NCBI GenBank assembly: GCA_030263595.1 | Contig: SZPG01000004.1 | Coordinates: 1-64,000 of the forward strand | Source of the DNA: Chloroflexi bacterium CFX6 | Lineage (GTDB): Bacteria; Chloroflexota; Anaerolineae; Anaerolineales; Villigracilaceae | Reading direction: 5' to 3' | Length of the DNA: 64,000 nt | Shown: in pieces, positions 1 through 64,000 of the stretch | How positions within the stretch are numbered: the stretch's first letter is position 1 | Layout: each line of letters starts with the position of its first letter | Translations under genes and position numbers: made by a program | Notes under the pieces: generated by a model | Told to the model about the DNA's origin: nothing | What the model saw: the letters and a program-made list of their open reading frames with translations, nothing else | Databases searched by the model: none

Positions 1-183
1 CGTTTCCGCCAGAACGTGGCTATCGGACAGATCGGCTTCGATGAACCTGGCTTCGGGGGGAACCGCCTGCCGGTGTCCCGTGACGAGCGAATCGTAAACT
101 GTGACGGCATGTCCCGCCTTGAGCAACGCTTCGGCTGTGGCGGAGCCGATGTAGCCCGCCCCGCCTGTGACGAGGATGTTCAT
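1..183 (-). CDS. galE: UDP-glucose 4-epimerase, N-terminal part (runs off the window)
   Basis: Only the first 61 codons are present; the gene continues past base 1. The protein opens with the NAD-binding Rossmann glycine motif TGGAGYIGS, then [14 protein letters not shown] and IEADLSD, the pattern of GalE/extended SDR epimerases that interconvert UDP-glucose and UDP-galactose in the cytoplasm. The start at 183 has an AGGAG Shine-Dalgarno 6-7 nt upstream, and a TATAAT -10 box lies at 206-211, so it has its own promoter with a leader of about 22 nt. Because only the cofactor-binding end is visible, another SDR sugar epimerase cannot be excluded. Confidence 0.8.
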
Positions 184-250
184 AAGTAAGCTCCTGGATG
201 GGAGGATTATATCGTGTTGCGTAGTACGTGTTGCGTTGTGTGTAGAGTTG

Positions 251-1079
251 CTATGGCGCTCCATGCCATTGAGTCGCGTACCATTCGATGTATTCTTCGA
301 CGTGCGCGCGCCAGTATTCCTCCGTGTGCGCGCCGTTGTAGAGACGCCATTCGTGGGGAAGTTCATTTGCGTTGAAACGTTCTTCCACGAAACGCGCCGT
401 GGTTCGCGAGCCATTTGTCAATTTGCGTCTTGTCGTTTTGAAGCACGGCAAGGGAGTGCAGACCGATGACGCTGAACAGGTCCCAGCGGGTGAGTCCCAG
501 CCGCAGCGCCCAGCCTGCCCCGCGCGATAAGCCTCCGATGGCGCGGTGATTTCGATCCGGCAGGGTGCGGTAGGCGGAGTCAATGTGCGGGATGAGGTCG
601 TCCACAAGCCGTTGACCGAATCCCGCGCCGGGCGGGAGGTTCCAGTAGCGGTCATCGGGGAAGACGATGATGAAGGGTTGTGTTTCGCCGGAGAGGATGA
701 GGGCATCGAGGGCATTTACCGCGCCGAGGCGGATCCATTGATCGGCGGTGTAGGTTTGTCCATGCAGAAGGTAGAGGACGGGGTAACGTTGGTCCGTTTT
801 TTCGTCGTAGCATGGAGGCAGGTAGATGAAATATGCCTGCGGAGGGGTTGTGATTTCGAGCAGACCTTCCTCTACGCGGCCGGGTCGGGTGAGGCAGGTC
901 AGCGGCGTGGGGGTTGGCGTTTCGGTTGGAGGCGAGGGCGTGAACGTGTTTGTCGGTTCGGGGGTTGGGGGGATAAGAGTCGGGGTGGGGAAAGGCTGGT
1001 TGGACGGCGAACAGGCGACCAGTCCCGCGAGAAGCGTGAGAAGGATCGTCGTCTGTAATGTTGCTTGACGGGTACTCAT
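251..1079 (-). pseudogene. Secreted esterase lipoprotein (alpha/beta hydrolase), frameshifted
   Basis: The N-terminus is a lipoprotein signal (hydrophobic stretch ending LLAGLVAC), followed by a Thr/Pro-rich linker and a putative-esterase (esterase D/feruloyl esterase type) fold with LYLLHGQ and the nucleophile elbow GGLSRGAG. The reading frame breaks near 393-402: the first frame stops at 363 without the catalytic histidine, while a frame shifted by one base continues from about there ([17 protein letters not shown]) to a stop at 251 and holds a plausible catalytic His in [11 protein letters not shown]. The two frames together give a normal-length esterase. This is a recent single-base frameshift or a sequencing error. 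The start at 1079 lies 7 nt after a TATAAT (1087-1092), so the mRNA may be leaderless. Confidence 0.75.
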
Positions 1080-1111
1080 CCCAAGCATTATACTCGTCGC
1101 ACTTATCGTAT

Positions 1112-1186
1112 CGGGGCGTAGCGCAGTCCGGTTAGCGCGCTTGCTTTGGGAGCAAGAGGTCCCGGGTTCGAATCCCGGCGCCCCGA
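1112..1186 (+). tRNA. tRNA-Pro (anticodon TGG)
   Basis: A full cloverleaf can be folded. The seven-base acceptor stem pairs 1112-1118 with 1179-1185. The anticodon stem CTTGC/GCAAG encloses the loop TTTGGGA with anticodon TGG, and the T arm carries GGTTCGAATCC. The discriminator base is A and CCA is not encoded. It is transcribed divergently from the esterase gene. Confidence 0.95.
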
Positions 1187-1195
1187 CAAAAGAAC

Positions 1196-1283
1196 ACCGT
1201 CATTGCGAGGAGTGATTGTGCGACGAAGCCATCCGCACCGACGCGGAGGCGATTACTTCGTCCCTCGGACTCGCAATGACGGT
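1196..1283. repeat. Dispersed palindromic repeat (GTCATTGCGAG family), 88 bp
   Basis: Perfect 14-bp terminal inverted repeats, ACCGTCATTGCGAG at 1196-1209 and CTCGCAATGACGGT at 1270-1283, bound a short non-coding core. Relatives with the same kind of ends occur at 7288-7380, 20930-21031 and (one end) 63040-63145, so this is a dispersed MITE-like family. It sits directly after the tRNA gene. Its right end supplies ATGACG (1276-1281), 17 nt before TAAAAT (1299-1304), a possible promoter for the next gene. Confidence 0.75.
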
Positions 1284-1320
1284 GAATTTGTTTAATGCTA
1301 AAATCCACATGGAGAATAAC

Positions 1321-1623
1321 ATGGCAAAAAAATACGATGGAATCATAGAAGCCGTCCATTACAAGAATGGACAGATCGTAACGGTGCGCGCCTACGAACG
1401 ACGCGGCGCCGCATTTTCGGATAATGTCCTGGTCAGCCGCAAGGAACTCGTGGAACGCCTCAAAAACGGAAAGCGATTCCTGACGGGCGAACGCAGGGAA
1501 TTCTGGGCGGGAACCTTCGAGGAGGGCAAACCTGTAAAATTGGTCAACCGTGACGGCAGGGAGTTCATTACGACGCGCGACGAAGCGGAGCGCGACGAGT
1601 TGGAACAGGTCCCCGTTTTTTGA
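1321..1623 (+). CDS. Small conserved-looking protein of unknown function (100 aa)
   Basis: I do not recognise the family. The product is a charged soluble protein of 100 residues with a basic centre (VSRKELVERLKNGKRF) and no signal peptide or membrane segment. The start at 1321 is preferred because GGAG lies 6-9 nt before it; an in-frame ATG at 1309 is only 4 nt after the -10 box, and anything further upstream lies in the palindromic repeat. A TAAAAT -10 box lies at 1299-1304. Its stop overlaps the TTG start of the glycosyltransferase by 4 bp, so the two are translationally coupled. Confidence 0.7.
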   Translation: MAKKYDGIIEAVHYKNGQIVTVRAYERRGAAFSDNVLVSRKELVERLKNGKRFLTGERREFWAGTFEEGKPVKLVNRDGREFITTRDEAERDELEQVPVF

Positions 1624-2369
1624 ATTTCCCGGCGCATCCCTTGTCCACATTACTTTCCATCATCGTCCCCGCGCACAACGAGGAATACCGATTGCCCGGT
1701 GCGTTGGAGCAGATCCTTCGTTTCCTCGAAGGACAATCGTTTTCATCCGAAGTGATCGTCGTCGAAAACGGCAGCGGCGATAGAACGTACGAAATCGCCC
1801 GGCAGTTCGCCCGAGAGCATGGGAACGTCCGCGTCATCCAGAGCGAACGCGGCAAGGGCGCGGCGGTCAAACGCGGGATGCTCGCAGCGCAAGGGGAATA
1901 TCGCTTCATGTGCGACGCCGACCTTTCGATGCCCGTCGAGGAAATCTCGAAATTCATCCCTCCGGCGCTGGATGATTTCGAGATCGCCATCGCTTCGCGC
2001 GAAGCGAAGGGCGCGGTGCGATACAACGAACCGGTCTATCGTCACCTGGGCGGGCGCGGCATCAACTTCATCATCCAGGCGTTGATCCTGCCCGGCTTGA
2101 ACGATACGCAATGCGGCTTCAAATGCTTCCGCGCCGACGTCGCCGAATACGTGTTCCGCCGCCAGACGCTTCACGGCTGGTCGTTCGACATCGAACTGCT
2201 CTACATCGCGCGCCGCCGCGGCCATCGCATCATCGAAATTCCCATTCACTGGTATCATCATGGCGACAGCAAGGTCAGCGCCCTGCGCGACGCGTTGCGG
2301 ATGATCGGCGACATCTTCCGCATCCGCGCCAATGCGCGGCGCGGGCTTTACGACGATGAAACGCGTTGA
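1620..2369 (+). CDS. Family 2 glycosyltransferase (dolichyl-phosphate sugar synthase-like)
   Basis: A 249-residue GT-A enzyme with the nucleotide-sugar motifs SIIVPAHNEEYRLP near residue 13 and CDADLSMP near residue 97 (DxD-like metal site). GRGINFIIQALILPGLNDTQCGFKCF near residues 145-170 resembles polyprenyl- or dolichyl-phosphate glucosyl/mannosyltransferases. It probably moves a sugar from a nucleotide donor to a lipid carrier at the inner membrane face; the acceptor is not known. The start is TTG, overlapping the upstream stop; TTG at 1641 is an alternative. No membrane segment follows the catalytic domain. Confidence 0.82.
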   Translation: MNFPAHPLSTLLSIIVPAHNEEYRLPGALEQILRFLEGQSFSSEVIVVENGSGDRTYEIARQFAREHGNVRVIQSERGKGAAVKRGMLAAQGEYRFMCDADLSMPVEEISKFIPPALDDFEIAIASREAKGAVRYNEPVYRHLGGRGINFIIQALILPGLNDTQCGFKCFRADVAEYVFRRQTLHGWSFDIELLYIARRRGHRIIEIPIHWYHHGDSKVSALRDALRMIGDIFRIRANARRGLYDDETR

Positions 2370-2976
2370 CCCCGATCTTTCCTTTGAACTAAAACTTTGG
2401 GGGGAGGGCTTGCTTTACATTGCGGGATTGGACGAAGCCGGGCGCGGCGCGCTGGCTGGACCCGTATCCGTAGGGGCGGTGGTCCTGCCAGGCGACAAAA
2501 CGCTTCTTTCCGGACCTTTGGCTGGGGCGCGTGATTCCAAGCAGTTGACTCCGCTCAAGCGGGAGTCGCTTGCGCCGCGCATCCGCGAGACCGCCCTGGC
2601 GTGGAGCGTGGGATTTGCCTCCGCAGAGGAAATTGACATGCAGGGCATCGTGAACGCGACCCATCTCGCCGCGATCCGCGCCTTGCATCAGCTGTCGTTA
2701 TCCCCTCAATACCTGCTCACCGATTTCCGCCTCGAGCTCCCTCAACTGAAAATTCCTCAAAAGTCGCTCGTCAAAGGCGACGCGCGCTGTTTGAGCATCG
2801 CCTGCGCTTCCATCCTTGCCAAGACCGAACGCGACGCGTTGATGCGCGAGCTCGACGCGCGTCACCCCGGCTACGGGCTGGGAAAAAACAAGGGGTATGG
2901 CACGCAGGCTCATCGGTCCGCGTTGAAGCGGCTGGGATCGTCGGAAATTCATCGCAGAACGTTTCACGTCAAATAG
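2356..2976 (+). CDS. rnhB: Ribonuclease HII
   Basis: Cleaves RNA in RNA-DNA hybrids, including single misincorporated ribonucleotides. The catalytic motif DEAGRGALAGP is near residue 25. RDSKQLTPLKRE, VKGDARCLSIACASILAK and HPGYGLGKNKGYGT follow in the order usual for RNase HII, and the length (206 aa) is normal. ATG 2356 is preferred over the in-frame ATG at 2332, since it gives a 14-bp overlap with the glycosyltransferase and a usual N-terminus. The last codons include a sequence resembling half a ParB site, judged to be chance. Confidence 0.93.
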   Translation: MKRVDPDLSFELKLWGEGLLYIAGLDEAGRGALAGPVSVGAVVLPGDKTLLSGPLAGARDSKQLTPLKRESLAPRIRETALAWSVGFASAEEIDMQGIVNATHLAAIRALHQLSLSPQYLLTDFRLELPQLKIPQKSLVKGDARCLSIACASILAKTERDALMRELDARHPGYGLGKNKGYGTQAHRSALKRLGSSEIHRRTFHVK

Positions 2977-3035
2977 AGACGCGGCAGGTGTTGGGTGGCA
3001 CGTGTTGCGTAACGTTCCATTGTGACGTCCGCAAA

Positions 3036-5735
3036 TCAATTCGTCATCTTTCCAAACCAGCCGCGTCGTTCCATCCATTTTGCGAGTTCCAGCACGGGCG
3101 AAACCGTGACGGCAAGCGTGAGGATGATGAGCCAGTCCACGAGGGTCAGGCTGAACGTGCCGAACGGCTCGTGCAGGACGGGCAGGTAAACGATCAGACT
3201 TAATAACATCAATTCCCACGCGATCGCGATGTTAAGCCATTTGTTGGAAAAGGGTTTGTGGAATGCCGAATTGCGGTCGGAGCGGAAGTTGTACGCCTTG
3301 AAGAACTGGATCAACACCAGCGAAACGAAGGTCATGGTCATCGCCTCTTCGATGCTTCGTCCTGAGTTCTTCGCCCAAATGAAAAGACCGAGATTCACGA
3401 ACGCGGACCACACGCCGCCGATTGCCATGAGCGTAACGACGGGGCGGGTGAAGATGCCCGTGCGGGGATTGCGCGGCGCGCGGCGCATCAAATCCTCCTC
3501 GGGCGGGTCCACTGCGAGCGCCAGCGCGGGCAAACCGTCGGTGGCAAGGTTGACGTACAGGATCTGAACCGCAAGCAGGGGGATGGGCAAACCCAGCAAC
3601 GTCGCGCCCGCCATCAAACCGATCTCGCCAATATTCGAAGAGAGCAGGTACATCAGGTATTTCTTGATGTTGCCGAAGATGCCGCGTCCCTCCTCCACCG
3701 CCGCGACGATGGAGGCGAAGTTGTCGTCGGTGAGCGTCATGGCGGCGGCTTCCCTGGTCACGTCGGTGCCGGTGATGCCCATCGCAATGCCAATGTCGGC
3801 TTTCTTGAGGGCGGGCGCGTCGTTCACGCCGTCGCCGGTCATGGCGACGATGTGACCCTTCTTTTGCAGGGCGGTGACAACCCTCAATTTATGCGCCGGA
3901 GAAACGCGCGCGTAGACTTCGATCTCATCCACCTGTTCATCGAATTCTTCGTCGCTCATCGCGTCCAGTTGGGAGCCGGTCACAATGCGCCCGGTCTTGA
4001 GCAAACTCAATTCACGCGCCACCGCCTGCGCCGTGAGCGGATGGTCGCCTGTGATCATTACCACCTTGATACCCGCCTTTTCGCACGTGCGGATGGACTC
4101 TTTCGCTTCGATGCGCGGCGGGTCAATCATACCCAGCAGTCCGAGGAAGGTCATCCCGGCTTCGGCATTCTCGATGGTCGCCTCCCTGCGGGCGGCGACC
4201 GCAAGGACGCGCAAGGCGTCGTTTGCCATCTCCTGCGCGGCGGCGAAGATGCGTTCCCTGCCCGCCGCGTCGAGCTCGATCTCTCCTTCGGCGGTGAGTT
4301 GGCGCGCGCAGGTTTCGAGGATGATCTCCGGCGCGCCTTTGGAATAGGCGACCACTTTGCCGTCCATCCTATGCAGGGTGGTCATGCGTTTGGTTTCGGA
4401 GGTAAAGGGGATTTCATTGACGCGCGGGTACTGCTCGTCCACTTCCGCCTTCTTCACGCCTGCCTTGGCAGCCGCCACCACCAACGCGCCCTCGGTCGGG
4501 TCGCCCTTGATGCGCCAGCGTCTATCCGCCTCGTTGAAAACGATGCGCGCGTCGGACGCCAAAGCCGCGCCGCGCAGCAACTCCTTCAACTGGTCGGAAG
4601 GTTCGAGGGACGAACCATTCGAGGAAAAATTTCCGTTCGGATCGTAACCGGCTCCCGAGACGTTCAACAAATGTCCGGCGACAAACACCCTTCGCACGGT
4701 CATTTCATCCCTGGTCAGCGTGCCGGTCTTGTCGGTGCAAATAACCGTCGTACTGCCGAGCGTTTCGACGGCGGGCAGGCGGCGCACCAGCGCGTGACGT
4801 TTGACCATTTTCTGCACACCGATGGCGAGCGAAATGGTGACCACCGCAGGCAGCGCCTCAGGCACCACCGCCACCGCCAGCGCAATGCCGAAGATGATCA
4901 TGTCAATAAGGAGCTGCCCGCGGAAATAACCGACGCCTGCGATGATCGCCACGATGACGAACGCAGCGCGCGCCAGCGCGTTTCCAACCTTGTCCAGGTT
5001 TTCCTGGAGGGGCGTCTTTCCGCTTTCCACCGTTTGCAACAACTGGGCGATCTTGCCGAACTCCGTTCCCATGCCGGTGGCGGTGACGACCGCGCGCCCG
5101 CGTCCATACGTCACTGCCGTGCCGCCATAGACCATGTTCCTTCTATCGCCCAGGGCAAGGGAGCCGTTGCCGACCGGCTGCGTGGATTTCTCGACCGGAA
5201 CGGATTCTCCGGTGAGCGCGGCTTCCTCCGCTTGCAGGTTGACCGCTTCGATCAAACGCGCGTCCGCCGGGATCTTGTCGCCCGCGCGCAGGATGACCAC
5301 GTCGCCCGGCACCACTTCCCGCGCAGGAATTTCCTCCTCTTCGCCGTCCCGCAAGACGGAGGCGGTCGGCGCCGCCATCTTGCGCAGCGCTTCGATGGCG
5401 CGTTCGGCGCGGTACTCCTGCACAAATCCCAGCCCGACCGCGAACAAAACGATCACGGCGATGGCGATCGCATCCACACCCTCGCCCAGAAACGCCGAAA
5501 GCGCGGTGGCGATGAGCAGGATGATGATCAAAACGTTCTTGAATTGTTCGAGCAGGATCTCCCAGGGGGAAATGTGACGGGCGGCTAACAGTTCGTTCGG
5601 TCCGTGCCTGGAAAGTCGTTCCGCCGCCTCCTGTGAGGATAATCCCTCCCTGCCTGATGAAAGTTGCCTGAATACCTTGTCAACTTCGAGCGCGTGCCAT
5701 TCCTTACGACGCGTCTTTTCATCTTCTTGAGCCAT
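3036..5735 (-). CDS. P-type cation ATPase (Ca2+/Mn2+ type, P2A-like)
   Basis: This 899-residue pump has cation N- and C-terminal ATPase domains. The actuator motif TGES, the phosphorylation motif DKTGTLT and the hinge TGDGVNDAPALKKAD are all present. M4 carries PEALPAVVT and M6 carries NLATDGLPALAL, matching the Asn/Thr/Asp ion ligands of SERCA/PacL-type pumps. It should export Ca2+ or Mn2+ from the cytoplasm at the cost of ATP. The start at 5735 has AGGAGA 7 nt upstream; the open frame beyond it runs into the riboswitch and is not coding. The Mn2+-riboswitch leader makes manganese export the better guess, as for other riboswitch-controlled P-type Mn2+ exporters. Confidence 0.9.
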   Translation of the reverse strand: MAQEDEKTRRKEWHALEVDKVFRQLSSGREGLSSQEAAERLSRHGPNELLAARHISPWEILLEQFKNVLIIILLIATALSAFLGEGVDAIAIAVIVLFAVGLGFVQEYRAERAIEALRKMAAPTASVLRDGEEEEIPAREVVPGDVVILRAGDKIPADARLIEAVNLQAEEAALTGESVPVEKSTQPVGNGSLALGDRRNMVYGGTAVTYGRGRAVVTATGMGTEFGKIAQLLQTVESGKTPLQENLDKVGNALARAAFVIVAIIAGVGYFRGQLLIDMIIFGIALAVAVVPEALPAVVTISLAIGVQKMVKRHALVRRLPAVETLGSTTVICTDKTGTLTRDEMTVRRVFVAGHLLNVSGAGYDPNGNFSSNGSSLEPSDQLKELLRGAALASDARIVFNEADRRWRIKGDPTEGALVVAAAKAGVKKAEVDEQYPRVNEIPFTSETKRMTTLHRMDGKVVAYSKGAPEIILETCARQLTAEGEIELDAAGRERIFAAAQEMANDALRVLAVAARREATIENAEAGMTFLGLLGMIDPPRIEAKESIRTCEKAGIKVVMITGDHPLTAQAVARELSLLKTGRIVTGSQLDAMSDEEFDEQVDEIEVYARVSPAHKLRVVTALQKKGHIVAMTGDGVNDAPALKKADIGIAMGITGTDVTREAAAMTLTDDNFASIVAAVEEGRGIFGNIKKYLMYLLSSNIGEIGLMAGATLLGLPIPLLAVQILYVNLATDGLPALALAVDPPEEDLMRRAPRNPRTGIFTRPVVTLMAIGGVWSAFVNLGLFIWAKNSGRSIEEAMTMTFVSLVLIQFFKAYNFRSDRNSAFHKPFSNKWLNIAIAWELMLLSLIVYLPVLHEPFGTFSLTLVDWLIILTLAVTVSPVLELAKWMERRGWFGKMTN

Positions 5736-5794
5736 ACAATGATCTCCTGTCGTGTACTGTGTGTTATGCAATATGGCGTCGGCGACGGTCTGGC

Positions 5795-5834
5795 AAAAAA
5801 AAGCGAGACCACCACGCCTGCGTGATGGTCTCGC
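5795..5834 (-). terminator. Rho-independent terminator forming the expression platform of the ATPase riboswitch
   Basis: On the minus strand GCGAGACCATCACGC pairs with GCGTGGTGGTCTCGC around a two-base loop, followed by eight U. The 5' arm contains the GAGACC that would also close riboswitch stem P1 with GGTT near 5951, so ligand-stabilised P1 would compete with the terminator: an ON switch. Confidence 0.85.
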
Positions 5835-5955
5835 CAAACGCTTTTGATGCGCTACGGGTTGCCGATGGCGTTTTTTGCCATGTCCTGACGACAACTCGTT
5901 GGCGCCCGCAAAACGGGATCTTCGACGGTGCGCCATGGCTACTCCCCAACCGACG
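5803..5955 (-). promoter_or_regulatory. yybP-ykoY-type (Mn2+) riboswitch upstream of the P-type ATPase
   Basis: Reading the minus strand, the leader carries the conserved GGGGAGTAGCC (revcomp of about 5938-5947), then GTCGTCAGGACATGG, and at the 3' side GTTTGGCGAGACC. These match the order of conserved blocks in yybP-ykoY RNAs (GGGGAGUAGC ... GUCGUCA ... GCAAGACC). A second element with the same blocks lies at 7531-7670. It follows a strong promoter and ends in a terminator hairpin before the ATPase gene. Family assignment is by eye; a covariance-model search would settle it. Confidence 0.8.
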
Positions 5956-5958
5956 CCA

Positions 5959-5987
5959 AGTGTATTCCCCTGTCTGGGGAATGTCAA
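5959..5987 (-). promoter_or_regulatory. Sigma70-type promoter for riboswitch-ATPase
   Basis: The -35 TTGACA is at 5982-5987 and the -10 TACACT at 5959-5964, with a 17-nt spacer. The spacer is itself a perfect dyad, TTCCCC-AGACA-GGGGAA, which could be an operator. Confidence 0.8.
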
Positions 5988-6009
5988 GCCAAAAACCCCG
6001 GCAAGTATG

Positions 6010-7269
6010 TTAGGCGGGTGCGATCCTCGTGCCGGCGGGTATCTCCGTGTCCTTCGCGATCACCACGATCCCGTCGCGCACGTAATAGAGCGCGCCGTCA
6101 ACGTCCTTGTGCTCGCGCGGGAAGGGCAGGATCGTCACGTTATCGCCGATGCGCGCGTTCTTATCGAGGATGGCGGATTCGATGCGGCAGTTCCTGCCGA
6201 TGCCGATCGGGATACTGCCGCGCGGCTTTTCCATGTTGTAATAGTCCGCGCCCATCACAATGCTGTCCTTGATCACGGTCCCCTCCGCGATCTGACTGCG
6301 GAGACCGACAATGGAATGCGAGATCTTCGCCTTGCGGATACGGCATCCCTCGGCGATCAACACGTCCTTCAACTCGCTGTCTTCGACGGTCGAACCGGGC
6401 AGAAAGCGTGCGTGCGTATAGATCGGCGCTATGGCGTCATAGAAGTTGAAGGGCGGGTTCGGGCTCGTCAATTTCAAATTCGTTTCGTAGAACGAACGGA
6501 TCGTCCCGATGTCCTCCCAGTATCCGTCGAAATCGAACGCGTACACTTCGTGCGATTGGATGGCTTCGGGGATGATCTCGCCGCCGAAATCATCCTGCCG
6601 CAAATGATAATTGAGCAGGTCGTTCAACACCTTCGTCCTGAACATGTAAATTCCCATCGAACCCAGGAAGGGACGCTCCGGGTCGTCCCGGCTGACGAAT
6701 TCTTTCTGGACTTCAGGGTCCTTGGGCTTTTCGACGAACGATGCAATGTGACCGTCCGCCTCGACCTTCAACAGGCCGAAACGGGACGCCTCGCTTCGCG
6801 CGACGGGTTGGACTGCCACCGTTATATCGGCTTTCGTCTCCCAGTGACGTTCCGCCATCTCCCGGTAATCCATGCGATAGAGATGATCGCCCGCCAGGAT
6901 CAGCACGTACTCCGCGCCCGTCGCCTGGATCTCGAATAGTTGTTTCCGCACTGCATCCGCCGTGCCTTGATACCAGTCTGCGCTCTGGGGCGTCTGCTCC
7001 GCCGCCCAGACCTGCACCCAGCCGGTGTGGAACACGTCGAAGTTGTAGGCTTGGGAAATGTGCCGGTGGAGCGAAACAGAATTGAACTGGGTCAGAACCG
7101 CAATGCGATAGATCCCCGAATTGATGCAGTTGCTGATGGGAATATCAATCAGGCGGTATTTCCCCGCGATCGGCACGGCGGGCTTCGAGCGCAACTGGGT
7201 GAGCGGGTGCAAACGCGATCCCCGTCCCCCTCCCATGATGACGCCCAATACATCGTTCATTGACGGCAT
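6010..7269 (-). CDS. glgC: Glucose-1-phosphate adenylyltransferase
   Basis: Makes ADP-glucose from ATP and glucose-1-phosphate for glycogen synthesis. The 419 residues are the usual length. The N-terminal nucleotidyltransferase domain has GGGRGSRLHPLT near residue 14, KPAVPIAGKYRLIDIPISNC, GTADAVRKQ, and AGDHLYRMDY near residue 125; the C-terminal third is a left-handed beta-helix (for example IADSIVMGADYY-like repeats). The start at 7269 follows AGGAGG by 6 nt. No other glycogen gene is in the window. It sits between two Mn2+-riboswitch units on the same strand, so read-through from the upstream unit is possible although 120 bp of repeat lies between. Confidence 0.93.
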   Translation of the reverse strand: MPSMNDVLGVIMGGGRGSRLHPLTQLRSKPAVPIAGKYRLIDIPISNCINSGIYRIAVLTQFNSVSLHRHISQAYNFDVFHTGWVQVWAAEQTPQSADWYQGTADAVRKQLFEIQATGAEYVLILAGDHLYRMDYREMAERHWETKADITVAVQPVARSEASRFGLLKVEADGHIASFVEKPKDPEVQKEFVSRDDPERPFLGSMGIYMFRTKVLNDLLNYHLRQDDFGGEIIPEAIQSHEVYAFDFDGYWEDIGTIRSFYETNLKLTSPNPPFNFYDAIAPIYTHARFLPGSTVEDSELKDVLIAEGCRIRKAKISHSIVGLRSQIAEGTVIKDSIVMGADYYNMEKPRGSIPIGIGRNCRIESAILDKNARIGDNVTILPFPREHKDVDGALYYVRDGIVVIAKDTEIPAGTRIAPA

Positions 7270-7287
7270 GGCAGACCTCCTTGGATT

Positions 7288-7380
7288 CCGTCATCGCGAG
7301 GGGCATTTGCCGCGACGTAACGATCTCCCCAATTGAGTTGGAACATACCGCGCGGCGGATTGCCTCCTCGCAACGACAGG
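7288..7380. repeat. Dispersed palindromic repeat (GTCATTGCGAG family)
   Basis: Ends CCGTCATCGCGAG (7288-7300) and CTCGCAACGACAGG (7367-7380) are imperfect inverted repeats of the family seen at 1196-1283. It fills the gap between glgC and the small riboswitch-controlled gene. Confidence 0.6.
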
Positions 7381-7389
7381 ATGCCGCTA

Positions 7390-7497
7390 TTATCTCCTAA
7401 AACCAAAAAGCCGGCGCGCCTTTGCCAGGATGAAAACGAACGGATATGCCAGCAGGATCAGCGCGTCTATCAGCGCAAAGAATATGTGTAGTTTCAT
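7390..7497 (-). CDS. 35-residue single-span membrane protein behind a Mn2+ riboswitch
   Basis: A short open frame follows the second riboswitch. ATG 7497 has GGAGG 7 nt upstream, a very good ribosome site. The product begins MKLHIFFALIDALILLAYPF, continues with VFILAKARRLFGFRR and stops at 7390. Residues 4-25 form one hydrophobic helix and the C-terminus is strongly basic, so an N-out/C-in single span is expected. I know of no family for it. By context it should appear when Mn2+ is high and may act on a Mn2+ transporter, perhaps the nearby P-type ATPase; that role is inference. It is too short for routine gene callers. Confidence 0.65.
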   Translation of the reverse strand: MKLHIFFALIDALILLAYPFVFILAKARRLFGFRR

Positions 7498-7521
7498 CTC
7501 TTGCCTCCGTGTTTCGTCCGA

Positions 7522-7557
7522 AATAAAAGCGCGAAACCGCCTGATTGGCAGTCTCGC
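7522..7557 (-). terminator. Rho-independent terminator of the second riboswitch
   Basis: Minus-strand GCGAGACTGCC pairs over 11 bp (two or three G-U pairs) with GGCGGTTTCGC around AATCA and is followed by GCTTTTATTT. It has the same position and GCGAGAC core as the ATPase terminator. Confidence 0.8.
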
Positions 7558-7672
7558 GAACGCATTGGGCTTCTACGCGCAGATGACCGGGAGCGTTCGG
7601 GGGCGAACGAGACTCCGTCCTGACGATCATCTGCCCTGCGCGGGTACGACCCGGGCAGGCGCTACTCCCTGA
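7531..7672 (-). promoter_or_regulatory. Second yybP-ykoY-type (Mn2+) riboswitch
   Basis: Minus strand: CAGGGAGTAGCGCC at about 7659-7672, then GATCGTCAGGACGG, CGCGTAGAAGCC and GCGTTCGCGAGACT running into the terminator. The blocks and their order match the element at 5803-5955 while the variable stems differ, as expected for two members of one riboswitch class. It controls the 35-residue membrane protein rather than a transporter. Confidence 0.75.
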
Positions 7673-7682
7673 ATACAAGTCT

Positions 7683-7711
7683 ATTGTACAATGCCGAAAT
7701 GGCAAAGTCAA
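7683..7711 (-). promoter_or_regulatory. Sigma70-type promoter for the second riboswitch
   Basis: The -35 TTGACT is at 7706-7711 and the -10 TACAAT at 7683-7688, with a 17-nt spacer. The spacer holds an inverted repeat TGCC-ATTTC-GGCA, placed like the dyad in the ATPase promoter but of different sequence. Confidence 0.8.
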
Positions 7712-7842
7712 CGCTTCTGCATGATCGTCTTATAAAACACCTACAGGGCGGCAAGGTTCTGCTCATAACGATAATGATCCCGTCCGAGCCGGTTGAGGTC
7801 CTGGCGGTGAGAAAACAATATTCCCCATGATAAAATATCTTC

Positions 7843-10359
7843 ATGCAGCCCTCATTGGACAAACTACGCAAATTCTTCCGGCTCGAACACGAGAACGGAT
7901 ATAGCAACAGCGCCATCATCGGCGGGCTCGCCAAAATGCTCGATTTCTGGGAAGGGGAAGCGCGCGCAGACGGCATCCAGGAAGAGGTGATCCAGGCTGT
8001 GGTGCAGAGACTCCGCTCGTACGACGGACTCAGCCCCCAGTCACGCGCCGACGCGCTGAAGGGGTTGTGGAAAAGGATCGGGGAGACCTATCCAGAAGCC
8101 CGACAGAAGCCTCAACAAAAGCCGCGTCCCCAACCACAGAGTCAGCCTCCAATTCAGCCGCCCCCTGATTCAAGAAATCCGGAGCCAACCCGTCAACCGC
8201 CCTCCATCCCTGCAGGGGGATACAAATCGCGCCCGCCGCGCTCGGAATCTGTCGCGGGCGCGCGCACCTCCGCAACTCCCGCCGCGCTCGACGCCAAACT
8301 CACCGTCCTTCAGGGAGTCGGACCGCGCCACGCAGAGACCCTCGCCAGACTCGGCATGCACACGCTCGGCGACATGCTCTATTACTTTCCGCGCCGTTAC
8401 GACGATTACTCGCAACTCAAACCCATCAAGAATTTGTTCTACGGCGAGCAGGTCACGGTGATCGGCACGATCCAAAGCGTGCATACGCGACCCATCCGCG
8501 GCGGCAAGGCTTCGATCATCGAAACCGTCATCAGCGACGGCACGGGCGCGATCCGTTTGACCTATTTCAACCAACCCTGGCTTGCGAATCGATTCAAGGT
8601 GGGCGACGCCATTTCCGTTTCGGGCAAAGTGGATCAGTATCTCGGTCGCCTCGTGATGAACAACCCCGATTGGGAGCCTGTCGAGGTCGAAAACCTGCAC
8701 ACGAATCGCATCGTGCCGATCTATTCGCTCACCGAACGCGTCACGCAAAAATGGCTTCGCAACCTGATGAAGCAGGTCGTCACGTATTGGGCGCCTGCGG
8801 TCGCGGATGCCCTGCCCGGCGATGTTCGTAATGCCGCGAACGTGACGCCGCTGGGCGAGGCGCTGCTACAGGTTCACTTTCCCGATTCGCAGGAAAAACT
8901 CAAAGCCGCGCGTGAACGGCTTGCCTTCGACGAGATCTTCTACCTGCAAATGGGAGTCCTGCGACAACGGCGGGACTGGCTCTCTGTGGACGGGCGGCGC
9001 TTCTCCATCCCGGACGAGCGGCTGGATACGCTAAAGAAAAGCCTTCCCTTCACCCTGACCTCCGCGCAGGAACGCGCCCTTGCAGACATCCGCCGCGACC
9101 TCGACTCCGGCAAGCCCATGAACCGACTCCTGCAAGGCGACGTGGGTTCGGGAAAAACCGTCGTCGCCGCGCTAGCCGCCGCGATCATTACATCGAACGG
9201 CGCGCCTCCTGCGGAGACTTCGCAAGCCGCCATCCTGGCGCCCACAGCCATCCTGGCGGAACAGCATTATCGCAATTTCACGAATCTTCTCAAAGGCTTG
9301 CTCAAGCCCGAAGAGATTCGGCTGCTGACCGGCGATACCCCCGATTCAGAAAAGGAAGAAATTCGCGCGGGACTCGCAAACAACACCATCAAGATCGTGA
9401 TCGGCACGCACGCGGTCATCGAACAGCCGGTTCAATTCGCCGACCTGCAACTCGCCGTCATTGACGAACAACATCGCTTCGGCGTCGAGCAGCGCGCGGA
9501 ACTCAGAAGTAAAGGGACGAATCCACATTTGCTGGTGATGACCGCCACTCCGATCCCGCGTTCCCTCGCCCTGACCCTTTACGGCGACCTCGACATCTCC
9601 GTCATGGACGAAATGCCCGCGGGAAGGATTCCCATCAACACTTATGTCCTCCGCCCGCAGGAGCGCGAACGCGCCTTTACGTTATTGCGCGGGCAGATCA
9701 AGGATGGCAAACAGGCGTTCATCATCTATCCGCTTATCGAGGAGAGCGAAAAGATCGAAGCCCGCGCCGCCGTGGACGATTACGAAACACTCTCGAAAGA
9801 AGTCTTCCCCGATTTGAGATTGGGATTGTTGCACGGCAAAATGCGCCCCGCCGAAAAAGACGAGGTCATGCTCAAATTCCGCGACAAGCAATATGACATC
9901 CTCGTTTCGACGACGGTCGTCGAGGTGGGCGTGGACGTGCCGAACGCGACGGTCATGCTCATCGAAGGCGCGGATAGGTTCGGTCTCGCGCAATTGCATC
10001 AATTACGCGGTCGCGTCGGGCGCGGCGCGGATCAATCGTATTGCCTGTTAATTCCGACGCACGAAGACGCAACGGAGAACGAACGCCTGCAAGCCCTGGC
10101 TGAATCGAACGACGGTTTCTTCCTCGCCGAGAAGGATTTGCAGATCCGCGGTCCCGGCGAATTCCTCGGCACGCGCCAGGCGGGGTTTACGTCGAGCCTG
10201 CGCATGGCAAGCATCACCGACGTCAAATTGATAGAAAAAGCCCGGGCGCAGGCGCAAGCCGTCTTCGAGAAGGATGCGGATTTGTCCCAGCCCGAACACG
10301 CCCTGCTTGCCGAAGCCCTCCGAAGGTTCTGGGGCGAAGGCAAGGGGGATGTGAGTTAG
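7843..10359 (+). CDS. recG: ATP-dependent DNA helicase RecG
   Basis: Remodels stalled replication forks and branch-migrates Holliday junctions. Of 838 residues, 1-85 form a helical extension and about 88-140 a Pro/Gln-rich linker. A wedge region follows, starting at LTVLQGVGPRHAETLARLG near residue 150, with the OB fold after it. The helicase motor has Walker A GDVGSGKTVVAAL near 427, VIDEQHRFG (DExH type) and VGRGADQSYCLL in motif VI. There is no Shine-Dalgarno; TAAAAT (7831-7836) lies 6 nt before the ATG, which suggests a leaderless transcript. The long N-terminal extension is common outside the enterobacterial RecG. Confidence 0.95.
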   Translation: MQPSLDKLRKFFRLEHENGYSNSAIIGGLAKMLDFWEGEARADGIQEEVIQAVVQRLRSYDGLSPQSRADALKGLWKRIGETYPEARQKPQQKPRPQPQSQPPIQPPPDSRNPEPTRQPPSIPAGGYKSRPPRSESVAGARTSATPAALDAKLTVLQGVGPRHAETLARLGMHTLGDMLYYFPRRYDDYSQLKPIKNLFYGEQVTVIGTIQSVHTRPIRGGKASIIETVISDGTGAIRLTYFNQPWLANRFKVGDAISVSGKVDQYLGRLVMNNPDWEPVEVENLHTNRIVPIYSLTERVTQKWLRNLMKQVVTYWAPAVADALPGDVRNAANVTPLGEALLQVHFPDSQEKLKAARERLAFDEIFYLQMGVLRQRRDWLSVDGRRFSIPDERLDTLKKSLPFTLTSAQERALADIRRDLDSGKPMNRLLQGDVGSGKTVVAALAAAIITSNGAPPAETSQAAILAPTAILAEQHYRNFTNLLKGLLKPEEIRLLTGDTPDSEKEEIRAGLANNTIKIVIGTHAVIEQPVQFADLQLAVIDEQHRFGVEQRAELRSKGTNPHLLVMTATPIPRSLALTLYGDLDISVMDEMPAGRIPINTYVLRPQERERAFTLLRGQIKDGKQAFIIYPLIEESEKIEARAAVDDYETLSKEVFPDLRLGLLHGKMRPAEKDEVMLKFRDKQYDILVSTTVVEVGVDVPNATVMLIEGADRFGLAQLHQLRGRVGRGADQSYCLLIPTHEDATENERLQALAESNDGFFLAEKDLQIRGPGEFLGTRQAGFTSSLRMASITDVKLIEKARAQAQAVFEKDADLSQPEHALLAEALRRFWGEGKGDVS

Positions 10360-10364
10360 TTGGG

Positions 10365-10647
10365 TAGTCTGATAGTCTGATAGTCGAATAGTCTGATAGT
10401 CGGGTAGTCGAATAGTCTGATAGTCTGATAGTCTGATAGTCGGGTAGTCGAATAGTGAAGACGCGACCAATGGACTCGGGGACCACAAGACCATCAGACC
10501 ATCCGACTATAAGACCACAAGACTATAAGACTATCAGACCACAAGACCATCAGACCACAAGACTATAAGACTATCAGACCATAAGACTATCAGACTATAA
10601 GACTATAAGACCATAAGACTATAAGACCAGGAGACTAAAAGACCAAC
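10365..10647. repeat. Mirror-oriented octanucleotide repeat array between recG and coaD
   Basis: The left arm (10365-10452) is eleven head-to-tail octamers TAGTCNNN, where NNN is TGA, GAA or GGG. After a 35-nt unique spacer, the right arm (10488-10647) is twenty octamers AGAC[CT]A[TC][AC], the reverse complement of the left unit. The right arm stays in phase up to the base before the coaD start codon. The two arms could pair into a long imperfect hairpin or cruciform. A sister array is at 17076-17478. No open frame of note is encoded. Confidence 0.9.
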
Positions 10648-11166
10648 ATGGTTCGTGCCTTATTCCCCGGAACGTTCGATCCCATCCACTACGGTCACAT
10701 GGACATTGCCGAGCGCGCCGCGCGCCTCTTCGATGAAGTGGTGATGGCGGTCTATGACAAACCCTTGAAGTCTCTGATCTTCACACCCGAAGAACGCATT
10801 GCCCTTGTCACCGAGGCGTTCAAGGACAATCCCAAGATCAAGGTCACGGGCTACAGCGGGCTCACCGTCGAATTCGCACGCGAAATCAGCGCGGACGTCA
10901 TCGTGCGCGGCTTGCGCGTCTTTTCCGATTTCGAGTTCGAGTTCCGCATGGCGTTGGCGAATCATCGCCTCGCTTCGGACATCGAGATCGTTGCGCTGAT
11001 CACGGCGGAGGAGCATACCTTCCTTTCCTCCAGCACGGTCAAGGAAATTGCCATGCTCGACGGCGATGTTTCCAGCATGGTCCCACCGCACGTGCATGGC
11101 GCGCTCAGGGAAAAGGTCAGCCACATGGACGATGGGCATTCACCTCCCAACGCGTTGAGGGATTGA
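10648..11166 (+). CDS. coaD: Phosphopantetheine adenylyltransferase
   Basis: Penultimate step of coenzyme A synthesis: ATP + 4'-phosphopantetheine to dephospho-CoA. The 172 residues have FPGTFDPIHYGHMD at the N-terminus (T/HxGH nucleotidyl-transfer motif), VRGLRVFSDFEFE in the middle and FLSSSTVKEIA near residue 128, all diagnostic of CoaD. There is no clear Shine-Dalgarno: the leader is the octamer repeat array itself, whose last unit abuts the ATG. Expression could therefore depend on that array or on read-through from recG. Confidence 0.94.
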   Translation: MVRALFPGTFDPIHYGHMDIAERAARLFDEVVMAVYDKPLKSLIFTPEERIALVTEAFKDNPKIKVTGYSGLTVEFAREISADVIVRGLRVFSDFEFEFRMALANHRLASDIEIVALITAEEHTFLSSSTVKEIAMLDGDVSSMVPPHVHGALREKVSHMDDGHSPPNALRD

Positions 11167-11167
11167 A

Positions 11168-11194
11168 GCAGGTCGGATTGGCAATTCGACCTGC
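11168..11194. other. Inverted repeat downstream of coaD
   Basis: GCAGGTCG at 11168-11175 pairs with CGACCTGC at 11187-11194, with a further ATT/AAT inside. No U-run follows, so it is not a classic terminator; it may be an operator or an mRNA end structure. Confidence 0.5.
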
Positions 11195-11241
11195 GTGAAT
11201 TTGCGATAGAATTGAAGTCATCCGGTTTACGGAGGCATCCC

Positions 11242-11724
11242 ATGGATATCCTGCAACTGATTGACCGCCTCGAGGAACTCTTCAACGAGAGCAAGTCCAT
11301 TCCCCTCACCCGCAACGTGATGGTGGACGAGGACCGCATGTTGGACATCATTGACCAGATGCGCATTGCCATCCCCGAAGAGGTGAAGAAGGCGCAGCAA
11401 TTGCTCGGTCAACGCGACCGCGTGCTGGCGCAGGCGCAGGAGGAGGCAAACCGCACGCTCGAACTCGCCCGCCAGAAAGCCGACCAACTCGTGATGAAGG
11501 ACTCGGTGGCGCAGGAGGCGCAGCGCCGCGCGGAACAGATCGTCGCGCAGGCGCGCGTGGAGGCGGAAAACATCCGCGCGGACGCGGACGAGTACGCGTT
11601 GAACAGCCTTTCGCAACTCCGCGATGAGCTGGAACGCATCTCGAACCAGGTGGTCAATGGGATACGCCTCTTGAAGGACGAGCAGGCAAGGAGAGCCTCC
11701 GTCTCGCAAAGCGGGGATACTTGA
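11242..11724 (+). CDS. Coiled-coil protein (DivIVA/ATP-synthase-b-like), 160 aa
   Basis: The start at 11242 is set by GGAGG 6 nt upstream. After a 50-residue N-terminus (ILQLIDRLEELFNESKSIPL), residues about 55-150 are a long Ala/Glu/Gln/Arg-rich coiled coil, much like an ATP-synthase b-subunit stalk or a DivIVA tail, but there is no membrane anchor. It could be a scaffold or cell-division/envelope organiser; the function is not known. The gene ends in a strong terminator. Confidence 0.75.
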   Translation: MDILQLIDRLEELFNESKSIPLTRNVMVDEDRMLDIIDQMRIAIPEEVKKAQQLLGQRDRVLAQAQEEANRTLELARQKADQLVMKDSVAQEAQRRAEQIVAQARVEAENIRADADEYALNSLSQLRDELERISNQVVNGIRLLKDEQARRASVSQSGDT

Positions 11725-11746
11725 TCTCCATCCGACAAACACGCAG

Positions 11747-11780
11747 AAGCCTCCCTTGAATAGGAGGGAGGCTTTTCTTT
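11747..11780 (+). terminator. Rho-independent terminator after the coiled-coil gene
   Basis: AAGCCTCCC (11747-11755) pairs with GGGAGGCTT (11766-11774), followed by TTTCTTTT. It ends the coaD-side transcription unit. Confidence 0.9.
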
Positions 11781-11781
11781 T

Positions 11782-12143
11782 ATGGGGGAGGGTCCATCTG
11801 AAGCGATTTCGTCCGCGGCGCAGGATGCAAACTTCTTGGAGAGCGTCTGAAAACTTACGCGTCGCCCCTGCGCCAGAGGGCGCAGATTACGCTTTTCCAA
11901 TTTATGACGCCATGCTCGATTGAATTTGCTACCGTACAAATCTTGGCTCATCTGTGATTCGTGTGCAGACGTTAGAGAACGTCCGCTACACGCGAATGTT
12001 TTTGCACGCTTTTCATAGATGAGCCCAGATCTTTTATTGGGACGCGGAAACATGCGGATCATTTAATTGATTTTCCGCGTAAGTCAGCGCTCGTCCGCGT
12101 CCGATTTCTAAAATGTACGGTAGAGAAGATCGAATTCCGTTTA
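11782..12143. other. Intergenic gap with no gene seen
   Basis: About 360 bp between convergent genes. The longest open frames look like shadows. It contains GGGACGCGGA and TTTTCCGCGT-type fragments that resemble the ends of the MITE at 19949-20068, so it may hold a decayed copy. I see no RNA gene or promoter. Confidence 0.4.
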
Positions 12144-13199
12144 TCAGGGCGGGGGAGGCAGGGTTTCCATTGACCAGTCCGTGGGGTACTTCCAGTTCAG
12201 GGTCAAGGCGATCCAGCCTCCGCCGCGAAGCCTGCCCCACACGTTGGAAGCGGAGGGGAAATACTCGACGACCTGCCCGCTTTCCCCTTCAGCGAATTCG
12301 TGCCCGGTTTCTTCGCCGTTAACTGACGGTGTTTTTCTGATCGGTTGCGCGGTCTTTGCCGTGACGGTCATGGGCAGGATGGGGAACGGTTCGAGGCGTT
12401 CCATGGGGATCCATGCCGCTCGATCGGTGACCAGGGGCCAGTATATGGCGCCCGGCGGAGGATTCACCCAGAAGGTTTTCTTCGTTTGTTTGTTCCAGGC
12501 GACCACGACGAATTTATGCACCATGTCGGGTCTCGTCGCGTAGTTCACCTCCTTGAGGGCGCCGGGCTGGCTGAAACTGATCGTGTTGACCCTGCCCCAT
12601 CCGTCTTTTATTTCAGCCAGGGTGACGATATTGCCGCCCATGGTCAGGCTTTCCAGGTGGGGAAAGCCCTTGTGGTCGAATAGAGCCGTGTTGTCCGCTT
12701 TGAGGTACCTGAGTTTTTGTTTGTGGCTTCCGTTGAGGGAGTCAATGTAGATCTCCCAATTCTCATTCAGGACCGTCGAGTAGGTTCCGCCTGCCGGATG
12801 CGGGGTGAGGTACATCGGCACGACCTCGGGGGTGAAAAAGTCAACGCCTCCCCAGTCGGCGGCGGCGGTGCGGGACCTGTAATTGTAGATCGCCAGTTGG
12901 CTGTCGTGTTTGACGCGGAAGTATTGCACCCGCTGGATGGGAGTCAGTGTGGGAAATACAAGGGCTGGCACGCTCGTAAACGTCGGTTCGGGCGTGAAGG
13001 TATTTCGTAGTGTGGCGGTGATGGTGGGAGTATCCGGTATCGCTGCCTGTGTCTGTGTGGAGGCGGCTTCCGCAGTTTGCGCGATGTAGGTGTTGATGGC
13101 GCGCGGGTCGAGCGGAGGGACGGGCGTGACCATCGAAGGCGCGCACGCCAGGATTAGGAGGAACGCCAATCCCCACAAAAGGGATTTTCTACCGGTCAT
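12144..13199 (-). CDS. Lipoprotein with C-terminal SH3-like domain
   Basis: 351 residues. The N-terminus is a lipoprotein signal (WGLAFLLILAC) followed by a Thr/Pro-rich spacer to about residue 85. The middle (90-270) has no family I know. The last 80 residues (RKTPSVNGEETGHEFAEGES...WGRLRGGGWIAL) resemble a bacterial SH3/SH3b domain, which often binds peptidoglycan. It overlaps the YwbE-like gene by the 4-bp ATGA and is the last gene of the penicillin-binding protein operon, so a cell-wall role outside the membrane is likely. Confidence 0.75.
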   Translation of the reverse strand: MTGRKSLLWGLAFLLILACAPSMVTPVPPLDPRAINTYIAQTAEAASTQTQAAIPDTPTITATLRNTFTPEPTFTSVPALVFPTLTPIQRVQYFRVKHDSQLAIYNYRSRTAAADWGGVDFFTPEVVPMYLTPHPAGGTYSTVLNENWEIYIDSLNGSHKQKLRYLKADNTALFDHKGFPHLESLTMGGNIVTLAEIKDGWGRVNTISFSQPGALKEVNYATRPDMVHKFVVVAWNKQTKKTFWVNPPPGAIYWPLVTDRAAWIPMERLEPFPILPMTVTAKTAQPIRKTPSVNGEETGHEFAEGESGQVVEYFPSASNVWGRLRGGGWIALTLNWKYPTDWSMETLPPPP

Positions 13200-13393
13200 T
13201 CTTCGACGATCTCCTTGACGCGCCCGATCAGACCGTTTTCCAGCCGGACCTTGATGCCGTGCGGATGGTTCGCGGATTTGGTGAGAATGTCCCTCACGAT
13301 GCCTTTGGTAAGTTTGCCCGTGCGCTGATCCTGTTTCAATACAATCAAGACCGTCATGCCGGGTTTGATGGTCGGGCGATTTATTCCGTTCAT
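13196..13393 (-). CDS. ywbE: YwbE family protein (65 aa)
   Basis: A short protein, MNGINRPTIKPGMTVLIVLK followed by DQRTGKLTKGIVRDILTKS and HPHGIKVRLENGLIGRVKEI, which closely follows Bacillus YwbE (DUF2196). The family is small and basic, has an SH3-barrel/KOW-like look and no known function. ATG 13393 lies two bases after the stop of the penicillin-binding protein, and the gene overlaps the next by ATGA, so the three are one translationally linked operon. Confidence 0.88.
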   Translation of the reverse strand: MNGINRPTIKPGMTVLIVLKQDQRTGKLTKGIVRDILTKSANHPHGIKVRLENGLIGRVKEIVEE

Positions 13394-13395
13394 GT

Positions 13396-16300
13396 TCAGG
13401 GCGTGGTGGGTATGGGCGTGACGGTCGTTGGCGTCGAAGTCGGCGTTTCCGTTGGGGAGGGCGTCAACGATGGCGTGGGTGTGGCGGGGACGGGCGTGTC
13501 CGTCGGCGGGGCGGTGGGCGGGACGGGGGTTGGGGTGAGAGTCGGCTCGGGGGTTGGGGTGGGCAGGTTGAAGGTCAGGAAGATGCGTTTTTCGGCGTAG
13601 TAATCCTCTCCGTTCATGAGATAAAGCCTCAAGGTGATGCGGTCCGCGTCGAGGTCGTCCAAATCCCACTTGTAGAGGTTTTCGGGTTGTTCGAATTTAT
13701 CGCGCCCCTCCGCAAGGATCGTCCATTCGGAGGGATCGTCGCCCCTGCCATATTCGAGCCGCCAGCCTGTGAAATCGCCTTTGGTGACGTTGATGACGGC
13801 GCGAATGTCGAGCGGCGACTCGGTGATAATGTCGTTGTCCTTGAGGTTGGAGAATTGGAGGGTCGGACGCGGGTCGTCCGAACTGCATTCGCGTTCGGGT
13901 TTGAAGAAGGGGTTGCGGGGCAGGTCGTGGGATTCGAGCCAGGCGCGCCCGTCGTCGGTCTTGAGCCATTTGCGCGCCCATTCGTCGTTGACGTTCGTCA
14001 CCATTACTTCTTCCGCAAAGTCCGGGCAGGCATCCCCGGCGATCAGCCCGGTCCACGTGTCAATGGTGGTGCGGGTGATGAGGTCTTCACTGCGCGGTGG
14101 GGGGAGTTGGTTGGAGGCGAAGAACTCACTGCGTTGACCGCCCCTGCACCATTGCGAGGGTTCCGTGCCGGACAGGTTGCAGATGATCCTTTCGGTGATG
14201 CCGGGCGGGATGCCGAAAGGGCGCGGGTTGTTGTTCGTCACATAAGGAACGGCGTATTGCATGAATTGGGACCAGATGGGCGCCGCGCCGGATAGCCCGG
14301 TGGTATTGACCATGGGGGTGTAGTCGGCGTTGCCCACCCAGACGCCCACTGCGAGATCGGGGGTGTAACCCATGGTCCAGTTATCGCGGAAGTCGTTGGT
14401 GGTGCCGGTCTTTGCCGCGGCCGGGAACGGGAGGTTGATCACGGAGTTGCGCCCGAACATCCACGCGCGCGCTTCGTTATCGGAGAGGATGGAGGAGATG
14501 AGATAGGCGTGCTCGGGGCGGATGACCTGCTCGCCCTCGGGCGGTTGGTGTTCGTAGATGACGTTGCCCTGGAAATCAACGATCTTCAATATGGAGACGG
14601 GCGGGACTTTCCTTCCGCCGTTCGCAAACACGGAGAAGGCGGAGGTCATGTCAATCAAACTGACGTCGCCCCCGCCCAACGTCAACGCGAGACCGTAGTC
14701 CGGGCGCGTCAAACTGGTGATGCCCAGCCGTTCCGCCATGGCGATCATGCCGTCCTTTTCGGGTGTGGCTGGGTCGTCGTAGATGCCGACGAAATCCAGC
14801 GTCTTGACCGCCGGGACGTTGAACGAATTGGCTAACGCCGTACGCACGGTGACGGGACCGTGGAATCTTCCATCGTAGTTGACCGGTTTATACGGCTCGC
14901 GCGGATCATTGGGATCGCCGGATGGAGGAAACTCGCTCGGCACATCCCAGATCAGGGTGGAGGGCGTCCATCCCTTTTCGAAGGCGGCGACGTACGTGAT
15001 GGGTTTGATGGAGGAACCGGGCTGGCGCGTGGGACTGGTCGCCATGTTGACCTGGCCGGAGATGGCTTCGTTGTTGAAATCGGGCGAGCCGACCATGGCG
15101 AGGATCTCGCCGGTGGAGGGTTCGATGGCGACCAGCGCGCCGTTCTTTGCGTTCTTATCGGCGAGCAGCGCCACCTGCTCGGAGACGATCCTTTGCGCCT
15201 CGTTTTGGAGGGCGGGGTCAATGGTGGTGTAAACGATGAAACCGGAACGATAGATGGTCTGCGCGTCGTATTGCGCCTCCAGTTGCGAGCGGACGAAGTT
15301 GACCCAGTGCGGGTAACGCGCGTTGATGTTCGGGGGGGTGAACGCGCGGTTCTTGATCTCGTTCGCCGCGTTCACCGCCGTAACCTGGTCCACGCAAATT
15401 GGAACCTCGCTGTTGCTGACAGCGATGCAGCCATCCTGCTGACTCAGAACGAACATCAACACCAGCACCTGTTGCTGGCGCGCCAGCGTGGCTTCGCGGT
15501 TGGTGTATATGTCGTAGACTGCCGGCGATTGCGGGAGGCCCGCGAGGAAGGACGCCTCTGCCAGGGTGAGTTGGTTGGCGGTCTTGCCGAAGTACGTCTC
15601 TGCGGCGGCTTCGATGCCATAGGCGAGGTTGCCGTAATAGATCTCGTTCAGGTAGAGTTCGAGGATCTCATCCTTCGAGTAACGGCGCGTGATCTCCGCC
15701 GCGAGGATGATCTCGCGCGCCTTGCGGAGGTAGGTGCGCTGGGCGCGTTCTTCGGGAGAAAGCAGGAGGGCGCGCGCCAGTTGTTGCGTAATGGTGGAGG
15801 CGCCGCCGCCCTCCCCCTCCGTGCGATAGTTGACCCACAGCGCGCGGAGGATCGCCCAGGGATCGAAGCCGGGGTGTGTGTAAAAATCCTGGTCTTCGGT
15901 GGCGATCGTCGCCGCGATGAGAACCGGGGAAATCCTGTCGAGGGTCACGTAGGTGCGGCGCCCGGCGTTCGGGTCGAGTATCTCGTAGAGCGGATTCCCG
16001 TTGCGATCCAGAATGCGGGTGGTCTCGAATTGGGAGGTGCGGTTTCGCAGGTCGTCCACACTGGGGAGGGTGCGCGCAATGCGGTAATACGAGATCAGGA
16101 GCGCGGAACCGCCGAGGATGGCGAGGACGACCAGCCCGAACAGGGAAAGGACGAAGGCGCGCAAGAGGCAGCCTCCCCATCCGCTCATCCATGACAGTGA
16201 AACGGTCGGGCGGGCTGGAGGAGGCTGGCTCGGCCGCGGCGCGGACGCGCTCCTCGTTGGCGGCGCGCCGTTGCGGTGACGACTGGTCGGTTCGTACGCG

Positions 16301-16551
16301 GCAGGCGAAACGCGCGTGCTGCCCAGGTCCACTTCATCCACGCGACGCGGCAGGGGCATGTTGTCCTTGTCCAACGGGATGGGCGGCGGCGTCGGGGTCG
16401 GCGTGCGGCGGGACGGGCCGGCGCGCGTTGCGCCGCGATACGGGATATCGTCCTGCGAAGGCTCTATGGGAGTCTCCGGGCGCGTCTCGGCTTCGGACTC
16501 CAGTAATTTTTTGATTCGCTTGATTCGATCTTCTTCGTTTTCGTCGGTCAT
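13396..16551 (-). CDS. Class A penicillin-binding protein (transglycosylase/transpeptidase)
   Basis: Polymerises and cross-links peptidoglycan outside the membrane. In 1051 residues: a Pro/Arg-rich cytoplasmic tail (1-130), one membrane span (about 135-155), and a GT51 domain (ATEDQDFYTHPGFDPWAILRA, GGASTITQQLARALLL). A penicillin-binding domain follows with SSIKP, the likely SxN in ANSFNVPAVKT, and AAKTGTTNDFRDNW. After it come a beta-sandwich-like segment and a Thr/Pro-rich C-terminal tail (about 50 residues). ATG 16551 has no Shine-Dalgarno. The PT tail is long for a PBP1A. Confidence 0.92.
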   Translation of the reverse strand: MTDENEEDRIKRIKKLLESEAETRPETPIEPSQDDIPYRGATRAGPSRRTPTPTPPPIPLDKDNMPLPRRVDEVDLGSTRVSPAAYEPTSRHRNGAPPTRSASAPRPSQPPPARPTVSLSWMSGWGGCLLRAFVLSLFGLVVLAILGGSALLISYYRIARTLPSVDDLRNRTSQFETTRILDRNGNPLYEILDPNAGRRTYVTLDRISPVLIAATIATEDQDFYTHPGFDPWAILRALWVNYRTEGEGGGASTITQQLARALLLSPEERAQRTYLRKAREIILAAEITRRYSKDEILELYLNEIYYGNLAYGIEAAAETYFGKTANQLTLAEASFLAGLPQSPAVYDIYTNREATLARQQQVLVLMFVLSQQDGCIAVSNSEVPICVDQVTAVNAANEIKNRAFTPPNINARYPHWVNFVRSQLEAQYDAQTIYRSGFIVYTTIDPALQNEAQRIVSEQVALLADKNAKNGALVAIEPSTGEILAMVGSPDFNNEAISGQVNMATSPTRQPGSSIKPITYVAAFEKGWTPSTLIWDVPSEFPPSGDPNDPREPYKPVNYDGRFHGPVTVRTALANSFNVPAVKTLDFVGIYDDPATPEKDGMIAMAERLGITSLTRPDYGLALTLGGGDVSLIDMTSAFSVFANGGRKVPPVSILKIVDFQGNVIYEHQPPEGEQVIRPEHAYLISSILSDNEARAWMFGRNSVINLPFPAAAKTGTTNDFRDNWTMGYTPDLAVGVWVGNADYTPMVNTTGLSGAAPIWSQFMQYAVPYVTNNNPRPFGIPPGITERIICNLSGTEPSQWCRGGQRSEFFASNQLPPPRSEDLITRTTIDTWTGLIAGDACPDFAEEVMVTNVNDEWARKWLKTDDGRAWLESHDLPRNPFFKPERECSSDDPRPTLQFSNLKDNDIITESPLDIRAVINVTKGDFTGWRLEYGRGDDPSEWTILAEGRDKFEQPENLYKWDLDDLDADRITLRLYLMNGEDYYAEKRIFLTFNLPTPTPEPTLTPTPVPPTAPPTDTPVPATPTPSLTPSPTETPTSTPTTVTPIPTTP

Positions 16552-16597
16552 AATTCTTTTACGCAATACGCAACGCGAAATTATCGGCTTGCGTACC

Positions 16598-17047
16598 CTA
16601 TGCGGACGGCTTGCTTGCGATCAACACAACCCACGCGCCGCGGTGACACACTTCGTCGTTCTGGTTCTTCACTTCGAGGGCGATCGTCACGGAACCGCCG
16701 CCGATGCGCGGCAGGGCTTTGGTCTCCGTCGTTTCGAGTTCGACCTGGATCGAATCGCCGATGAACACGGGTTTGACGAACTTCCATTCCTTTACCTCGC
16801 GGAAAGCGATGACGGTTCCGTCCATCAGCCCGGTCTGCCACGCCAGCCCCGAGGCGATGGACAAGCCCAGCAGCCCGTGCGCGATCTGCCTGCCGAACGG
16901 GGTCGTCTTGCTGAACTCCGGGTCGGTGTGGATGCGGTTATCGTCGCCCGACAAGCGCGCGAATTCCATGATGTCCGCTTCGGTGATCGTCCGCTTTTCG
17001 GTGACGATCTTCTGCCCGACGGTAAATTCTTCGAAGTACAGTCCCAT
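16598..17047 (-). CDS. MaoC-like (R)-specific enoyl hydratase/dehydratase
   Basis: A 149-residue hot-dog fold protein. MGLYFEEFTVGQKIVTEKRT opens the domain; EFARLSGDDNRIHTDPEF and FGRQIAHGLLGLSIASGL carry the MaoC hydratase motif with the catalytic Asp/His pair. It would hydrate 2-enoyl-CoA-type substrates or act on a related acyl-CoA. ATG 17047 follows AAGGAGA by 8 nt. The frame stays open upstream through a 15-bp repeat array that would add a (DYPTN)n tail; the ribosome site shows that this is not translated as part of the enzyme. Confidence 0.87.
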   Translation of the reverse strand: MGLYFEEFTVGQKIVTEKRTITEADIMEFARLSGDDNRIHTDPEFSKTTPFGRQIAHGLLGLSIASGLAWQTGLMDGTVIAFREVKEWKFVKPVFIGDSIQVELETTETKALPRIGGGSVTIALEVKNQNDEVCHRGAWVVLIASKPSA

Positions 17048-17075
17048 GTTTTCGGTCTCCTTGGCGTGATTCAAA

Positions 17076-17478
17076 TAGTCGTTGGTCGGATAGTCGCTAG
17101 TCGGATAGTCGCTGGTCGGATAGTCGCTGGTCGGATAGTCGTTGGTCGGATAGTCGTTGGTCGGATAGTCGTTGGTCGGGTAGTCGTTGGTCGGATAGTC
17201 GTTGGTCGGATAGTCGCTGGTTGGGTAGTCGTTAGTCGGATAGTCGTTGGTCGGATAGTCGTTAGTCGGATAGTCGTTGGTCGGATAGTCGCTGGTCGGA
17301 TAGTCGTTGGTCGGATAGTCGTTGGTCGGATAGTCGTTGGTCGGATAGTCGTTGGTCGGATAGTCGTCATCCGCTCGCCTTGCTTCCATCCGACTATGAG
17401 ACTATCAGACTATAAGACTATGAAACTATCAGACTCCAAGACTATCAGACTATAAGACTATCAGACTATCAGACTACC
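17076..17478. repeat. Mirror-oriented 15-mer/octamer repeat array
   Basis: The left arm (17076-17360) is nineteen 15-bp units TAGTCG[TC]TGGTCGGA. After about 30 nt of unique sequence, the right arm (17391-17478) is eleven octamers AGACTAT[CAG], reverse complementary to the TAGTC core. The layout (TAGTC arm, short spacer, AGACTA arm) is the same as at 10365-10647. The array lies between divergent genes. All frames of the left arm are free of stops, so it mimics coding sequence. Confidence 0.9.
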
Positions 17479-17503
17479 AACCTACGAGCCTGAATTATAC
17501 CCT

Positions 17504-17532
17504 TTGACCTCCTGACCATCTGCCCGTACAAT
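17504..17532 (+). promoter_or_regulatory. Promoter of the glycoside hydrolase gene
   Basis: The -35 TTGACC is at 17504-17509 and the -10 TACAAT at 17527-17532, with a 17-nt spacer. The expected start site is at or within a base of the ATG at 17539, so the mRNA should be leaderless. Confidence 0.75.
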
Positions 17533-17538
17533 ACAATC

Positions 17539-19905
17539 ATGCGCGACTGGTCACTCGCTCCCGGCGACCCGCTCCACCTCAACCTCGCGGCGGATGCACG
17601 ACTTTCCATTCCCGATTACCTCAACGACCACATCTGGGAACTTGCCCTCGGCGGCGGCGAACCGCCCGCCCTCTCGCTTCGCACCACCTTCGGCTTGCGC
17701 GCCAAAACGATGCGCCTCTTCCCGCGCTTCAGCGAGAACGGCAAATCCGTCAGCAATCCCTCGGATTTTTCACTGCCTCCGACCCTCCGGCGTTTTTACC
17801 CGAACTTCCTCGTTCTCGATTTTTCGGCGTTACCCAACATAGACGTTTCCGCGGAATACTGGGTTCCAACCTCCAATACCATCGGCGGACGGATGACGCT
17901 GGCGAACAAGTCCACCGCCACGCGCAAGGTGCGGCTGGAGATGTGCGCCCTTCTGGTCCCCATTGACGGACAGGGCATGACCTCCAGGCAGATGCAGATG
18001 ATCAACGTCCTGGCGGGACAAACCGGCGGACTTTTCCCTGTAATCTTTATGACCGGCGGACCCGCTCCCGGCGCCGGTCCCCACCCCTCGCTCTACCTGG
18101 ACCTCGAACTAGGTCCCGGCGCCACGCGTCAACTCACCTGGACGCAAGCCGCGACAGAGAATTTGCAAACCTCGTTCGATCTCGCGCGCCAGGTTGCCGC
18201 GCGTCCGTGGGAGGCGGAACGCGCTCGCCTCGAACTGCTCAACGCAAGCCAGACCGTGGACATCCGCACCGGCGACAGGGACTGGGACGCGGCGTTCGCC
18301 TTGAGTCAATGCGCCGGGTTCAGGCTGCTTTTTCCGCCGAACGAACATTTACCCAACCCGTCCTTCGTCTCCGCGCGCGGACCCGACAACGGCTGCTCCC
18401 CCAAAGGCGACGGAACGGACTATCCCGCCTCATGGAACGGACAAACTCCGCTCGAAGCGCATCATCTTGCCGGTGTATTGTCCGCCTCGTCCACCGCAAA
18501 AGACCTGTTGAAGAACTTCCTCGCCGTCCAAAAAGCGGACGGGACGATTGACGGCAAGCCCGGCCTCGCGGGTCAACGCGGGAGGTATCTCGCCGCGCCC
18601 ATGCTAGCGAGCCTTGCCTGGAAGATTTACGAATCGAACGAGGACGAAAACTTCCTCAAGGAAGTCTTTCCGCGTTTGCATGAATTCTTCTGGTCGTGGT
18701 TCTCCCCCGAATACGACGAAGACCGCGACGGGCTTCCCCAATGGAAACACATCCTGCAAACCGGCTTCGAGGACAACCCCCTGTTCGACGCGTGGCACGG
18801 ATGGTCGCTGGGCGCCGACATTACGCAAGTCCACAGCCCGGCGCTCGAGGCGATGTTATATCGTGAAGCCGCGTGCCTGATCAAAATGGCTGAAAGGCTC
18901 GAACAACACGACGCGCTGGCGCTGCTCCACGAGCAGGCTGCAAAGTTGCGCCGCTCCATCGAATCCACGTGGCAGGCGCGGACGGGTTTGTATCATTACC
19001 GGGACCGCGAAACCGGGTCGAGCCTGGGGGGAAAAGTGCTGGTGAAACAACAAGGCTCAGGGACGATCAGTCCGAAGTTGAAGTTCGAGGCGCCGATCCG
19101 CCTGCTGGTGGAGGTGCAGACCCAAAGTCCCGCAGCGAAGCGCCCCGAAATCCGCATCCACCAGTTCTCCACCAAAGCCGCGGACGAGGTCATCTCCGGC
19201 GGCAATTATCAATGGAGGGACGGCGGGTCGGTCTATACCACACGGAAGGTGTACCCGAAACTTTCGAAGATCGTGGTGAAGGGGCTGGGCGACGATGACA
19301 CCGTCATCATCAGCACGCTCGATTTCACCACCGAAGACCATACGCTCTTCACGCCGTTGTGGGCGGGCGTGCCGGATGAAGCGCACGCGCAGACGATGAT
19401 CGGACGCGCGCTGCTGGACCCCAAACGATTCCACCGTCCTTTTGGGATTCCCGCCTGTCCGTCTCTGACCCAGCCGGAGGCTGAATCCGTCTCCCAAGCC
19501 GTTCACCTGCCCTGGAATTTTTTGATCTGCGAGGGCTTGCTGAGATACGGATTCCGCTCCGATGCGGCGCGTTTGTTCGCGCACAACATGTCCGCCGTCA
19601 TTCAAAACCTGAAGCAGAACCGCGCCTTCTACGCGCGTTACCATGCCGAAAAAGGGACCGGCATCGGCGAACGCAACGCGTTGAGCGGACTGGCGTCCGT
19701 CGGTTTGTTCCTAAAGGTGTTGGGGATCGAGATTTTGTCCTCGACACGCGTGAAACTGGAAGGCGGTAATCCCTTCCCGTGGGACGTGACGATTCAATAC
19801 AAAGGCTTGAAAGTGATGCGCGGAACGGAGAAAACGGAGGTCGTGTTCGCCAACGGCAAGTCCGTGACGGTGACGGAGAGGGAGCCGACGGTGGTGGAGT
19901 TGTAG
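17539..19905 (+). CDS. GH63-like (MGH1-type) glycoside hydrolase
   Basis: 788 residues, no signal peptide, so cytoplasmic. An N-terminal beta-rich domain (about 1-230) precedes an (alpha/alpha)6-barrel-like region (about 240-500) with DRDWDAAFALSQCAGFRLLF, FEDNPLFDAWHGWSLGADIT and AHHLAGVLSASSTAKDLL. The barrel resumes at LPWNFLICEGLLRYGF near 660, after an inserted beta domain, and ends with GERNALSGLASVGLFLKVLG. This is the layout of mannosylglycerate-hydrolase/GH63-like enzymes. The substrate is unknown; storage or solute oligosaccharide breakdown is possible. No Shine-Dalgarno; leaderless start (see promoter). Confidence 0.75.
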   Translation: MRDWSLAPGDPLHLNLAADARLSIPDYLNDHIWELALGGGEPPALSLRTTFGLRAKTMRLFPRFSENGKSVSNPSDFSLPPTLRRFYPNFLVLDFSALPNIDVSAEYWVPTSNTIGGRMTLANKSTATRKVRLEMCALLVPIDGQGMTSRQMQMINVLAGQTGGLFPVIFMTGGPAPGAGPHPSLYLDLELGPGATRQLTWTQAATENLQTSFDLARQVAARPWEAERARLELLNASQTVDIRTGDRDWDAAFALSQCAGFRLLFPPNEHLPNPSFVSARGPDNGCSPKGDGTDYPASWNGQTPLEAHHLAGVLSASSTAKDLLKNFLAVQKADGTIDGKPGLAGQRGRYLAAPMLASLAWKIYESNEDENFLKEVFPRLHEFFWSWFSPEYDEDRDGLPQWKHILQTGFEDNPLFDAWHGWSLGADITQVHSPALEAMLYREAACLIKMAERLEQHDALALLHEQAAKLRRSIESTWQARTGLYHYRDRETGSSLGGKVLVKQQGSGTISPKLKFEAPIRLLVEVQTQSPAAKRPEIRIHQFSTKAADEVISGGNYQWRDGGSVYTTRKVYPKLSKIVVKGLGDDDTVIISTLDFTTEDHTLFTPLWAGVPDEAHAQTMIGRALLDPKRFHRPFGIPACPSLTQPEAESVSQAVHLPWNFLICEGLLRYGFRSDAARLFAHNMSAVIQNLKQNRAFYARYHAEKGTGIGERNALSGLASVGLFLKVLGIEILSSTRVKLEGGNPFPWDVTIQYKGLKVMRGTEKTEVVFANGKSVTVTEREPTVVEL

Positions 19906-19936
19906 GAATTGATTGGAAAAACCACGCCGAAATGCC

Positions 19937-20080
19937 AATAAGCATCACCGATTACCTAACACTCTAAAAAATGGGACGCGGATGCAAGGCGCTTTTTCGG
20001 GCATTTCCTCTAAAAATCCGCGTCCATCCGCGTTAATCCGCGTCCCAATGTCAAAGTGTAAGGTAATCAATAAGCATCAC
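19937..20080. mobile_element. MITE-like element with 12-bp target duplication
   Basis: A 120-bp element (19949-20068) with long imperfect terminal inverted repeats: GATTACCTAACACTC then ATGGGACGCGGAT on the left; ATCCGCGTCCCAAT then AGTGTAAGGTAATC on the right. It is bracketed by perfect 12-bp direct repeats AATAAGCATCAC (19937-19948 and 20069-20080). The right copy contains the stop codon of the lysophospholipase gene, so the insertion duplicated that gene's 3' end without harming it. It encodes nothing. Confidence 0.8.
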
Positions 20081-20916
20081 TTCACACGTCCATCCATCCA
20101 CTCGATCATCGTCTTGAACACTTCCGCCTGTTCGGGTTCGTTGTGGATCTCGTGGTACATCCCCTCCCATAACTTCAAAGTAACGTCCTTGTTCGTTTCG
20201 CCCGCCAGCCTGGCGAAATCTTCGCTTCCGCTGGGATAGGTAATGCGATCCGCTTTGCCGTGCATGATGAGGAGCGGAGGTTTGAATTCCCGCGCGCGCG
20301 CGAAGCACAGGTCAATGGCGGTCAGACCTGCCTTGCCGAGTCCCAGGCTGGTTTTGTCATGCACCAGCGGGTCGTTGACGTACGCCCGCACCACAGTCTC
20401 ATCGCGTGAAAGCCCGGCGACCTCCAGTTCGCTTTTGACGACCAGGGTCGGCAACAGCGAACCAAGCAGTTTGACCAGCGCGATCTTCCCCTTTTGTTCC
20501 TGCAAAGCGGAACGCAACCCCGCACCGGTGACGATCACGCCCTGCAATCCATCGGGATGTCGGATCGCGTACGCAAGCGCGAGCAAACCGCCGAGGCTGT
20601 GACCGTAGAGGAAGATCGGGAGTTCGGGGTGATTCCGGCTTTGGAATTGAACGAACTGGCGGATATCCTGCATTACGGCGTCGAGCGAGGGGAAATGCCC
20701 GCGTGCGCCGCCGGTCTGCCCGTGACCGCGCAGATCGAATCCGAAAAGGGCGTAGCCCGCGTCGTTCAACGCTTTGCCGACGTGCGCGTACCGCCCCGTG
20801 TGTTCGCCCAGCCCGTGGACGAGGCAGACCACGGCTTTGGGTTTCCCCTGCGGTTCCCAGCCCTGCATGTAGAATGTGACGTCGTCGTTCATATCGGAGG
20901 TCGGTTTGGTGTCCAT
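20077..20916 (-). CDS. Lysophospholipase / monoacylglycerol lipase family hydrolase
   Basis: About 279 residues, alpha/beta hydrolase (Hydrolase_4). The oxyanion/cap region is LVHGLGEHTGRYAHVGKAL, the nucleophile elbow is YGHSLGGLLAL, the catalytic Asp is in MHGKADRITYP and the His in GMYHEIHNEPE. It would cleave acyl esters of glycerides or lysolipids; there is no signal peptide. ATG 20916 is preferred (GAGAG upstream). The ATG at 20934 lies inside a dispersed repeat, and ATG 20892 is a shorter alternative. Confidence 0.85.
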   Translation of the reverse strand: MDTKPTSDMNDDVTFYMQGWEPQGKPKAVVCLVHGLGEHTGRYAHVGKALNDAGYALFGFDLRGHGQTGGARGHFPSLDAVMQDIRQFVQFQSRNHPELPIFLYGHSLGGLLALAYAIRHPDGLQGVIVTGAGLRSALQEQKGKIALVKLLGSLLPTLVVKSELEVAGLSRDETVVRAYVNDPLVHDKTSLGLGKAGLTAIDLCFARAREFKPPLLIMHGKADRITYPSGSEDFARLAGETNKDVTLKLWEGMYHEIHNEPEQAEVFKTMIEWMDGRVK

Positions 20917-20929
20917 GGTGTCTCTCGTT

Positions 20930-21031
20930 GTCACGTCATTCCGAGGAGTCAGCGATCTTCCGGCGACGAAGAGTCTCTCGTGATCTCAGTCGGGACTCTT
21001 CGCTCGCAACGAACGCTCACTCAGGGTGACG
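20930..21031. repeat. Dispersed palindromic repeat (GTCATTCCGAG type)
   Basis: Ends CACGTCATTCCGAGGAG and CTCAGGGTGACGTG are imperfect inverted repeats. An inner pair is GACGAAGAGTC with GACTCTTCG. It fills the gap between the lysophospholipase start and the V4R gene. Confidence 0.55.
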
Positions 21032-21033
21032 TG

Positions 21034-21648
21034 TTACTGTGGTTCCTTCCCGCCTGTGATCGTGAATTCACAGGCTTCCTCGCCTCTTGCCTTGCAGGAG
21101 GTCTCCTCCACGTCGTAATGGATTCCCGTTGCCCAGAGGAGGCTTTCGCGGATGAGTCCCTGGGTCACGTAGCAGATGGGGGCGGAGGCGGATTGACCGT
21201 CGGCGTTGGGAGAGGCATGGTCCGCGAGGAGCAGGTCGAGGTCGAGGGTGTGAACCGTGATGTCGGCTGGATCCGTCCCGATGAATTTGGCGAGCAGGTC
21301 GAGGGTCGCTTTGCGACGCGCCGACAGGGGTAGCCGTTTGACGAGCGCAGCTTGCGCCCTGCCTCCGAGCGCGGCGTCTTCCAAAAGATGATTCCATAGG
21401 TGCTGCCCCACGCGGATGAGAACGCCGCGCGCGCCGCGTCCGAAATAGGTTCGCATGGCGGCTTGCAGGGAGGCGTACACTCTCGCCGACTCGACGGGGT
21501 CCGTTTTGAGGAAGGCGTCTGGTTTTGCCCATTCCGCGGGAAGTTTGGAAAGGGCAAGCATGGCGTTGAACTGTTCGCCCCCCAGTTCAGACGAAAGCGT
21601 TTCCACAAAACGACGCAATACGCGGTTCGGAAATTTTGTTTCGCTCAC
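21034..21648 (-). CDS. V4R-domain protein, second copy
   Basis: 204 residues with a C-terminal V4R (4-vinyl reductase-like) domain ending VEETSCKARGEEACEFTI, the family's Cys-rich tail. V4R domains are small-molecule binding sensors in regulators. Here there is no DNA-binding or enzymatic partner domain. The start is GTG 21648, which overlaps the upstream V4R stop (GTGA) and has GGAGG 9-10 nt before it. It lacks the CxxC seen in the first copy. The pair are diverged tandem duplicates. Confidence 0.8.
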   Translation of the reverse strand: MSETKFPNRVLRRFVETLSSELGGEQFNAMLALSKLPAEWAKPDAFLKTDPVESARVYASLQAAMRTYFGRGARGVLIRVGQHLWNHLLEDAALGGRAQAALVKRLPLSARRKATLDLLAKFIGTDPADITVHTLDLDLLLADHASPNADGQSASAPICYVTQGLIRESLLWATGIHYDVEETSCKARGEEACEFTITGGKEPQ

Positions 21649-22265
21649 TCCTTTACGCCTCCGACTTCGAACCTGCAATACTCGTCGCCCTTTGCGAGGC
21701 AGTGCGTTTCCACGATCTCGTACTCTTTGCCGGTTGCCCATTGTACCGCCTCGGCAACGGAGCCGACGTAAAGATAACATATCGGACGGTCGCTGTGCCG
21801 GCCGTTGCAGATCGCGCACGTGGCTTCGACGTAGGCGAGTTTCCCTTCGCTTTCGTCCACCCAGGCATTGACCTGCGGGTTGCTCTTCTTCAACGCGTCC
21901 GCCATGCCGTTCAGGATGAACTTGATGCGCTGTCTATCGGGCAGCAACTTCAAGGCGACCCCGGCAATGCCGAGCAATGCGGCTTGTTCCCGCACCCCGT
22001 ATTGAAAGGAAGCCTTGCCGATGCGCCGCAGCATGCCCCTGCCGCCGCGTCCGTAGAAGTCTTCGATCGCCTGGTTCAACTGCGCGTATTGCGACGCCTT
22101 GATCGAAGGCTCCAGGTCGTTCGGCGGGAAGTTCCCGATGAACCTTTCGAGATTGCACGAACGCAGCACGGCGTTCAAACCGTTGTCGCCCATCACCTCC
22201 TGCATCGAGGTCAACGCCTGCCGCACGAGCGAATTGATGATGACCGCATCTTCCCGGGCTGTCAT
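21645..22265 (-). CDS. V4R-domain protein, first copy
   Basis: 206 residues. The N-terminal 120 are helical (GGRGMLRRIGKASFQYG), then a V4R domain with CAICNGRHSDRPICYLYVG near 145 and ETHCLAKGDEYCRFEV at the end; the four or five Cys/His could bind a metal. ATG 22265 follows AAGGAGG closely. It shares FGRGARGVLIRVGQ / YGRGGRGMLRRIGK with the next gene, showing duplication. The ligand and output are unknown; a sensor acting on another protein is the simplest idea. Confidence 0.8.
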   Translation of the reverse strand: MTAREDAVIINSLVRQALTSMQEVMGDNGLNAVLRSCNLERFIGNFPPNDLEPSIKASQYAQLNQAIEDFYGRGGRGMLRRIGKASFQYGVREQAALLGIAGVALKLLPDRQRIKFILNGMADALKKSNPQVNAWVDESEGKLAYVEATCAICNGRHSDRPICYLYVGSVAEAVQWATGKEYEIVETHCLAKGDEYCRFEVGGVKE

Positions 22266-22306
22266 ACTGCCTCCTTTTCCTGAGAATGGGACAATGAACC
22301 TGATGT

Positions 22307-22374
22307 CATCCGCCAAGCCCCGCGAATTGCCGCCAACCTTTTATTGGCGAAGAAGTAGCGCGGATTAGCGGATG
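22307..22374. repeat. Palindromic intergenic repeat
   Basis: CATCCGC (22307-22313) and GCGGATG (22368-22374) form the outer stem, with CGCCAA...TTGGCG inside. ATCCGCTAATCCGCG-type wording recalls the MITE ends at 19949-20068. It has no U-run. Confidence 0.5.
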
Positions 22375-22380
22375 AAAACC

Positions 22381-23250
22381 TCAAATGGACGGATACGCCG
22401 GCACATCGAAAGTATACACGGGATACGCCTCTCCCGTGCGAAAAAAACCCATTCTCTGATACAGTTTCAACGAGGTCTGGTTGTCGCTCTGGGTGTTCAC
22501 GGACAATTTGAGACAGCCCCGATTCACAAGCCACAAAAAAAGATTCCCCAGCAGCGCCCTGCCCACGCCGCGCCCCCGCACGCTTGGGTGCGCCGCCAGC
22601 CGCGCCAGGTGCGCGCGCGTCCCTGAGCCTGTGGTCAACTGGTAACCGACAACGCCGCTTTCATCCTCCGCGACGGTTGCGACCATGGACTGCAAAAACG
22701 CCCTCCGTAAAGATTCCTGCGAGTTGTGCCACAAGGGATCGAACGACGCGGCATCCACGCGGGCGACATGCGGGAGGTCCGCCTCGGTCATCTTTCGGAT
22801 TCGGAACCCCTCCGCTTCGCGCGACGCCCAGGGTTGACCGGCGAAGCCGTACCACTCGAGCATCACAATACTCTGACGGCTTCGGAAACCGCTCGATTGC
22901 AGGATCCGCTCGAACCAGGGTTGTTGCGCAATGGCGGCGACCTTTGCCCCGCCCCCGCGCGCGATGTCCGCCTGCGCCGCGCCCCACAACACCGTCCAGG
23001 CATTCTCCGCCGACCAATACCCGGAATGAACAAAAAGCCGCACCCAGGCGATCCCGTCCGTTTCCGCGGGACATGCCAGTGCGGCAGTGAGCTGCACGCC
23101 TTCCTCCACCGTCCAGAAGAAATCATCGCCCAGCCATTCCAACGGCGAGCGCCAGTCAAGGTGACGATGGGAGCGGGTCTCAAAGAAGATCAGGTTGGAT
23201 AACCGCTGATGATCGTTGATGTCCGCCGGGCGAACCTGTACGTTGATCAC
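22381..23250 (-). CDS. GNAT-family N-acetyltransferase
   Basis: 289 residues. The C-terminal half is a clear GNAT domain: FRIRKMTEADLPHVARVDA, then AHPSVRGRGVGRALL (acetyl-CoA binding motif A) and LYQRMGFFRTGEAY. The N-terminal half (VRPADINDHQRLSNLIFFE) looks like a second, degenerate GNAT domain. The substrate is not known. The start is GTG at 23250, overlapping the last base of the TPR gene's stop, so it is translated in the same operon. Confidence 0.85.
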   Translation of the reverse strand: MINVQVRPADINDHQRLSNLIFFETRSHRHLDWRSPLEWLGDDFFWTVEEGVQLTAALACPAETDGIAWVRLFVHSGYWSAENAWTVLWGAAQADIARGGGAKVAAIAQQPWFERILQSSGFRSRQSIVMLEWYGFAGQPWASREAEGFRIRKMTEADLPHVARVDAASFDPLWHNSQESLRRAFLQSMVATVAEDESGVVGYQLTTGSGTRAHLARLAAHPSVRGRGVGRALLGNLFLWLVNRGCLKLSVNTQSDNQTSLKLYQRMGFFRTGEAYPVYTFDVPAYPSI

Positions 23251-23780
23251 TATTTGACAAATCCGATCCGTCTGAGAAATTTCAGGATGCGCTGGGTGAC
23301 GTTCGGCTTTTCGACCAGGCGCAGGGAGTCGTACACGTCCATCTGCGCGGCGGTGATGCGTCCGCGCTTGAGGTTGAGGTTCGCCGCGGCTTTGCGGACC
23401 ATCGAGTGCATGTCGCCCTCGCCCGCCTGCTCCAGCATGGAGGCGGCGCGCTCGTATTCCGCCAGCGCTTCGTCGTATTGTTTGAGTCCCTCGAGGGCGG
23501 CGGCGCGGTTGCCCACCGCAATGCCCTGGCCTTTCAAATCCCCCGCCTTTTGGAAGATCGCCTCCGTGCCGTCGGTTGCCTCCAATGCCTCCTTCGCCTT
23601 TCCCGCCTGCAACAATGCCACGCTCTGGTTGTTCTTCATCTCCGCCGCGTTCAGTTCGTCCTGCGCGGCGGCGTAAGCCTGCGCCGACCTCGCAAAGAGG
23701 TCCGCCGCAATTCCATGATTGCCGTTTGCGTATGCCTGCCTGCCCTGTTCGGCAAGTCGAACGGGATCGTTGTTTTCCAC
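23250..23780 (-). CDS. TPR-like repeat protein (176 aa)
   Basis: A soluble helical protein with tetratricopeptide-like repeats: LAEQGRQAYANGNHGIAADLF, AQDELNAAEMKNNQSVALLQ, GIAVGNRAAALEGLKQYDEA and LAEYERAASMLEQAG. It probably serves as a protein-binding scaffold; the partner is unknown. GTG 23780 lies 8 bp after the XRE regulator stop, and the gene abuts the GNAT gene. Confidence 0.75.
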   Translation of the reverse strand: MENNDPVRLAEQGRQAYANGNHGIAADLFARSAQAYAAAQDELNAAEMKNNQSVALLQAGKAKEALEATDGTEAIFQKAGDLKGQGIAVGNRAAALEGLKQYDEALAEYERAASMLEQAGEGDMHSMVRKAAANLNLKRGRITAAQMDVYDSLRLVEKPNVTQRILKFLRRIGFVK

Positions 23781-23788
23781 GCGCAGCC

Positions 23789-24466
23789 CTATAACGTGAT
23801 ATCCAGCAGGTCTTCCGCGACCGAACGCAGTTTATCTCTGGACATGGCGCTCAATTTCACCGCCAGTTCCAGGTATGGACGGTTCACCGGCATCGAAACG
23901 AACTGGCGCAACTCCTCCGGCAGATCGAGGAAGTTTTGAATGGCTTCCTCGTTCATCATCCACTGCCCGATGGGTCCGCTCCGGTCGAAGAAGGTTTCGA
24001 TGCGTCCGCCCAGCGCGGTGACCAGCACTTCCAGTTCGGGCAACGGGATGGGACGTTCGCCCAGTTCGTAGGCTTTGATGCGCGCCCCGGAGACGCCCGT
24101 CTCCTGCGCGAGATTGCGGATCGAAATACTGGCGTTCGTGCGTTCCTGCCTGAGCAGCGCGCCGATCTTGCGCTGGCGCACAGCCAGCAGTTTGGACAGG
24201 TCGAGGGTCTCGATGGGAAGCGGAGAATTCGACTTGATCTCCCTGCTCCAAAAATGGTCAATGGGCAGGTCCAGGTAATAGACGAGCGTTTCCAGTTCGG
24301 GCAAAGAGGGGGATTTGCGACCCTCCTCGTAGGCGCGGAAAACGCCGCTCTTGACGCCGATCGCGTCCGCGCATTCCTTGATCTTGCGGCGCGCCGCCAG
24401 GCGCGCGTCACGGATCAATACCCCCAACTTTTTGGAGCGAATGGTGATCTGGGTCTTTTTATCCAT
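23789..24466 (-). CDS. Double XRE-type HTH regulator
   Basis: 225 residues with two Cro/CI-type helix-turn-helix domains: LGVLIRDARLAARRKIKECADAIG (residues 14-37) and IGALLRQERTNASISIRNLAQETG (about 97-120). Each is followed by a similar YEEGRKSPSLPELE / YELGERPIPLPELE segment, so the protein is an internal duplication. The C-terminal 50 residues may be for dimerisation. TATAAT lies at 24483-24488 and GAGG precedes the ATG. It heads the XRE-TPR-GNAT unit and may control it or the adjacent Tad genes. Confidence 0.85.
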   Translation of the reverse strand: MDKKTQITIRSKKLGVLIRDARLAARRKIKECADAIGVKSGVFRAYEEGRKSPSLPELETLVYYLDLPIDHFWSREIKSNSPLPIETLDLSKLLAVRQRKIGALLRQERTNASISIRNLAQETGVSGARIKAYELGERPIPLPELEVLVTALGGRIETFFDRSGPIGQWMMNEEAIQNFLDLPEELRQFVSMPVNRPYLELAVKLSAMSRDKLRSVAEDLLDITL

Positions 24467-24504
24467 GGTACCTCAATGCCCGATTATAGCAGAGGCGTCC
24501 CGTT

Positions 24505-25812
24505 CTACCTTCCCCGGCCGATCCCGCCGGGCGGCATGAAGATCTCGCCGCCCAGTTTGAAACCCGCCGCTTCGAGCCGCGGGCTAAAGATCGGGCGGAT
24601 GCCGGTCGCCTTCAACTCGCCCAATATCCTGCCTTCCTCCCCCACGCCCGTTTGTTCGAATTTGAAGATGTCGGTCAGCACGACGGTTTCGCCCTCCATG
24701 CCCGCCACTTCGGTGATGGCGGTTACTTTGCGCGAACCGTCCTTCAAGCGGCTCTGCTGAATGATCAGGTCAATGGCGGAGGAGATCTGCTGGCGCACCA
24801 CCTTGAGGGGCAGGTCCATGCCGGCCATCATCACCATCGTTTCCATGCGCGAGAGCGCGTCGCGCGGGGAGTTGGCGTGCAGCGTGGTGAGCGACCCGTC
24901 GTGACCGGTGTTCATGGCTTGCAGCATATCCAGCGTTTCGCCGCCGCGGCACTCGCCCACCACGATACGGTCCGGGCGCATACGCAATGCGTTACGCACC
25001 AGGTCGCGTATCGTCACCGCGCCCTTCCCGTCCACGTTCGCCACTTTCGTTTCCAACCGCAGGACGTGCTCCTGCTGGAGCTGCAACTCCGCCGCGTCTT
25101 CGATGGTGACGATACGGTCGCTCTCGGGAATGAAACTGGATAGCACGTTCAGGAGTGTTGTCTTGCCCGAGCCTGTGCCGCCCGAAACGACGATGTTCAA
25201 ATGAGCGTGGACACAGGCGCGCAGGAACTCCGCCATGTTCCTCGTAAGGGAACCGAACTTGATCAGATCCTCGATCGAGAGTTTATCCTTCTTGAATTTG
25301 CGGATGGTGATGCAGGGACCGTCAATCGCAACGGGGCGGATCACCGCGTTCACGCGCGAACCGTCCGGCAGGCGCGCGTCCACGGTGGGGCTGTCCGCGT
25401 CCACGCGGCGGCCCAGGGGCAGGATGATGCGGTCAATGATCCGCATGACGTGATCGTCGTCGTCGAAGGTGACGCCGCTCTTCACCAGCCTGCCGTTCTT
25501 TTCGACGAAGACCTTCTTCGGTCCGTTGACCATCACCTCGCTGATCTCGGGATCTTCGAGCAGGGGCTGGATCGGACCGTAGCCGGTAAACTCGTCCACG
25601 ATCTCGTTGAAGAGATGTTTACGCATATCCTCCGGCAGGTTGACGCGGGTCTGGGCGTAGGCTTCGCCCAGCCGTTGTTCGATGATCGCGGCGCGGTCGC
25701 CCAGTTGCAGGGACTCGCCCTCCAACATGCGGCTGACGTTTTCGACGAGATACCGTTTGAATTTGAGCAGGTCGGCTGAGGTGAGCCGGTTATTGGAGAT
25801 CGGGGCTGCCAT
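24505..25812 (-). CDS. cpaF: Tad/Flp pilus assembly ATPase CpaF (TadA)
   Basis: 435 residues, T2SS/T4P secretion ATPase. The N-terminal helical domain leads to [20 protein letters not shown]. Walker A is [12 protein letters not shown] near residue 213, the Asp box [12 protein letters not shown], Walker [14 protein letters not shown], and the His box [12 protein letters not shown]. It powers assembly or secretion through a Tad-type machine at the inner membrane. It overlaps the upstream small gene by ATGA. TadB/TadC membrane proteins, a secretin and a pilin are not seen nearby, so the rest of the machine must be elsewhere. Confidence 0.93.
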
Positions 25813-26108
25813 CAGGAACTCGCCTCCTCATCCGACCGCGGCTCGGGCATGACCCACACCACCTGGTCGCGTCGCACCGCCAGGAACGGGGCGTGGAACA
25901 GGGTCTGTCCGTCGGGACCCAGGACGTGCACGTCGGTCAACGCCAGGAAGTTCTCATGGCGGTCGAGTTCGTCCTTTACGCGCCGATCGCGCTGCACGTG
26001 CATCTGCCCGCGCATCAGATGGGTCGTGGTCTGGACGGTCACAAAGACCGAAACCTTGGTGACAATATCGGTAAAGATCTTTCCTTTTTCATCGTATTCG
26101 ATTGTCAT
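25812..26108 (-). CDS. Small conserved-type protein coupled to cpaF (98 aa)
   Basis: A short beta-rich protein starting MTIEYDEKGKIFTDIVTKVS, with VTVQTTTHLMRGQMHV and LTDVHVLGPDGQTLFHAPFL. It lacks signal and membrane segments. I do not recognise a named family with certainty. ATG 26108 has GAGAGG 5 nt upstream; the longer open frame is not needed. It overlaps cpaF by 4 bp, so the two are co-translated and it may regulate the ATPase. Confidence 0.7.
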   Translation of the reverse strand: MTIEYDEKGKIFTDIVTKVSVFVTVQTTTHLMRGQMHVQRDRRVKDELDRHENFLALTDVHVLGPDGQTLFHAPFLAVRRDQVVWVMPEPRSDEEASS

Positions 26109-26405
26109 GTCGCCTCTCAATCTTGGAGCCGGACGCTGCGCGCGACCCTGGAGCGATGGTTGCATTTCGTCGCCGCAGCCGCGTGGATCGTTCCGCTATT
26201 CGAAAGTTTAGTCGAATTGAGCGGGAAACGGCTTTGCATTTTAATTAACTTGCCTACGCAGTATCGCAACATTCATGTTGCCTCGTCATGCAAGATAAAT
26301 CTTGCGGCGCTGGTAATGTCGGTTAATGCCTCGCCTGTATGCCTTTTATCACCGGAACCCGGAGATTCCTTTTTGTACCCCGCAGCCCGCGGCAGAACCC
26401 CTCCG
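26109..26405 (-). promoter_or_regulatory. Structured leader region upstream of the cpaF unit
   Basis: About 300 bp without a gene between cpaE and the cpaF unit. On the minus strand two small hairpins follow each other, GCAAGA-TTTA-TCTTGC (26290-26305) and GCAACA-TGAA-TGTTGC (26266-26281). After them comes a longer imperfect stem, CGTTTCCCGCT with AGCGGAACG, near 26190-26240. This looks like a structured 5' UTR; the class is not known to me. Confidence 0.4.
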
Positions 26406-27590
26406 CTACGATTTGCGCGCGCGCAACTGGCGCGCAAGCCTGACCATCTCCGCCGCGCTCTCCTTGAAGATGATGGAGGCAGTGTCCTTGGGATATTTCG
26501 TGACGATCGGTTGGCTCAGGTTGTTCGCCAGCGCGAAGTTGCCCCCCATGTACGGGAAGGTCGTCCTGATCGGGAAGCCGATGATCCCCTCCGCTTCCGC
26601 CTTGGTCAAACCTTCCAACCCCACCGCGCGGTTCAGAATGGCATAGACGTTTTGGTCTTCGATGCCCTGCCCAGTCAGATATTCCCAGACCGTCCCGGTC
26701 AGTTTGATGGTGCTGAGGTCGGTGGAAACGATCAGGGAGATGAGGTCGGCTTGTTGGATCAGGGGCAGGCTGATGCGTGAGAGCGAACGCCCGATGTCGA
26801 GGACGATGAAATCGTAGGAGGCGCGCAGCGCGTCCACGATCTGCCCGATACGTTCGAACTTCAGGTTGTTTCCATGTTGCGGATCGGGCGATCCGGCCAG
26901 CAATTGGAATTTCCAGAGATCCGGCTCGGGCAGTTCCCTGAGGAAATATTCCCCGTTCGTCTGCGCGGACGGGAGGTCTGCCGCGGTGACGAGATTCAGA
27001 TTCCCCTCGTAGCCGACGATCTGCGCGATCGAACCGATGGGCAGGACGAGGTCGGCGACGACCACGCGCGCCTCCGGGTGCTGGTCCTTGATGTTCATCG
27101 CCAGGTTGGCGCACAGGGAGGAGGTGCCGGTGCCCCCCTTGGCGCTCAGAAAGACGATCAACAATCCGTTCTCGCTCGACTTTTGAGCCGGTTGGGGGAC
27201 CTCCGCCGAGACTGCTTCGCCGCCGAAGGCGCGGTCGAACGCTTCGTCCAACGCGGCGAGCGCCTCCGACGATTTGACGATGTATTCGTTTGCGCCCGCG
27301 TTCAGGCAGGCTTGCCTGCGCGCGGGCGCCGGGTCGCTGGAAAGCGCGATGAGCGGGGTCCTGGCCGTGCGCGCGTTCTGGCGCAGTTTTTGGATGAACT
27401 CGACGTCCCCCATGTCGGAGAATACGGGATCGAAAAGGACCAGGTCGGGTCCGTCGCGCCAGGCGATGATCAACGCCTCCTTGCCGGAGCCAGCCTCGAG
27501 AATGTTGAATCGTTTTTCCCGCATCAGATTCGAGAGGTAGGCGCGGCTGGCTTGATTTTCATCCACGATCAGGATGGTTTTTCCGATCAT
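26406..27590 (-). CDS. cpaE: CpaE-like pilus localisation ATPase with receiver domain
   Basis: 394 residues. The N-terminal receiver (1-125; TILIVDENQ, a phosphoacceptor-like Asp in LVLFDPVF, and VKSS) is joined to a MinD/ParA-type ATPase. That ATPase has the deviant Walker A SAKGGTGTSSL near residue 153 and FIVLDIGRSLSRISL as Walker B region. CpaE proteins place Tad pili at defined cell sites. It is transcribed after the response regulator and kinases, so phosphorelay input to its receiver is plausible. Confidence 0.88.
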   Translation of the reverse strand: MIGKTILIVDENQASRAYLSNLMREKRFNILEAGSGKEALIIAWRDGPDLVLFDPVFSDMGDVEFIQKLRQNARTARTPLIALSSDPAPARRQACLNAGANEYIVKSSEALAALDEAFDRAFGGEAVSAEVPQPAQKSSENGLLIVFLSAKGGTGTSSLCANLAMNIKDQHPEARVVVADLVLPIGSIAQIVGYEGNLNLVTAADLPSAQTNGEYFLRELPEPDLWKFQLLAGSPDPQHGNNLKFERIGQIVDALRASYDFIVLDIGRSLSRISLPLIQQADLISLIVSTDLSTIKLTGTVWEYLTGQGIEDQNVYAILNRAVGLEGLTKAEAEGIIGFPIRTTFPYMGGNFALANNLSQPIVTKYPKDTASIIFKESAAEMVRLARQLRARKS

Positions 27591-27612
27591 TCGAACCTCC
27601 TCTTCCGCCTGC

Positions 27613-28311
27613 CTACTCTTCGATGGGGGGCATCAGGTAGCCAAGACCGGAACGGGTGACGATGTGTTTTGGGTTGTGGGCGTCGTCCTCGAGTTTTTGC
27701 CGCAGGCGGGCGATGCTCACCCAGAGGATCTCCTTGTCCGTGCGGTATTCGGGTCCCCAAACGCTGGTGAGGAGTTCCTCGGAGGACATGATCTTGCCGA
27801 CGTGATGGGCGAATTGCAACAACAAACGGTACTCGGTCGCGGAAAGCGAGATAGGGGTTTCGCCCTTCCAGATTTCCGCGCGGGCGAAATCAATCTTCAG
27901 GTTTCCATGCGTAAAGAAACGGGATTGTCCGCCCATTTCCGTAACCGGTTGGGCGCGGCGCAAAACGGCTCGGACGCGCGCCAGCAATTCGGTGGCTGAG
28001 AACGGTTTGACGAGGTAATCGTCCGCGCCCAGGTCGAGTCCCCGCACGCGATCCTGCTCGTCGCCCTTGGCTGTGAGGATGATGATGGGCGTGTTGGAAA
28101 ACTCGCGGATGCGCTGGGTGGCGCCAAACCCGTCGAGTTTGGGCATCATCACGTCCATCAGCACCAGGTCTATCGGCTGGTTGGAAAAAACGTCAACCGC
28201 CTGCACTCCATCCGAAGCGGTGACGACCTCGTAGCCCTCCGTCCGCAGGTTCGCCTCCAGCAGGCGAAGGTAGCGGGGCTCGTCGTCCACAATGAGAATG
28301 CGTTTCGCCAT
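27613..28311 (-). CDS. OmpR/PhoB-type response regulator
   Basis: 232 residues. The receiver domain (ILIVDDEPRYLRLLE; phosphorylated Asp in LVLMDVMMPKLDGF; DDYLVKPFSATELLARV) is followed by a winged-helix output domain (FARAEIWKGETPISLSATEY, VWGPEYRTDKEILWVSIARL). ATG 28311 has AAGGAGG upstream; the longer frame has no ribosome site. It lies between cpaE and two histidine kinases in one run of genes. Confidence 0.93.
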   Translation of the reverse strand: MAKRILIVDDEPRYLRLLEANLRTEGYEVVTASDGVQAVDVFSNQPIDLVLMDVMMPKLDGFGATQRIREFSNTPIIILTAKGDEQDRVRGLDLGADDYLVKPFSATELLARVRAVLRRAQPVTEMGGQSRFFTHGNLKIDFARAEIWKGETPISLSATEYRLLLQFAHHVGKIMSSEELLTSVWGPEYRTDKEILWVSIARLRQKLEDDAHNPKHIVTRSGLGYLMPPIEE

Positions 28312-28322
28312 GACAGCCTCCT

Positions 28323-29513
28323 TCACGTTCTTGAAACTTGGTTGATGGGCAGTTGGATGAAAAACGTGGTTCCCTGGTTCGCGTTCGATTCTGCCCAAAT
28401 CTTACCACGATGCGCCTCGATGATCTGCTTGCAAATGTACAGTCCCAGCCCGGTGCCGGTGGCTTTTTCGGCGCGGATGCGATAGAAACGCTCGAAGATC
28501 AACGGCAGGGATTCGGGGGGGATACCGGGACCGTGATCCGTGAACGTGACGACCAATGACCGCCCTGCCTGCTTCAACCCGACGAAGACCGGCGAACCGG
28601 GCGCGTATTTGACCGCGTTCGTATACAGGTTCTCGAAGACCTGCGCGATGCGGACCCCATCCGCCTGGATGGGGGTGGAGGATTGCAGGTCCAGGGTTAC
28701 GTCCAGGTCCTTGTAGCGGGAACGGATGCGGGCGGTGACGTCCCTCACGACGGCGTCCAGCCGGAGGGGTTGGAAGCGAAGCGGGAGCGTCTTGCTTTGC
28801 AGACGCGCGGATTCGAGCACGTTCTCGATCAGCAGGGAGAGGCGATCCGCCTCCTCGTCAATGATGGAGAGGAATTCCTTTTGCGTCTCCGGGTCCCAGG
28901 AGGTGTCCTCGCGCAGGAGGCTGGTGCTGTATCCCTTGATGAACCCGAGCGGCGTGCGCAGTTCATGGGAAACGGTGCTGACGAAATCGTCCTGCAACTG
29001 GAGTTGTTGTTTCAGCGCGCCCAGTTCCTCGTTCATCCTTCTCCAGGCGCGGCGTTCGAAGAGGACCGAGAGCAGTTCCGCGCCGAGCGTCGCCGCAGCG
29101 ATGTGGCGCTCCTCATACGCGGGTCCCCCGAAACGCACGAAGACCAGCGCGCCGTTCACCACCCCGTCCGCGCGCAGGGGCAGCCCCAGCAGGTACGGCT
29201 GGCGGACGCGGTCCTCCGTTTCGGAACCCGCGTCGGGCAACTGGACGAGCGGTTTCATTTTTGCGAAAACCTGAAGGGCGATGTTCTCCCCCCATGCGGC
29301 GTCGGCTTCGGCGGTCTTGGCGCGCCCGATGGCGCGCGCGTAGAAGATCTCGAGCGAACCCGTTTGGTCGTCCTGGAGATACGCCGCCACGTTGTCGTAC
29401 ACGAATTCCCTGCGGAGCGCGGCGAGGAATTTTTCGACGATCAGGCGCATGTCGCCCTGTTCGTTGATGATCCCCAGCAGTTCGTTCACGTAGGAAAAGG
29501 CGCGGTCATCCAT
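28323..29513 (-). CDS. Soluble GAF-domain sensor histidine kinase
   Basis: 396 residues, no membrane segment. A GAF-like sensor (about 10-150) and short coiled coil precede the HisKA box VSTVSHELRTPLGFIKGYS. The HATPase domain has NLYTNAVKYAPGSP (N box), FTDHGPGIPPESL (G1) and ATGTGLGLYICKQI (G2). It probably phosphorylates the adjacent PhoB-type regulator in response to an internal signal. Only 11 bp separate it from that regulator and 3 bp from the second kinase. Confidence 0.92.
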   Translation of the reverse strand: MDDRAFSYVNELLGIINEQGDMRLIVEKFLAALRREFVYDNVAAYLQDDQTGSLEIFYARAIGRAKTAEADAAWGENIALQVFAKMKPLVQLPDAGSETEDRVRQPYLLGLPLRADGVVNGALVFVRFGGPAYEERHIAAATLGAELLSVLFERRAWRRMNEELGALKQQLQLQDDFVSTVSHELRTPLGFIKGYSTSLLREDTSWDPETQKEFLSIIDEEADRLSLLIENVLESARLQSKTLPLRFQPLRLDAVVRDVTARIRSRYKDLDVTLDLQSSTPIQADGVRIAQVFENLYTNAVKYAPGSPVFVGLKQAGRSLVVTFTDHGPGIPPESLPLIFERFYRIRAEKATGTGLGLYICKQIIEAHRGKIWAESNANQGTTFFIQLPINQVSRT

Positions 29514-29516
29514 GAT

Positions 29517-30545
29517 CTATTTCTTCCCTGCCGCGGTCAGCAAGGGGAATTTGAACGTGGCGCCGCGCCCCTCCACCGACTGCACTTCGATCATGGAGCC
29601 GTGCGCCTCGATGATCTGCCGCACGAGCGAAAGCCCCAGCCCGGTACCGCCGTGACGCCGCGTGGACGATCCATCCAACTGGTGGAACGGTTCGAAGATC
29701 TCCTCCAGGCGGTTGGGAGCGATGCCGATGCCGGTATCCGTGACGGAGACGATGACCAGGTTTTCCCCTTCGCGTTTGACGCTGACCACCACGCTTCCGC
29801 CCGCGGGCGTGAACTTGATCCCGTTATCAATGAGCTGGCTCAACGCCCAGCCGATCTTCTGCGAATCCCCCTGCGCGAGGGGAACGTTATCGTCAATGAC
29901 CGCGTGCAGGTTGACGCCGCGATCCTGCGCCCGGCCCATGAACGATTTGACCGCCAGGCTGGCGATGCGGCGGATGTCCATTTCGTCGAAGTGGACGCTC
30001 AGTTCGCCGCGCGAAGCCAGCGAGACCATGATCAGGTCTTCGATCAAACCTTCGAGTTTGTTCGAGGATTGCTGACTGACCTGCAGCGCATGCCGCTGTT
30101 CATCCGTGATCGGACCCAGCGATTCGGAGACGAGCAGTTCGACGTATCCCTTGATGTGCGTGAGGGGGGAGCGTAACTCGTGCGAGATGTTGGAGATGAA
30201 GTTGGCTTTCAACTGGCTGAGTTCGGAGACGCGTTCGAGCGCCTTTTGCAGTTCGGCGGTGCGTTCCTGCACGCGACGTTCGAGGACGCGGTTGGCGGAT
30301 TGCAGGGCGGAACGCAGTTGCAAGATCTGTTCCGTGACCGCCTGGTCGAGGTCCGAACGCTGGATGAGGTCCAGGTCGAGGAGCGCCTGCCCAAGCAGGA
30401 TCGGATTGCCCTTTTCCATCTCCTCCTGCTGGCGGTCGAGCGCTTTTTGCAGGTCCTCGGCGCCGATCAGTCCCTTTTGAACGAGATATTCCCCCATGCG
30501 AGGCACGAGCATTTCAGGAGAGAGTTTCGGCTGTGTTTGTGACAT
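29517..30545 (-). CDS. Sensor histidine kinase with MshEN-like N-terminal domain
   Basis: 342 residues, soluble. Residues 14-75 (RMGEYLVQKGLIGAEDLQKA, then ILLGQALLDLDLIQRSDLDQ) have the repeated pattern of the MshEN/T2SSE N-terminal domain, which binds c-di-GMP in pilus and secretion ATPases. A coiled coil then leads to the HisKA box SNISHELRSPLTHIKGYV and HATPase boxes LIDNGIKFTPAGG, VTDTGIGIAPN and GGTGLGLSLVRQI. First gene of the run with the second kinase, regulator and cpaE. The domain suggests that c-di-GMP could feed into this phosphorelay; this is inference. Confidence 0.85.
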   Translation of the reverse strand: MSQTQPKLSPEMLVPRMGEYLVQKGLIGAEDLQKALDRQQEEMEKGNPILLGQALLDLDLIQRSDLDQAVTEQILQLRSALQSANRVLERRVQERTAELQKALERVSELSQLKANFISNISHELRSPLTHIKGYVELLVSESLGPITDEQRHALQVSQQSSNKLEGLIEDLIMVSLASRGELSVHFDEMDIRRIASLAVKSFMGRAQDRGVNLHAVIDDNVPLAQGDSQKIGWALSQLIDNGIKFTPAGGSVVVSVKREGENLVIVSVTDTGIGIAPNRLEEIFEPFHQLDGSSTRRHGGTGLGLSLVRQIIEAHGSMIEVQSVEGRGATFKFPLLTAAGKK

Positions 30546-30583
30546 GTTTTCTTACTCGGTATCTGCGCTTTGTCTCCATGAGC

Positions 30584-30622
30584 GCTGTCATTTCGACGAG
30601 CGCAGCGAGGAGAAATGACAGC
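30584..30622. repeat. Short palindromic repeat
   Basis: GCTGTCATTTC (30584-30594) and GAAATGACAGC (30612-30622) are perfect inverted repeats around a 17-nt core containing GAGCGCAGCGAG. This looks like a short member of the dispersed GTCATT-family. It sits in the gap between the amidohydrolase 3' end and the kinase start. Confidence 0.6.
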
Positions 30623-30645
30623 ATCCAATGTTTCCAGACACTCGT

Positions 30646-32274
30646 TCAGCGCAAGGGGTAAACCCATTCTCCATTCACCATTGTAGCCGAGGATTGCAGC
30701 GCGAACAATTCATCCACGTGACAATCGAAGGGGTCCTTTTCGAGCGCGATCAGGTCGGCGAGGCAGCCGGGGGCGAGCCTGCCGAGTCGGTCGTCCATGT
30801 AGGCGGCGTAGGCTGGACCGAGCGTGTACGCCTCCCAGGCTTGGGCGAGGGTCAGTTTTTGTTCGGGGTACCAGCCTTCGGGTGAGGGGGAACCGTCGGC
30901 GCGCCTCCTTGTGACCGCGGCGCGCAATCCCCGGAACGGATTCGGGGATTCAACCGGCGCGTCCGATCCGAACGCGAGCCGCGCGCCGAAATCCAGTTGG
31001 GTCTTCCACGCGTAGGCAAGGCGCGAACGTTCGGGACCCCAGAATTGATCCGCCATGTACATGTCGGAGGTGGCGTGGATGGGCTGCATGGAGGCGACGA
31101 CGTCGAGTTGCGCGAGGCGCGCCGCGTCGTCGGGATGGACGACCTGCACGTGTTCGATGCGATGGCGCAGGTGAGGGAGATGGTTTTCGCGTTCGTACCT
31201 GCGGAGTTGTTCGTAGGCGTTCAGCGCCTCGTGATTGGCGCGGTCGCCAATGGCGTGGACGGTCATGCCCAAGCCGACGCCTGCGGCTTTGCGCCCGTGT
31301 TCGAAGAGTTCCTCGCCGTCCATGTTGAGGATGCCGCGGTTGTTCTCCTCGCCGATGTAGGGCTGGAACATGGCGGCAGTGTGCGGACCGAGCGCGCCGT
31401 CCATGAAGACCTTGACGTTGCCGATGCGGAGCAGGTCGTCGCCGAAGCCGCCGCGCAGACCGAGCGCGTGGGCGTGGTCGAGCAGTTCGACGGGGACGTT
31501 CTTCAATACGCGCAGTTTGAGCCTGTGTTGTGCGTGGAGCAATTGCAACGCCATGAAGGAGTCGCGGCGGTCGAAGTCGTGGATGCCGGTCAAGCCCATT
31601 TTCCACAGGATGGGTTGCGCCTTTTCGATGGCGTCGGCGATTTCATGGATGGTCGGTTCGGGGATGACGCTGCCGACGAGTTCCATCGCGGTTTCGAGCA
31701 GGATACCGGTGGCGTTGCCGTGCGCGTCGCGTTGGATCTGTCCGTTGTGCGGGTCGGGCGTTTGCGCGGCGATGTTCGCCAGTTTCATCGCGACGGTGTT
31801 CGCCCACGCGGCATGGAGCGATTTGGCGGTGAGGTAGACCGGGTTGTTGGGGGCGATTGAATCTAAATCCTGTGCTGTGGGCCAAGGATGCTCCCTCACC
31901 CCTAACCCCTCTCCCACAGGGAGAGGGGGATTCTGCCACGCGTTTTGATTCCAACCGTGACCGAGGATCCATTCGCCGGGTTTTGATTTTTTGACGCGCT
32001 CGGCGACGCGGCGCAGGCATTCCCCTTTGGCGTCCACCTCGCAGTCAATTTTTTGCAGAGCCAGCGCGTAGTGCTTGATGTGCAGGTGGGCGTCGGTGAG
32101 GCCGGGCAATATGACGCGCCCGCCCATGTCCTGTCCCTCTGCCCTGGGGAATTGATCGAACAGATCGTCCGTTTCGCCGACCGCGAGGATTCGTTCGCGG
32201 TCAATGACGATGGCGGAGGCGGTGGGGCGTTTTGGGTTTTGGGTGTAAATGCGCGCGTTGTGGAGGAGGATCAT
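30646..32274 (-). CDS. Amidohydrolase family protein (YtcJ-like)
   Basis: 542 residues of the metal-dependent amidohydrolase superfamily (Amidohydro_3). VILPGLTDAHLHIKHYAL gives the first metal ligands (HxH), HAIGDRANHEALNAYEQL and HRIEHVQVVHPDDAARLAQL the later His ligands, and FGSDAPVESPNPFRGL the catalytic Asp. The substrate is unknown; YtcJ-like enzymes hydrolyse exocyclic amides or carbamates. AAAGG lies 5 nt before ATG 32274. Near residues 115-130 a dispersed palindromic repeat is translated in frame (PPLPVGEGLGVREHP), a likely later insertion in a surface loop. Confidence 0.88.
   Translation of the reverse strand: MILLHNARIYTQNPKRPTASAIVIDRERILAVGETDDLFDQFPRAEGQDMGGRVILPGLTDAHLHIKHYALALQKIDCEVDAKGECLRRVAERVKKSKPGEWILGHGWNQNAWQNPPLPVGEGLGVREHPWPTAQDLDSIAPNNPVYLTAKSLHAAWANTVAMKLANIAAQTPDPHNGQIQRDAHGNATGILLETAMELVGSVIPEPTIHEIADAIEKAQPILWKMGLTGIHDFDRRDSFMALQLLHAQHRLKLRVLKNVPVELLDHAHALGLRGGFGDDLLRIGNVKVFMDGALGPHTAAMFQPYIGEENNRGILNMDGEELFEHGRKAAGVGLGMTVHAIGDRANHEALNAYEQLRRYERENHLPHLRHRIEHVQVVHPDDAARLAQLDVVASMQPIHATSDMYMADQFWGPERSRLAYAWKTQLDFGARLAFGSDAPVESPNPFRGLRAAVTRRRADGSPSPEGWYPEQKLTLAQAWEAYTLGPAYAAYMDDRLGRLAPGCLADLIALEKDPFDCHVDELFALQSSATMVNGEWVYPLR
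31893..31930. repeat. CTCTCCC/GGGAGAG palindromic repeat inside the amidohydrolase gene
   Basis: CCCTCACCCCTAACCCCT then CTCCCACAGGGAGAGGGGGA, a G/C-run palindrome. Copies of the same element lie at 59810-59844 and 62156-62190, also within coding sequence. Confidence 0.75.
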
Positions 32275-32378
32275 AACAACCTTTCAGTCACAGGATATGG
32301 AGGATTCACAAAATTTTCCGTCTGCTCTGCGTTATCCGTGCGCGAAAAGCGCCGCTGCAACCTTATTCCGAACCGGCG

Positions 32379-33230
32379 TTACGTCAATTTTTCCAACAGC
32401 GAATCCAATTCTTCATTGGAGTAATAATAGATCGTGACCGTGCCGCCTTTTCTGCCGTGCTTGAGCGTGACCTTCGTCCCCAGGCTGGCTCTCAGGCGGC
32501 GCTCGACGTCGGTCGCGTCCGCGCTTTTGTTTGCCCGTTTGCCCGACGGCGTTTTTCTCCCCGAATATTTTCCCGCCAATGCCTCCGTCTGGCGGACGCT
32601 CAAATCGAGATTCACAACCTGATTCAACAGGGCTTCCTGCGCCTTTGCGGAGTTCAAGGCGAGCATGGCGCGCGCGTGACCTTCGGTGATGCGCCCGTCC
32701 ACCAGCGCCTGTTTGACCGCGGCGCAGGCATCGAGCAGACGCATGGTGTTCGTCACCGCCACCCGGCTTTTGCCCACGCGCTCGGCGATCTTCTCGTGCG
32801 ACATCCTGAACTCTTTGGCAAGGTGCTGGTACGCCTCCGCTTCTTCGATCGGATTCAGGTCTTCGCGCTGGACGTTTTCGATGAGCGCCAGTTCGAGCAG
32901 TTGCTGGTCGGTGGCGTGGCGGATGACGACGGGAACGGTTCGCAGCCCCGCCTTGCGCGCGGCTTGCAAACGGCGTTCGCCCGCGATCAGGACGTACACC
33001 CCGTTCCGGCCGGGTGAAACGACCAGCGGCTGGATGATCCCATGCTCGCGGATGGAGGCGGCAAGGTTCTCGAGTTCATCGAGGTCGAATTTTTCGCGCG
33101 GCTGGCGCGGGTTGCGCTGGATGAGGTCAATGGAGACTTGCGTAACGCCGCTTCCCCCCTCGCCGGGTTTTGTGTCGCCCGCAGGGATGAGGGCGTCGAG
33201 TCCCTTGCCGAGACCGGATCGTTTGGGCAT
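32379..33230 (-). CDS. parB: Chromosome-partitioning protein ParB
   Basis: 283 residues. RSGLGKGLDALIP at the N-terminus is the ParA-contact segment. The CTPase/ParB-N domain (QRNPRQPREKFDLDEL, GERRLQAARKAGL) is followed by an HTH domain (SHEKIAERVGKSRVAVTNTM) that would bind parS. A basic linker and a C-terminal dimerisation segment (YYYSNEELDSLLEKL) end it. It lies downstream of parA on the same strand, 126 bp away. With ParA it segregates the origin region. No convincing parS site was seen in the window. Confidence 0.95.
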   Translation of the reverse strand: MPKRSGLGKGLDALIPAGDTKPGEGGSGVTQVSIDLIQRNPRQPREKFDLDELENLAASIREHGIIQPLVVSPGRNGVYVLIAGERRLQAARKAGLRTVPVVIRHATDQQLLELALIENVQREDLNPIEEAEAYQHLAKEFRMSHEKIAERVGKSRVAVTNTMRLLDACAAVKQALVDGRITEGHARAMLALNSAKAQEALLNQVVNLDLSVRQTEALAGKYSGRKTPSGKRANKSADATDVERRLRASLGTKVTLKHGRKGGTVTIYYYSNEELDSLLEKLT

Positions 33231-33356
33231 GTTTTCTCCTTTTCAGCTGAGCCTGTCGAAGCGGCGCATGGGATTTTTTCCGTGTCTCTCTGTGTCCAGA
33301 ATCACGGAAATTCCCGGAGAGCCAACGTATTTACGGCGTCAATTCCCGGCGGTAAA

Positions 33357-34130
33357 TCATTTCACGCCGTCGCCTTTCAGCAGTTCCTTCACGAGCGATT
33401 CGTAGGCGGACGCGCCCACAGAGGCCGGCGCGTAGGCGGAGATGGGGAGTCCATACGAGGGCGCCTCCGCCAGGCGGATGCTGCGCGGCACGATGGTCTT
33501 GAAGACCTGACCGGGGAAGTGATTGTTGACCTCCTTCACCACGTCGTTGGAGAGGTTGGTTCGGGAGTCGAACATGGTCAGGATGACGCCGCGCACGCGC
33601 AGGTCGGGGAAAAGAAGCGATTGGACGCGCTGGATGGTCTGGGTGAGTTGACCGAGTCCCTCGAGGGCGAGGTATTCGCATTGAACGGGGACAAGCACGC
33701 CGTCCTTCGCGGCGACCAGCCCGTTGACGGTCAGTATGCCGAGCGAGGGCGGGCAGTCCACAAGGACGTAATCGTATTTTCCGTCCACCGATTCGAGCGC
33801 GGTCTTGAGGCGGAACTCGCGTCCCATCTCGTCCACGAGTTCGATCTCCGCGCCAGCCAGCGAAGGCGAGGACGGCAGGAGCGAAAGTTTCAGCCGTTCG
33901 TTGAAGAGGATGGAAGAGGCGGGAGGCTCGCCGTTGATCAGCGCCTCGTAGGTGCCTGCCTGCACGGAATGTTTATCCACCCCGAGGCTGGAGGTGGCGT
34001 TCGCCTGCGGGTCGAGGTCCACGACGAGGACGCGTTGCCCGAACTTCGCGAGGTACGCCGCGAGATTGATGGCGGTGGTGGTCTTGCCCACTCCGCCTTT
34101 CTGGTTGACGAGGGTGTAGGTGCGGGTCAT
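33357..34130 (-). CDS. parA: Chromosome-partitioning ATPase ParA (Soj)
   Basis: 257 residues, the usual Soj size without an N-terminal HTH. Deviant Walker A is NQKGGVGKTTTAINLAAYL at residue 8. The signature Asp lies in VLVVDLDPQANATSSLG, and YDYVLVDCPPSLGILTVNGL is the Walker B region. It drives ParB-parS movement. The start has no Shine-Dalgarno. Confidence 0.96.
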   Translation of the reverse strand: MTRTYTLVNQKGGVGKTTTAINLAAYLAKFGQRVLVVDLDPQANATSSLGVDKHSVQAGTYEALINGEPPASSILFNERLKLSLLPSSPSLAGAEIELVDEMGREFRLKTALESVDGKYDYVLVDCPPSLGILTVNGLVAAKDGVLVPVQCEYLALEGLGQLTQTIQRVQSLLFPDLRVRGVILTMFDSRTNLSNDVVKEVNNHFPGQVFKTIVPRSIRLAEAPSYGLPISAYAPASVGASAYESLVKELLKGDGVK

Positions 34131-34169
34131 TGCGATTTACGATTGGCGATTTGCGAAACGAACTTCGCG

Positions 34170-35021
34170 TTACGGGATCACGACCATCCTGCTTTGTTCG
34201 ATCTCGAGTTGGGTGGGGACGCCATCCAACCCGGCGCGTTCGACGGAATGGGAGGCAAGCAGGGTGGCGAAGCGGGTTGCCTCCCACGGATCGCGCGTGT
34301 TCAAATAACGGATGAAGAACGCGGCGGCAAAGATGTCGCCCGCGCCGGTGGCGTCCACTTCGCGGACGGACGGCGCGCGGAAGCGGCGGCGGTCTCCGTG
34401 CCAATAGAGAACCGCGCCCGCCGCGCCTTCCGTGACCACCAGTATTTTGGTCTGTTGAGCCAGATGCTCGATGAGAAGGTCGTCGCCGTTGACGTCTTCG
34501 CGGCTGAACACCACCGCGCCCGCCTGCGCGAGCGCGCGCTCCGCGTCCTTCCACGTTCGGGGCGAAACGAGACCTTCCGCGTCCCATTGACGCATCCAAC
34601 CCTGGGGGGTCAACCCAAGCAGGCTCGGTGAAAAGTCCTTTGGCAAAACGGAATCCACCTCGTCCGCGATGGGAGCGAGATGAATGATCGAAGCCGCCCG
34701 CCAGGAGTCGGGAACGCGGTCGAGTTCGATGCGAGCCGCGCGGGCGCGCAGGTATTGGACGCGTCCGCGCGCGGTGGAAATATTTTCGTAGATCGTGCTT
34801 GAATCGGATTCGATGGAAACGAGGGGAATTCCGTTCAACGGTTCGAGCGATGCGTCCGTACCCGCCGCGGTGACGATTCCCACGCGCAAGCCGAGCGCGC
34901 GGGCGGTCAGCGCGGCGTATGCAGCCGTCCCGCCCAATTGCGCGCCCTTCGGGGTCAGGTCGCGCGCAGCGTGACCGATCGCGAGATAATCCACCGGTTC
35001 GAGCGGGACGAGGTCGGGCAT
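34170..35021 (-). CDS. PfkB-family carbohydrate/nucleoside kinase
   Basis: 283 residues. QLGGTAAYAALTARALGLRV is the substrate-binding Gly motif, FSREDVNGDDLLI lies mid-protein, and DATGAGDIFAAAFFIRYLNT is the catalytic PfkB signature 2. The substrate is unknown (ribokinase-like fold). The start at 35021 is 6 nt after a TATAAT (35028-35033) and lacks a Shine-Dalgarno, so the mRNA is probably leaderless; open frame upstream is a remnant of the HEPN gene region. Confidence 0.87.
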   Translation of the reverse strand: MPDLVPLEPVDYLAIGHAARDLTPKGAQLGGTAAYAALTARALGLRVGIVTAAGTDASLEPLNGIPLVSIESDSSTIYENISTARGRVQYLRARAARIELDRVPDSWRAASIIHLAPIADEVDSVLPKDFSPSLLGLTPQGWMRQWDAEGLVSPRTWKDAERALAQAGAVVFSREDVNGDDLLIEHLAQQTKILVVTEGAAGAVLYWHGDRRRFRAPSVREVDATGAGDIFAAAFFIRYLNTRDPWEATRFATLLASHSVERAGLDGVPTQLEIEQSRMVVIP

Positions 35022-35086
35022 GAGCGAATTATACCGTGAGACGATTTGCAAGCCCGCAAAAGAGGAAAGGCGCTGCGTATCCTGAT

Positions 35087-35585
<499 letters not shown>

Positions 35586-35611
35586 GCTCTTCCTGGAATA
35601 ATTTTACCCCC

Positions 35612-35641
35612 AAATAAAAAGGGCGGATTGCTCATCCGCCC
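35612..35641 (-). terminator. Terminator of the rpmH-rnpA-yidC-khpB gene run
   Basis: Minus strand GGGCGGAT-GAGCA-ATCCGCCC followed by TTTTTATTT, 8-bp perfect stem, just after the khpB stop. Confidence 0.9.
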
Positions 35642-35648
35642 CATGGGG

Positions 35649-36440
35649 TCAACCTTCCTTCGGGTAAACGACCACCTTGCGATACGGCTCCTCGCCGGCG
35701 CTTTCGGTGATCACGGCGGGATGATCGCGCAGGGCGATGTGAATGATGCGGCGCTCGGCGGCGGGCATGGGTTCGAGCGTTTGTTTGCGCCCGCTCTTGG
35801 CGACCTGGTCCGCCACGCGCTTCGCCATCTGGATCAGTTGCTTTTCGCGGCGGTCGCGGTACCCTTCCACGTCCACGACGAGTTGCACGAACTGTTCCGT
35901 CTCCCTGCCGATGATGAGGGAAGCGACGTATTGAAAAGCGTTGAGCGTTTCGGAGCGCCGACCGATCAACACGCTCAGGTCGTCGCCGCGCACGTCCACG
36001 TTGATGTACCGCCGGTCGTCGCGGTCGGTTTCGCCGTATTGCGCGGAAACCTGCGCCTTCAACCCCATCAAATGAATGAGTTTGGAGACGACGGCTTCCG
36101 TGCGGTCGAGCAGCGGATCATGCTCCGGCTGGGTTTCGGCTTCCTGGACGGGAGCAGCCTCATCCTGAGCGCGAGACGAAGGGAGCGGAGTCTGATCGGG
36201 CGGCTCCGCTTCGGGCTCGGGGACGGCTGGTCCCGCTTCGACGGCTTGCGCGCCGCCCGGTTCGTTCACCGTCAAACGGACGCGTACCTGCGCTTTTCCC
36301 AGCCCGAACAAGCCCTTGCTCCCCGCGTCCAGCACTTCCACGCTGACGGCGTCGGCGGTGAGACCGAGCTGCGCCAGTCCCTGCGCGATGGCTTCCTCGA
36401 CGGTCGGCGCGATGATCTCCAGTGAGGTTCTAGCGTTCAT
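35649..36440 (-). CDS. khpB: RNA-binding protein KhpB (Jag)
   Basis: 263 residues. A Jag-N domain (EIIAPTVEEAIAQGLAQLGL, GSKGLFGLGKAQVRV) is followed by an acidic Pro/Glu-rich linker. A KH domain (DDLSVLIGRRSETLNAFQYV) and a C-terminal R3H domain (EPMPAAERRIIHIALRDHP) end it. It binds RNA and, with KhpA in other bacteria, affects cell elongation and division. It is directly downstream of yidC (9-bp gap), the classic order. Confidence 0.95.
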   Translation of the reverse strand: MNARTSLEIIAPTVEEAIAQGLAQLGLTADAVSVEVLDAGSKGLFGLGKAQVRVRLTVNEPGGAQAVEAGPAVPEPEAEPPDQTPLPSSRAQDEAAPVQEAETQPEHDPLLDRTEAVVSKLIHLMGLKAQVSAQYGETDRDDRRYINVDVRGDDLSVLIGRRSETLNAFQYVASLIIGRETEQFVQLVVDVEGYRDRREKQLIQMAKRVADQVAKSGRKQTLEPMPAAERRIIHIALRDHPAVITESAGEEPYRKVVVYPKEG

Positions 36441-36449
36441 GCCCGCCTC

Positions 36450-37193
36450 CTAGGTTTTTCTCATGCTCTTCGGCAGGAGGTTGCTCCAGTTGGCTTTCCC
36501 CTGCGCGGCGTATTGAACGATGCCCAGCAGGTTGCTGGTGATGAAGTAAACGGACAAGCCCGATGGGAAGGTGAGCGCGAACCAACCCAGCATGAGCGGC
36601 ATGGTGATGGTCATGGACTGTCCCATCGCCGCGCTCTGATCGTTGGGGTTGGTGGAGGGCGGCAGGGTGAGTTTGGATTGGATGTAGGTCGTCACCGCGA
36701 CCACAATGGCGAGGATGTAATAGGGTTCGGGTTGACCGAGGTTCATCCACAGGAACTTGCTGTTGAGGGGAATGAGGTTGGCGACATCGAGAAAATTGGG
36801 GTTGATGCTTCTCGAAAGTTTCAACAGGTCGAGCGGCGTGGATGCCAGCGCGCGGATGATGCTCTGGTATAACGCGATGATGATGGGGAATTGAATGAGG
36901 GTCGGCAGGCACGAGCCAAAGGGGTTGATGCCTTTCTCACGATAGACGCGCATTTGTTCCTGCGCCAGTTTTTCGCGGTCCTTGGCGTATTTCTTTTGGA
37001 TCGCCTGCCAGTCCTTGTCGTTCTGAAGATCCTGCATGGCTTTGGTGCCCTTCATTTGCTGGGCGTTGAGGGGCCAGGTCACAATGCGGATCAAGACCGT
37101 GAACAGGATGATGGCAATGCCAAAGTTCTGGCCGACCAGGTTATAGATCCACAATAATACGTTGATAAAAAGCGATACGAAAAGATCCCACAT
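36450..37193 (-). CDS. yidC: Membrane protein insertase YidC
   Basis: 247 residues with five hydrophobic spans and no large periplasmic domain, as in Gram-positive and Chloroflexota YidC. FGIAIILFTVLIRIVTWPLN begins the conserved core (with the Arg that sits in the hydrophilic groove), then GINPFGSCLPTLIQFPIIIALYQ and FPSGLSVYFITSNLLGIVQY. ATG 37193 has AGAGGA upstream; the longer open frame overlaps the propeller gene and is not coding. It inserts and folds inner-membrane proteins. Confidence 0.95.
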   Translation of the reverse strand: MWDLFVSLFINVLLWIYNLVGQNFGIAIILFTVLIRIVTWPLNAQQMKGTKAMQDLQNDKDWQAIQKKYAKDREKLAQEQMRVYREKGINPFGSCLPTLIQFPIIIALYQSIIRALASTPLDLLKLSRSINPNFLDVANLIPLNSKFLWMNLGQPEPYYILAIVVAVTTYIQSKLTLPPSTNPNDQSAAMGQSMTITMPLMLGWFALTFPSGLSVYFITSNLLGIVQYAAQGKANWSNLLPKSMRKT

Positions 37194-37200
37194 GGTTCCT

Positions 37201-38307
37201 CTATTTCTCCGGAGCGAACGTCCAAACCTGCCGACCGTTCGGATCGAGCGCGGCGAGGTAGAAATCGGTCTCCAGCGGGGCAACGAGAACCAGATCGCCG
37301 GCGACGACGGGCGTGGTGTAAATCTTGCCGCCCACTTCCTGGAACCAGAGCGTCTTGCCGTCCTTGCCGATGGCGTAGAGGTTGCCGGATTCGGTGGCGA
37401 GCAGGAGATGATCGTTTTGCAGGATGGCGTTACCCGTGATGGCTCCATCCGGCTGAACGCTCCAGTTCAGTCCGGGATTGGCTGTGTTGAAGGAATAGAA
37501 ATTGCCCTTCAGGTCCCCGAAGTATAGCGTGCCGTCGTCGAGAGTGGGCGTGCTCCAAATCCAGTCTTCGGCGTCGAGGATGGGGTTGTGTTCCCCGGTC
37601 TCGGGGTCGAAGCGTTCGAGTTGCGAGGCGAGCGAGCCGACGTACAACATGCCGTCCGCGCCGATGGCGGGCGAGCCGGGAATGGCGGCGGATACGTCCT
37701 TTTCCCAGACGACCGCGTACGTTTCCACGTCAACGGCATGGAGGCTGTGATCGAGGGACGTGACGTAGATTTGCCTGCCGTCGGTCACCGGCTGCGCCCA
37801 CAGGCGTCCGCCGAGTTCCACGACCTTCAGCGGTAGTTTCTGCGATTGACTGTCTTTCAGGTCGAAGATATACAGGTTGCCGTCCGCGTTGGGGGCGAAG
37901 AGTTTATCGCCGACGACGAGCGGAGACGCCACCCAGGGACCGGTCGCGCCGGTGAAGGTCCATTCCACGGCGGGGACTTTGCGCTCCCCATCCGTGACCA
38001 GGTCGCGCGGGTCGAGGGCATACAGGATATGTTTGCCCGCGGCGCTGCCTACGACCACGAAGCCGTCGGGTGTGATCACCGGCGCGGCATAGAACTGCGC
38101 CTTGTTGTCGTCCGGGTCGGAAAAGCGCCACGCTTCCCTGCCGTTTGCCAGGTTGACGCCATACACAAAGGGCAGGTCGGCAAGGTAGGCTGTGGTCTCG
38201 TCTGCGGACAAACCGGGCCAGGTCGTGCCGCGCACGGCTCCGCCGCACGCGCTCAAAAGGAGGGCGCCGAGCAGAAGCAGTAGCAACAATGGTAGTTTCT
38301 TTCTCAT
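37201..38307 (-). CDS. PQQ-type beta-propeller lipoprotein (BamB-like)
   Basis: 368 residues. The lipoprotein signal ends LLLSACGG. The rest is a beta-propeller of PQQ-like repeats (for example GVNLANGREAWRFS, ALDPRDLVTDGERKVPAVEW, HAVDVETYAVVWEKD, AIGKDGKTLWFQEVGG). It lies between yidD and yidC, 7 bp from the latter, which points to a role with membrane protein insertion on the outer face; that is inference from position. Confidence 0.88.
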   Translation of the reverse strand: MRKKLPLLLLLLLGALLLSACGGAVRGTTWPGLSADETTAYLADLPFVYGVNLANGREAWRFSDPDDNKAQFYAAPVITPDGFVVVGSAAGKHILYALDPRDLVTDGERKVPAVEWTFTGATGPWVASPLVVGDKLFAPNADGNLYIFDLKDSQSQKLPLKVVELGGRLWAQPVTDGRQIYVTSLDHSLHAVDVETYAVVWEKDVSAAIPGSPAIGADGMLYVGSLASQLERFDPETGEHNPILDAEDWIWSTPTLDDGTLYFGDLKGNFYSFNTANPGLNWSVQPDGAITGNAILQNDHLLLATESGNLYAIGKDGKTLWFQEVGGKIYTTPVVAGDLVLVAPLETDFYLAALDPNGRQVWTFAPEK

Positions 38308-38322
38308 CGAAAAATCGTACTC

Positions 38323-38613
38323 CTATGGAACGGGGTCGTACCCCCCGGGATTGAACGGGTTGCAGCGCAGGACGCGCCACGCCGCCATTGCCGATCCCTT
38401 GAACACGCCGTATTTGTAGATCGCCTGGTAGCCGTAATGCGAGCAGGATGGATAGAAGCGGCAGGTGTTCGGAGGCAGTCCCTTCGAGAGCGTCATCTGG
38501 TACAGGCGGATCAGGGACAGCAGGGCGATGCGCGGCAGATTCCAGATCGTGCGCGGCATGTCGCGCAGACGCGGCTCGTGGGAATAATCGTGCAGATGAA
38601 ATTCAGGATTCAT
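38323..38613 (-). CDS. yidD: Membrane protein insertion efficiency factor YidD
   Basis: 96 residues. The diagnostic motif is [20 protein letters not shown], then [20 protein letters not shown] and [17 protein letters not shown]. It overlaps the rnpA 3' end by 11 bp, the usual arrangement. The N-terminal 20 residues before the core are longer than average. Confidence 0.95.
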
Positions 38614-38959
38614 GCGCTGGATGGAGGATGCGCGCCCGCTTTAGAAGATCGAGCAAAGCCTGACGGATTTCCTCCAGGGACGCGGCGACAAGCGCGGGTC
38701 GGGCGATCAGGATAAGGTCCGAGCCTGAAGCGACGTTTGGGATGAGAGGCCGCATGGCTTCGCGCAGGAGGCGTTTGGCGCGGTTGCGGGTCACTGCCGT
38801 GCCGATCGTCCGGCCGGCGGCGACTCCCACGCGCACGCGTTTTTCGCTTTCCTCGTTCTTCAGGGCAATCAACACAACAAGCGGGTGGGCATAGGACTTG
38901 CCGGAACGCCGCACCCGCTTGAAATCTTCGGACCGGGTCAGACGGAACCTTCTCTGCAC
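38603..38959 (-). CDS. rnpA: Ribonuclease P protein component
   Basis: 118 residues. [20 protein letters not shown] starts the protein and [20 protein letters not shown], followed by LLREAMR, is the RNR motif that binds the RNase P RNA. It matures tRNA 5' ends. It starts 19 bp after the rpmH stop. Confidence 0.95.
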
Positions 38960-38978
38960 CCGTGACTCTAAACGCCGA

Positions 38979-39149
38979 TTACCAGCGAACCTTTTTGACG
39001 TGTTCGTTGGCGGTGACTGTCAATTTATGGCGGCCGCGCAGCCGACGGCGTTTCAGCACGGCGCGCCCATCCGCCGTGGACATGCGTTTGCGAAACCCGT
39101 GCACGCGCACACGGCGGCGAATTTTCGGTTGATACGTTCTTTTTGGCAT
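38979..39149 (-). CDS. rpmH: 50S ribosomal protein L34
   Basis: 56 residues, [20 protein letters not shown] and onward to VKKVRW, a basic protein of the large subunit. It is slightly longer than the usual 44-47 residues because of an insert ([16 protein letters not shown]). ATG 39149 has GAGG about 9 nt upstream; the longer open frame is not coding. Confidence 0.95.
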
Positions 39150-39222
39150 TCCTTCTTTCCTCGTTTCAAAAATAATTGCTGTTTGCGCCTTCGACCTTTC
39201 ATAACAATAACAAAGGCACGAC

Positions 39223-39252
39223 ATTATACCGTGAGGGCTTTGATTCGGTCAA
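39223..39252 (-). promoter_or_regulatory. rpmH promoter
   Basis: The -35 TTGACC is at 39247-39252 and the -10 TATAAT at 39223-39228, with an 18-nt spacer; leader of about 65 nt. It abuts the end of the upstream RCK gene, so the ribosomal run starts afresh here. Confidence 0.8.
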
Positions 39253-39253
39253 T

Positions 39254-39958
39254 TCAGGACTCGTCCTGTTTTTTTCCGTTCCTCATCGGGTAGATCGGGA
39301 AGGCGAGCAGTTCCGAAAGTCTTTTCGCGCCTTCCGGGCTGACAACCGCAATGATCTCGTCGTTCTCCTGAAGGGCGCTGTCGCCGCGCGGCAGGGTCAT
39401 CACACCGTCGCGGATGATGGCGGCAATGACGCAATGTTCCGCCAAGCCCATGTCCTTGAGTTGGACGCCGATGGCTTTCGCCCCGGCAGGCACCTTTTCC
39501 TCCACGACCGAATAACGCCCGCGGCGGATCTTGAACAGGGTCATCATGTCGCCCAGGGACATTTCCTCCTGGATCAGGTGAGCCAGCACGTCGGACGCAT
39601 TGAGCGCCACGTCCACCCTGAAGGTTTCGTTGAAGAGCCAGGCGTTGTTCGGGTTGTTGACGCGCGCGATGGCGCGCGGCACTTCGAACAACTTCTTGGC
39701 GATGAAGCATATCGCCAGGTTGACGGCGTCGTTGCTGGTCACCGCGGCGATGACGTGCGCTTCGCGCGCGCCCGCCGCCTCCAGCACGCCGGGTTCGACG
39801 GGATGCCCCTCGTAGATCGTCTCTGTGGGGAGTTCCTGGTGGAGGAGAGCGAGGAGTTCGCGGCGATTCTCGATCAGGCGCACCTTGTAATCCTGGTTGA
39901 GCAGTAGACTGGCGAGGCGCGCTCCTGTGCGCCCGCCGCCTGCGATCAATACGAACAT
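39254..39958 (-). CDS. RCK (TrkA-type) potassium-transport regulator 1
   Basis: 234 residues. A TrkA-N Rossmann domain (FVLIAGGGRTGARLASLLLN, AAVTSNDAVNLAICFIAKKL) binds NAD(H) or ATP, and a TrkA-C (RCK-C) domain (LPRGDSALQENDEIIAVVSP) binds small ligands. It is one base after the end of RCK 2. Such proteins gate TrkH/KtrB channels; none is here, and the genes upstream are KimA-like transporters. Confidence 0.9.
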   Translation of the reverse strand: MFVLIAGGGRTGARLASLLLNQDYKVRLIENRRELLALLHQELPTETIYEGHPVEPGVLEAAGAREAHVIAAVTSNDAVNLAICFIAKKLFEVPRAIARVNNPNNAWLFNETFRVDVALNASDVLAHLIQEEMSLGDMMTLFKIRRGRYSVVEEKVPAGAKAIGVQLKDMGLAEHCVIAAIIRDGVMTLPRGDSALQENDEIIAVVSPEGAKRLSELLAFPIYPMRNGKKQDES

Positions 39959-39959
39959 G

Positions 39960-40622
39960 TTACGCCTCCATCTTCCCGGACAGGCGCGCCGTCAACGCGC
40001 CGATGCCGTTGAACGTGGAACTGACGTTGAGCAGATCCCCGGTCTGCAATTTGACATTCGCATCCGGCAGGAACGACCTGCCTGCCCTCGTCAAAGCCAC
40101 CGGGCGGCACTCGTTGAACGGACCCATGAGTTCGTCCAGGGCGCGTCCCTCCCACGCCTCGGGGATGCGGATCTCGTAGATCTCCACTTCGCCGTTGCCT
40201 GCCGAATACACCACTTTTTCGGACGGGTTGACCAGCAGTTCTTCGACGCGTTGCGCGCCCCACAAGGTGGAACCCACCGTCTGCAAACCGAACGTCTCGA
40301 TCACCCCGCGCAGGCTGGGGTCGTAATTGCGGGCGACCACCACCGGCACGTTGAAGAACTCGCGCGCGGCGTGGGAGACGACGGCGTTGAGCGCGTCCGA
40401 ATTGGTGACCGCCGCGAGACCGTCCGCTTCGCGGATGCCGGCGCGTTCGAGGACGTTTTCCGCCAGTCCCTCGCCCTCCAGCGTGCGCCCGCGAAAATCC
40501 GGGTGCAGGCGGTTGAACGCCTGCCGGTTGACGTCCACGACGACGATCTGATGCCCGCTTTTATACAGGTGATAGGATAACTCCGCGCCCACGCGGCCGC
40601 ATCCAACAATGATGAAATTCAT
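39960..40622 (-). CDS. RCK (TrkA-type) potassium-transport regulator 2
   Basis: 220 residues with TrkA-N (NFIIVGCGRVGAELSYHLYK, VVVDVNRQAFNRLH, AAVTNSDALNAVVSHAARE) and TrkA-C (RSFLPDANVKLQTGDLLNVS) domains. ATG 40622 overlaps the stop of the KimA-like gene (ATGA), so the transporter and this RCK protein are translationally coupled. The two RCK proteins probably form a hetero-ring. Whether they regulate KimA is not known. Confidence 0.9.
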   Translation of the reverse strand: MNFIIVGCGRVGAELSYHLYKSGHQIVVVDVNRQAFNRLHPDFRGRTLEGEGLAENVLERAGIREADGLAAVTNSDALNAVVSHAAREFFNVPVVVARNYDPSLRGVIETFGLQTVGSTLWGAQRVEELLVNPSEKVVYSAGNGEVEIYEIRIPEAWEGRALDELMGPFNECRPVALTRAGRSFLPDANVKLQTGDLLNVSSTFNGIGALTARLSGKMEA

Positions 40623-42586
40623 GGGTCTTGCTCCTTTTCTTCCTTATGCACGTGATAGGGAACGTCCGTGACGACGACCCCGTGCCTGGACAACAACTCC
40701 TGCCGCAGGACTTCCGCCGTCCGCATGTGGAGGGCGTGATGCCAGCGCTTCGAGGGGATGAATTGGGGGACGACAACGGTAATGGTCTCGTTGGGCTGGC
40801 GGTTGTCAATGATCTCCTCCAGGTATTCGAGCAGCGGCTCGACGAAGAGGCGGAAGGGCGAATCGAGGACCACCAGGCGCGTCCCCTCCCCCCAGGTCTT
40901 CCATTTCTTCTGCACCTTTTCGGCTTCCTCGTCGTCAATCGAAACGTGGACGGCAGTCACGTCGTCGGAAAGGAGTTTTGCATAACGCAAGCCCTCCAGC
41001 GTTCCCTGATGGATGCCGCTGACGGGCATGATCACGCGGTGACGCGGCTGCCGGGCGGGCAAGCCGCTGAACTCTTCCAGCGTGAGGTGGGAGGCGAGGT
41101 CCCTGTAATGATGATGGATGGTAAAGAACATTCTGACGAGGAACGGAATGATGATGAGGACGATCCAGGCGCCTTCGGCGAATTTGGTCACGGCGAATAT
41201 CATCATGACGATGGCGGTGCAAACGGCGCCGAAACCGTTGACGATCATTTTTATCCGCCACCTCTTATCATAACGCAGGAACGAGCCGGGTTCGCGGATC
41301 TCCTCGCCTTCCCTGAGATGACCGATCTTCCACCAGCGGCGCGCCATGCCGGTCTGTGAAAGCGTGAAGGAAAGGAATACGCCGATGGCATAGAGGGGGA
41401 TCAACAGGGTCACACTGGCGTTGAAGATGATGATCAGAACGGAGGCGATGACGGCAAGCGTGACGATCCCGTTGGAATAGACGAGACGGCTGCCGCGAAA
41501 GGTCAACTGGCGCGGCAGGAAGCCGTCCTTCGCGACGAGCGCGCTCAGGCGGGGAAAATCGGCAAAGGCGGTGTTCGCCGCCATGATGAGGATGACCGTG
41601 GTCGCGGTAATGACCATCAGGTATGGAACGCCGCGCCCGCCGAAAACCGTGCGTCCCAGTTGGGAGATCACGGTTTCCGTTTCGGAGGGGACCGCACCGA
41701 TGTGATTGGCGATGAACGAAATGCTCAGGAACAGCGTCGCCAGGATCACCGCCATCCAGATCAGCGTGATGCCCGCGTTGCGGCTGCGCGGTTCCTTGAA
41801 GGCGGTGATCCCGTTCGAGATCGCTTCGATGCCGGTCAGGGCGGCGGTGCCGCTCGAAAAGGCGTGCAGGATGATGAAGGGCGTGAGCGCGGAGACGATC
41901 CCATCCATCTCGAGGTGAGGCGGGTCTACGACCGCTCCCAGCGTTCCGGTGAAATGACGCGCCAAACCCGTCCCAACGGTGATGAACATCATTGCGACGA
42001 AAAAATAGGTCGGGATGGAAAACGCAGCGCCCGACTCCTTCACGCCCCGCAGGTTGATCAACATGATCAGGAAGACAGCCGCCACCGACATCCCGACGCG
42101 GTACGGGAAAAGTTCCGGGTACGCCGAGACGATCTGCGCCACCCCCGCCGAGATGGATACCGCCACCGTCAGGATGTAATCGGTGAGGAGCGCCGCGCCC
42201 GCGATCTGCGCGGGCATTTCGCCCAGGTTGTCGCGCGAGACGATGTACGCGCCGCCTCCATCCGGGTAGGCGTGAATGGTCTGTTCGTAGGAGATGGTGA
42301 CGATTGCCATCAGGACGACGATGGCAATGGAGATGGGAAAGACGTATCCGAACGCCATCGTCCCCGCGACCGCGAGGATGACCATGATCTCCTGTGTGGC
42401 ATACGCCGTGGAGGATAAGGCGTCGGAGGCGAAGACCGCCAGACCGATCCTCTTGCCGATGGTCTGATGCGGCGCGTCGGCAGTGGATAGGGGACGTCCA
42501 ATGAGCCAGTGACTCAGCGAGCGCGGCGGTTTGTATTCACTCTGCCGCCGCAGGATCTCGGTTTGATCGTTTTCAGGAGTTAACAT
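40619..42586 (-). CDS. KimA-like APC-family potassium transporter 1
   Basis: 655 residues. About 12 membrane spans begin near residue 40 (FASDALSSTAYATQEIMVIL, SYEQTIHAYPDGGGAYIVSR, LHAFSSGTAALTGIEAISNG). A cytoplasmic C-terminal domain of about 170 residues with a UspA-like look (RVIMPVSGIHQGTLEGLRYA) follows. This is the layout of KimA (YdaO) proton-coupled K+ importers, which c-di-AMP controls in Firmicutes; plain 'amino-acid permease' labels are likely wrong. ATG 42586 is used, though no good Shine-Dalgarno is seen. TATAAT lies at 42644-42649. Confidence 0.85.
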   Translation of the reverse strand: MLTPENDQTEILRRQSEYKPPRSLSHWLIGRPLSTADAPHQTIGKRIGLAVFASDALSSTAYATQEIMVILAVAGTMAFGYVFPISIAIVVLMAIVTISYEQTIHAYPDGGGAYIVSRDNLGEMPAQIAGAALLTDYILTVAVSISAGVAQIVSAYPELFPYRVGMSVAAVFLIMLINLRGVKESGAAFSIPTYFFVAMMFITVGTGLARHFTGTLGAVVDPPHLEMDGIVSALTPFIILHAFSSGTAALTGIEAISNGITAFKEPRSRNAGITLIWMAVILATLFLSISFIANHIGAVPSETETVISQLGRTVFGGRGVPYLMVITATTVILIMAANTAFADFPRLSALVAKDGFLPRQLTFRGSRLVYSNGIVTLAVIASVLIIIFNASVTLLIPLYAIGVFLSFTLSQTGMARRWWKIGHLREGEEIREPGSFLRYDKRWRIKMIVNGFGAVCTAIVMMIFAVTKFAEGAWIVLIIIPFLVRMFFTIHHHYRDLASHLTLEEFSGLPARQPRHRVIMPVSGIHQGTLEGLRYAKLLSDDVTAVHVSIDDEEAEKVQKKWKTWGEGTRLVVLDSPFRLFVEPLLEYLEEIIDNRQPNETITVVVPQFIPSKRWHHALHMRTAEVLRQELLSRHGVVVTDVPYHVHKEEKEQDP

Positions 42587-42676
42587 ACTTTTTTCTTTCG
42601 CCGACAAAAAAGACACCCCCGCGCGAGGCGAGGAGCGACGGGCATTATAGCCCAATCCGCAAAAAACGGAACTTGC

Positions 42677-44626
42677 CTAAGGAATCTGATAAGGCACTTC
42701 GGTAATGATCACGCCCGGCGTGGAAAGCAGTTCGCGGCGGAGCATTTCGGCGGTCTGCATGTGCAATACATTGTGGACCTTTTTCGTGGGGACGAAATGA
42801 GGCACCACGATGGTAATGGTCTCGTTGGGCTGTCGGCTGGCGAGAATGTCGTGGATGTAGTCCAGCAACGGTTCCAGGAAGAGGCGGTAGGGGGAATCCA
42901 CGATCACAAGACGGGTGCCGCGTCCCCACGTTTCCCACTTTCTACGGACCTTTTCCGTATCGTCCGGTTCCATCGAAATGTGGACGGCTGTGATGTCGTC
43001 CGATAACATGCGCGCGTAACGGAGCGCGGCGAGCGTCCCCTGATGCACGTTGCTGATGGGGACGATGACGCGGTGGCGGATGTCGTAGGGCGGCGGTTCG
43101 CCGTAATGTTCCAGCGAGAGGCGGTTCGCCAGCCCGGTGTAATGGCGGCGGATCCACAGAAAGATGACGATCAGGACCGGCGTGAGGATCAGGACGATCC
43201 ATGCGCCGTCGCGGAATTTCGTCACGGCAAAGACGCACATGACGATGAACGTGCAAAGCGCGCCGAAGCCGTTGCTGATCATCTTCAATTTCCATTTGCG
43301 GTCGTACTTCAACGTATGTGCGGACACGGACGTTCTGCCCTCGTCCTTAAGTTGACCCGAGCGCCGCCAGCGGCGCGCCATGCCCGCCTGCGCGAGCGTA
43401 AAGGACAGAAAAACGCCGATGGCGTAGAGCGGGATCAACCGCGAGACGCTTGCCTGGAAGATGACGATCAAAATGGACGCCGCCGCGCCGAGCGACACGA
43501 TGCCATACGAATAGACCAGGCGGCTCCCGCGATAGGTCAACTGGCGCGGCATGAAGCCGTCTTTGGCAAGCACCGCGCTCAAACGCGGGAAACCCGCATA
43601 GGCGGTGTTCGCGGCAAGGATGAGGATCACTGTTGTGCCGATGATGACAAACAGGTAGAACAACACCTGCCCGTCGAAGACCGTGCGCGCCAGTTGTGAG
43701 ATGACCGTTTCCACTTCGGACGGCACGGCTTTGATCTCGCGCGCGAGGAACGAGATGCCCATGAAGAGGATGCCGAGGATGAACGCCATCCAGATGAGGG
43801 TGATGCCCGCGTTGCGGCTGCGCGGTTCCTTGAAGGCGGTAATGCCGTTCGAGATCGCCTCCACGCCGGTCAACGCGGCGGTGCCACTGGAGAAGGCGTG
43901 CAGAAGCAGGAACGCCGTCACGCCCGACAGCGCCTCGCCGAAATGTTCGATCTCCGGCGGGTTCGCCACCGTTCCCAGCGACCCGGTGAACACGCGGAAG
44001 AAACCCGTCCCGAGCGTGATGAACATGATGACGATGAAGAAGTAACTTGGGACGGCAAACGCCGCGCCCGATTCCCGGACGCCCCTCAGATTGATGAGCG
44101 TGATCAGCGCGACGAAAGCCACGCACATCAGCACGCGGTAGGGGAACAGGCTGGGGTAGGCGGAAACGATCTGCGCCACGCCCGAAGAGATGGAAACCGA
44201 TACGGTGAGGATGTAATCCGTCAGCAATGCGGCTGCGGCGACCAGCGCCGGGAAATGACCGAGGTTATCGTACGCGACGACGTATGCGCCTCCGCCGTCG
44301 GGATAGGCGTGGATGATCTGCTCGTATGAAATGACCACGATCGCCAGCAAGCCGACGATGACGATGGAAATGGGGAAAACGTACCCAAAGGCGATCGTCC
44401 CCGCCGCGGCGAGGATGACGAGGATCTCCTGCGTGGCGTACGCGGTGGACGACAGCGCGTCCGAGGCGAAGACCGCCAGACCGACCGCCTTGCCGATGGT
44501 CTGGTGAGGCGCGTCCGCGGTTTGAAGCGGACGTCCAATCAAATAATGACTGAGGTTGCGCGGGGGGGTGTATTCGGTGGTGCGGTGAATGAGGGACGTA
44601 TCTTGATTGTCTTCAGGGTTGATCAT
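42677..44626 (-). CDS. KimA-like APC-family potassium transporter 2
   Basis: 649 residues, a close paralogue of the next gene: FASDALSSTAYATQEILVIL, SYEQIIHAYPDGGGAYVVAY and HAFSSGTAALTGVEAISNGI, then the C-terminal USP-like domain (RVIVPISNVHQGTLAALRYA). The two are tandem duplicates 90 bp apart. ATG 44626 aligns with the start of the paralogue (MINPEDNQ / MLTPENDQ). An in-frame ATG at 44656, 9 nt after TATAAT (44666-44671), may be the true leaderless start and would add 10 residues. Confidence 0.85.
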   Translation of the reverse strand: MINPEDNQDTSLIHRTTEYTPPRNLSHYLIGRPLQTADAPHQTIGKAVGLAVFASDALSSTAYATQEILVILAAAGTIAFGYVFPISIVIVGLLAIVVISYEQIIHAYPDGGGAYVVAYDNLGHFPALVAAAALLTDYILTVSVSISSGVAQIVSAYPSLFPYRVLMCVAFVALITLINLRGVRESGAAFAVPSYFFIVIMFITLGTGFFRVFTGSLGTVANPPEIEHFGEALSGVTAFLLLHAFSSGTAALTGVEAISNGITAFKEPRSRNAGITLIWMAFILGILFMGISFLAREIKAVPSEVETVISQLARTVFDGQVLFYLFVIIGTTVILILAANTAYAGFPRLSAVLAKDGFMPRQLTYRGSRLVYSYGIVSLGAAASILIVIFQASVSRLIPLYAIGVFLSFTLAQAGMARRWRRSGQLKDEGRTSVSAHTLKYDRKWKLKMISNGFGALCTFIVMCVFAVTKFRDGAWIVLILTPVLIVIFLWIRRHYTGLANRLSLEHYGEPPPYDIRHRVIVPISNVHQGTLAALRYARMLSDDITAVHISMEPDDTEKVRRKWETWGRGTRLVIVDSPYRLFLEPLLDYIHDILASRQPNETITIVVPHFVPTKKVHNVLHMQTAEMLRRELLSTPGVIITEVPYQIP

Positions 44627-44684
44627 GTTTGCATGGGAGATTCCACGCCCTGGCATGGATGCCGTATTATACGCCGATTCGAAT

Positions 44685-47600
44685 CTAACGGGATTCGATT
44701 TCCCCCGTCGTTTCCTTCGGCTGCGTAAGCGGGATCTGCAAATAAAAGACGCTTCCCTTTCCCAGTTCGCTTTCCACCCAGACCTTGCCGCGGTGACGTT
44801 CCGCGACGGATTTGACGATGGCAAGTCCCAGCCCGGTGCCGCGCTGGGCGAGCGCCTCGCGGTGCGTGCCGCGATAGAACTTCTCGAACATGCGCTTCAT
44901 GTCCTCCGGCTGGATGCCGATGCCGGTATCCTTGATCGCAAAGGTCAGGGTGTCCGGCGCGGTCAGCAGGTGGAGGGTCACTTCGCCGCCTTTGGGTGTG
45001 TACTTGATGGCATTCTCCACGAGGTTGTAGACCGCCTGGTGCAGTAACGCCTGGTCGGCTTCCACGGCGTGAGGCATGTCGCGGGGGATTTCGACCGAAA
45101 GCGCGATCTCCTTGTTTCGCGCGAGCATTTGCAGCGCGCCGGTGACGCGCTCGATGATGTCCAGCACGGGGATGCTTTCCACCTGCAAGCCCACGCCGAA
45201 GTCAATGCGCCCGAGGTCGAGCAGGTTGCTGACGAGTTTCGACATGTTCTCCACGCCCTGCACGATCATCCTGATGTAACTCTTTTGCTGGTCGTTCAAT
45301 TCGCCCGCCATTTCGAGCATGGTGGCGTAGCCGCGCATCAGCGTCAACGGCGAGCGCAGGTCGTGGCTCACGGTGGAGACGAAATCGGACTTCAACGAAT
45401 CGATCTCCTTGAGTTGGGTCACGTCGCGCAGGATGCACACGCGCCCCACCGTGCGGTCTTCGGCGGTCATGGCGGAGGCGGTGGCGAGATAGGTCCTGCC
45501 GTTCGGCATTTTGATCTCGGAGGTGCGCCCGTCTTCGGAGGACGCCATGAGCAGGTCGTACAGCGGCTTGATCGGGATCGTGCGCTGCAGGTCCTGGCGC
45601 TCGCCGCGGCGGATGACCACGTTGAAGAGTTGACTCGCCGCCGGGTTGACCAGCACGAGGCGGTTGGACGCGTCGGTGACCAGCACCGGGTCCGGCGTGG
45701 AGTTGAGGATGGTCTCCAGTTGACGCCTGCCCGCATCCACGGCGAGGAACAGGCGGATGTTCGCCACCGCCAAAGCCGCCTGACTCGCCAGCGTGGCGAT
45801 GAAGCGGAGGTCGGATTCTCCGAAGGCCTTCTGTTTTTTATACGCTGCCCACAACACGCCGAAGTAACGGTTCTCGTGCCGCAGCGCCACCGCGGACAGG
45901 GATTCGGGGTGGGGCAGGTTTGGGTCGAGATCCAGCCCCCGGGTCCGCGAAAGAACCGCCATGACGAGCCGTTCCTGCTTTTCGGTGAGCGCGAGGATCT
46001 GCTGATCCAGGTGCATGTACGCGTCCTTTTCAGGTCCGCTCGAATACCGGAAGGGAATCTCGACCAGGCCGGGGATCATATCCCGCACGAGGACGATGCG
46101 CGCCGCGCTGGCGCCGCTTTCCACAACGGCTTTGAGGATGACCTCCAGCGCCCGATCGAGTTGAAGCGTGGAGGCGACGCCCTGGCTGACGACCAGCAGG
46201 CGGTTCAGTTCGTCGAGGCGCCCCTGCAAACTGAGGCGCATCTGCTCGAAGGCGCGGCGCAGTTCACCGACCTCGTCCACGCCGTCGGTCTGGAGGGAGC
46301 GATCCAGTTTGCCGGCTGCGATGTGTTTCGCCTCCGCCGCCAGGCTCCGCAACGAACCGGTGACCGCGCGCAGGCTCAACCGCAGCGAGACCAGCGCGAA
46401 CATCCCCAGCACGACGATCATGATCGAGATCGGCAACGCGATCTGAATGGCGATCTGCTGCGCCTCCTGCGCGGGGACGGTCAGCACGATGAACCAGGGA
46501 TGTCCCGGCACCGGCTGGCGATAGACCAGTTGCCGGACGCCGTTCGAGGCGGTCTCCTCGCTCAAGCCGGTTTGCGAGGCGTCCCCTCCGGCATATTGGG
46601 TCATGATCTGCGAGGCTTGCGGGTGATAAAGGATGACGCCCTGGTCGTCCACGAGGAATCCCGCGCCGTTCAATTCCCGCAGGCTGTTCAGGCTGTTGAC
46701 CAGCGAGCGCATGTAGGGGTTGGTTTGCAGGTCGGTGCGGGCGATGAGGACGCGTCCCGCGCCGGGCAGGGTTGCGAGGAACGAAATGCGCGCCGCGCCG
46801 TCCGCTTCGGGCGGGATGGAATACATTTGATTCGGGACGCCCTGCGCGGAAAGAATGACCCCCGTTTCCTCCTGGGCGGTCAATTGGGACGAAACCCCGG
46901 CAGGATAACTTGCAAGGACGGCATGGGTTTGAAGATCAACCAGGATCAATTGATTGAAATAGGGGACGGAGCGCATCTGCCTGCCGAGCAATTCGGACAG
47001 GTCGGCCGGGTCTTCGTTCAATTGCGGATCGGAGGCGATCTGACTCACGAGATTTTGCCCCGCTTCGAGGAAGAACGGCACACTCTGAGAGCCGACCTGC
47101 GCCGCGCCCGCCAGGCGTTCCTCCAGCAGGCTGCGGGCGGCGCGCCCGGCGATGATCCAATCTCCCAGCAGGAGCGTGACCAGTAAAATGGAAATGATCG
47201 TGCCGGTGCCGGAAATGAAACGCGTCTCGATGCTTTTCTCCGCGGGCGAGGGTTCCAGGGCGCCGGGTCCGCCCCACAGCGCGGGGAAGGCAATGGAGAT
47301 CGCCTGCGCCGCGAGCCCCGCGAGGAGCATTTCGCCGCCGAAGGTCAACGCCGCCGCTCCGGCATTGCTGATGGCGTAGTCCAGCCGTTCAGTGACCGAG
47401 GCGAGCGAGGAGGCGGTAAAGAACGCGCTGAACATGAACACGATCACGTGCAGGACTGTCAGGCTGAGCGCGCCCGCCAGGGGCTGGCGCAGTAGACGAT
47501 AGAACGGAGTGCGGTATTTCTGCCGCGCGAAGACCGCGAACAAAGCCCCTATCAAACCGAGATCGAGAACTGTGAACAGGTTGTGCGTATCCCACACCCC

Positions 47601-47966
47601 GCGCAGCAACCCGCCGACCATGCCGAGCGCGGAGGCGGCGATCGGTCCCAGCCAGCCGCCCGCCAGGGTCCACGGAATGGCGGAGAAGAACATCATCGTC
47701 GAGCCGGGCGGTTCCTCCGGCAAGCCCGGCGCCGGCAGCGCGGAGGTGGAAAACTCCACGCCGAAGAACAACGTCCCGACGACCTGGGCGACAAAAAGAA
47801 CGCCGAGCAAACTCCACGCGCGGGCGTTCCATTCGGTTTGATATTTCCGCCAGGAATACAGCGCCACCCCCAGCAGACCCGCCATCCCGAACCACATCAG
47901 CCACCCCGCCAACGGGATGGAATTGAGGTACGGCAGGCTGGTCAACAGCGAGGCGATGAACCGCAT
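44685..47966 (-). CDS. Large membrane sensor histidine kinase (MASE1-like/Cache/HAMP/GAF/PAS)
   Basis: 1093 residues. A multi-span N-terminal region (about 1-230, MASE1-like) is followed by another span, an extracytoplasmic Cache-like sensor (about 285-480), and a span leading to HAMP (LRLSLRAVTGSLRSLAAEAK). Then come GAF (about 575-720), PAS (LETILNSTPDPVLVTDASNR), HisKA (VSTVSHDLRSPLTLMRGYAT) and HATPase (NLVENAIKYTPKGG, KDTGIGIQPED, RGTGLGLAIVKSV). Input is unknown; it lies 29-59 bp upstream of the KimA-like genes. ATG 47966 is 7 nt after TATAAT (47974-47979), so the mRNA is probably leaderless. No response regulator is adjacent. Confidence 0.88.
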   Translation of the reverse strand: MRFIASLLTSLPYLNSIPLAGWLMWFGMAGLLGVALYSWRKYQTEWNARAWSLLGVLFVAQVVGTLFFGVEFSTSALPAPGLPEEPPGSTMMFFSAIPWTLAGGWLGPIAASALGMVGGLLRGVWDTHNLFTVLDLGLIGALFAVFARQKYRTPFYRLLRQPLAGALSLTVLHVIVFMFSAFFTASSLASVTERLDYAISNAGAAALTFGGEMLLAGLAAQAISIAFPALWGGPGALEPSPAEKSIETRFISGTGTIISILLVTLLLGDWIIAGRAARSLLEERLAGAAQVGSQSVPFFLEAGQNLVSQIASDPQLNEDPADLSELLGRQMRSVPYFNQLILVDLQTHAVLASYPAGVSSQLTAQEETGVILSAQGVPNQMYSIPPEADGAARISFLATLPGAGRVLIARTDLQTNPYMRSLVNSLNSLRELNGAGFLVDDQGVILYHPQASQIMTQYAGGDASQTGLSEETASNGVRQLVYRQPVPGHPWFIVLTVPAQEAQQIAIQIALPISIMIVVLGMFALVSLRLSLRAVTGSLRSLAAEAKHIAAGKLDRSLQTDGVDEVGELRRAFEQMRLSLQGRLDELNRLLVVSQGVASTLQLDRALEVILKAVVESGASAARIVLVRDMIPGLVEIPFRYSSGPEKDAYMHLDQQILALTEKQERLVMAVLSRTRGLDLDPNLPHPESLSAVALRHENRYFGVLWAAYKKQKAFGESDLRFIATLASQAALAVANIRLFLAVDAGRRQLETILNSTPDPVLVTDASNRLVLVNPAASQLFNVVIRRGERQDLQRTIPIKPLYDLLMASSEDGRTSEIKMPNGRTYLATASAMTAEDRTVGRVCILRDVTQLKEIDSLKSDFVSTVSHDLRSPLTLMRGYATMLEMAGELNDQQKSYIRMIVQGVENMSKLVSNLLDLGRIDFGVGLQVESIPVLDIIERVTGALQMLARNKEIALSVEIPRDMPHAVEADQALLHQAVYNLVENAIKYTPKGGEVTLHLLTAPDTLTFAIKDTGIGIQPEDMKRMFEKFYRGTHREALAQRGTGLGLAIVKSVAERHRGKVWVESELGKGSVFYLQIPLTQPKETTGEIESR

Positions 47967-47979
47967 GAGGAGGATTATA

Positions 47980-48353
47980 GCCCCAATTTTGTGGTTGATA
48001 GTCCATCTCGATCCCGCAAACAGCGACGCGATTTGTCTTGGAACCAAGTTATACTTGTATCGGCGAACCGTTGATCCACCTCAATATAGGGGCAAGTCAC
48101 ATGCCAGCGCCCGAGAATATTCGACAAACCGTGAAGAGGGTCCCTGGGAAACCACTAGGGATTATAAAGATCGAGCCTTCAGTGGACAGGGAGATTGATT
48201 GACTGGTCCATGAGTCGTATGGATCGAGTGAGGAGAAGGTCAAGGTGATGGAAGGTTATTGACCCATTTGTTTTCTAAACTCTGCAACAAAAGCATATAT
48301 AATGGCTCACAAGATGTTATAAACCCAGAGATGCCAAAAACAGGAGGAACAAC
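47980..48353. other. Intergenic gap at the left edge of the AT-richer island
   Basis: About 370 bp between divergent genes with no convincing open frame. TATATAAT at 48295-48302 lies about 50 nt before the next gene and may be its -10 box. Base composition becomes more AT-rich here than in the flanking genes. Confidence 0.4.
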
Positions 48354-48722
48354 GTGGAACCACAGGAAAATAAACTGGAAATGCAGAGGGCGCTGGCAAG
48401 CAGTGAAGATGATCTTCTGGCTGTGATTGGTTTCGCCGAGGCGCAGAAACACATGCACGCAGCCCCTCCTGACAAGTCGAGGATGATCCAATTAGGCAGG
48501 GAATGGATGGATAAAAATCTTCAAATCATTCAAGAGAAGATCTGCCAGGATGAAACTCTAAGAAAATTCTCGCAAACCGACGAAAGCATGGTTGATTTGG
48601 GAGTTCTGATTGCGGATGCAATTGCGGGTTTATATGTCGGCGTTCCGTTTGTGGCAATTGCGGCGTGGATCACGAAAAAGGGACTTGCTCATGTCTGTCA
48701 TGATATTTGGTCAAACGCTTAA
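48354..48722 (+). CDS. Small protein with hydrophobic C-terminal half (122 aa), island gene 1
   Basis: I do not recognise it. GTG 48354 follows AGGAGG by 6 nt. The N-terminal 75 residues are charged and helical (LASSEDDLLAVIGFAEAQKH); residues about 80-112 (LGVLIADAIAGLYVGVPFVA) are hydrophobic and may enter or cross the membrane. It overlaps the next gene by 32 bp, so the two are translated together. Codon use is more AT-rich than in neighbours, suggesting transfer. Confidence 0.65.
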   Translation: MEPQENKLEMQRALASSEDDLLAVIGFAEAQKHMHAAPPDKSRMIQLGREWMDKNLQIIQEKICQDETLRKFSQTDESMVDLGVLIADAIAGLYVGVPFVAIAAWITKKGLAHVCHDIWSNA

Positions 48723-50199
48723 GTGGGTTCGAACCCCTTTTGCGCATCAGGAACTCCGCAAACTGGAATCGCTTGGATTGTACGATGGCGCGGACAAGGA
48801 CACACTCGAAGGATACTTGCTTTCCCATGACGATGTTTTAGCCAAAGTTGGCATTCTTCGAGCAACCAGCTTTGAATCAGATTACCGCCGACGAAGTCAA
48901 AACTTCCACGTCGAACTCGATCCAAGTCCAAAAGTGCTTGCGTACGCGAGACCTGACCGGATTGGAAAGGCGTATCTGTCTCGGGGTCTGATAATTGCAT
49001 TGGAAGATGCCTGCCAATCAGTAACGAGCGATATACGAAGCTTATATGCTTTGAATTCCGACGACGCTGCAATGCAGGCGTTGAATATGGCGCCCAATGT
49101 AGCCTGGCTCCCTCAACTGTCGAATGTTTTGGATCCCTATCGTTATGTAAATTATGAACCCATGATCGAAATAGCCAAAGTCAACAATGACAGGGCAATC
49201 GTCGGACTATTCCACAAATTCGTTTCTCACTCACAATTTCGACAGGACCTGGGGGACTTTCTTTCGTTACTAAGCGTAATCTGGGTTTCTTCGCACGAGG
49301 ATGCCCACTTTTTTCTCGGACATATTAATTACTTCAATGACAGACTCGGCAGTCTTCCGGGGGAGCCGGGCAGTTATTTCAGCGAGTTCGTCGGCAAATA
49401 TACGAATGCCCAAAATCAAGAGCTTCGATTGTCCGCCGAACTGGCGGCAGACTCCAACGCGGCTGTCGTCCTGACAGATCATCTATGCTTTGATGAGATG
49501 TATAGCATAAACTCTTTTCTCAATAAGCACATCCAACACCTGGCGCCGATGTTAATCAATTCAGGCATAAGCAAAGAAGCGCTGAAGACCATTTATTTGT
49601 TCAGACTCGCAGTTGTCGCCGCTACAATTGCGATAGCAGTTTTTGAACGAAATACAATAAAAAATTCATCGGCGTCTCCGGAATATCCCACCATGGGAAT
49701 ACGAATCCTGAACATTGTGCAGGAGATCTCCGGAAGGATCATGGTCATCAGCCAGGTTCACCCAGAGCGGGAGTTGGCGCGCTTAACCATGGAAAATTGG
49801 ATACACGCGTTTTTGATGGCGCAACGCGATATCGAAATCATCCTTCTATACCTCTTCGAGCAGGGATTTGTCCTGTACGACGGAGCAATAAAAGTGAGAA
49901 CAGTTGACGAAATTCTTGAATTCAAACTGGATAAACAGATGTTAGGGGAATTTGTCAGTTTCTTGATATTCTACGCATTTGAGCCGCGTGCAATCGCCGG
50001 TCTTAATCTTGAACGCAGGAGGGAGTTGACGGAATACTTCTCGAAGCATATCCTGGCAATAAAAAACAGTGAGAAGTTTTCCGAATTTAGATTGGCAGTT
50101 CCAGGTCAAAAAAAGGAAAAGGTCGAGGAAAGCCTGGCATTTGATCGCAAACAAGCGGAAAATCTGGCGGGGATGATCGAAGCTATTCAGTCCATTTAG
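48691..50199 (+). CDS. HExxH metalloprotease-like protein (502 aa), island gene 2
   Basis: A soluble protein with no signal peptide. At residues 201-211 it reads SHEDAHFFLGH, an HExxH zinc-peptidase core with the trailing GH seen in several zincin families, and about 40 residues later SAELAADSNAA could give the third ligand (Glu250 or Asp254). The flanking 200-residue halves match nothing I know. ATG 48691 is chosen (AAGGGA 8 nt upstream); the open frame upstream is out of register with the first gene's coding. The pairing with a small membrane-type protein recalls phage-defence or toxin operons, but that is only an idea. Confidence 0.65.
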   Translation: MSVMIFGQTLKWVRTPFAHQELRKLESLGLYDGADKDTLEGYLLSHDDVLAKVGILRATSFESDYRRRSQNFHVELDPSPKVLAYARPDRIGKAYLSRGLIIALEDACQSVTSDIRSLYALNSDDAAMQALNMAPNVAWLPQLSNVLDPYRYVNYEPMIEIAKVNNDRAIVGLFHKFVSHSQFRQDLGDFLSLLSVIWVSSHEDAHFFLGHINYFNDRLGSLPGEPGSYFSEFVGKYTNAQNQELRLSAELAADSNAAVVLTDHLCFDEMYSINSFLNKHIQHLAPMLINSGISKEALKTIYLFRLAVVAATIAIAVFERNTIKNSSASPEYPTMGIRILNIVQEISGRIMVISQVHPERELARLTMENWIHAFLMAQRDIEIILLYLFEQGFVLYDGAIKVRTVDEILEFKLDKQMLGEFVSFLIFYAFEPRAIAGLNLERRRELTEYFSKHILAIKNSEKFSEFRLAVPGQKKEKVEESLAFDRKQAENLAGMIEAIQSI

Positions 50200-50253
50200 C
50201 AAATGCAGACCATGGACAAAGCGCGGCTGTGGTTCTTCCCCTCGCTGACCGCT

Positions 50254-50976
50254 TCAATCCTCCCAGTATCTTCCCCGGTACGACCCCGGCAGCAAATCCG
50301 CCAATGACTCCATGATCCGTTTCGTCCCTTCGTGCAATGCCTTTCGATGGTCCCCCTCCTCCTTCAAGTAAAACGGCTTTCCCACCGTAAGTGTGACCGG
50401 GGCGCGCCTTAGCCTTCGCATGTGACCGTAGACGTTGCTGTTCTCCGTCCCGGTCATCGCGACAGGGACGATCGGCGCGCCGGACTTCAAGGCGAAGAAC
50501 GCCGCGCCCTCCGTCCCTTCCTCCAGTCCACCCGTCAGGGATTGCCTCCCCTCCGGCGCGAGGGTGAGAAACCGTCCCTGCGACAAACCTTCGAGAACGG
50601 CGCGCACAGCCTTACGGTCCGGTTTGCCGCGATGGACCCAGATGATCCCATAGGCGCGGAAGAGAGGTCCCACCAGCCAGTGTTCGCTCAGTTCGATCTT
50701 GCCCATCCCGTCGAGCATGACCGGAACGGATGCCGCGAGCAGGACCGCGTCCGCGTCGCCGAGGTGATTGATGACGACCAGCGCCGGTCCGCGCGTCGGG
50801 AAGTTCTCCATCCCGCGGACGGCGGTTTTCAGAAAAACGAACGTGAGCAGTTTCGTCATCCCGCGCATCAAGACGCGGAATGCCCTGCGGGGCAGAGTCA
50901 GTTTTGGCAGTGAGACCAGTTCCGGTCTCCACCAATCGCTGATGGGTTTAGGCGGGGAGGATGGCTGAGTCTGCAT
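50254..50976 (-). CDS. PlsC-type acyltransferase 2
   Basis: 240 residues, 1-acylglycerol-3-phosphate acyltransferase family. NHLGDADAVLL is the HX4D catalytic motif. LTLAPEGRQSLTGG stands where the EGTR motif is usual (Arg/Gln order altered), and PIVPVAMTGTENSN follows. It acylates a lysolipid at the inner membrane. ATG 50976 has GAGG about 7 nt upstream and overlaps PlsC 1 by 29 bp. Confidence 0.87.
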   Translation of the reverse strand: MQTQPSSPPKPISDWWRPELVSLPKLTLPRRAFRVLMRGMTKLLTFVFLKTAVRGMENFPTRGPALVVINHLGDADAVLLAASVPVMLDGMGKIELSEHWLVGPLFRAYGIIWVHRGKPDRKAVRAVLEGLSQGRFLTLAPEGRQSLTGGLEEGTEGAAFFALKSGAPIVPVAMTGTENSNVYGHMRRLRRAPVTLTVGKPFYLKEEGDHRKALHEGTKRIMESLADLLPGSYRGRYWED

Positions 50977-51637
50977 AGACGCCTCGATATTCTTCGGGCA
51001 ACAACCCGGCAAGATGACGCATCACAAGATCCGCGTTCGCCTGCCGCGCGTCACGCTTCTCTTTTCCTTTGGTTGGGATCTCGGGGAGCGTGATGGGTTT
51101 GCCGATGCGCATCTCCAGCGTGGGACGCTCCCCGCGGCGGGCGCGCCGCCAGAAATCCTCGGTGGTTCCCACGAGCGCGGCGGGGAGGACCGGCGCGCGC
51201 GTCCGTTCGACGATGTAGGCAATGCCGGGTTTTGCGCGCCGCATCGCCGTGATGTGCGAACGTCCGCCTTCCGGCGCGATCAACAACGGATGACCCGCCT
51301 CGACGGCGTCAACGATCCGCGCGAACAGCGCGCGGTCGTAATCGCCGCGATGCACGGGGATCACGCCGTACATCTTCAACAACTGCCCCTGACCGGGCTT
51401 GTCGAACACGTCCGATGCGCCGATGATCTCCAGTTGTCGGGGCCAGAACGCCGCCGCGAACGGAGGATCGTAGATCGAAACGTGATTCATCGCCACCAGG
51501 TATGGTCCGCTGTGCGGGACGTTTTCTTTTCCCGTGATCTTTACGTTTGCCAATATATGGAAAACCCCCCGAAACGCCGCGCGCAGCAATGGGCGGCTGA
51601 CCCTGAACCTGAATGGGACACGATACGCGCCGCTCAT
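50948..51637 (-). CDS. PlsC-type acyltransferase 1
   Basis: 229 residues. AMNHVSIYDPPFAAAFWP (HX4D motif), VIPVHRGDYDRALFARIVDA and LLIAPEGGRSHITAMRRAKP (EGxR type) mark the family. ATG 51637 overlaps the cmk stop (ATGA). The open frame further upstream lies over cmk and is not coding. With PlsC 2 and cmk it forms an operon; two acyltransferases suggest the sn-2 step plus a related acylation. Confidence 0.88.
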   Translation of the reverse strand: MSGAYRVPFRFRVSRPLLRAAFRGVFHILANVKITGKENVPHSGPYLVAMNHVSIYDPPFAAAFWPRQLEIIGASDVFDKPGQGQLLKMYGVIPVHRGDYDRALFARIVDAVEAGHPLLIAPEGGRSHITAMRRAKPGIAYIVERTRAPVLPAALVGTTEDFWRRARRGERPTLEMRIGKPITLPEIPTKGKEKRDARQANADLVMRHLAGLLPEEYRGVYADSAILPA

Positions 51638-52317
51638 TTGCAAAGCGCAAGCACCTTTTCGAAGACCTGTTCCGCGTTGAGATCGTTCGAGTTGATGACC
51701 ACCGCGTCCGCCGCCGTCTTGAGCGGAGCCACGTGGCGGGTCGAGTCGATGCGGTCGCGTTCCAGCACTTTCGCAAGCACGTCCTCGTAGTTCACGTTTG
51801 CGCCGCGCGCGATCATTTCGTTGAACCTGCGTTTCGCGCGTTCCGCGGCGGTCGCGTCGAGGTAGATCTTCAGAGTCGCCTCGGGCAGGATGACCGTCCC
51901 GATGTCGCGTCCCACCATTACGACCCTCCCGCGCTGACCGATGCGCCTCTGCTGTTTGCTCAACGCCGCCCGCACGCCGGGGTAGGCGGAGACCACCGAC
52001 ACGTTCGCGTCCACGATGGGGAGGCGCGTCTCCCACGTGATGTCTTTTCCCGCCACCAGGACGTCGCAGACGCGTCCATCCGACTTCGAGGCTGGCGCGA
52101 CGTCAATGGGCGTCGCCTCCGCCAGAGCCGTGACCTTCGCCTCGTCATGCACGTCAATGTCGTGATCCAGCGCGATCCACGTGATGGCGCGGTACATCAC
52201 GCCGGTATCGAAGAAGAGATAATCGAGCGCTTTGGCGAGTTTCAACCCAAGCGTGGACTTGCCCGACGCGGCGGGACCGTCAATGGCGATGATGGAGGGA
52301 GGGGTTTTGTTTGTCAT
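51634..52317 (-). CDS. cmk: Cytidylate kinase
   Basis: 227 residues. IAIDGPAASGKSTLGLKLAK is the P-loop, YLFFDTGVMYRAITWIALDH the CMP-binding part, and VVMVGRDIGTVILPEATLKI the cmk signature. It phosphorylates CMP and dCMP. ATG 52317 lies two bases after the stop of the GT39-like gene; the longer open frame upstream is a shadow of that gene. Confidence 0.94.
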   Translation of the reverse strand: MTNKTPPSIIAIDGPAASGKSTLGLKLAKALDYLFFDTGVMYRAITWIALDHDIDVHDEAKVTALAEATPIDVAPASKSDGRVCDVLVAGKDITWETRLPIVDANVSVVSAYPGVRAALSKQQRRIGQRGRVVMVGRDIGTVILPEATLKIYLDATAAERAKRRFNEMIARGANVNYEDVLAKVLERDRIDSTRHVAPLKTAADAVVINSNDLNAEQVFEKVLALCK

Positions 52318-52319
52318 GT

Positions 52320-54056
52320 TTACGGTTGTCCATTTCCACGCGCATCGGGGAATAAATCGTCGCGCGCCCAGAGGATGACGGTCTCGGTTTCGCGCGGCAA
52401 CTGGCGATAGACCAGCCAGCGGAACCAGTCCGGTGTTTGGATTGTATTCCACGTTGGAGGCTGTCTCCAGGTGAAATCCTGTCCGCGATAGGCGGAGGGC
52501 AGACCCAATTCGTTCATCAACGGCGTGACGACGATGGGCGGCGCGTTCAACGGATCGAGGACGTTGACGACCTTTACGTCGTGGTTTCGCAGCGCCCATT
52601 CGAGGGCTGGCGAATCGATTCCCATTACGGTCACCGGCTGCGCCTCGATGTGGCCGCGGCTGAACAGGGACAGGTCGTTGATGGAGGCCATGAGCAGGTT
52701 CGCTTGCGCGGGCGGTTGATCCGGCGTCCATAATTCCACGCCGTTCGGGGTGCGCTGTCCGCTCGCGCCCCAGGCGGCGGCAAGCGTGTAGACGCCGAGG
52801 AACAAGGTGAACGACCACGTCGTTCCAAGCCGCGCCGTACGCAGCGACCAGCCGAACGCAACCAGACCGACGCAAAGCGCGAGGATAAGCGTCGCGCCGA
52901 ACAAAACAGCATAGCGCGGTCCGAACGGCATTTCGATCACTCCTCCCAGGAACGGCAGGACGGCGGGGGAGAACTGGTCGTAAGGGTTGAGTCCGATGTT
53001 GGCGACGTTGAACCAGATGTAAACGAGCAGGATCAGGATCGCGCCGGTCACCACGCCGACCTCCACGCGTTCTTCGGGATGGATTTCGAACGCGCGCGAA
53101 AGTTCCTGCGCGGCGAGGATGAGCAAAGGGATGACGACCCACACGAGTTCGCTCATCTGGCGGTAAAAGACGGCGATCAACAATGAAAGTCCCAGCCAGA
53201 TACCCAGCCGGACGTAACGCTTGCTTCCCAGGCGGAAGCCGCGGATCAACGCGAGGATCGCGAGGACGGCGCCCAGCGTTTCGTACGCGAGGAAGGCGAA
53301 CAGCACGCGTCCCGGGCTGAAGACGGAGGCGGAGGTCCAGCCTCGAAGATAGGCGGGGATCGAGTTGAACAACGCGCTGAGTCCGTTCGGGACGGTGAAG
53401 AAGAGGGTGCCGGCGAGGAGGAGGGTGGAAGCAAGAGCGATCAGCGTGTTGCGTCCCTGCGGGATACTTCGTAATGTTGCGTGGGGCGTGTTCGGCGTTG
53501 GGGGTTTGATCGTTCCGCGCAAAAAGAGGGAGGCGAGTCCAAGCGTCAGAACGCCGGACCAGATCGAAGGTCCGGAGAGAAGCGCAAGGGCGGCGAAGAT
53601 TCCGGCCGGGATGGCGCGTCCGTTCCGCCACATCCCCCAGGCGAAGAAGAGGAAGGTCGCCGCGAGGATCGTCCCGCTGGCTTGGCGCGAGAGGGCGACG
53701 AGGCTTGGGTCAATGGCGAGGAGGAAGGCAAGGATCAACGCCGGGAGCGGTTTGAGTTTGTCGCGGAAGTAGTATGGGGCAAAGACCAGCGCGCTCCCCG
53801 CGAGGGCAGGGATGAAACGCGCCATGAAGTTCGCGCTTTCGGTGACGAGGAAGAGGAGGCTGGTGAAAAGGATGTAGGCGGGCTGCGGGCCGAGGAGAGT
53901 TTGTTTCCCCTGCGCGAGGTGGAGGGCTTGCAGGGCGAACCGGGCTTCGGAATCGGCGAGGGGCGCCGCGCCGAGTTGGATGAGGCGGAACCCGAGGGCG
54001 ATGAGGACAGCCAGCCCGTAGAGCCAGCCTTCATGTTTGAGGCGGGGGAAATTCAT
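52320..54056 (-). CDS. GT39/ArnT-like membrane glycosyltransferase
   Basis: 578 residues with about 11-13 membrane spans. The first loop holds APLADSEARFALQALHLAQG, an acidic catalytic motif (DxE) typical of polyprenyl-phosphate-sugar transferases of the PMT/ArnT fold. It would move a sugar from a lipid carrier on the outer face; the acceptor is unknown. A loop near residue 205 (IKPPTPNTPHATLRSIPQG) is coded by low-complexity DNA like some intergenic repeats. ATG 54056 is 6 nt after TAAAAT (54063-54068), with no Shine-Dalgarno: probably leaderless. First gene of the cmk-plsC operon. Confidence 0.8.
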   Translation of the reverse strand: MNFPRLKHEGWLYGLAVLIALGFRLIQLGAAPLADSEARFALQALHLAQGKQTLLGPQPAYILFTSLLFLVTESANFMARFIPALAGSALVFAPYYFRDKLKPLPALILAFLLAIDPSLVALSRQASGTILAATFLFFAWGMWRNGRAIPAGIFAALALLSGPSIWSGVLTLGLASLFLRGTIKPPTPNTPHATLRSIPQGRNTLIALASTLLLAGTLFFTVPNGLSALFNSIPAYLRGWTSASVFSPGRVLFAFLAYETLGAVLAILALIRGFRLGSKRYVRLGIWLGLSLLIAVFYRQMSELVWVVIPLLILAAQELSRAFEIHPEERVEVGVVTGAILILLVYIWFNVANIGLNPYDQFSPAVLPFLGGVIEMPFGPRYAVLFGATLILALCVGLVAFGWSLRTARLGTTWSFTLFLGVYTLAAAWGASGQRTPNGVELWTPDQPPAQANLLMASINDLSLFSRGHIEAQPVTVMGIDSPALEWALRNHDVKVVNVLDPLNAPPIVVTPLMNELGLPSAYRGQDFTWRQPPTWNTIQTPDWFRWLVYRQLPRETETVILWARDDLFPDARGNGQP

Positions 54057-54143
54057 GGGGATATTTTACCCTTATTGCATGTTGCATGATGCAGGGAGAT
54101 GGAAAGTGATTTGTGTTAAAATTTGTTTCCGTTGAGGTGTTCT

Positions 54144-54437
54144 ATGAATTTTTCGGTAAGAACAAAATCGTCCAAATATGAAAAGGGCAGCGTCCGCAAC
54201 GCATTGTCTTTTGCGTTGAGCAGCGCCAGGTCGAATGCGCGCCAGCGTCTGACGCATTACACCGGCGTCTGCAAAAAATTCGAGAAGAAGCATAAGATGT
54301 CGTCGGAAAAATTCATGGAGCAATTCGAGTCCGGCAAACTCGGCGACGAGCAGGAATTCTTCGACTGGTACGCCGCCGCGCGTGGATTAATGTTGTGGCG
54401 CGAGCGGTATGAAATTCTTTCGGGGGTTTCCGTTTGA
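54144..54437 (+). CDS. Probable antitoxin of a TumE-like pair (97 aa)
   Basis: 97 residues, basic N-terminus (NFSVRTKSSKYEKGS) and a helical C-terminus (MEQFESGKLGDEQEFFDWYA). GAGG lies 6 nt before ATG 54144. Its last codon overlaps the TTG start of the toxin-like gene by 4 bp. The order (helical small protein, then TumE-like protein) and coupling fit a toxin-antitoxin pair; the assignment as antitoxin is from context. Confidence 0.7.
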   Translation: MNFSVRTKSSKYEKGSVRNALSFALSSARSNARQRLTHYTGVCKKFEKKHKMSSEKFMEQFESGKLGDEQEFFDWYAAARGLMLWRERYEILSGVSV

Positions 54438-54805
54438 AATCCCGCGCGTATTACGCCAGTGTGCAGAAGGCGATCCTTGCCGCGCCGCTTGTCATTCAAA
54501 TGCGCATCTCCTTCGATGAAATCTCGGAGGAGGAGTGTTACATCAAAGGGGAAATTACGTTTAACGGCGGATATGTACTTCACATCGCTGAATATGTCGT
54601 AACAGAGCCGGAGTTCAAGAGACTGAAGTATCGTTTTCACTTTCAAAAATCCAACGGTCAGATGGTTGTCCGTTGGGATAACTCGCCGCATCATCCCGAG
54701 GTCGAGTCGCATCCAGACCATGTCCATATTGGGAAAAAGGTCAGGGCAACTCATCCGATGGACATTCCACAGGCGCTGGATGCTGTGTCGTCATTCATCG
54801 AGTGA
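54434..54805 (+). CDS. TumE-like toxin (DUF6516 type)
   Basis: 123 residues. A small beta-rich protein with KYRFHFQKSNGQMVVRWDNS and PHHPEVESHPDHVH, which match the YRYHxQ...RWDNAPHHPE signature I associate with TumE/DUF6516 toxins. Molecular target not known. Start TTG 54434 overlaps the upstream stop (TTGA). Confidence 0.78.
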   Translation: MKSRAYYASVQKAILAAPLVIQMRISFDEISEEECYIKGEITFNGGYVLHIAEYVVTEPEFKRLKYRFHFQKSNGQMVVRWDNSPHHPEVESHPDHVHIGKKVRATHPMDIPQALDAVSSFIE

Positions 54806-54958
54806 GTTTTGCTGACGAGTGATTTGTTCCAAAGGTTTCTCGATCCAAATTTAAGAACCCACAGGAATTTCATCCTTTTGTGTGTCGAGTATCAAAATCA
54901 AGTGGATGAATGAATGTGTTCCCAGGGGAATGGTAAACTTCCCGGACGCCTCACAGTA

Positions 54959-57565
54959 TCAAGGCGCCTCGTAAATCGTGACGTTCCCCTGCCGGAAGAC
55001 GGGCTCGAGAAAGTTGTTGAACTTCTCCTCGTTCACGCGGTAGGACTGGCGCTCGAGGTTCCCCACGACGACGTAACGGACGTTGTACTGTTCGAGCAGG
55101 GTCTGCGTGTCCTGCCAGTTGGGGGTGGTATAGAGGGTTTCGATATCCTGCGCGCGCCGGTCGAGGAGACCGCGGAAATCCGAGCCGCGCCATTGTCCTT
55201 CGTGATTGCCCCAGCCCAAAACGGTGGGCAGCCCGCTGTAGATGGAGATGCGCCCATAGCTGGAATACGGGTTGCCGGTCGCCTCGAGGATGACCCCGTC
55301 CGGCGCGGACCTCAGCCAGAGGATGGCGGCGGCTTCATCGGGGTTCTCGCGCTGGACGCGGTCGAAGTCGTCGAGGGTGAATCCATGCGGCGGTTTGAAG
55401 TTGTTCGCCTTGTTGGGGAAGGCAAGCGCGGGATAGGTCAAGCCGACGATCAGGACGATAACAAGGATAATGCTGAAAATGTTATTTGCAAATCCACGCG
55501 CCCTGAGCGGAGGGTCGAATGATTTTCGAGACCCGAAGTCGAAGGGGCGAAGCAGGACAGCCGTCCCGCAGGCGGAGGCGACGCTCAACAAAATCCACGC
55601 CTGATAATAGAACTTGAAGATGGTATTGATGCGGTATCCAAAGTTGTCGCGCAGGTAAAGGTAATCGGGACCGAGGATGAGGAGAACGCCCAGGACGATG
55701 AGCAGAAGGACGAAAGTGGAATGTTTACCCCGGGCATGGTCGAAGGGCGGGGAGTGGAGAGTGGAAAGTGGAAAGTGGGGAGTGGAATCGCTGTCGGGTT
55801 GCCTGTGGCTTGAAAGCAAAAATGCCAGGGCGGGGATCAAAAGAGCCAGCAGGGTGAGCAGGCTTCCAATGTGACCGAGGCGGCGCGCGAAACTATCGGC
55901 AAGGAAGGCGCCTGCATCGCGCTGCTGCGAATCCAGAAGGGGCTGGACGATTTCCGGGCGCAGCCGGTAGGCGGCGAAACCGAGCGCCAGCATCGCCGCG
56001 AGGAGCAGGATCACGATGCCGAGCGAAATCGCAACCCCACCACTCCAGCGCGCCGGCGTTCCCGCGCGCCACAGATGGATCAGCCACGCGAAGATCGGGA
56101 CGAACAGCGCGCCCCACATCACCCACAAATGCGCGCCGCGCGTGATGTACATAAAATTCGGGACGACGCCGCCCGCCTGTGAATCGAACCCGATGAAGAA
56201 CGGCAGATAAAGGATGTAGGCTGTGACGAGGACCGGGACGCCGAACAGCAGGACATCCTCGAATCTTTCCCAGCCCCAGCCTGCTTCGTGGACCCGAGCT
56301 AGCGCGTAACTGAAAACGATCAGCGCCGCGGCCGGCAGGATGTCCCACGTGTTGAGGAACGCCATGCCGCCCAGCATGAACGCCGCAAGGAAGAAACCCG
56401 TTTTGCCGATGTGCAGTTCGCCGACGCGCAGGTGGATCCGCCCGCGAAAACCGCCGAGGAATAAATTCAACGCGATCGCGATCGCCAATAAAAAGAACGG
56501 GATCGCCAGCACGTGCGGATGCAAATCGCCGAGCAGAAACGAAAACGCCGGGAATTCGTCAATCGCCTCGAGCGGATTCCCCAGCAGATCGTAATCCTGC
56601 ACGACGCGCGAGGCGCGCCACCACCACCAGGAGCGGTCGGGGAACCATCCCAGCGGTTGCGCGGGCGCCTGGCTCAATTCCTTCATGTCGAGCCACGTCC
56701 AGAAGTTATTGGTTGTCAGGTTGGGTTGCCAGAATCTTCCATTAATGTCTTTAAGCCACAACCAAAACCTGGATGTGTTATCAGACCAAAACCATCCGCG
56801 TCTGTGAAGGACTTCGAGGAAACCTTCGACGTTGGAAACGAGGAGGAGGAAGAGGGGAGCGAGCAGGGAATTTACGATTGGTTTTTGACCTTCGACCTTC
56901 GACCTTTGATTCGACAACAGGTTATACAAAATCCCATACGCGCCGACCGCGCTGAGGGCGAAGATCAGCGCCAGCATGAGGTTGAACGCCATCGTCGCAT
57001 GGACGCCGGTGAACTTCGCGAGCATGGCGGTCATCACGTAGCCGAAGTAGTAATACGAGATCGAATACCCCGAAAGCCACAGGTCGCGCGGCGGGAATGT
57101 GGGCGAGTTCATGATGCCGTTGATGAACATCAATTCCATCGGTTTTTCGGTGCCGAAGATCTCCGGGTTCGCCGAACGGAAAAAGGCGAACAACCCGAAG
57201 GCGAGGAGGAAGAGGAGTTCGGTCGTGAGAACAAGGCTGAAATTTTCCCGCACCCATTGGACAATTGACGGTGGACGGTGGACGGTGGACGGTTCATCGG
57301 TCTGTGGTCTGCGGTCTACGGTCGTGAATGCCCAGGCGCTCAAACCGATCAAGACGAACAATGCCAGCAACAGACCTCCCGCGTCGTTCTGCGCGATGCC
57401 GAGCGAGGAGGACAGCCAGAAGACGTATCCCCAGACCAGCAGGCTGAAGGCGCGCGAAAGGGTGTAGCCGCGATCCGCCAGCGCGGGGAAGAGACGATAC
57501 GCCAGCGGGAACGCGATCCAGCCGAGGAGGGTGAGGAGGAGGTACCAGGAGAGGAAGGAAGACAT
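54959..57565 (-). CDS. DUF2298 (Chlor_Arch_YYY) polytopic membrane protein
   Basis: 868 residues with 14 or more membrane spans. It shares LADRGYTLSRAFSLLVWGYV, NGIMNSPTFPPRDLWLSGYS, ISYYYFGYVMTAMLAKFTGV and AFSFLLGDLHPHVLAIPFFL with the C-terminal half of the 1643-residue protein nearby, so the two are paralogues. The family is related to membrane glycosyltransferases; function unproved. Three loops are coded by 7-bp simple repeats (near 55750, 56884 and 57271). Start 57565 has no Shine-Dalgarno. Confidence 0.85.
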   Translation of the reverse strand: MSSFLSWYLLLTLLGWIAFPLAYRLFPALADRGYTLSRAFSLLVWGYVFWLSSSLGIAQNDAGGLLLALFVLIGLSAWAFTTVDRRPQTDEPSTVHRPPSIVQWVRENFSLVLTTELLFLLAFGLFAFFRSANPEIFGTEKPMELMFINGIMNSPTFPPRDLWLSGYSISYYYFGYVMTAMLAKFTGVHATMAFNLMLALIFALSAVGAYGILYNLLSNQRSKVEGQKPIVNSLLAPLFLLLVSNVEGFLEVLHRRGWFWSDNTSRFWLWLKDINGRFWQPNLTTNNFWTWLDMKELSQAPAQPLGWFPDRSWWWWRASRVVQDYDLLGNPLEAIDEFPAFSFLLGDLHPHVLAIPFFLLAIAIALNLFLGGFRGRIHLRVGELHIGKTGFFLAAFMLGGMAFLNTWDILPAAALIVFSYALARVHEAGWGWERFEDVLLFGVPVLVTAYILYLPFFIGFDSQAGGVVPNFMYITRGAHLWVMWGALFVPIFAWLIHLWRAGTPARWSGGVAISLGIVILLLAAMLALGFAAYRLRPEIVQPLLDSQQRDAGAFLADSFARRLGHIGSLLTLLALLIPALAFLLSSHRQPDSDSTPHFPLSTLHSPPFDHARGKHSTFVLLLIVLGVLLILGPDYLYLRDNFGYRINTIFKFYYQAWILLSVASACGTAVLLRPFDFGSRKSFDPPLRARGFANNIFSIILVIVLIVGLTYPALAFPNKANNFKPPHGFTLDDFDRVQRENPDEAAAILWLRSAPDGVILEATGNPYSSYGRISIYSGLPTVLGWGNHEGQWRGSDFRGLLDRRAQDIETLYTTPNWQDTQTLLEQYNVRYVVVGNLERQSYRVNEEKFNNFLEPVFRQGNVTIYEAP
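55750..55788. repeat. Heptamer (GTGGAAA-type) repeat within the DUF2298 gene
   Basis: About five GTGGAAA/GTGGGGA/GTGGAGA units in phase; on the coding strand they give STPHFPLSTLHSPPF. Two other heptamer tracts in the same gene are (CTTCGAC)n at about 56884-56920 and (GGTGGAC)3 at 57271-57291. Confidence 0.75.
57271..57291. repeat. Heptamer (GGTGGAC)3 repeat within the DUF2298 gene
   Basis: Three perfect GGTGGAC units plus partial flanks; coding strand gives EPSTVHRPPSIVQW in a loop. The same heptamer occurs at 62130-62150 in the second DUF2298 gene. Confidence 0.8.
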
Positions 57566-57652
57566 TGGATACTTCGACAGGCTTAGTACAAGTTTACGAT
57601 TGGCGATCGGCGGTGGTCGAGTAGCGGGCGTATCGAGACCACAGATAAGTCT

Positions 57653-58009
57653 TTAGAGGTCCGGCATTTGGAACGCGCCGGTGGAGTCGAACACGAAATC
57701 GAACACGTACACGACCGCGTCCAGGTTGATGGGACCGTACACGTGCGGGAAGAGGTCTCCGGGGAGGACGCCGGGGGGTGGAGTCCCGCCGGAGGGAGGC
57801 TCCCAATTCAAGGTCGAGGAAAGACGCGCCGGTTCGATCACGAGCAGGACGAGTCCGCTTTGTCCCTTGTAGAATTTCTCGGCGACCGGCAGGACCTGTG
57901 TGAGGGTCGAACAATGGATGAAACCTTCGGTCTGCAAACTCCCGGCGGTGTATGCGCCTTTTTCCCCGGCTGCATTCCAAGCCGTTCGGGTCGTAATGTG
58001 GAAGATCAT
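57653..58009 (-). CDS. DUF952 family protein
   Basis: 118 residues starting MIFHITTRTAWNAAGEKGAY. TEGFIHCSTLTQVLPVAEKF and FPHVYGPINLDAVVYVFDF are the family's conserved strands. DUF952 proteins are small, soluble and related to tRNA/ADP-ribose-type folds by distant similarity; the role is unknown. ATG 58009 follows AAGGA by 5 nt. It sits between two DUF2298 genes without overlap. Confidence 0.87.
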   Translation of the reverse strand: MIFHITTRTAWNAAGEKGAYTAGSLQTEGFIHCSTLTQVLPVAEKFYKGQSGLVLLVIEPARLSSTLNWEPPSGGTPPPGVLPGDLFPHVYGPINLDAVVYVFDFVFDSTGAFQMPDL

Positions 58010-58065
58010 GGTATTCCTTTTCACGTACCGCGACACTGCGAAGCGCGTCGCGGTACGAATCAATA

Positions 58066-61000
58066 TCACGGCGTCACTTCGTAAATGACCGTTTGTCCGT
58101 CGCGATAGACCGCGCGCCAGTACTTGCCGTCGTAATGACGGAATTTGGCGATGCCTTCGGGCGAATACGCGGCGCGTTCGAGTTGACCGACGATAATATA
58201 TCTTACGTCGTATTTTTCGAGGAAGTCGCTGGCGAATTCGATTTCCGCGCTGTTGTAGAATTCGCCGACCTCGTTCACGCGGTCCTGCACCTGGGTGGAG
58301 GTGAAGACGCGCTGCTGGCGCTGATGCCAATTCCAGCCGACGACGCCGGGCAGACCGGTGTAAATGGTGAAGCGCGTGCACCAGCGGTATTCGGGACAGT
58401 TCGCCTCCACGATGACCGGCGATCCCTGCGCGTTATCCTGCATCCAGCGGATGGCGCGGTAATCCTCGATCAGGTCGAGGCGTTGACCGAAATCGTCGTA
58501 CTGCGCGTACTGCATGAAGGTCATCGAGTCGAGCGTGTGCGGGGCTTCGGCGACCCAGCGGTCGCGGATCTTGCCGGATATGCCGGTCACGGTGAACAAC
58601 ATCGCGACGGAGATCAACACGATCGTCGCGGTCTGCCAGAAGACGCGCCAGCCGGGAAGCCACTTGAAGAAAGCGGGCAAAGTCCACGCCAGCGCGGCGC
58701 CCGCGCTCGCGGCGAGCATGAGCCACGCCTGCAAATAGAATTTGAAGATCGTGTTCTGCCGCCCGATGTCGCCGCGCACCACGACCACCTCCACGAGGAT
58801 GGTGATGAACATCGCCGTGCCGATCAGGAACAGCGCGAAGCGCTTTGCATCGCTCAGATGCGGATTCAACAATAACACGCCCGCCCACGCCGCGAGCGGC
58901 AGCGCGATCCAACCGACGCTGGCGCCAACGAACTGCAACGCCAGCAGCGCCACCACGAGAGCCACCAGCGCGCCTTCGATCAATAGTTGATACGGCTTGA
59001 GGTTTTTCAATGCGGAGAGCGGCGTAAGCCGCATCCATTCGCGCGTCTCCCAAACCATCCACGAAGTCACGATGAACAGGAACACGCCCCACATCGTAAG
59101 ATAAGACGCGATGGGCGTAAACGGTCCCTTCCACGGTTCGAGCGCGCTATACGCCTGGCTGTACCATACGCGATACGGTTCGTACATGAAACGCGAGAGC
59201 AGATACAACGCGCCGACCGCGCCAATTGCCAGGGCGATGCGTTTGACGAGATCCAAATCGGAATACCGCAAAATGGAATAGCCCAACGCGACGACGCAGA
59301 GCAAAAGATAAGTGTACGTGTCGGACAGGTTGGTGGGATACACCGCGCCGACGATCAGACCGCCGATCACGAGTCCCAGCCCCGCCGACGCCTGATTCTT
59401 CCACCTCCCGCGCGCCGCCACCGCTGACAGCGCCCAACCGATGGCGAGCAGGGCAATCGGCATGACGATCATGTGCGCGTGCAGGTCGCTGTAGAGGAAG
59501 GTGAAGAGGGGAAATTCGGTGATCGAGTTATCCGGTCCGGGCGGGACGACGCGGCTCGGGTTCCAGTACCAGTCTCCGGGTCCGATGGGAAGCGAGATGC
59601 CTTTGAGGGTCATCAGGAATCCCTGCCACGCCCAGGTCAATCGCTGAACGAGGTTTGCCTCCCAACTGAACGCGCCCGCCGCGCCGAGTTGCTGCATTTT
59701 CTGGTAGAGGAGTTGAAGCGTGCCGAGGTTGCCGAGGAGGATGGCGAGGAGGGAGGCGGAGAGACCGGCAATCAAGGATGAAGGATGAAGGATGAAGGAT
59801 GAAGACTCGCCCTCACCCTCCGCCCTCTCCCGCTGGGAGAGGGGACTCGAGAGAAGATTCCAACCGATGGAAAATGCACTAATACCAACTGTGGCAAACA
59901 AGGTCGGCAGGATAAAGTTGTAAGCAATGGATGGGACGATGCCGAGCAGTTTGACGGGCGTGCCGACGATGACGAAGCCGTAGTAGTAGTAGTTGATGTA
60001 GCCGCCCGCAAACCACGGATCGTACGGCGGGAAGGACGTGCTTTTGATGACCGCGTTGAAATACGAGAAGTCCATCGGGCGCTCGCCGCCCTTGGCGGGA
60101 TGCCACAGGTCGGGGTTGCCGAGGCGGATGAGCAGGTCAATGAGAAAGAAGGCGAGGAACAAGCCTTCGATCATCAGGAAGTACGCGCGTTTGCTCCTCC
60201 ATTCTCCGCGCAGTTCGTCGCGTTGGATGTAGGCAAGGATCGCGCCGATCAGGAGGACGAGACCGAAGACGACCGCAATGGTGGCGCGCGTGTAGGGAAT
60301 CTCGAGCGAGCCAGCCAGCCAGGCGAGGTAGGCGAAGAGAACCAGTCCCAGCGCGCGGCTGAGTGGATAGCCTTTGTCTGCCAGACCGGGCATGGCGAGG
60401 CGGATGATCGGGTAGACAGCCAGCCCCAGAATGAAAATGAAGATGTACCAAATGACCAACCCGAGAATTGGATATTTGTTCTGGAGCCAGTCGTAATCGA
60501 ACAGCTGAGACCACGTGCCGCCGGCGCGCTGACTGGCGAGTCTGTCCGCGGGGAGGAGCAGGCTGGAGTAATCGTCGAACTGGCGCGGCGTGAGGCGGAC
60601 GACTTTGCCCAGGTCAACGGCGCTGAGCGTTGCGCGGACCTGTGCGGCGTCGAAGTCCGCGTTCTTTTTGAAGATGAAGACCTTCGGATGATCGTAAAAG
60701 GTGAACGCTTCCTCCGCGTACTGGTCGTTGATCTGAATTTCGCCGAGGAGGGGGAGGTCGAGTTTGGGAAAGGTCTCGAAGACCGCGACCAAATCAAAGC
60801 CGAGCCTGCCTTCGTAATCTCCCGGCTTCGCTGCGTGGTAACACGCGATGATGTCCGCGCCGAAGGGACAGCCCATCAGTTCGCGGTAGTACAGCGTGGT
60901 GAGGGGGTAACGCTCCGGCAGGCGCGTGATCTGCGCGTATTGGTGGTTGGTGGGGATGAAGATGTAATCCCCTTCGCTGAGGACATCCACGAAGCGATTG

Positions 61001-62997
61001 AGTTTGTCCTCGTTGTCGTCCCAATAGACTTGCAGGTTCAGGTCGCCGCGATAGATGCCGCCGAAGGCGTCGTAGCCGTCTATGCGGAAGGGAAGCCCGT
61101 AATCGTAGTCCGTTTCGTTGACGACGGACGCGCCGTTGACGAGGAGCATCCCTTCGTCCACTTCGAGGCGGAGGAAGTATTGCGTTCCCTTTGTGGCGGG
61201 GATCGGTCGGTCCAATTTGAGGGTGACTTCACTGCCGCGTGAGTCGCCGCCGGGCGGGAGGTCGGCCGTCAGCGAGGCGGCGGCGAGGATCTGTTCGGGG
61301 GTGGGATCAGGCGCATCGGACAGGGTCAGGCTGAGGGTCGAGGGTGAAGCGGACGTGTTCGCCGCGTATCCCAGTTTGACCGATTCGATCAGTCCGTCAA
61401 CGTTCGCGACGAAGGTCGTGTCGTAGGGGATGCCATTACGGATGAATCCGCCGGTTGGAAAGGGAAGCGGCTGGTTATAGGCGGAGTTGCGCGTCTGGTA
61501 TTCCACGTTGATGGGACCCGGCACGTTCTGGAAGATCCAGCGCGAGGCGGCGATGCGCGGTTCTTCGCGCAAGTAGATGCTTTGGAAGGCGAACGCCCAG
61601 GCGGCGGTTAGGGCGATGACGACGAGGGCGAGGATGGTACGCAGTACGGAATACGAAGTACGTGCTTTGTAATTAGTAATTGGTAATTGTTCGAAGACCA
61701 CCCAGGCAGCCATCATCGCGAGCAGCGGATAGACGGGTAATTGGTAGCGCATGGTGGGGTTGAATTGAAGGGATTGCCATATAAAATACGCCGCCGTCCA
61801 ACCCCAAAGAAGCGCGTGACGCCATTCGCCTTTGAGGATCCGCCAGCCCATGTAGAGGAAGCCGATCCACGCGAGGATGCCGAGCGGAAGACCCAAACCC
61901 CAAACAGTTAGATTCTCGAATGAATATAAATACGAGCGCCGCGCCCATTGCAGGTTCCACGGCAGGTCGGCGTCGCCTTTTGCCTGGATGCGCTGTTCCT
62001 GGATATTCGCGATCCATTGTTCGTTGAGACCGATCCCATCGAAGGCGTAGGGTTGGAAGACGCGGAAGGAGAGGAGCGCGGCGAGTCCGCCGGCGATGAG
62101 GCAGACAGCGATCAGTAACCGGTAATCAGTGGACGGTGGACGGTGGATGGTTTTGCCCTCACCCTGTCCCTCTCCCTCAGGGAGAGGGGTGGCAAGCGCG
62201 TGACGATCCGTAATGAAGTAGCGCAAGATGAACGCGCCCGGCAGGAGAACGGCTAACGGATAGATGTTGACCTTCGACGCCATTGCCATGCCGAAGGCGA
62301 CGCCGAAGCCGAGGCTGAGGAGGAAGAGGGGATTGGAGAATAGTGAGTAGAAAGTGGAAAGTGGAAAGTGGAAAGTGGAAGATGGAAGGTGGGAAGTGGA
62401 AAGTGGGAGGGGACGATTTACGATTTCGATTGCGAAGTAGATGGCGAGAAAGGCAAACGCGTTGACGAACAGATCCGTCGTGAAGAAGTGCGATTGCTGG
62501 ATCTGCATGACGGTCAAGGCGGAGAAGAGCGAGGCGAGCAGCGCGACCCTGCGCCCGTACATACGCGAGACGAGGAGATAGAGGAAGAAGATCGTGAACA
62601 GGTCCGCCAGCGCGGAGAACTGACGCCCCAGCGTCTTTACGTCGAATTGACCGCTCGCGTCCGCCGCGATGCGGACGATGGTCATCGGCAGGTTGCCGTA
62701 AACGAAGAAGTTGTACCCGCGGTTGTACGGATTGAGAGGCGAGGTCCTGCTGTCGAAGTATTCGCCGATGGACAGCCAGCGTTTCCGGTCCTCCGGGCAG
62801 GCATCCACGGGGATGGTTTCATCCCTGCAAACCTGGGCGCGCAAACTGCCAAGCACGCCCGTCAGGAAGTTTTCATCCGGGTGCTGGTGTTGTCCCTCGC
62901 CCCAGTCCACCCCGGCCAAACGCAAATAACCTGCCAGCAGAAAGACCAGCAGGAAGAGGACGTCGTAAATCCAGGGATGTTTTTCGCGATAATTCAT
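58066..62997 (-). CDS. GT39-like plus DUF2298 fusion membrane protein (1643 aa)
   Basis: A very large polytopic protein. Residues 1-480 have a GT39-like membrane domain with GQHQHPDENFLTGVLGSLRA in the first loop (His/Asp/Glu near the expected catalytic site). Residues about 490-830 are an extracytoplasmic beta-rich region (RLEVDEGMLLVNGASVVNET). Residues about 835-1643 are a DUF2298 domain (YFNAVIKSTSFPPYDPWFAG, YINYYYYGFVIVGTPVKLLG, LYSDLHAHMIVMPIALLAIG) matching the whole of the 868-residue paralogue. It probably takes part in making an envelope polysaccharide or glycolipid. Several loops are coded by simple and palindromic repeats. Confidence 0.85.
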   Translation of the reverse strand: MNYREKHPWIYDVLFLLVFLLAGYLRLAGVDWGEGQHQHPDENFLTGVLGSLRAQVCRDETIPVDACPEDRKRWLSIGEYFDSRTSPLNPYNRGYNFFVYGNLPMTIVRIAADASGQFDVKTLGRQFSALADLFTIFFLYLLVSRMYGRRVALLASLFSALTVMQIQQSHFFTTDLFVNAFAFLAIYFAIEIVNRPLPLSTSHLPSSTFHFPLSTFYSLFSNPLFLLSLGFGVAFGMAMASKVNIYPLAVLLPGAFILRYFITDRHALATPLPEGEGQGEGKTIHRPPSTDYRLLIAVCLIAGGLAALLSFRVFQPYAFDGIGLNEQWIANIQEQRIQAKGDADLPWNLQWARRSYLYSFENLTVWGLGLPLGILAWIGFLYMGWRILKGEWRHALLWGWTAAYFIWQSLQFNPTMRYQLPVYPLLAMMAAWVVFEQLPITNYKARTSYSVLRTILALVVIALTAAWAFAFQSIYLREEPRIAASRWIFQNVPGPINVEYQTRNSAYNQPLPFPTGGFIRNGIPYDTTFVANVDGLIESVKLGYAANTSASPSTLSLTLSDAPDPTPEQILAAASLTADLPPGGDSRGSEVTLKLDRPIPATKGTQYFLRLEVDEGMLLVNGASVVNETDYDYGLPFRIDGYDAFGGIYRGDLNLQVYWDDNEDKLNRFVDVLSEGDYIFIPTNHQYAQITRLPERYPLTTLYYRELMGCPFGADIIACYHAAKPGDYEGRLGFDLVAVFETFPKLDLPLLGEIQINDQYAEEAFTFYDHPKVFIFKKNADFDAAQVRATLSAVDLGKVVRLTPRQFDDYSSLLLPADRLASQRAGGTWSQLFDYDWLQNKYPILGLVIWYIFIFILGLAVYPIIRLAMPGLADKGYPLSRALGLVLFAYLAWLAGSLEIPYTRATIAVVFGLVLLIGAILAYIQRDELRGEWRSKRAYFLMIEGLFLAFFLIDLLIRLGNPDLWHPAKGGERPMDFSYFNAVIKSTSFPPYDPWFAGGYINYYYYGFVIVGTPVKLLGIVPSIAYNFILPTLFATVGISAFSIGWNLLSSPLSQRERAEGEGESSSFILHPSSLIAGLSASLLAILLGNLGTLQLLYQKMQQLGAAGAFSWEANLVQRLTWAWQGFLMTLKGISLPIGPGDWYWNPSRVVPPGPDNSITEFPLFTFLYSDLHAHMIVMPIALLAIGWALSAVAARGRWKNQASAGLGLVIGGLIVGAVYPTNLSDTYTYLLLCVVALGYSILRYSDLDLVKRIALAIGAVGALYLLSRFMYEPYRVWYSQAYSALEPWKGPFTPIASYLTMWGVFLFIVTSWMVWETREWMRLTPLSALKNLKPYQLLIEGALVALVVALLALQFVGASVGWIALPLAAWAGVLLLNPHLSDAKRFALFLIGTAMFITILVEVVVVRGDIGRQNTIFKFYLQAWLMLAASAGAALAWTLPAFFKWLPGWRVFWQTATIVLISVAMLFTVTGISGKIRDRWVAEAPHTLDSMTFMQYAQYDDFGQRLDLIEDYRAIRWMQDNAQGSPVIVEANCPEYRWCTRFTIYTGLPGVVGWNWHQRQQRVFTSTQVQDRVNEVGEFYNSAEIEFASDFLEKYDVRYIIVGQLERAAYSPEGIAKFRHYDGKYWRAVYRDGQTVIYEVTP
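59774..59844. repeat. (AAGGATG)4 heptamers plus CTCTCCC palindrome inside the DUF2298 fusion gene
   Basis: Four perfect AAGGATG units at 59774-59801, coding on the other strand SSFILHPSSLIAG, followed at 59810-59844 by CCTCACCCTCCGCCCTCTCC / GGGAGAGGGG, coding SPLSQRERAEGEGE. Both are in frame. Confidence 0.8.
62130..62190. repeat. GGTGGAC heptamers plus CTCTCCC palindrome inside the DUF2298 fusion gene
   Basis: GGTGGAC units at 62130-62150 (coding IHRPPSTDYRLL) are followed at 62156-62190 by CCCTCACCCTGTCCCTCTCC / CAGGGAGAGGGG (coding ATPLPEGEGQGEGKT), in frame. Confidence 0.8.
62350..62406. repeat. (GTGGAAA)n heptamer tract inside the DUF2298 fusion gene
   Basis: About eight units of GTGGAAA and close variants (GATGGAA, GTGGGAA) in a row; the coding strand gives LPLSTSHLPSSTFHFPLSTF, a Ser/Thr/Pro/Leu loop between membrane spans. 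Confidence 0.85.
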
Positions 62998-63001
62998 ATG
63001 G

Positions 63002-63145
63002 CTTTGCTGTCACACCTGCACTTGCGCCAGGTGCAAGTGTTGCGAGCGATCGCCAGCGAGCGAAGCAATCTCCCGCATGGTGTTGGAGATTGCTTCATCG
63101 GTCTTCGACTTCGCTACGCTCCGCTCAGACCTCCTCGCAATGACG
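63002..63145. repeat. Compound palindromic repeat between the two GT39-type genes
   Basis: CACCTG..CAGGTG with CACTTG..CAAGTG (about 63012-63043) is followed by GAAGCAATCTCC (63062-63073) with GGAGATTGCTTC (63085-63096), and CCTCGCAATGACGA near 63130-63145, the end motif of the GTCATTGCGAG family. Confidence 0.65.
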
Positions 63146-63148
63146 AAG

Positions 63149-64000
63149 TTATCGAGGCACAAAATAGATCCAAAAGTCGTGACCCGGCGCGTCCGAATCG
63201 AACAGGCGCAACTGCCCGTCCGGATACAACGATTTCAACGCGTCCAGCGTTTCCGTGTCGTTGAACTCCTGTTGTTCCAAATTGGCGCGCACCATGAACA
63301 GCCTGGGGCCCGTTAATTCTAACGTAGTCGGCAGGTTCTCCCGCCACATCGCCATATCGCGGTTCGGGATGCCCGCCCACACCGCCGGCAAACGCGTATC
63401 CACCCAATGCGGATACGGCACGATCCAGACCGTGTCCGTCCGTCCATAAGTCTGCTCGAACTCCCGGATGACCCTGCCCATGTCGGACGTGTTCCACGAT
63501 CCCTGGCGGAACGAGTTGTAATACTGATCGAAGACCAGATTGTAATTCTGGGATGCAGAGACGAACAACAGGAGTCCCGCCAATCCCCACAGCAGGACGC
63601 TTCGCATCTTCCCACGCCCAAAGCTGGTGAGGAGACCATCGAGCGCCATCGCCCCGATAACGAACGCGGGAATGTACGCGCCTCCCGCGCGGTTCAACGC
63701 GGGATTCTCGCCGGGGAACGCCAGCGAAAGCGACGAGGGCAACTGCAACAATGGAATGGATGCCAAAAGGAACAAATCCAGCCAGCGACGTTCGCGCGCA
63801 TAACGAATGAGCAACAGCACGACGCCCAACGCGAACAACGCCGCGGAGACCACGTCCAACGCGGGGCGATGCGTGACGGAATGTACCCAGATCTCGCCGT
63901 CGTCGAAGTTGAACATCTTGAGGGCTTTCCATGCGTTCGAGAAGAAGATCTCATAGGCGGGACCGGGCAGCGCCTGTTCCGTTCCGCTCAAGCGCGAGAA
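63149..64000 (-). CDS. GT39-like membrane glycosyltransferase, C-terminal part
   Basis: The frame is open to the window edge, so the 5' end lies beyond base 64000. The 284 visible residues have at least four membrane spans (LDVVSAALFALGVVLLLIRY, AYIPAFVIGAMALDGLL) and a C-terminal extracytoplasmic region (TVWIVPYPHWVDTRLPAVWA, FDSDAPGHDFWIYFVPR). The conserved NRAGGAYIPAFVIGA segment is usual in Chloroflexota PMT-like proteins. It belongs with the other envelope-glycan genes of this stretch. Confidence 0.72.
   Translation of the reverse strand, partial: FSRLSGTEQALPGPAYEIFFSNAWKALKMFNFDDGEIWVHSVTHRPALDVVSAALFALGVVLLLIRYARERRWLDLFLLASIPLLQLPSSLSLAFPGENPALNRAGGAYIPAFVIGAMALDGLLTSFGRGKMRSVLLWGLAGLLLFVSASQNYNLVFDQYYNSFRQGSWNTSDMGRVIREFEQTYGRTDTVWIVPYPHWVDTRLPAVWAGIPNRDMAMWRENLPTTLELTGPRLFMVRANLEQQEFNDTETLDALKSLYPDGQLRLFDSDAPGHDFWIYFVPR

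Follow-up and report, generated by a model that had tools for sequence, protein, structure and literature searches.

Here, we ask why a leader that resembles the Mn2+-sensing yybP-ykoY riboswitches stands before a gene for a hydrophobic peptide of only 35 residues, and what such a peptide might do. The locus lies on contig C54 (minus strand) of the source assembly (4.07 Mb, 141 contigs), which comes from an uncultured Anaerolineales-type bacterium, within a stretch of 64,000 nt that was analysed as a whole and is called the window in the following. Read 5' to 3' on that strand, promoter, leader, terminator, GGAGG and peptide ORF are followed by a spacer, glgC, a second leader and an ATPase gene. 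Respective coordinates are listed in Table 1.

Table 1. Features of the locus in their order along the minus strand (positions within the window).
Feature	Position	Strand	Basis
Sigma-70-type promoter, TTGACT-17 nt-TACAAT	7711-7683	(-)	10/12 consensus matches
yybP-ykoY-type riboswitch aptamer, divergent subfamily, P1.1 strands CAG (5') / CUG (3')	7549-7675	(-)	R1 and R2 matches, covariation
Intrinsic terminator, 5' arm contains P1.1 3' strand	7558-7530	(-)	12-pair stem, then CTTTTATTT
35-codon peptide gene, ATG at 7497, stop at 7390	7497-7390	(-)	ORF list
Spacer, 120 nt, strong imperfect hairpin without T run	7389-7270	(-)	folding
glgC, glucose-1-phosphate adenylyltransferase	7269-6010	(-)	NF002772, TIGR02091
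Second riboswitch, same class, ahead of ATPase gene	5952-5851	(-)	RF00080 sub-threshold; R1 training member
P2-type cation ATPase, nearest PMR1/SPCA (Ca2+/Mn2+) type	5735-3036	(-)	TIGR01522, TIGR01517, solved-structure search

The promoter with 17-nt spacing, the intrinsic terminator and the 35-codon frame that a preliminary description had proposed are all present, as is its GGAGG, which precedes the ATG of the peptide (by eye). The description had furthermore placed a P-type ATPase gene about 1.7 kb away, in agreement with a start codon 1.65 kb from the end of the peptide ORF, and had mentioned neither glgC nor the ATPase gene's own riboswitch. Its peptide unit headed by a riboswitch holds as far as the elements are concerned, but the unit continues past the peptide: the next gene and probable second member of the transcription unit is glgC (NF002772 with 579 bits, cut-off 537; TIGR02091 with 456 bits, cut-off 425).

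Two promoter-like sites occur within 7250-7800 (shuffles average 0.5), terminator-like sites were detected three times (shuffle mean 0.6), and the leader (7684-7498) folds better than 200/200 shuffles (z -3.2). TTGAC(T/A)-17-TA(C/G)AAT-like sites are also seen by eye 5' of the peptide in several relatives, with the riboswitch present or absent. The hairpin of the spacer (-62.8 kcal/mol, z -4.3) is equalled by 1/200 shuffles. It had made us suspect a dispersed repeat, but a DNA search of the genome returned only its own copy. By eye, the hairpin is also found in the relative G001 and is absent from G005, where the spacer is short.

Rfam's yybP-ykoY model (RF00080) gives no match at the leader of the peptide, neither at the gathering score nor at E up to 10. 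The preliminary description had named the absence of such a hit as evidence against itself; the hit is indeed absent, because the model is too insensitive for this lineage. The leader of the ATPase gene is found with 13.6 bits (E 0.07, below cut-off), two further matches of similar weakness occur in the assembly (one on the doubtful contig C141), and sub-threshold matches (E <= 0.1) were obtained in 5/20 relatives' loci, the best with 30.7 bits vs. 45. The other Rfam families reported at the locus, i.e., tfoR (E 0.001, terminator part, 22.8 bits vs. 70), STnc420 and NrsZ, are far under their curated scores and were rejected as chance.

Since Rfam gave nothing or only weak RF00080 matches, a covariance model (R1) was built from own and related leaders. 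It comprises 19 leaders, 18 of which belong to P-type ATPase genes and one (L080) to a TerC gene; the ATPase leader of the window and L001 (contig C141) are included, a peptide leader is not. Its structure covaries (0.58 vs. 0.27 in shuffles; 0/500 shuffles as high). Although outside the training set, the leader of the peptide is recognised at 7675-7576 with 42.2 bits (E 8.7e-9; the tool itself describes the E-values of R1 and R2 as rough). Within the window, it ranks second after the ATPase leader (79 bits, trained on), and the third match has only 9.5 bits. As a control, we applied R1 to 10.5 kb of E. coli sequence, where the leaders of alx (24.6 bits, E 2.7e-5) and mntP (21.4 bits, E 1.7e-4) are the sole matches at E up to 10, i.e., one upstream of each Mn2+ exporter gene. 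Because R1 also detects these two, we assign the leader, despite the Rfam miss and judged from its sequence, to the yybP-ykoY (Mn2+) architecture, as the preliminary description had it. R1 matches at E <= 0.1 are found in 136/152 genomes of the same taxonomic family, which reveals a divergent Mn2+ riboswitch subfamily that is largely missed by Rfam's model.

Known members of the class (RF00080; L. lactis yoaB, X. oryzae, E. coli mntP and alx) have in common with it the GGGGAGUAGC loop and a CGUCA loop with the metal-sensing A; the leader of the peptide retains GGGAGUAGC, CGUCA, CGG and P1.1. An overlap of P1.1 and terminator is likewise common to both, and exporter genes (P-type ATPase, TerC) are the usual downstream genes in this lineage. 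The locus differs in that its leader is under RF00080 detection and heads a small membrane protein and glgC, not an exporter directly.

A second model (R2) was built from 17 leaders before the peptide, glgC or both. These share the GGAGUAG and CGUCA loops and paired helices (24 pairs, 96.8% of cells paired) and covary (0.42 vs. 0.18 in shuffles; 0/500 reach the score). R2 scores the window leader, a training member, with 80.8 bits at 7549-7673. Among 152 genomes, 23 matches reach at least this value, 17 of which were used for training, and the next ones follow without a gap (80.3, 78.2 bits). The subfamily is present in several genera. A recent within-genus copy of the ATPase riboswitch was rejected as the simplest view of its origin, because leaders of this type form their own subfamily, with their own P1.1 pairs, in several genera.

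These pairs were read from the three bases on the 5' side of GGAGUAG and the three on the 3' side of AGA, and 107/108 leaders were counted; the degenerate leader L131 of G087 (24.6 bits with R1, without GGAGTAG) was excluded from this count and from R2. P1.1 is UGG/CCA in 76/90 leaders of ATPase or other genes, with the three pairs incomplete, as read by script, in 13/90. CGG/CCG or CAG/CUG is found in 6/6 glgC leaders and 10/11 peptide leaders; the exception (L195) is a misplacement by the script, and the alignment shows CGG/CCG. Overall, 300/321 pairs were observed, compared to a mean of 285 and a maximum of 292 in 1000 shuffles. P1.1 covaries with the terminator arm, and in the window its CUG lies within the 5' arm of the terminator.

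Two studies of the class describe that Mn2+ stabilises P1.1 against the terminator (PMC6754395, PMC11087558). Given that the 3' strand of P1.1 is common to the terminator arm, an ON switch is predicted, with a direction that follows the known class by analogy. Without Mn2+, this strand would go into the terminator and transcription would halt at about 7530. With Mn2+, the aptamer would dock, P1.1 (CAG/CUG) would form and the terminator would be blocked, such that RNA polymerase could read into the peptide gene and probably onward into glgC.

Mn2+ as the presumed ligand fits because most surveyed leaders precede P2-type ATPases or TerC. Namely, 91/99 R1 matches have a P2-type ATPase gene within 6 kb downstream on the same strand, in a non-random sample of peptide loci and high-scoring matches. 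Of the other eight, three lie ahead of ORFs of one kind (318-321 aa); two of these proved on testing to encode TerC, the family that E. coli Alx belongs to. TerC-type loci behind a riboswitch are L080 (1483-1702), L234 and L241, one of the three being assigned by eye. In L240, L244 and L271, the riboswitch precedes ORFs of about 410 aa that by eye resemble membrane components of exporters.

The peptide itself (MKLHIFFALIDALILLAYPFVFILAKARRLFGFRR, 35 aa) belongs to a family with the motif MKL..F.LID..ILLAYP.....R. In a first set of 14, relatives span 97% to 44% identity, and the broad profile A5 finds 122 loci in 89/152 genomes of the taxonomic family (E <= 0.001). Among 249 genomes of the class, 20 have a match, 12 of them from the same family and the other 8 with weak matches only (E 0.01-0.1). 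The 21 named records with the peptide are metagenome-assembled genomes of Anaerolineales, Anaerolineae or Chloroflexi. No variation was seen at D11, LAYP and R28 in 14 glgC-linked sequences, nor at D11 in a broader set of 25. Between G000 and G001, codons 2-33 show 5 synonymous and 0 non-synonymous changes. For 50 glgC-linked copies, the median pN/pS is 0.37 over the 255 closer pairs (of 1225), and some pairs come close to dN/dS 0.7. Of the differences from the window copy, 894 are at third, 658 at first and 339 at second codon positions. By these measures, the peptide is genuine, conserved and subject to purifying selection, which settles in the affirmative two checks that the preliminary description had named.

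AlphaFold predicts one helix (residues 2-30, mean pLDDT 87, pTM 0.42), in accordance with the single hydrophobic helix and basic C-terminus proposed before. Its hydrophobicity suggests that this helix inserts in the membrane; by the positive-inside rule, the C-terminus is probably in the cytoplasm. Pfam reports no family over 25 members (three weak single-member matches, best E 0.022), NCBIfam gives no match for the window peptide, and a solved-structure search with the peptide profile yields a chance match alone (E 0.51). As neither Pfam nor NCBIfam offered a model, we regard these small membrane proteins as a new family.

The best model of the ATPase is TIGR01522 (PMR1 type; 769.5 bits, under the cut-off of 798.3), and TIGR01517 (PMCA type) is just over its cut-off (508.1 vs. 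507.05 bits). Being under the former and passing the latter, we call the protein PMR1-like and not PMR1-type. Its best solved relative is human ATP2C1/SPCA1 (E 3e-188); PMR1 and SPCA1 transport Ca2+ and Mn2+.

Evidence for a relation of peptide and ATPase comes from gene order. We fetched 100 peptide loci, giving priority to strong matches and adding weaker ones of interest: glgC follows the peptide in 59, 2 show the order riboswitch-peptide-ATPase without glgC (G032, G064), 8 have the peptide behind an ATPase gene and 31 adjoin neither gene (L103 and L197 among these lie at contig ends). Searching from the ATPase side, the peptide is found 38-59 nt behind 8/29 matches to window-like ATPases (several cut by contig ends), and in 7/8 of these loci R1 matches upstream of the ATPase gene, with other genes between in some. 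A5 scores the eight ATPase-following peptides with 2e-15 or better but contains three of them; profile A2, which lacks all eight, still gives E-values from 1e-6 to 4e-3. Reciprocally, a profile of the eight alone has peptide-family ORFs as 58/60 best matches (18,872 ORFs, first 60 loci). Their kinship to glgC-linked peptides is supported mostly by the first 17-25 residues. In 23 of the 59 glgC-linked loci, an ATPase gene downstream of glgC and on the same strand starts no more than about 3.3 kb from the peptide. Most g9 loci fetched show peptide and glgC without an ATPase alongside, which speaks against the ATPase as partner. Gene order, which is no proof of contact and was compared across genomes that include metagenome-assembled ones, lends the ATPase link independent though not exclusive support. 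For the preliminary description, which had linked the peptide to the ATPase, this means that the association recurs in glgC-free arrangements of relatives but is not exclusive.

We prefer, tentatively and at slightly less than an even chance, a Mn2+-responsive unit: Mn2+ would prevent termination, the peptide and probably glgC would then be expressed, and the peptide would probably be an accessory or regulator of the ATPase. It would most likely bind the PMR1-like ATPase, whose downstream gene is itself headed by a riboswitch of this class, and stabilise or tune this likely Mn2+ exporter. Since it would be induced alongside the exporter, a helper would fit better than an inhibitor.

Such a role has parallels. 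Sarcolipin and phospholamban are one-helix micropeptides on SERCA, a P2A-type ATPase, and thereby resemble the proposed pair; being animal proteins, they serve as an analogy only. The enterobacterial MgtS, MgtR and MgtU are not known to be headed by a Mn2+ riboswitch. The peptide has in common with the MgtS/MgtR type a short, conserved and selected ORF, one predicted helix and linkage to a transporter gene, with linkage to glgC being commoner. According to PMC10710835, these three proteins (28-31 aa) target the P-type ATPases MgtA and MgtB and alter how stable these are; they are likewise small proteins of P-type ATPases, but of Mg2+ importers in enterobacteria. MntS of E. coli (42 aa) is a proposed inhibitor of MntP and likewise a small protein tied to Mn2+ export (PMC4361602). 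It is made at low Mn2+ (MntR repression), whereas our peptide is predicted at high Mn2+ and with a P-type ATPase as candidate partner. Proteins of this size do act on metal transporters (PMC4361602, PMC10710835). In full-text searches of an open-access library that lacks most subscription papers, we noticed no report of a Mn2+ riboswitch before a small membrane protein or before glgC.

Extended to the whole family, the proposal reads that bacterial PMR1/SPCA-like Mn2+ ATPases have one-helix proteins of 33-42 aa as micropeptide subunits or regulators under metal control. The synthesis of some of these proteins would be switched directly by a Mn2+ riboswitch, and since this riboswitch would also control glgC, glycogen synthesis would be coupled to manganese. 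We consider this generalisation doubtful. If true, it would be a bacterial equivalent, in kind, of sarcolipin acting on SERCA, and, should the peptide act on the ATPase, the locus would offer a compact test system for one-helix control of a P2-type pump. The data suggest that such pumps may be helped by very small membrane proteins under metal control.

Against the ATPase as partner stands that glgC is the commonest neighbour of the peptide (73/122 peptide loci). The family's genomes contain 128 glgC loci (in 125/152 genomes), and in 73 of these the peptide lies 31-268 nt upstream on the same strand. One may thus argue that the peptide serves glgC: the riboswitch would adjust glycogen synthesis to Mn2+, the peptide would act as a membrane anchor or regulator of GlgC, and the ATPase would be a mere neighbour. 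Among the 23 best R2 matches, the 9 that are followed by glgC without the peptide (G106 and G114 assigned by coordinates) also favour this; the remaining ones precede peptide-glgC (9), peptide-ATPase (2) and ATPase without peptide (3). Therefore, the riboswitch heads a unit that misses the peptide or glgC in different genomes, and 12/23 of these matches are without the peptide, which again weakens the ATPase reading. We also screened 40 glgC upstream regions, namely 39 of the 55 loci without a peptide call plus G034, and obtained 8 R1 matches, 6 of them with no peptide found. In these six (L345, L353, L366, L344, L362, L355), a Mn2+-type riboswitch and a terminator precede glgC with no peptide gene between. 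The link of riboswitch and glgC thus stands independently of the peptide and reveals glgC as a gene tied to a metal riboswitch. A peptide that serves glgC is nevertheless unlikely, since peptides occur beside riboswitch-controlled ATPases without glgC in two arrangements, paralogues lie away from both genes, and 55/128 glgC loci are without the peptide by the profile used (some at contig ends; G110 had a divergent peptide).

The coupling of peptide and leader is loose as well. Short frames after such leaders, which the preliminary description had proposed to look for in related genomes, do occur in some, but of the 59 fetched peptide-glgC loci only 8 have an R1 match in the 300 nt ahead of the peptide, including the degenerate L131 (for L104, the upstream sequence is too short to judge). 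Locus counts thus exclude that the peptide is bound solely to the riboswitch or solely to the ATPase. The low number of riboswitch-headed loci and the 31/100 loci without either neighbour speak against the ATPase as partner. The latter loci also favour a general one-helix membrane family without fixed partner (membrane stress, quality control) that was repeatedly recruited to operons. Consistent with this, 17/30 paralogue loci examined share one common upstream gene family (L120, L121, L124, L125, L132, L134, L173, L176, L177, L180-L182, L184, L185, L188, L189, L204), none of these 17 with an R1 match at E <= 0.01, and 5/30 have the peptide before acetyltransferase-like proteins (by eye). Repeated riboswitch-ATPase operons, however, exceed what random partners would produce, and the conserved D11, together with LAYP in the glgC-linked set, argues for a specific contact. 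We hence regard a family without fixed partner as quite unlikely.

A short ORF directly 5' of glgC with a hairpin between might also be a leader peptide, i.e., its translation and not its product would control glgC; this is highly improbable, since the amino acid sequence is conserved beyond a mere open frame, homologues exist behind ATPase genes and at unlinked loci, and the hairpin is missing from the short spacer of G005 (by eye). The invisibility of the leader to Rfam and its R1 score of about half that of the ATPase leader may suggest that it senses a different metal or is a decayed ATPase riboswitch copy without function. This is similarly far-fetched given the loops, CGG and P1.1 that the leader retains, the compensatory changes across the subfamily and the presence of the latter in several genera.

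Some further observations concern the leaders and their surroundings. A pattern search of the own genome found 4 sites, as did a reversed control pattern, so the pattern alone proves nothing. The site on contig C141 (G000), that of L001, lies in a stretch identical in 3128/3128 bases to contig C145 of G162, which is from another genus of the same family. Sequence was probably binned wrongly into one of these two assemblies, and the site may therefore be a contaminant. Leaders of the peptide's type often lie directly behind a tRNA-Leu-like 3' end; in the window, the respective string falls inside the promoter spacer, probably by chance.

Finally, 17/29 window-like ATPases have, by a motif of our own, a gene upstream for another small protein of the MSANAASALRKYWKPALATGAGG... 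type, about 73-87 aa long and with a single hydrophobic stretch. Respective loci are L001 (1432-1651), L165, L167, L168, L170-L172, L242, L243, L245, L250, L253, L261, L267, L274, L277, L283 and L284. In several, it lies directly behind the riboswitch, and 6 also carry a peptide of the 35-aa type behind the ATPase gene.
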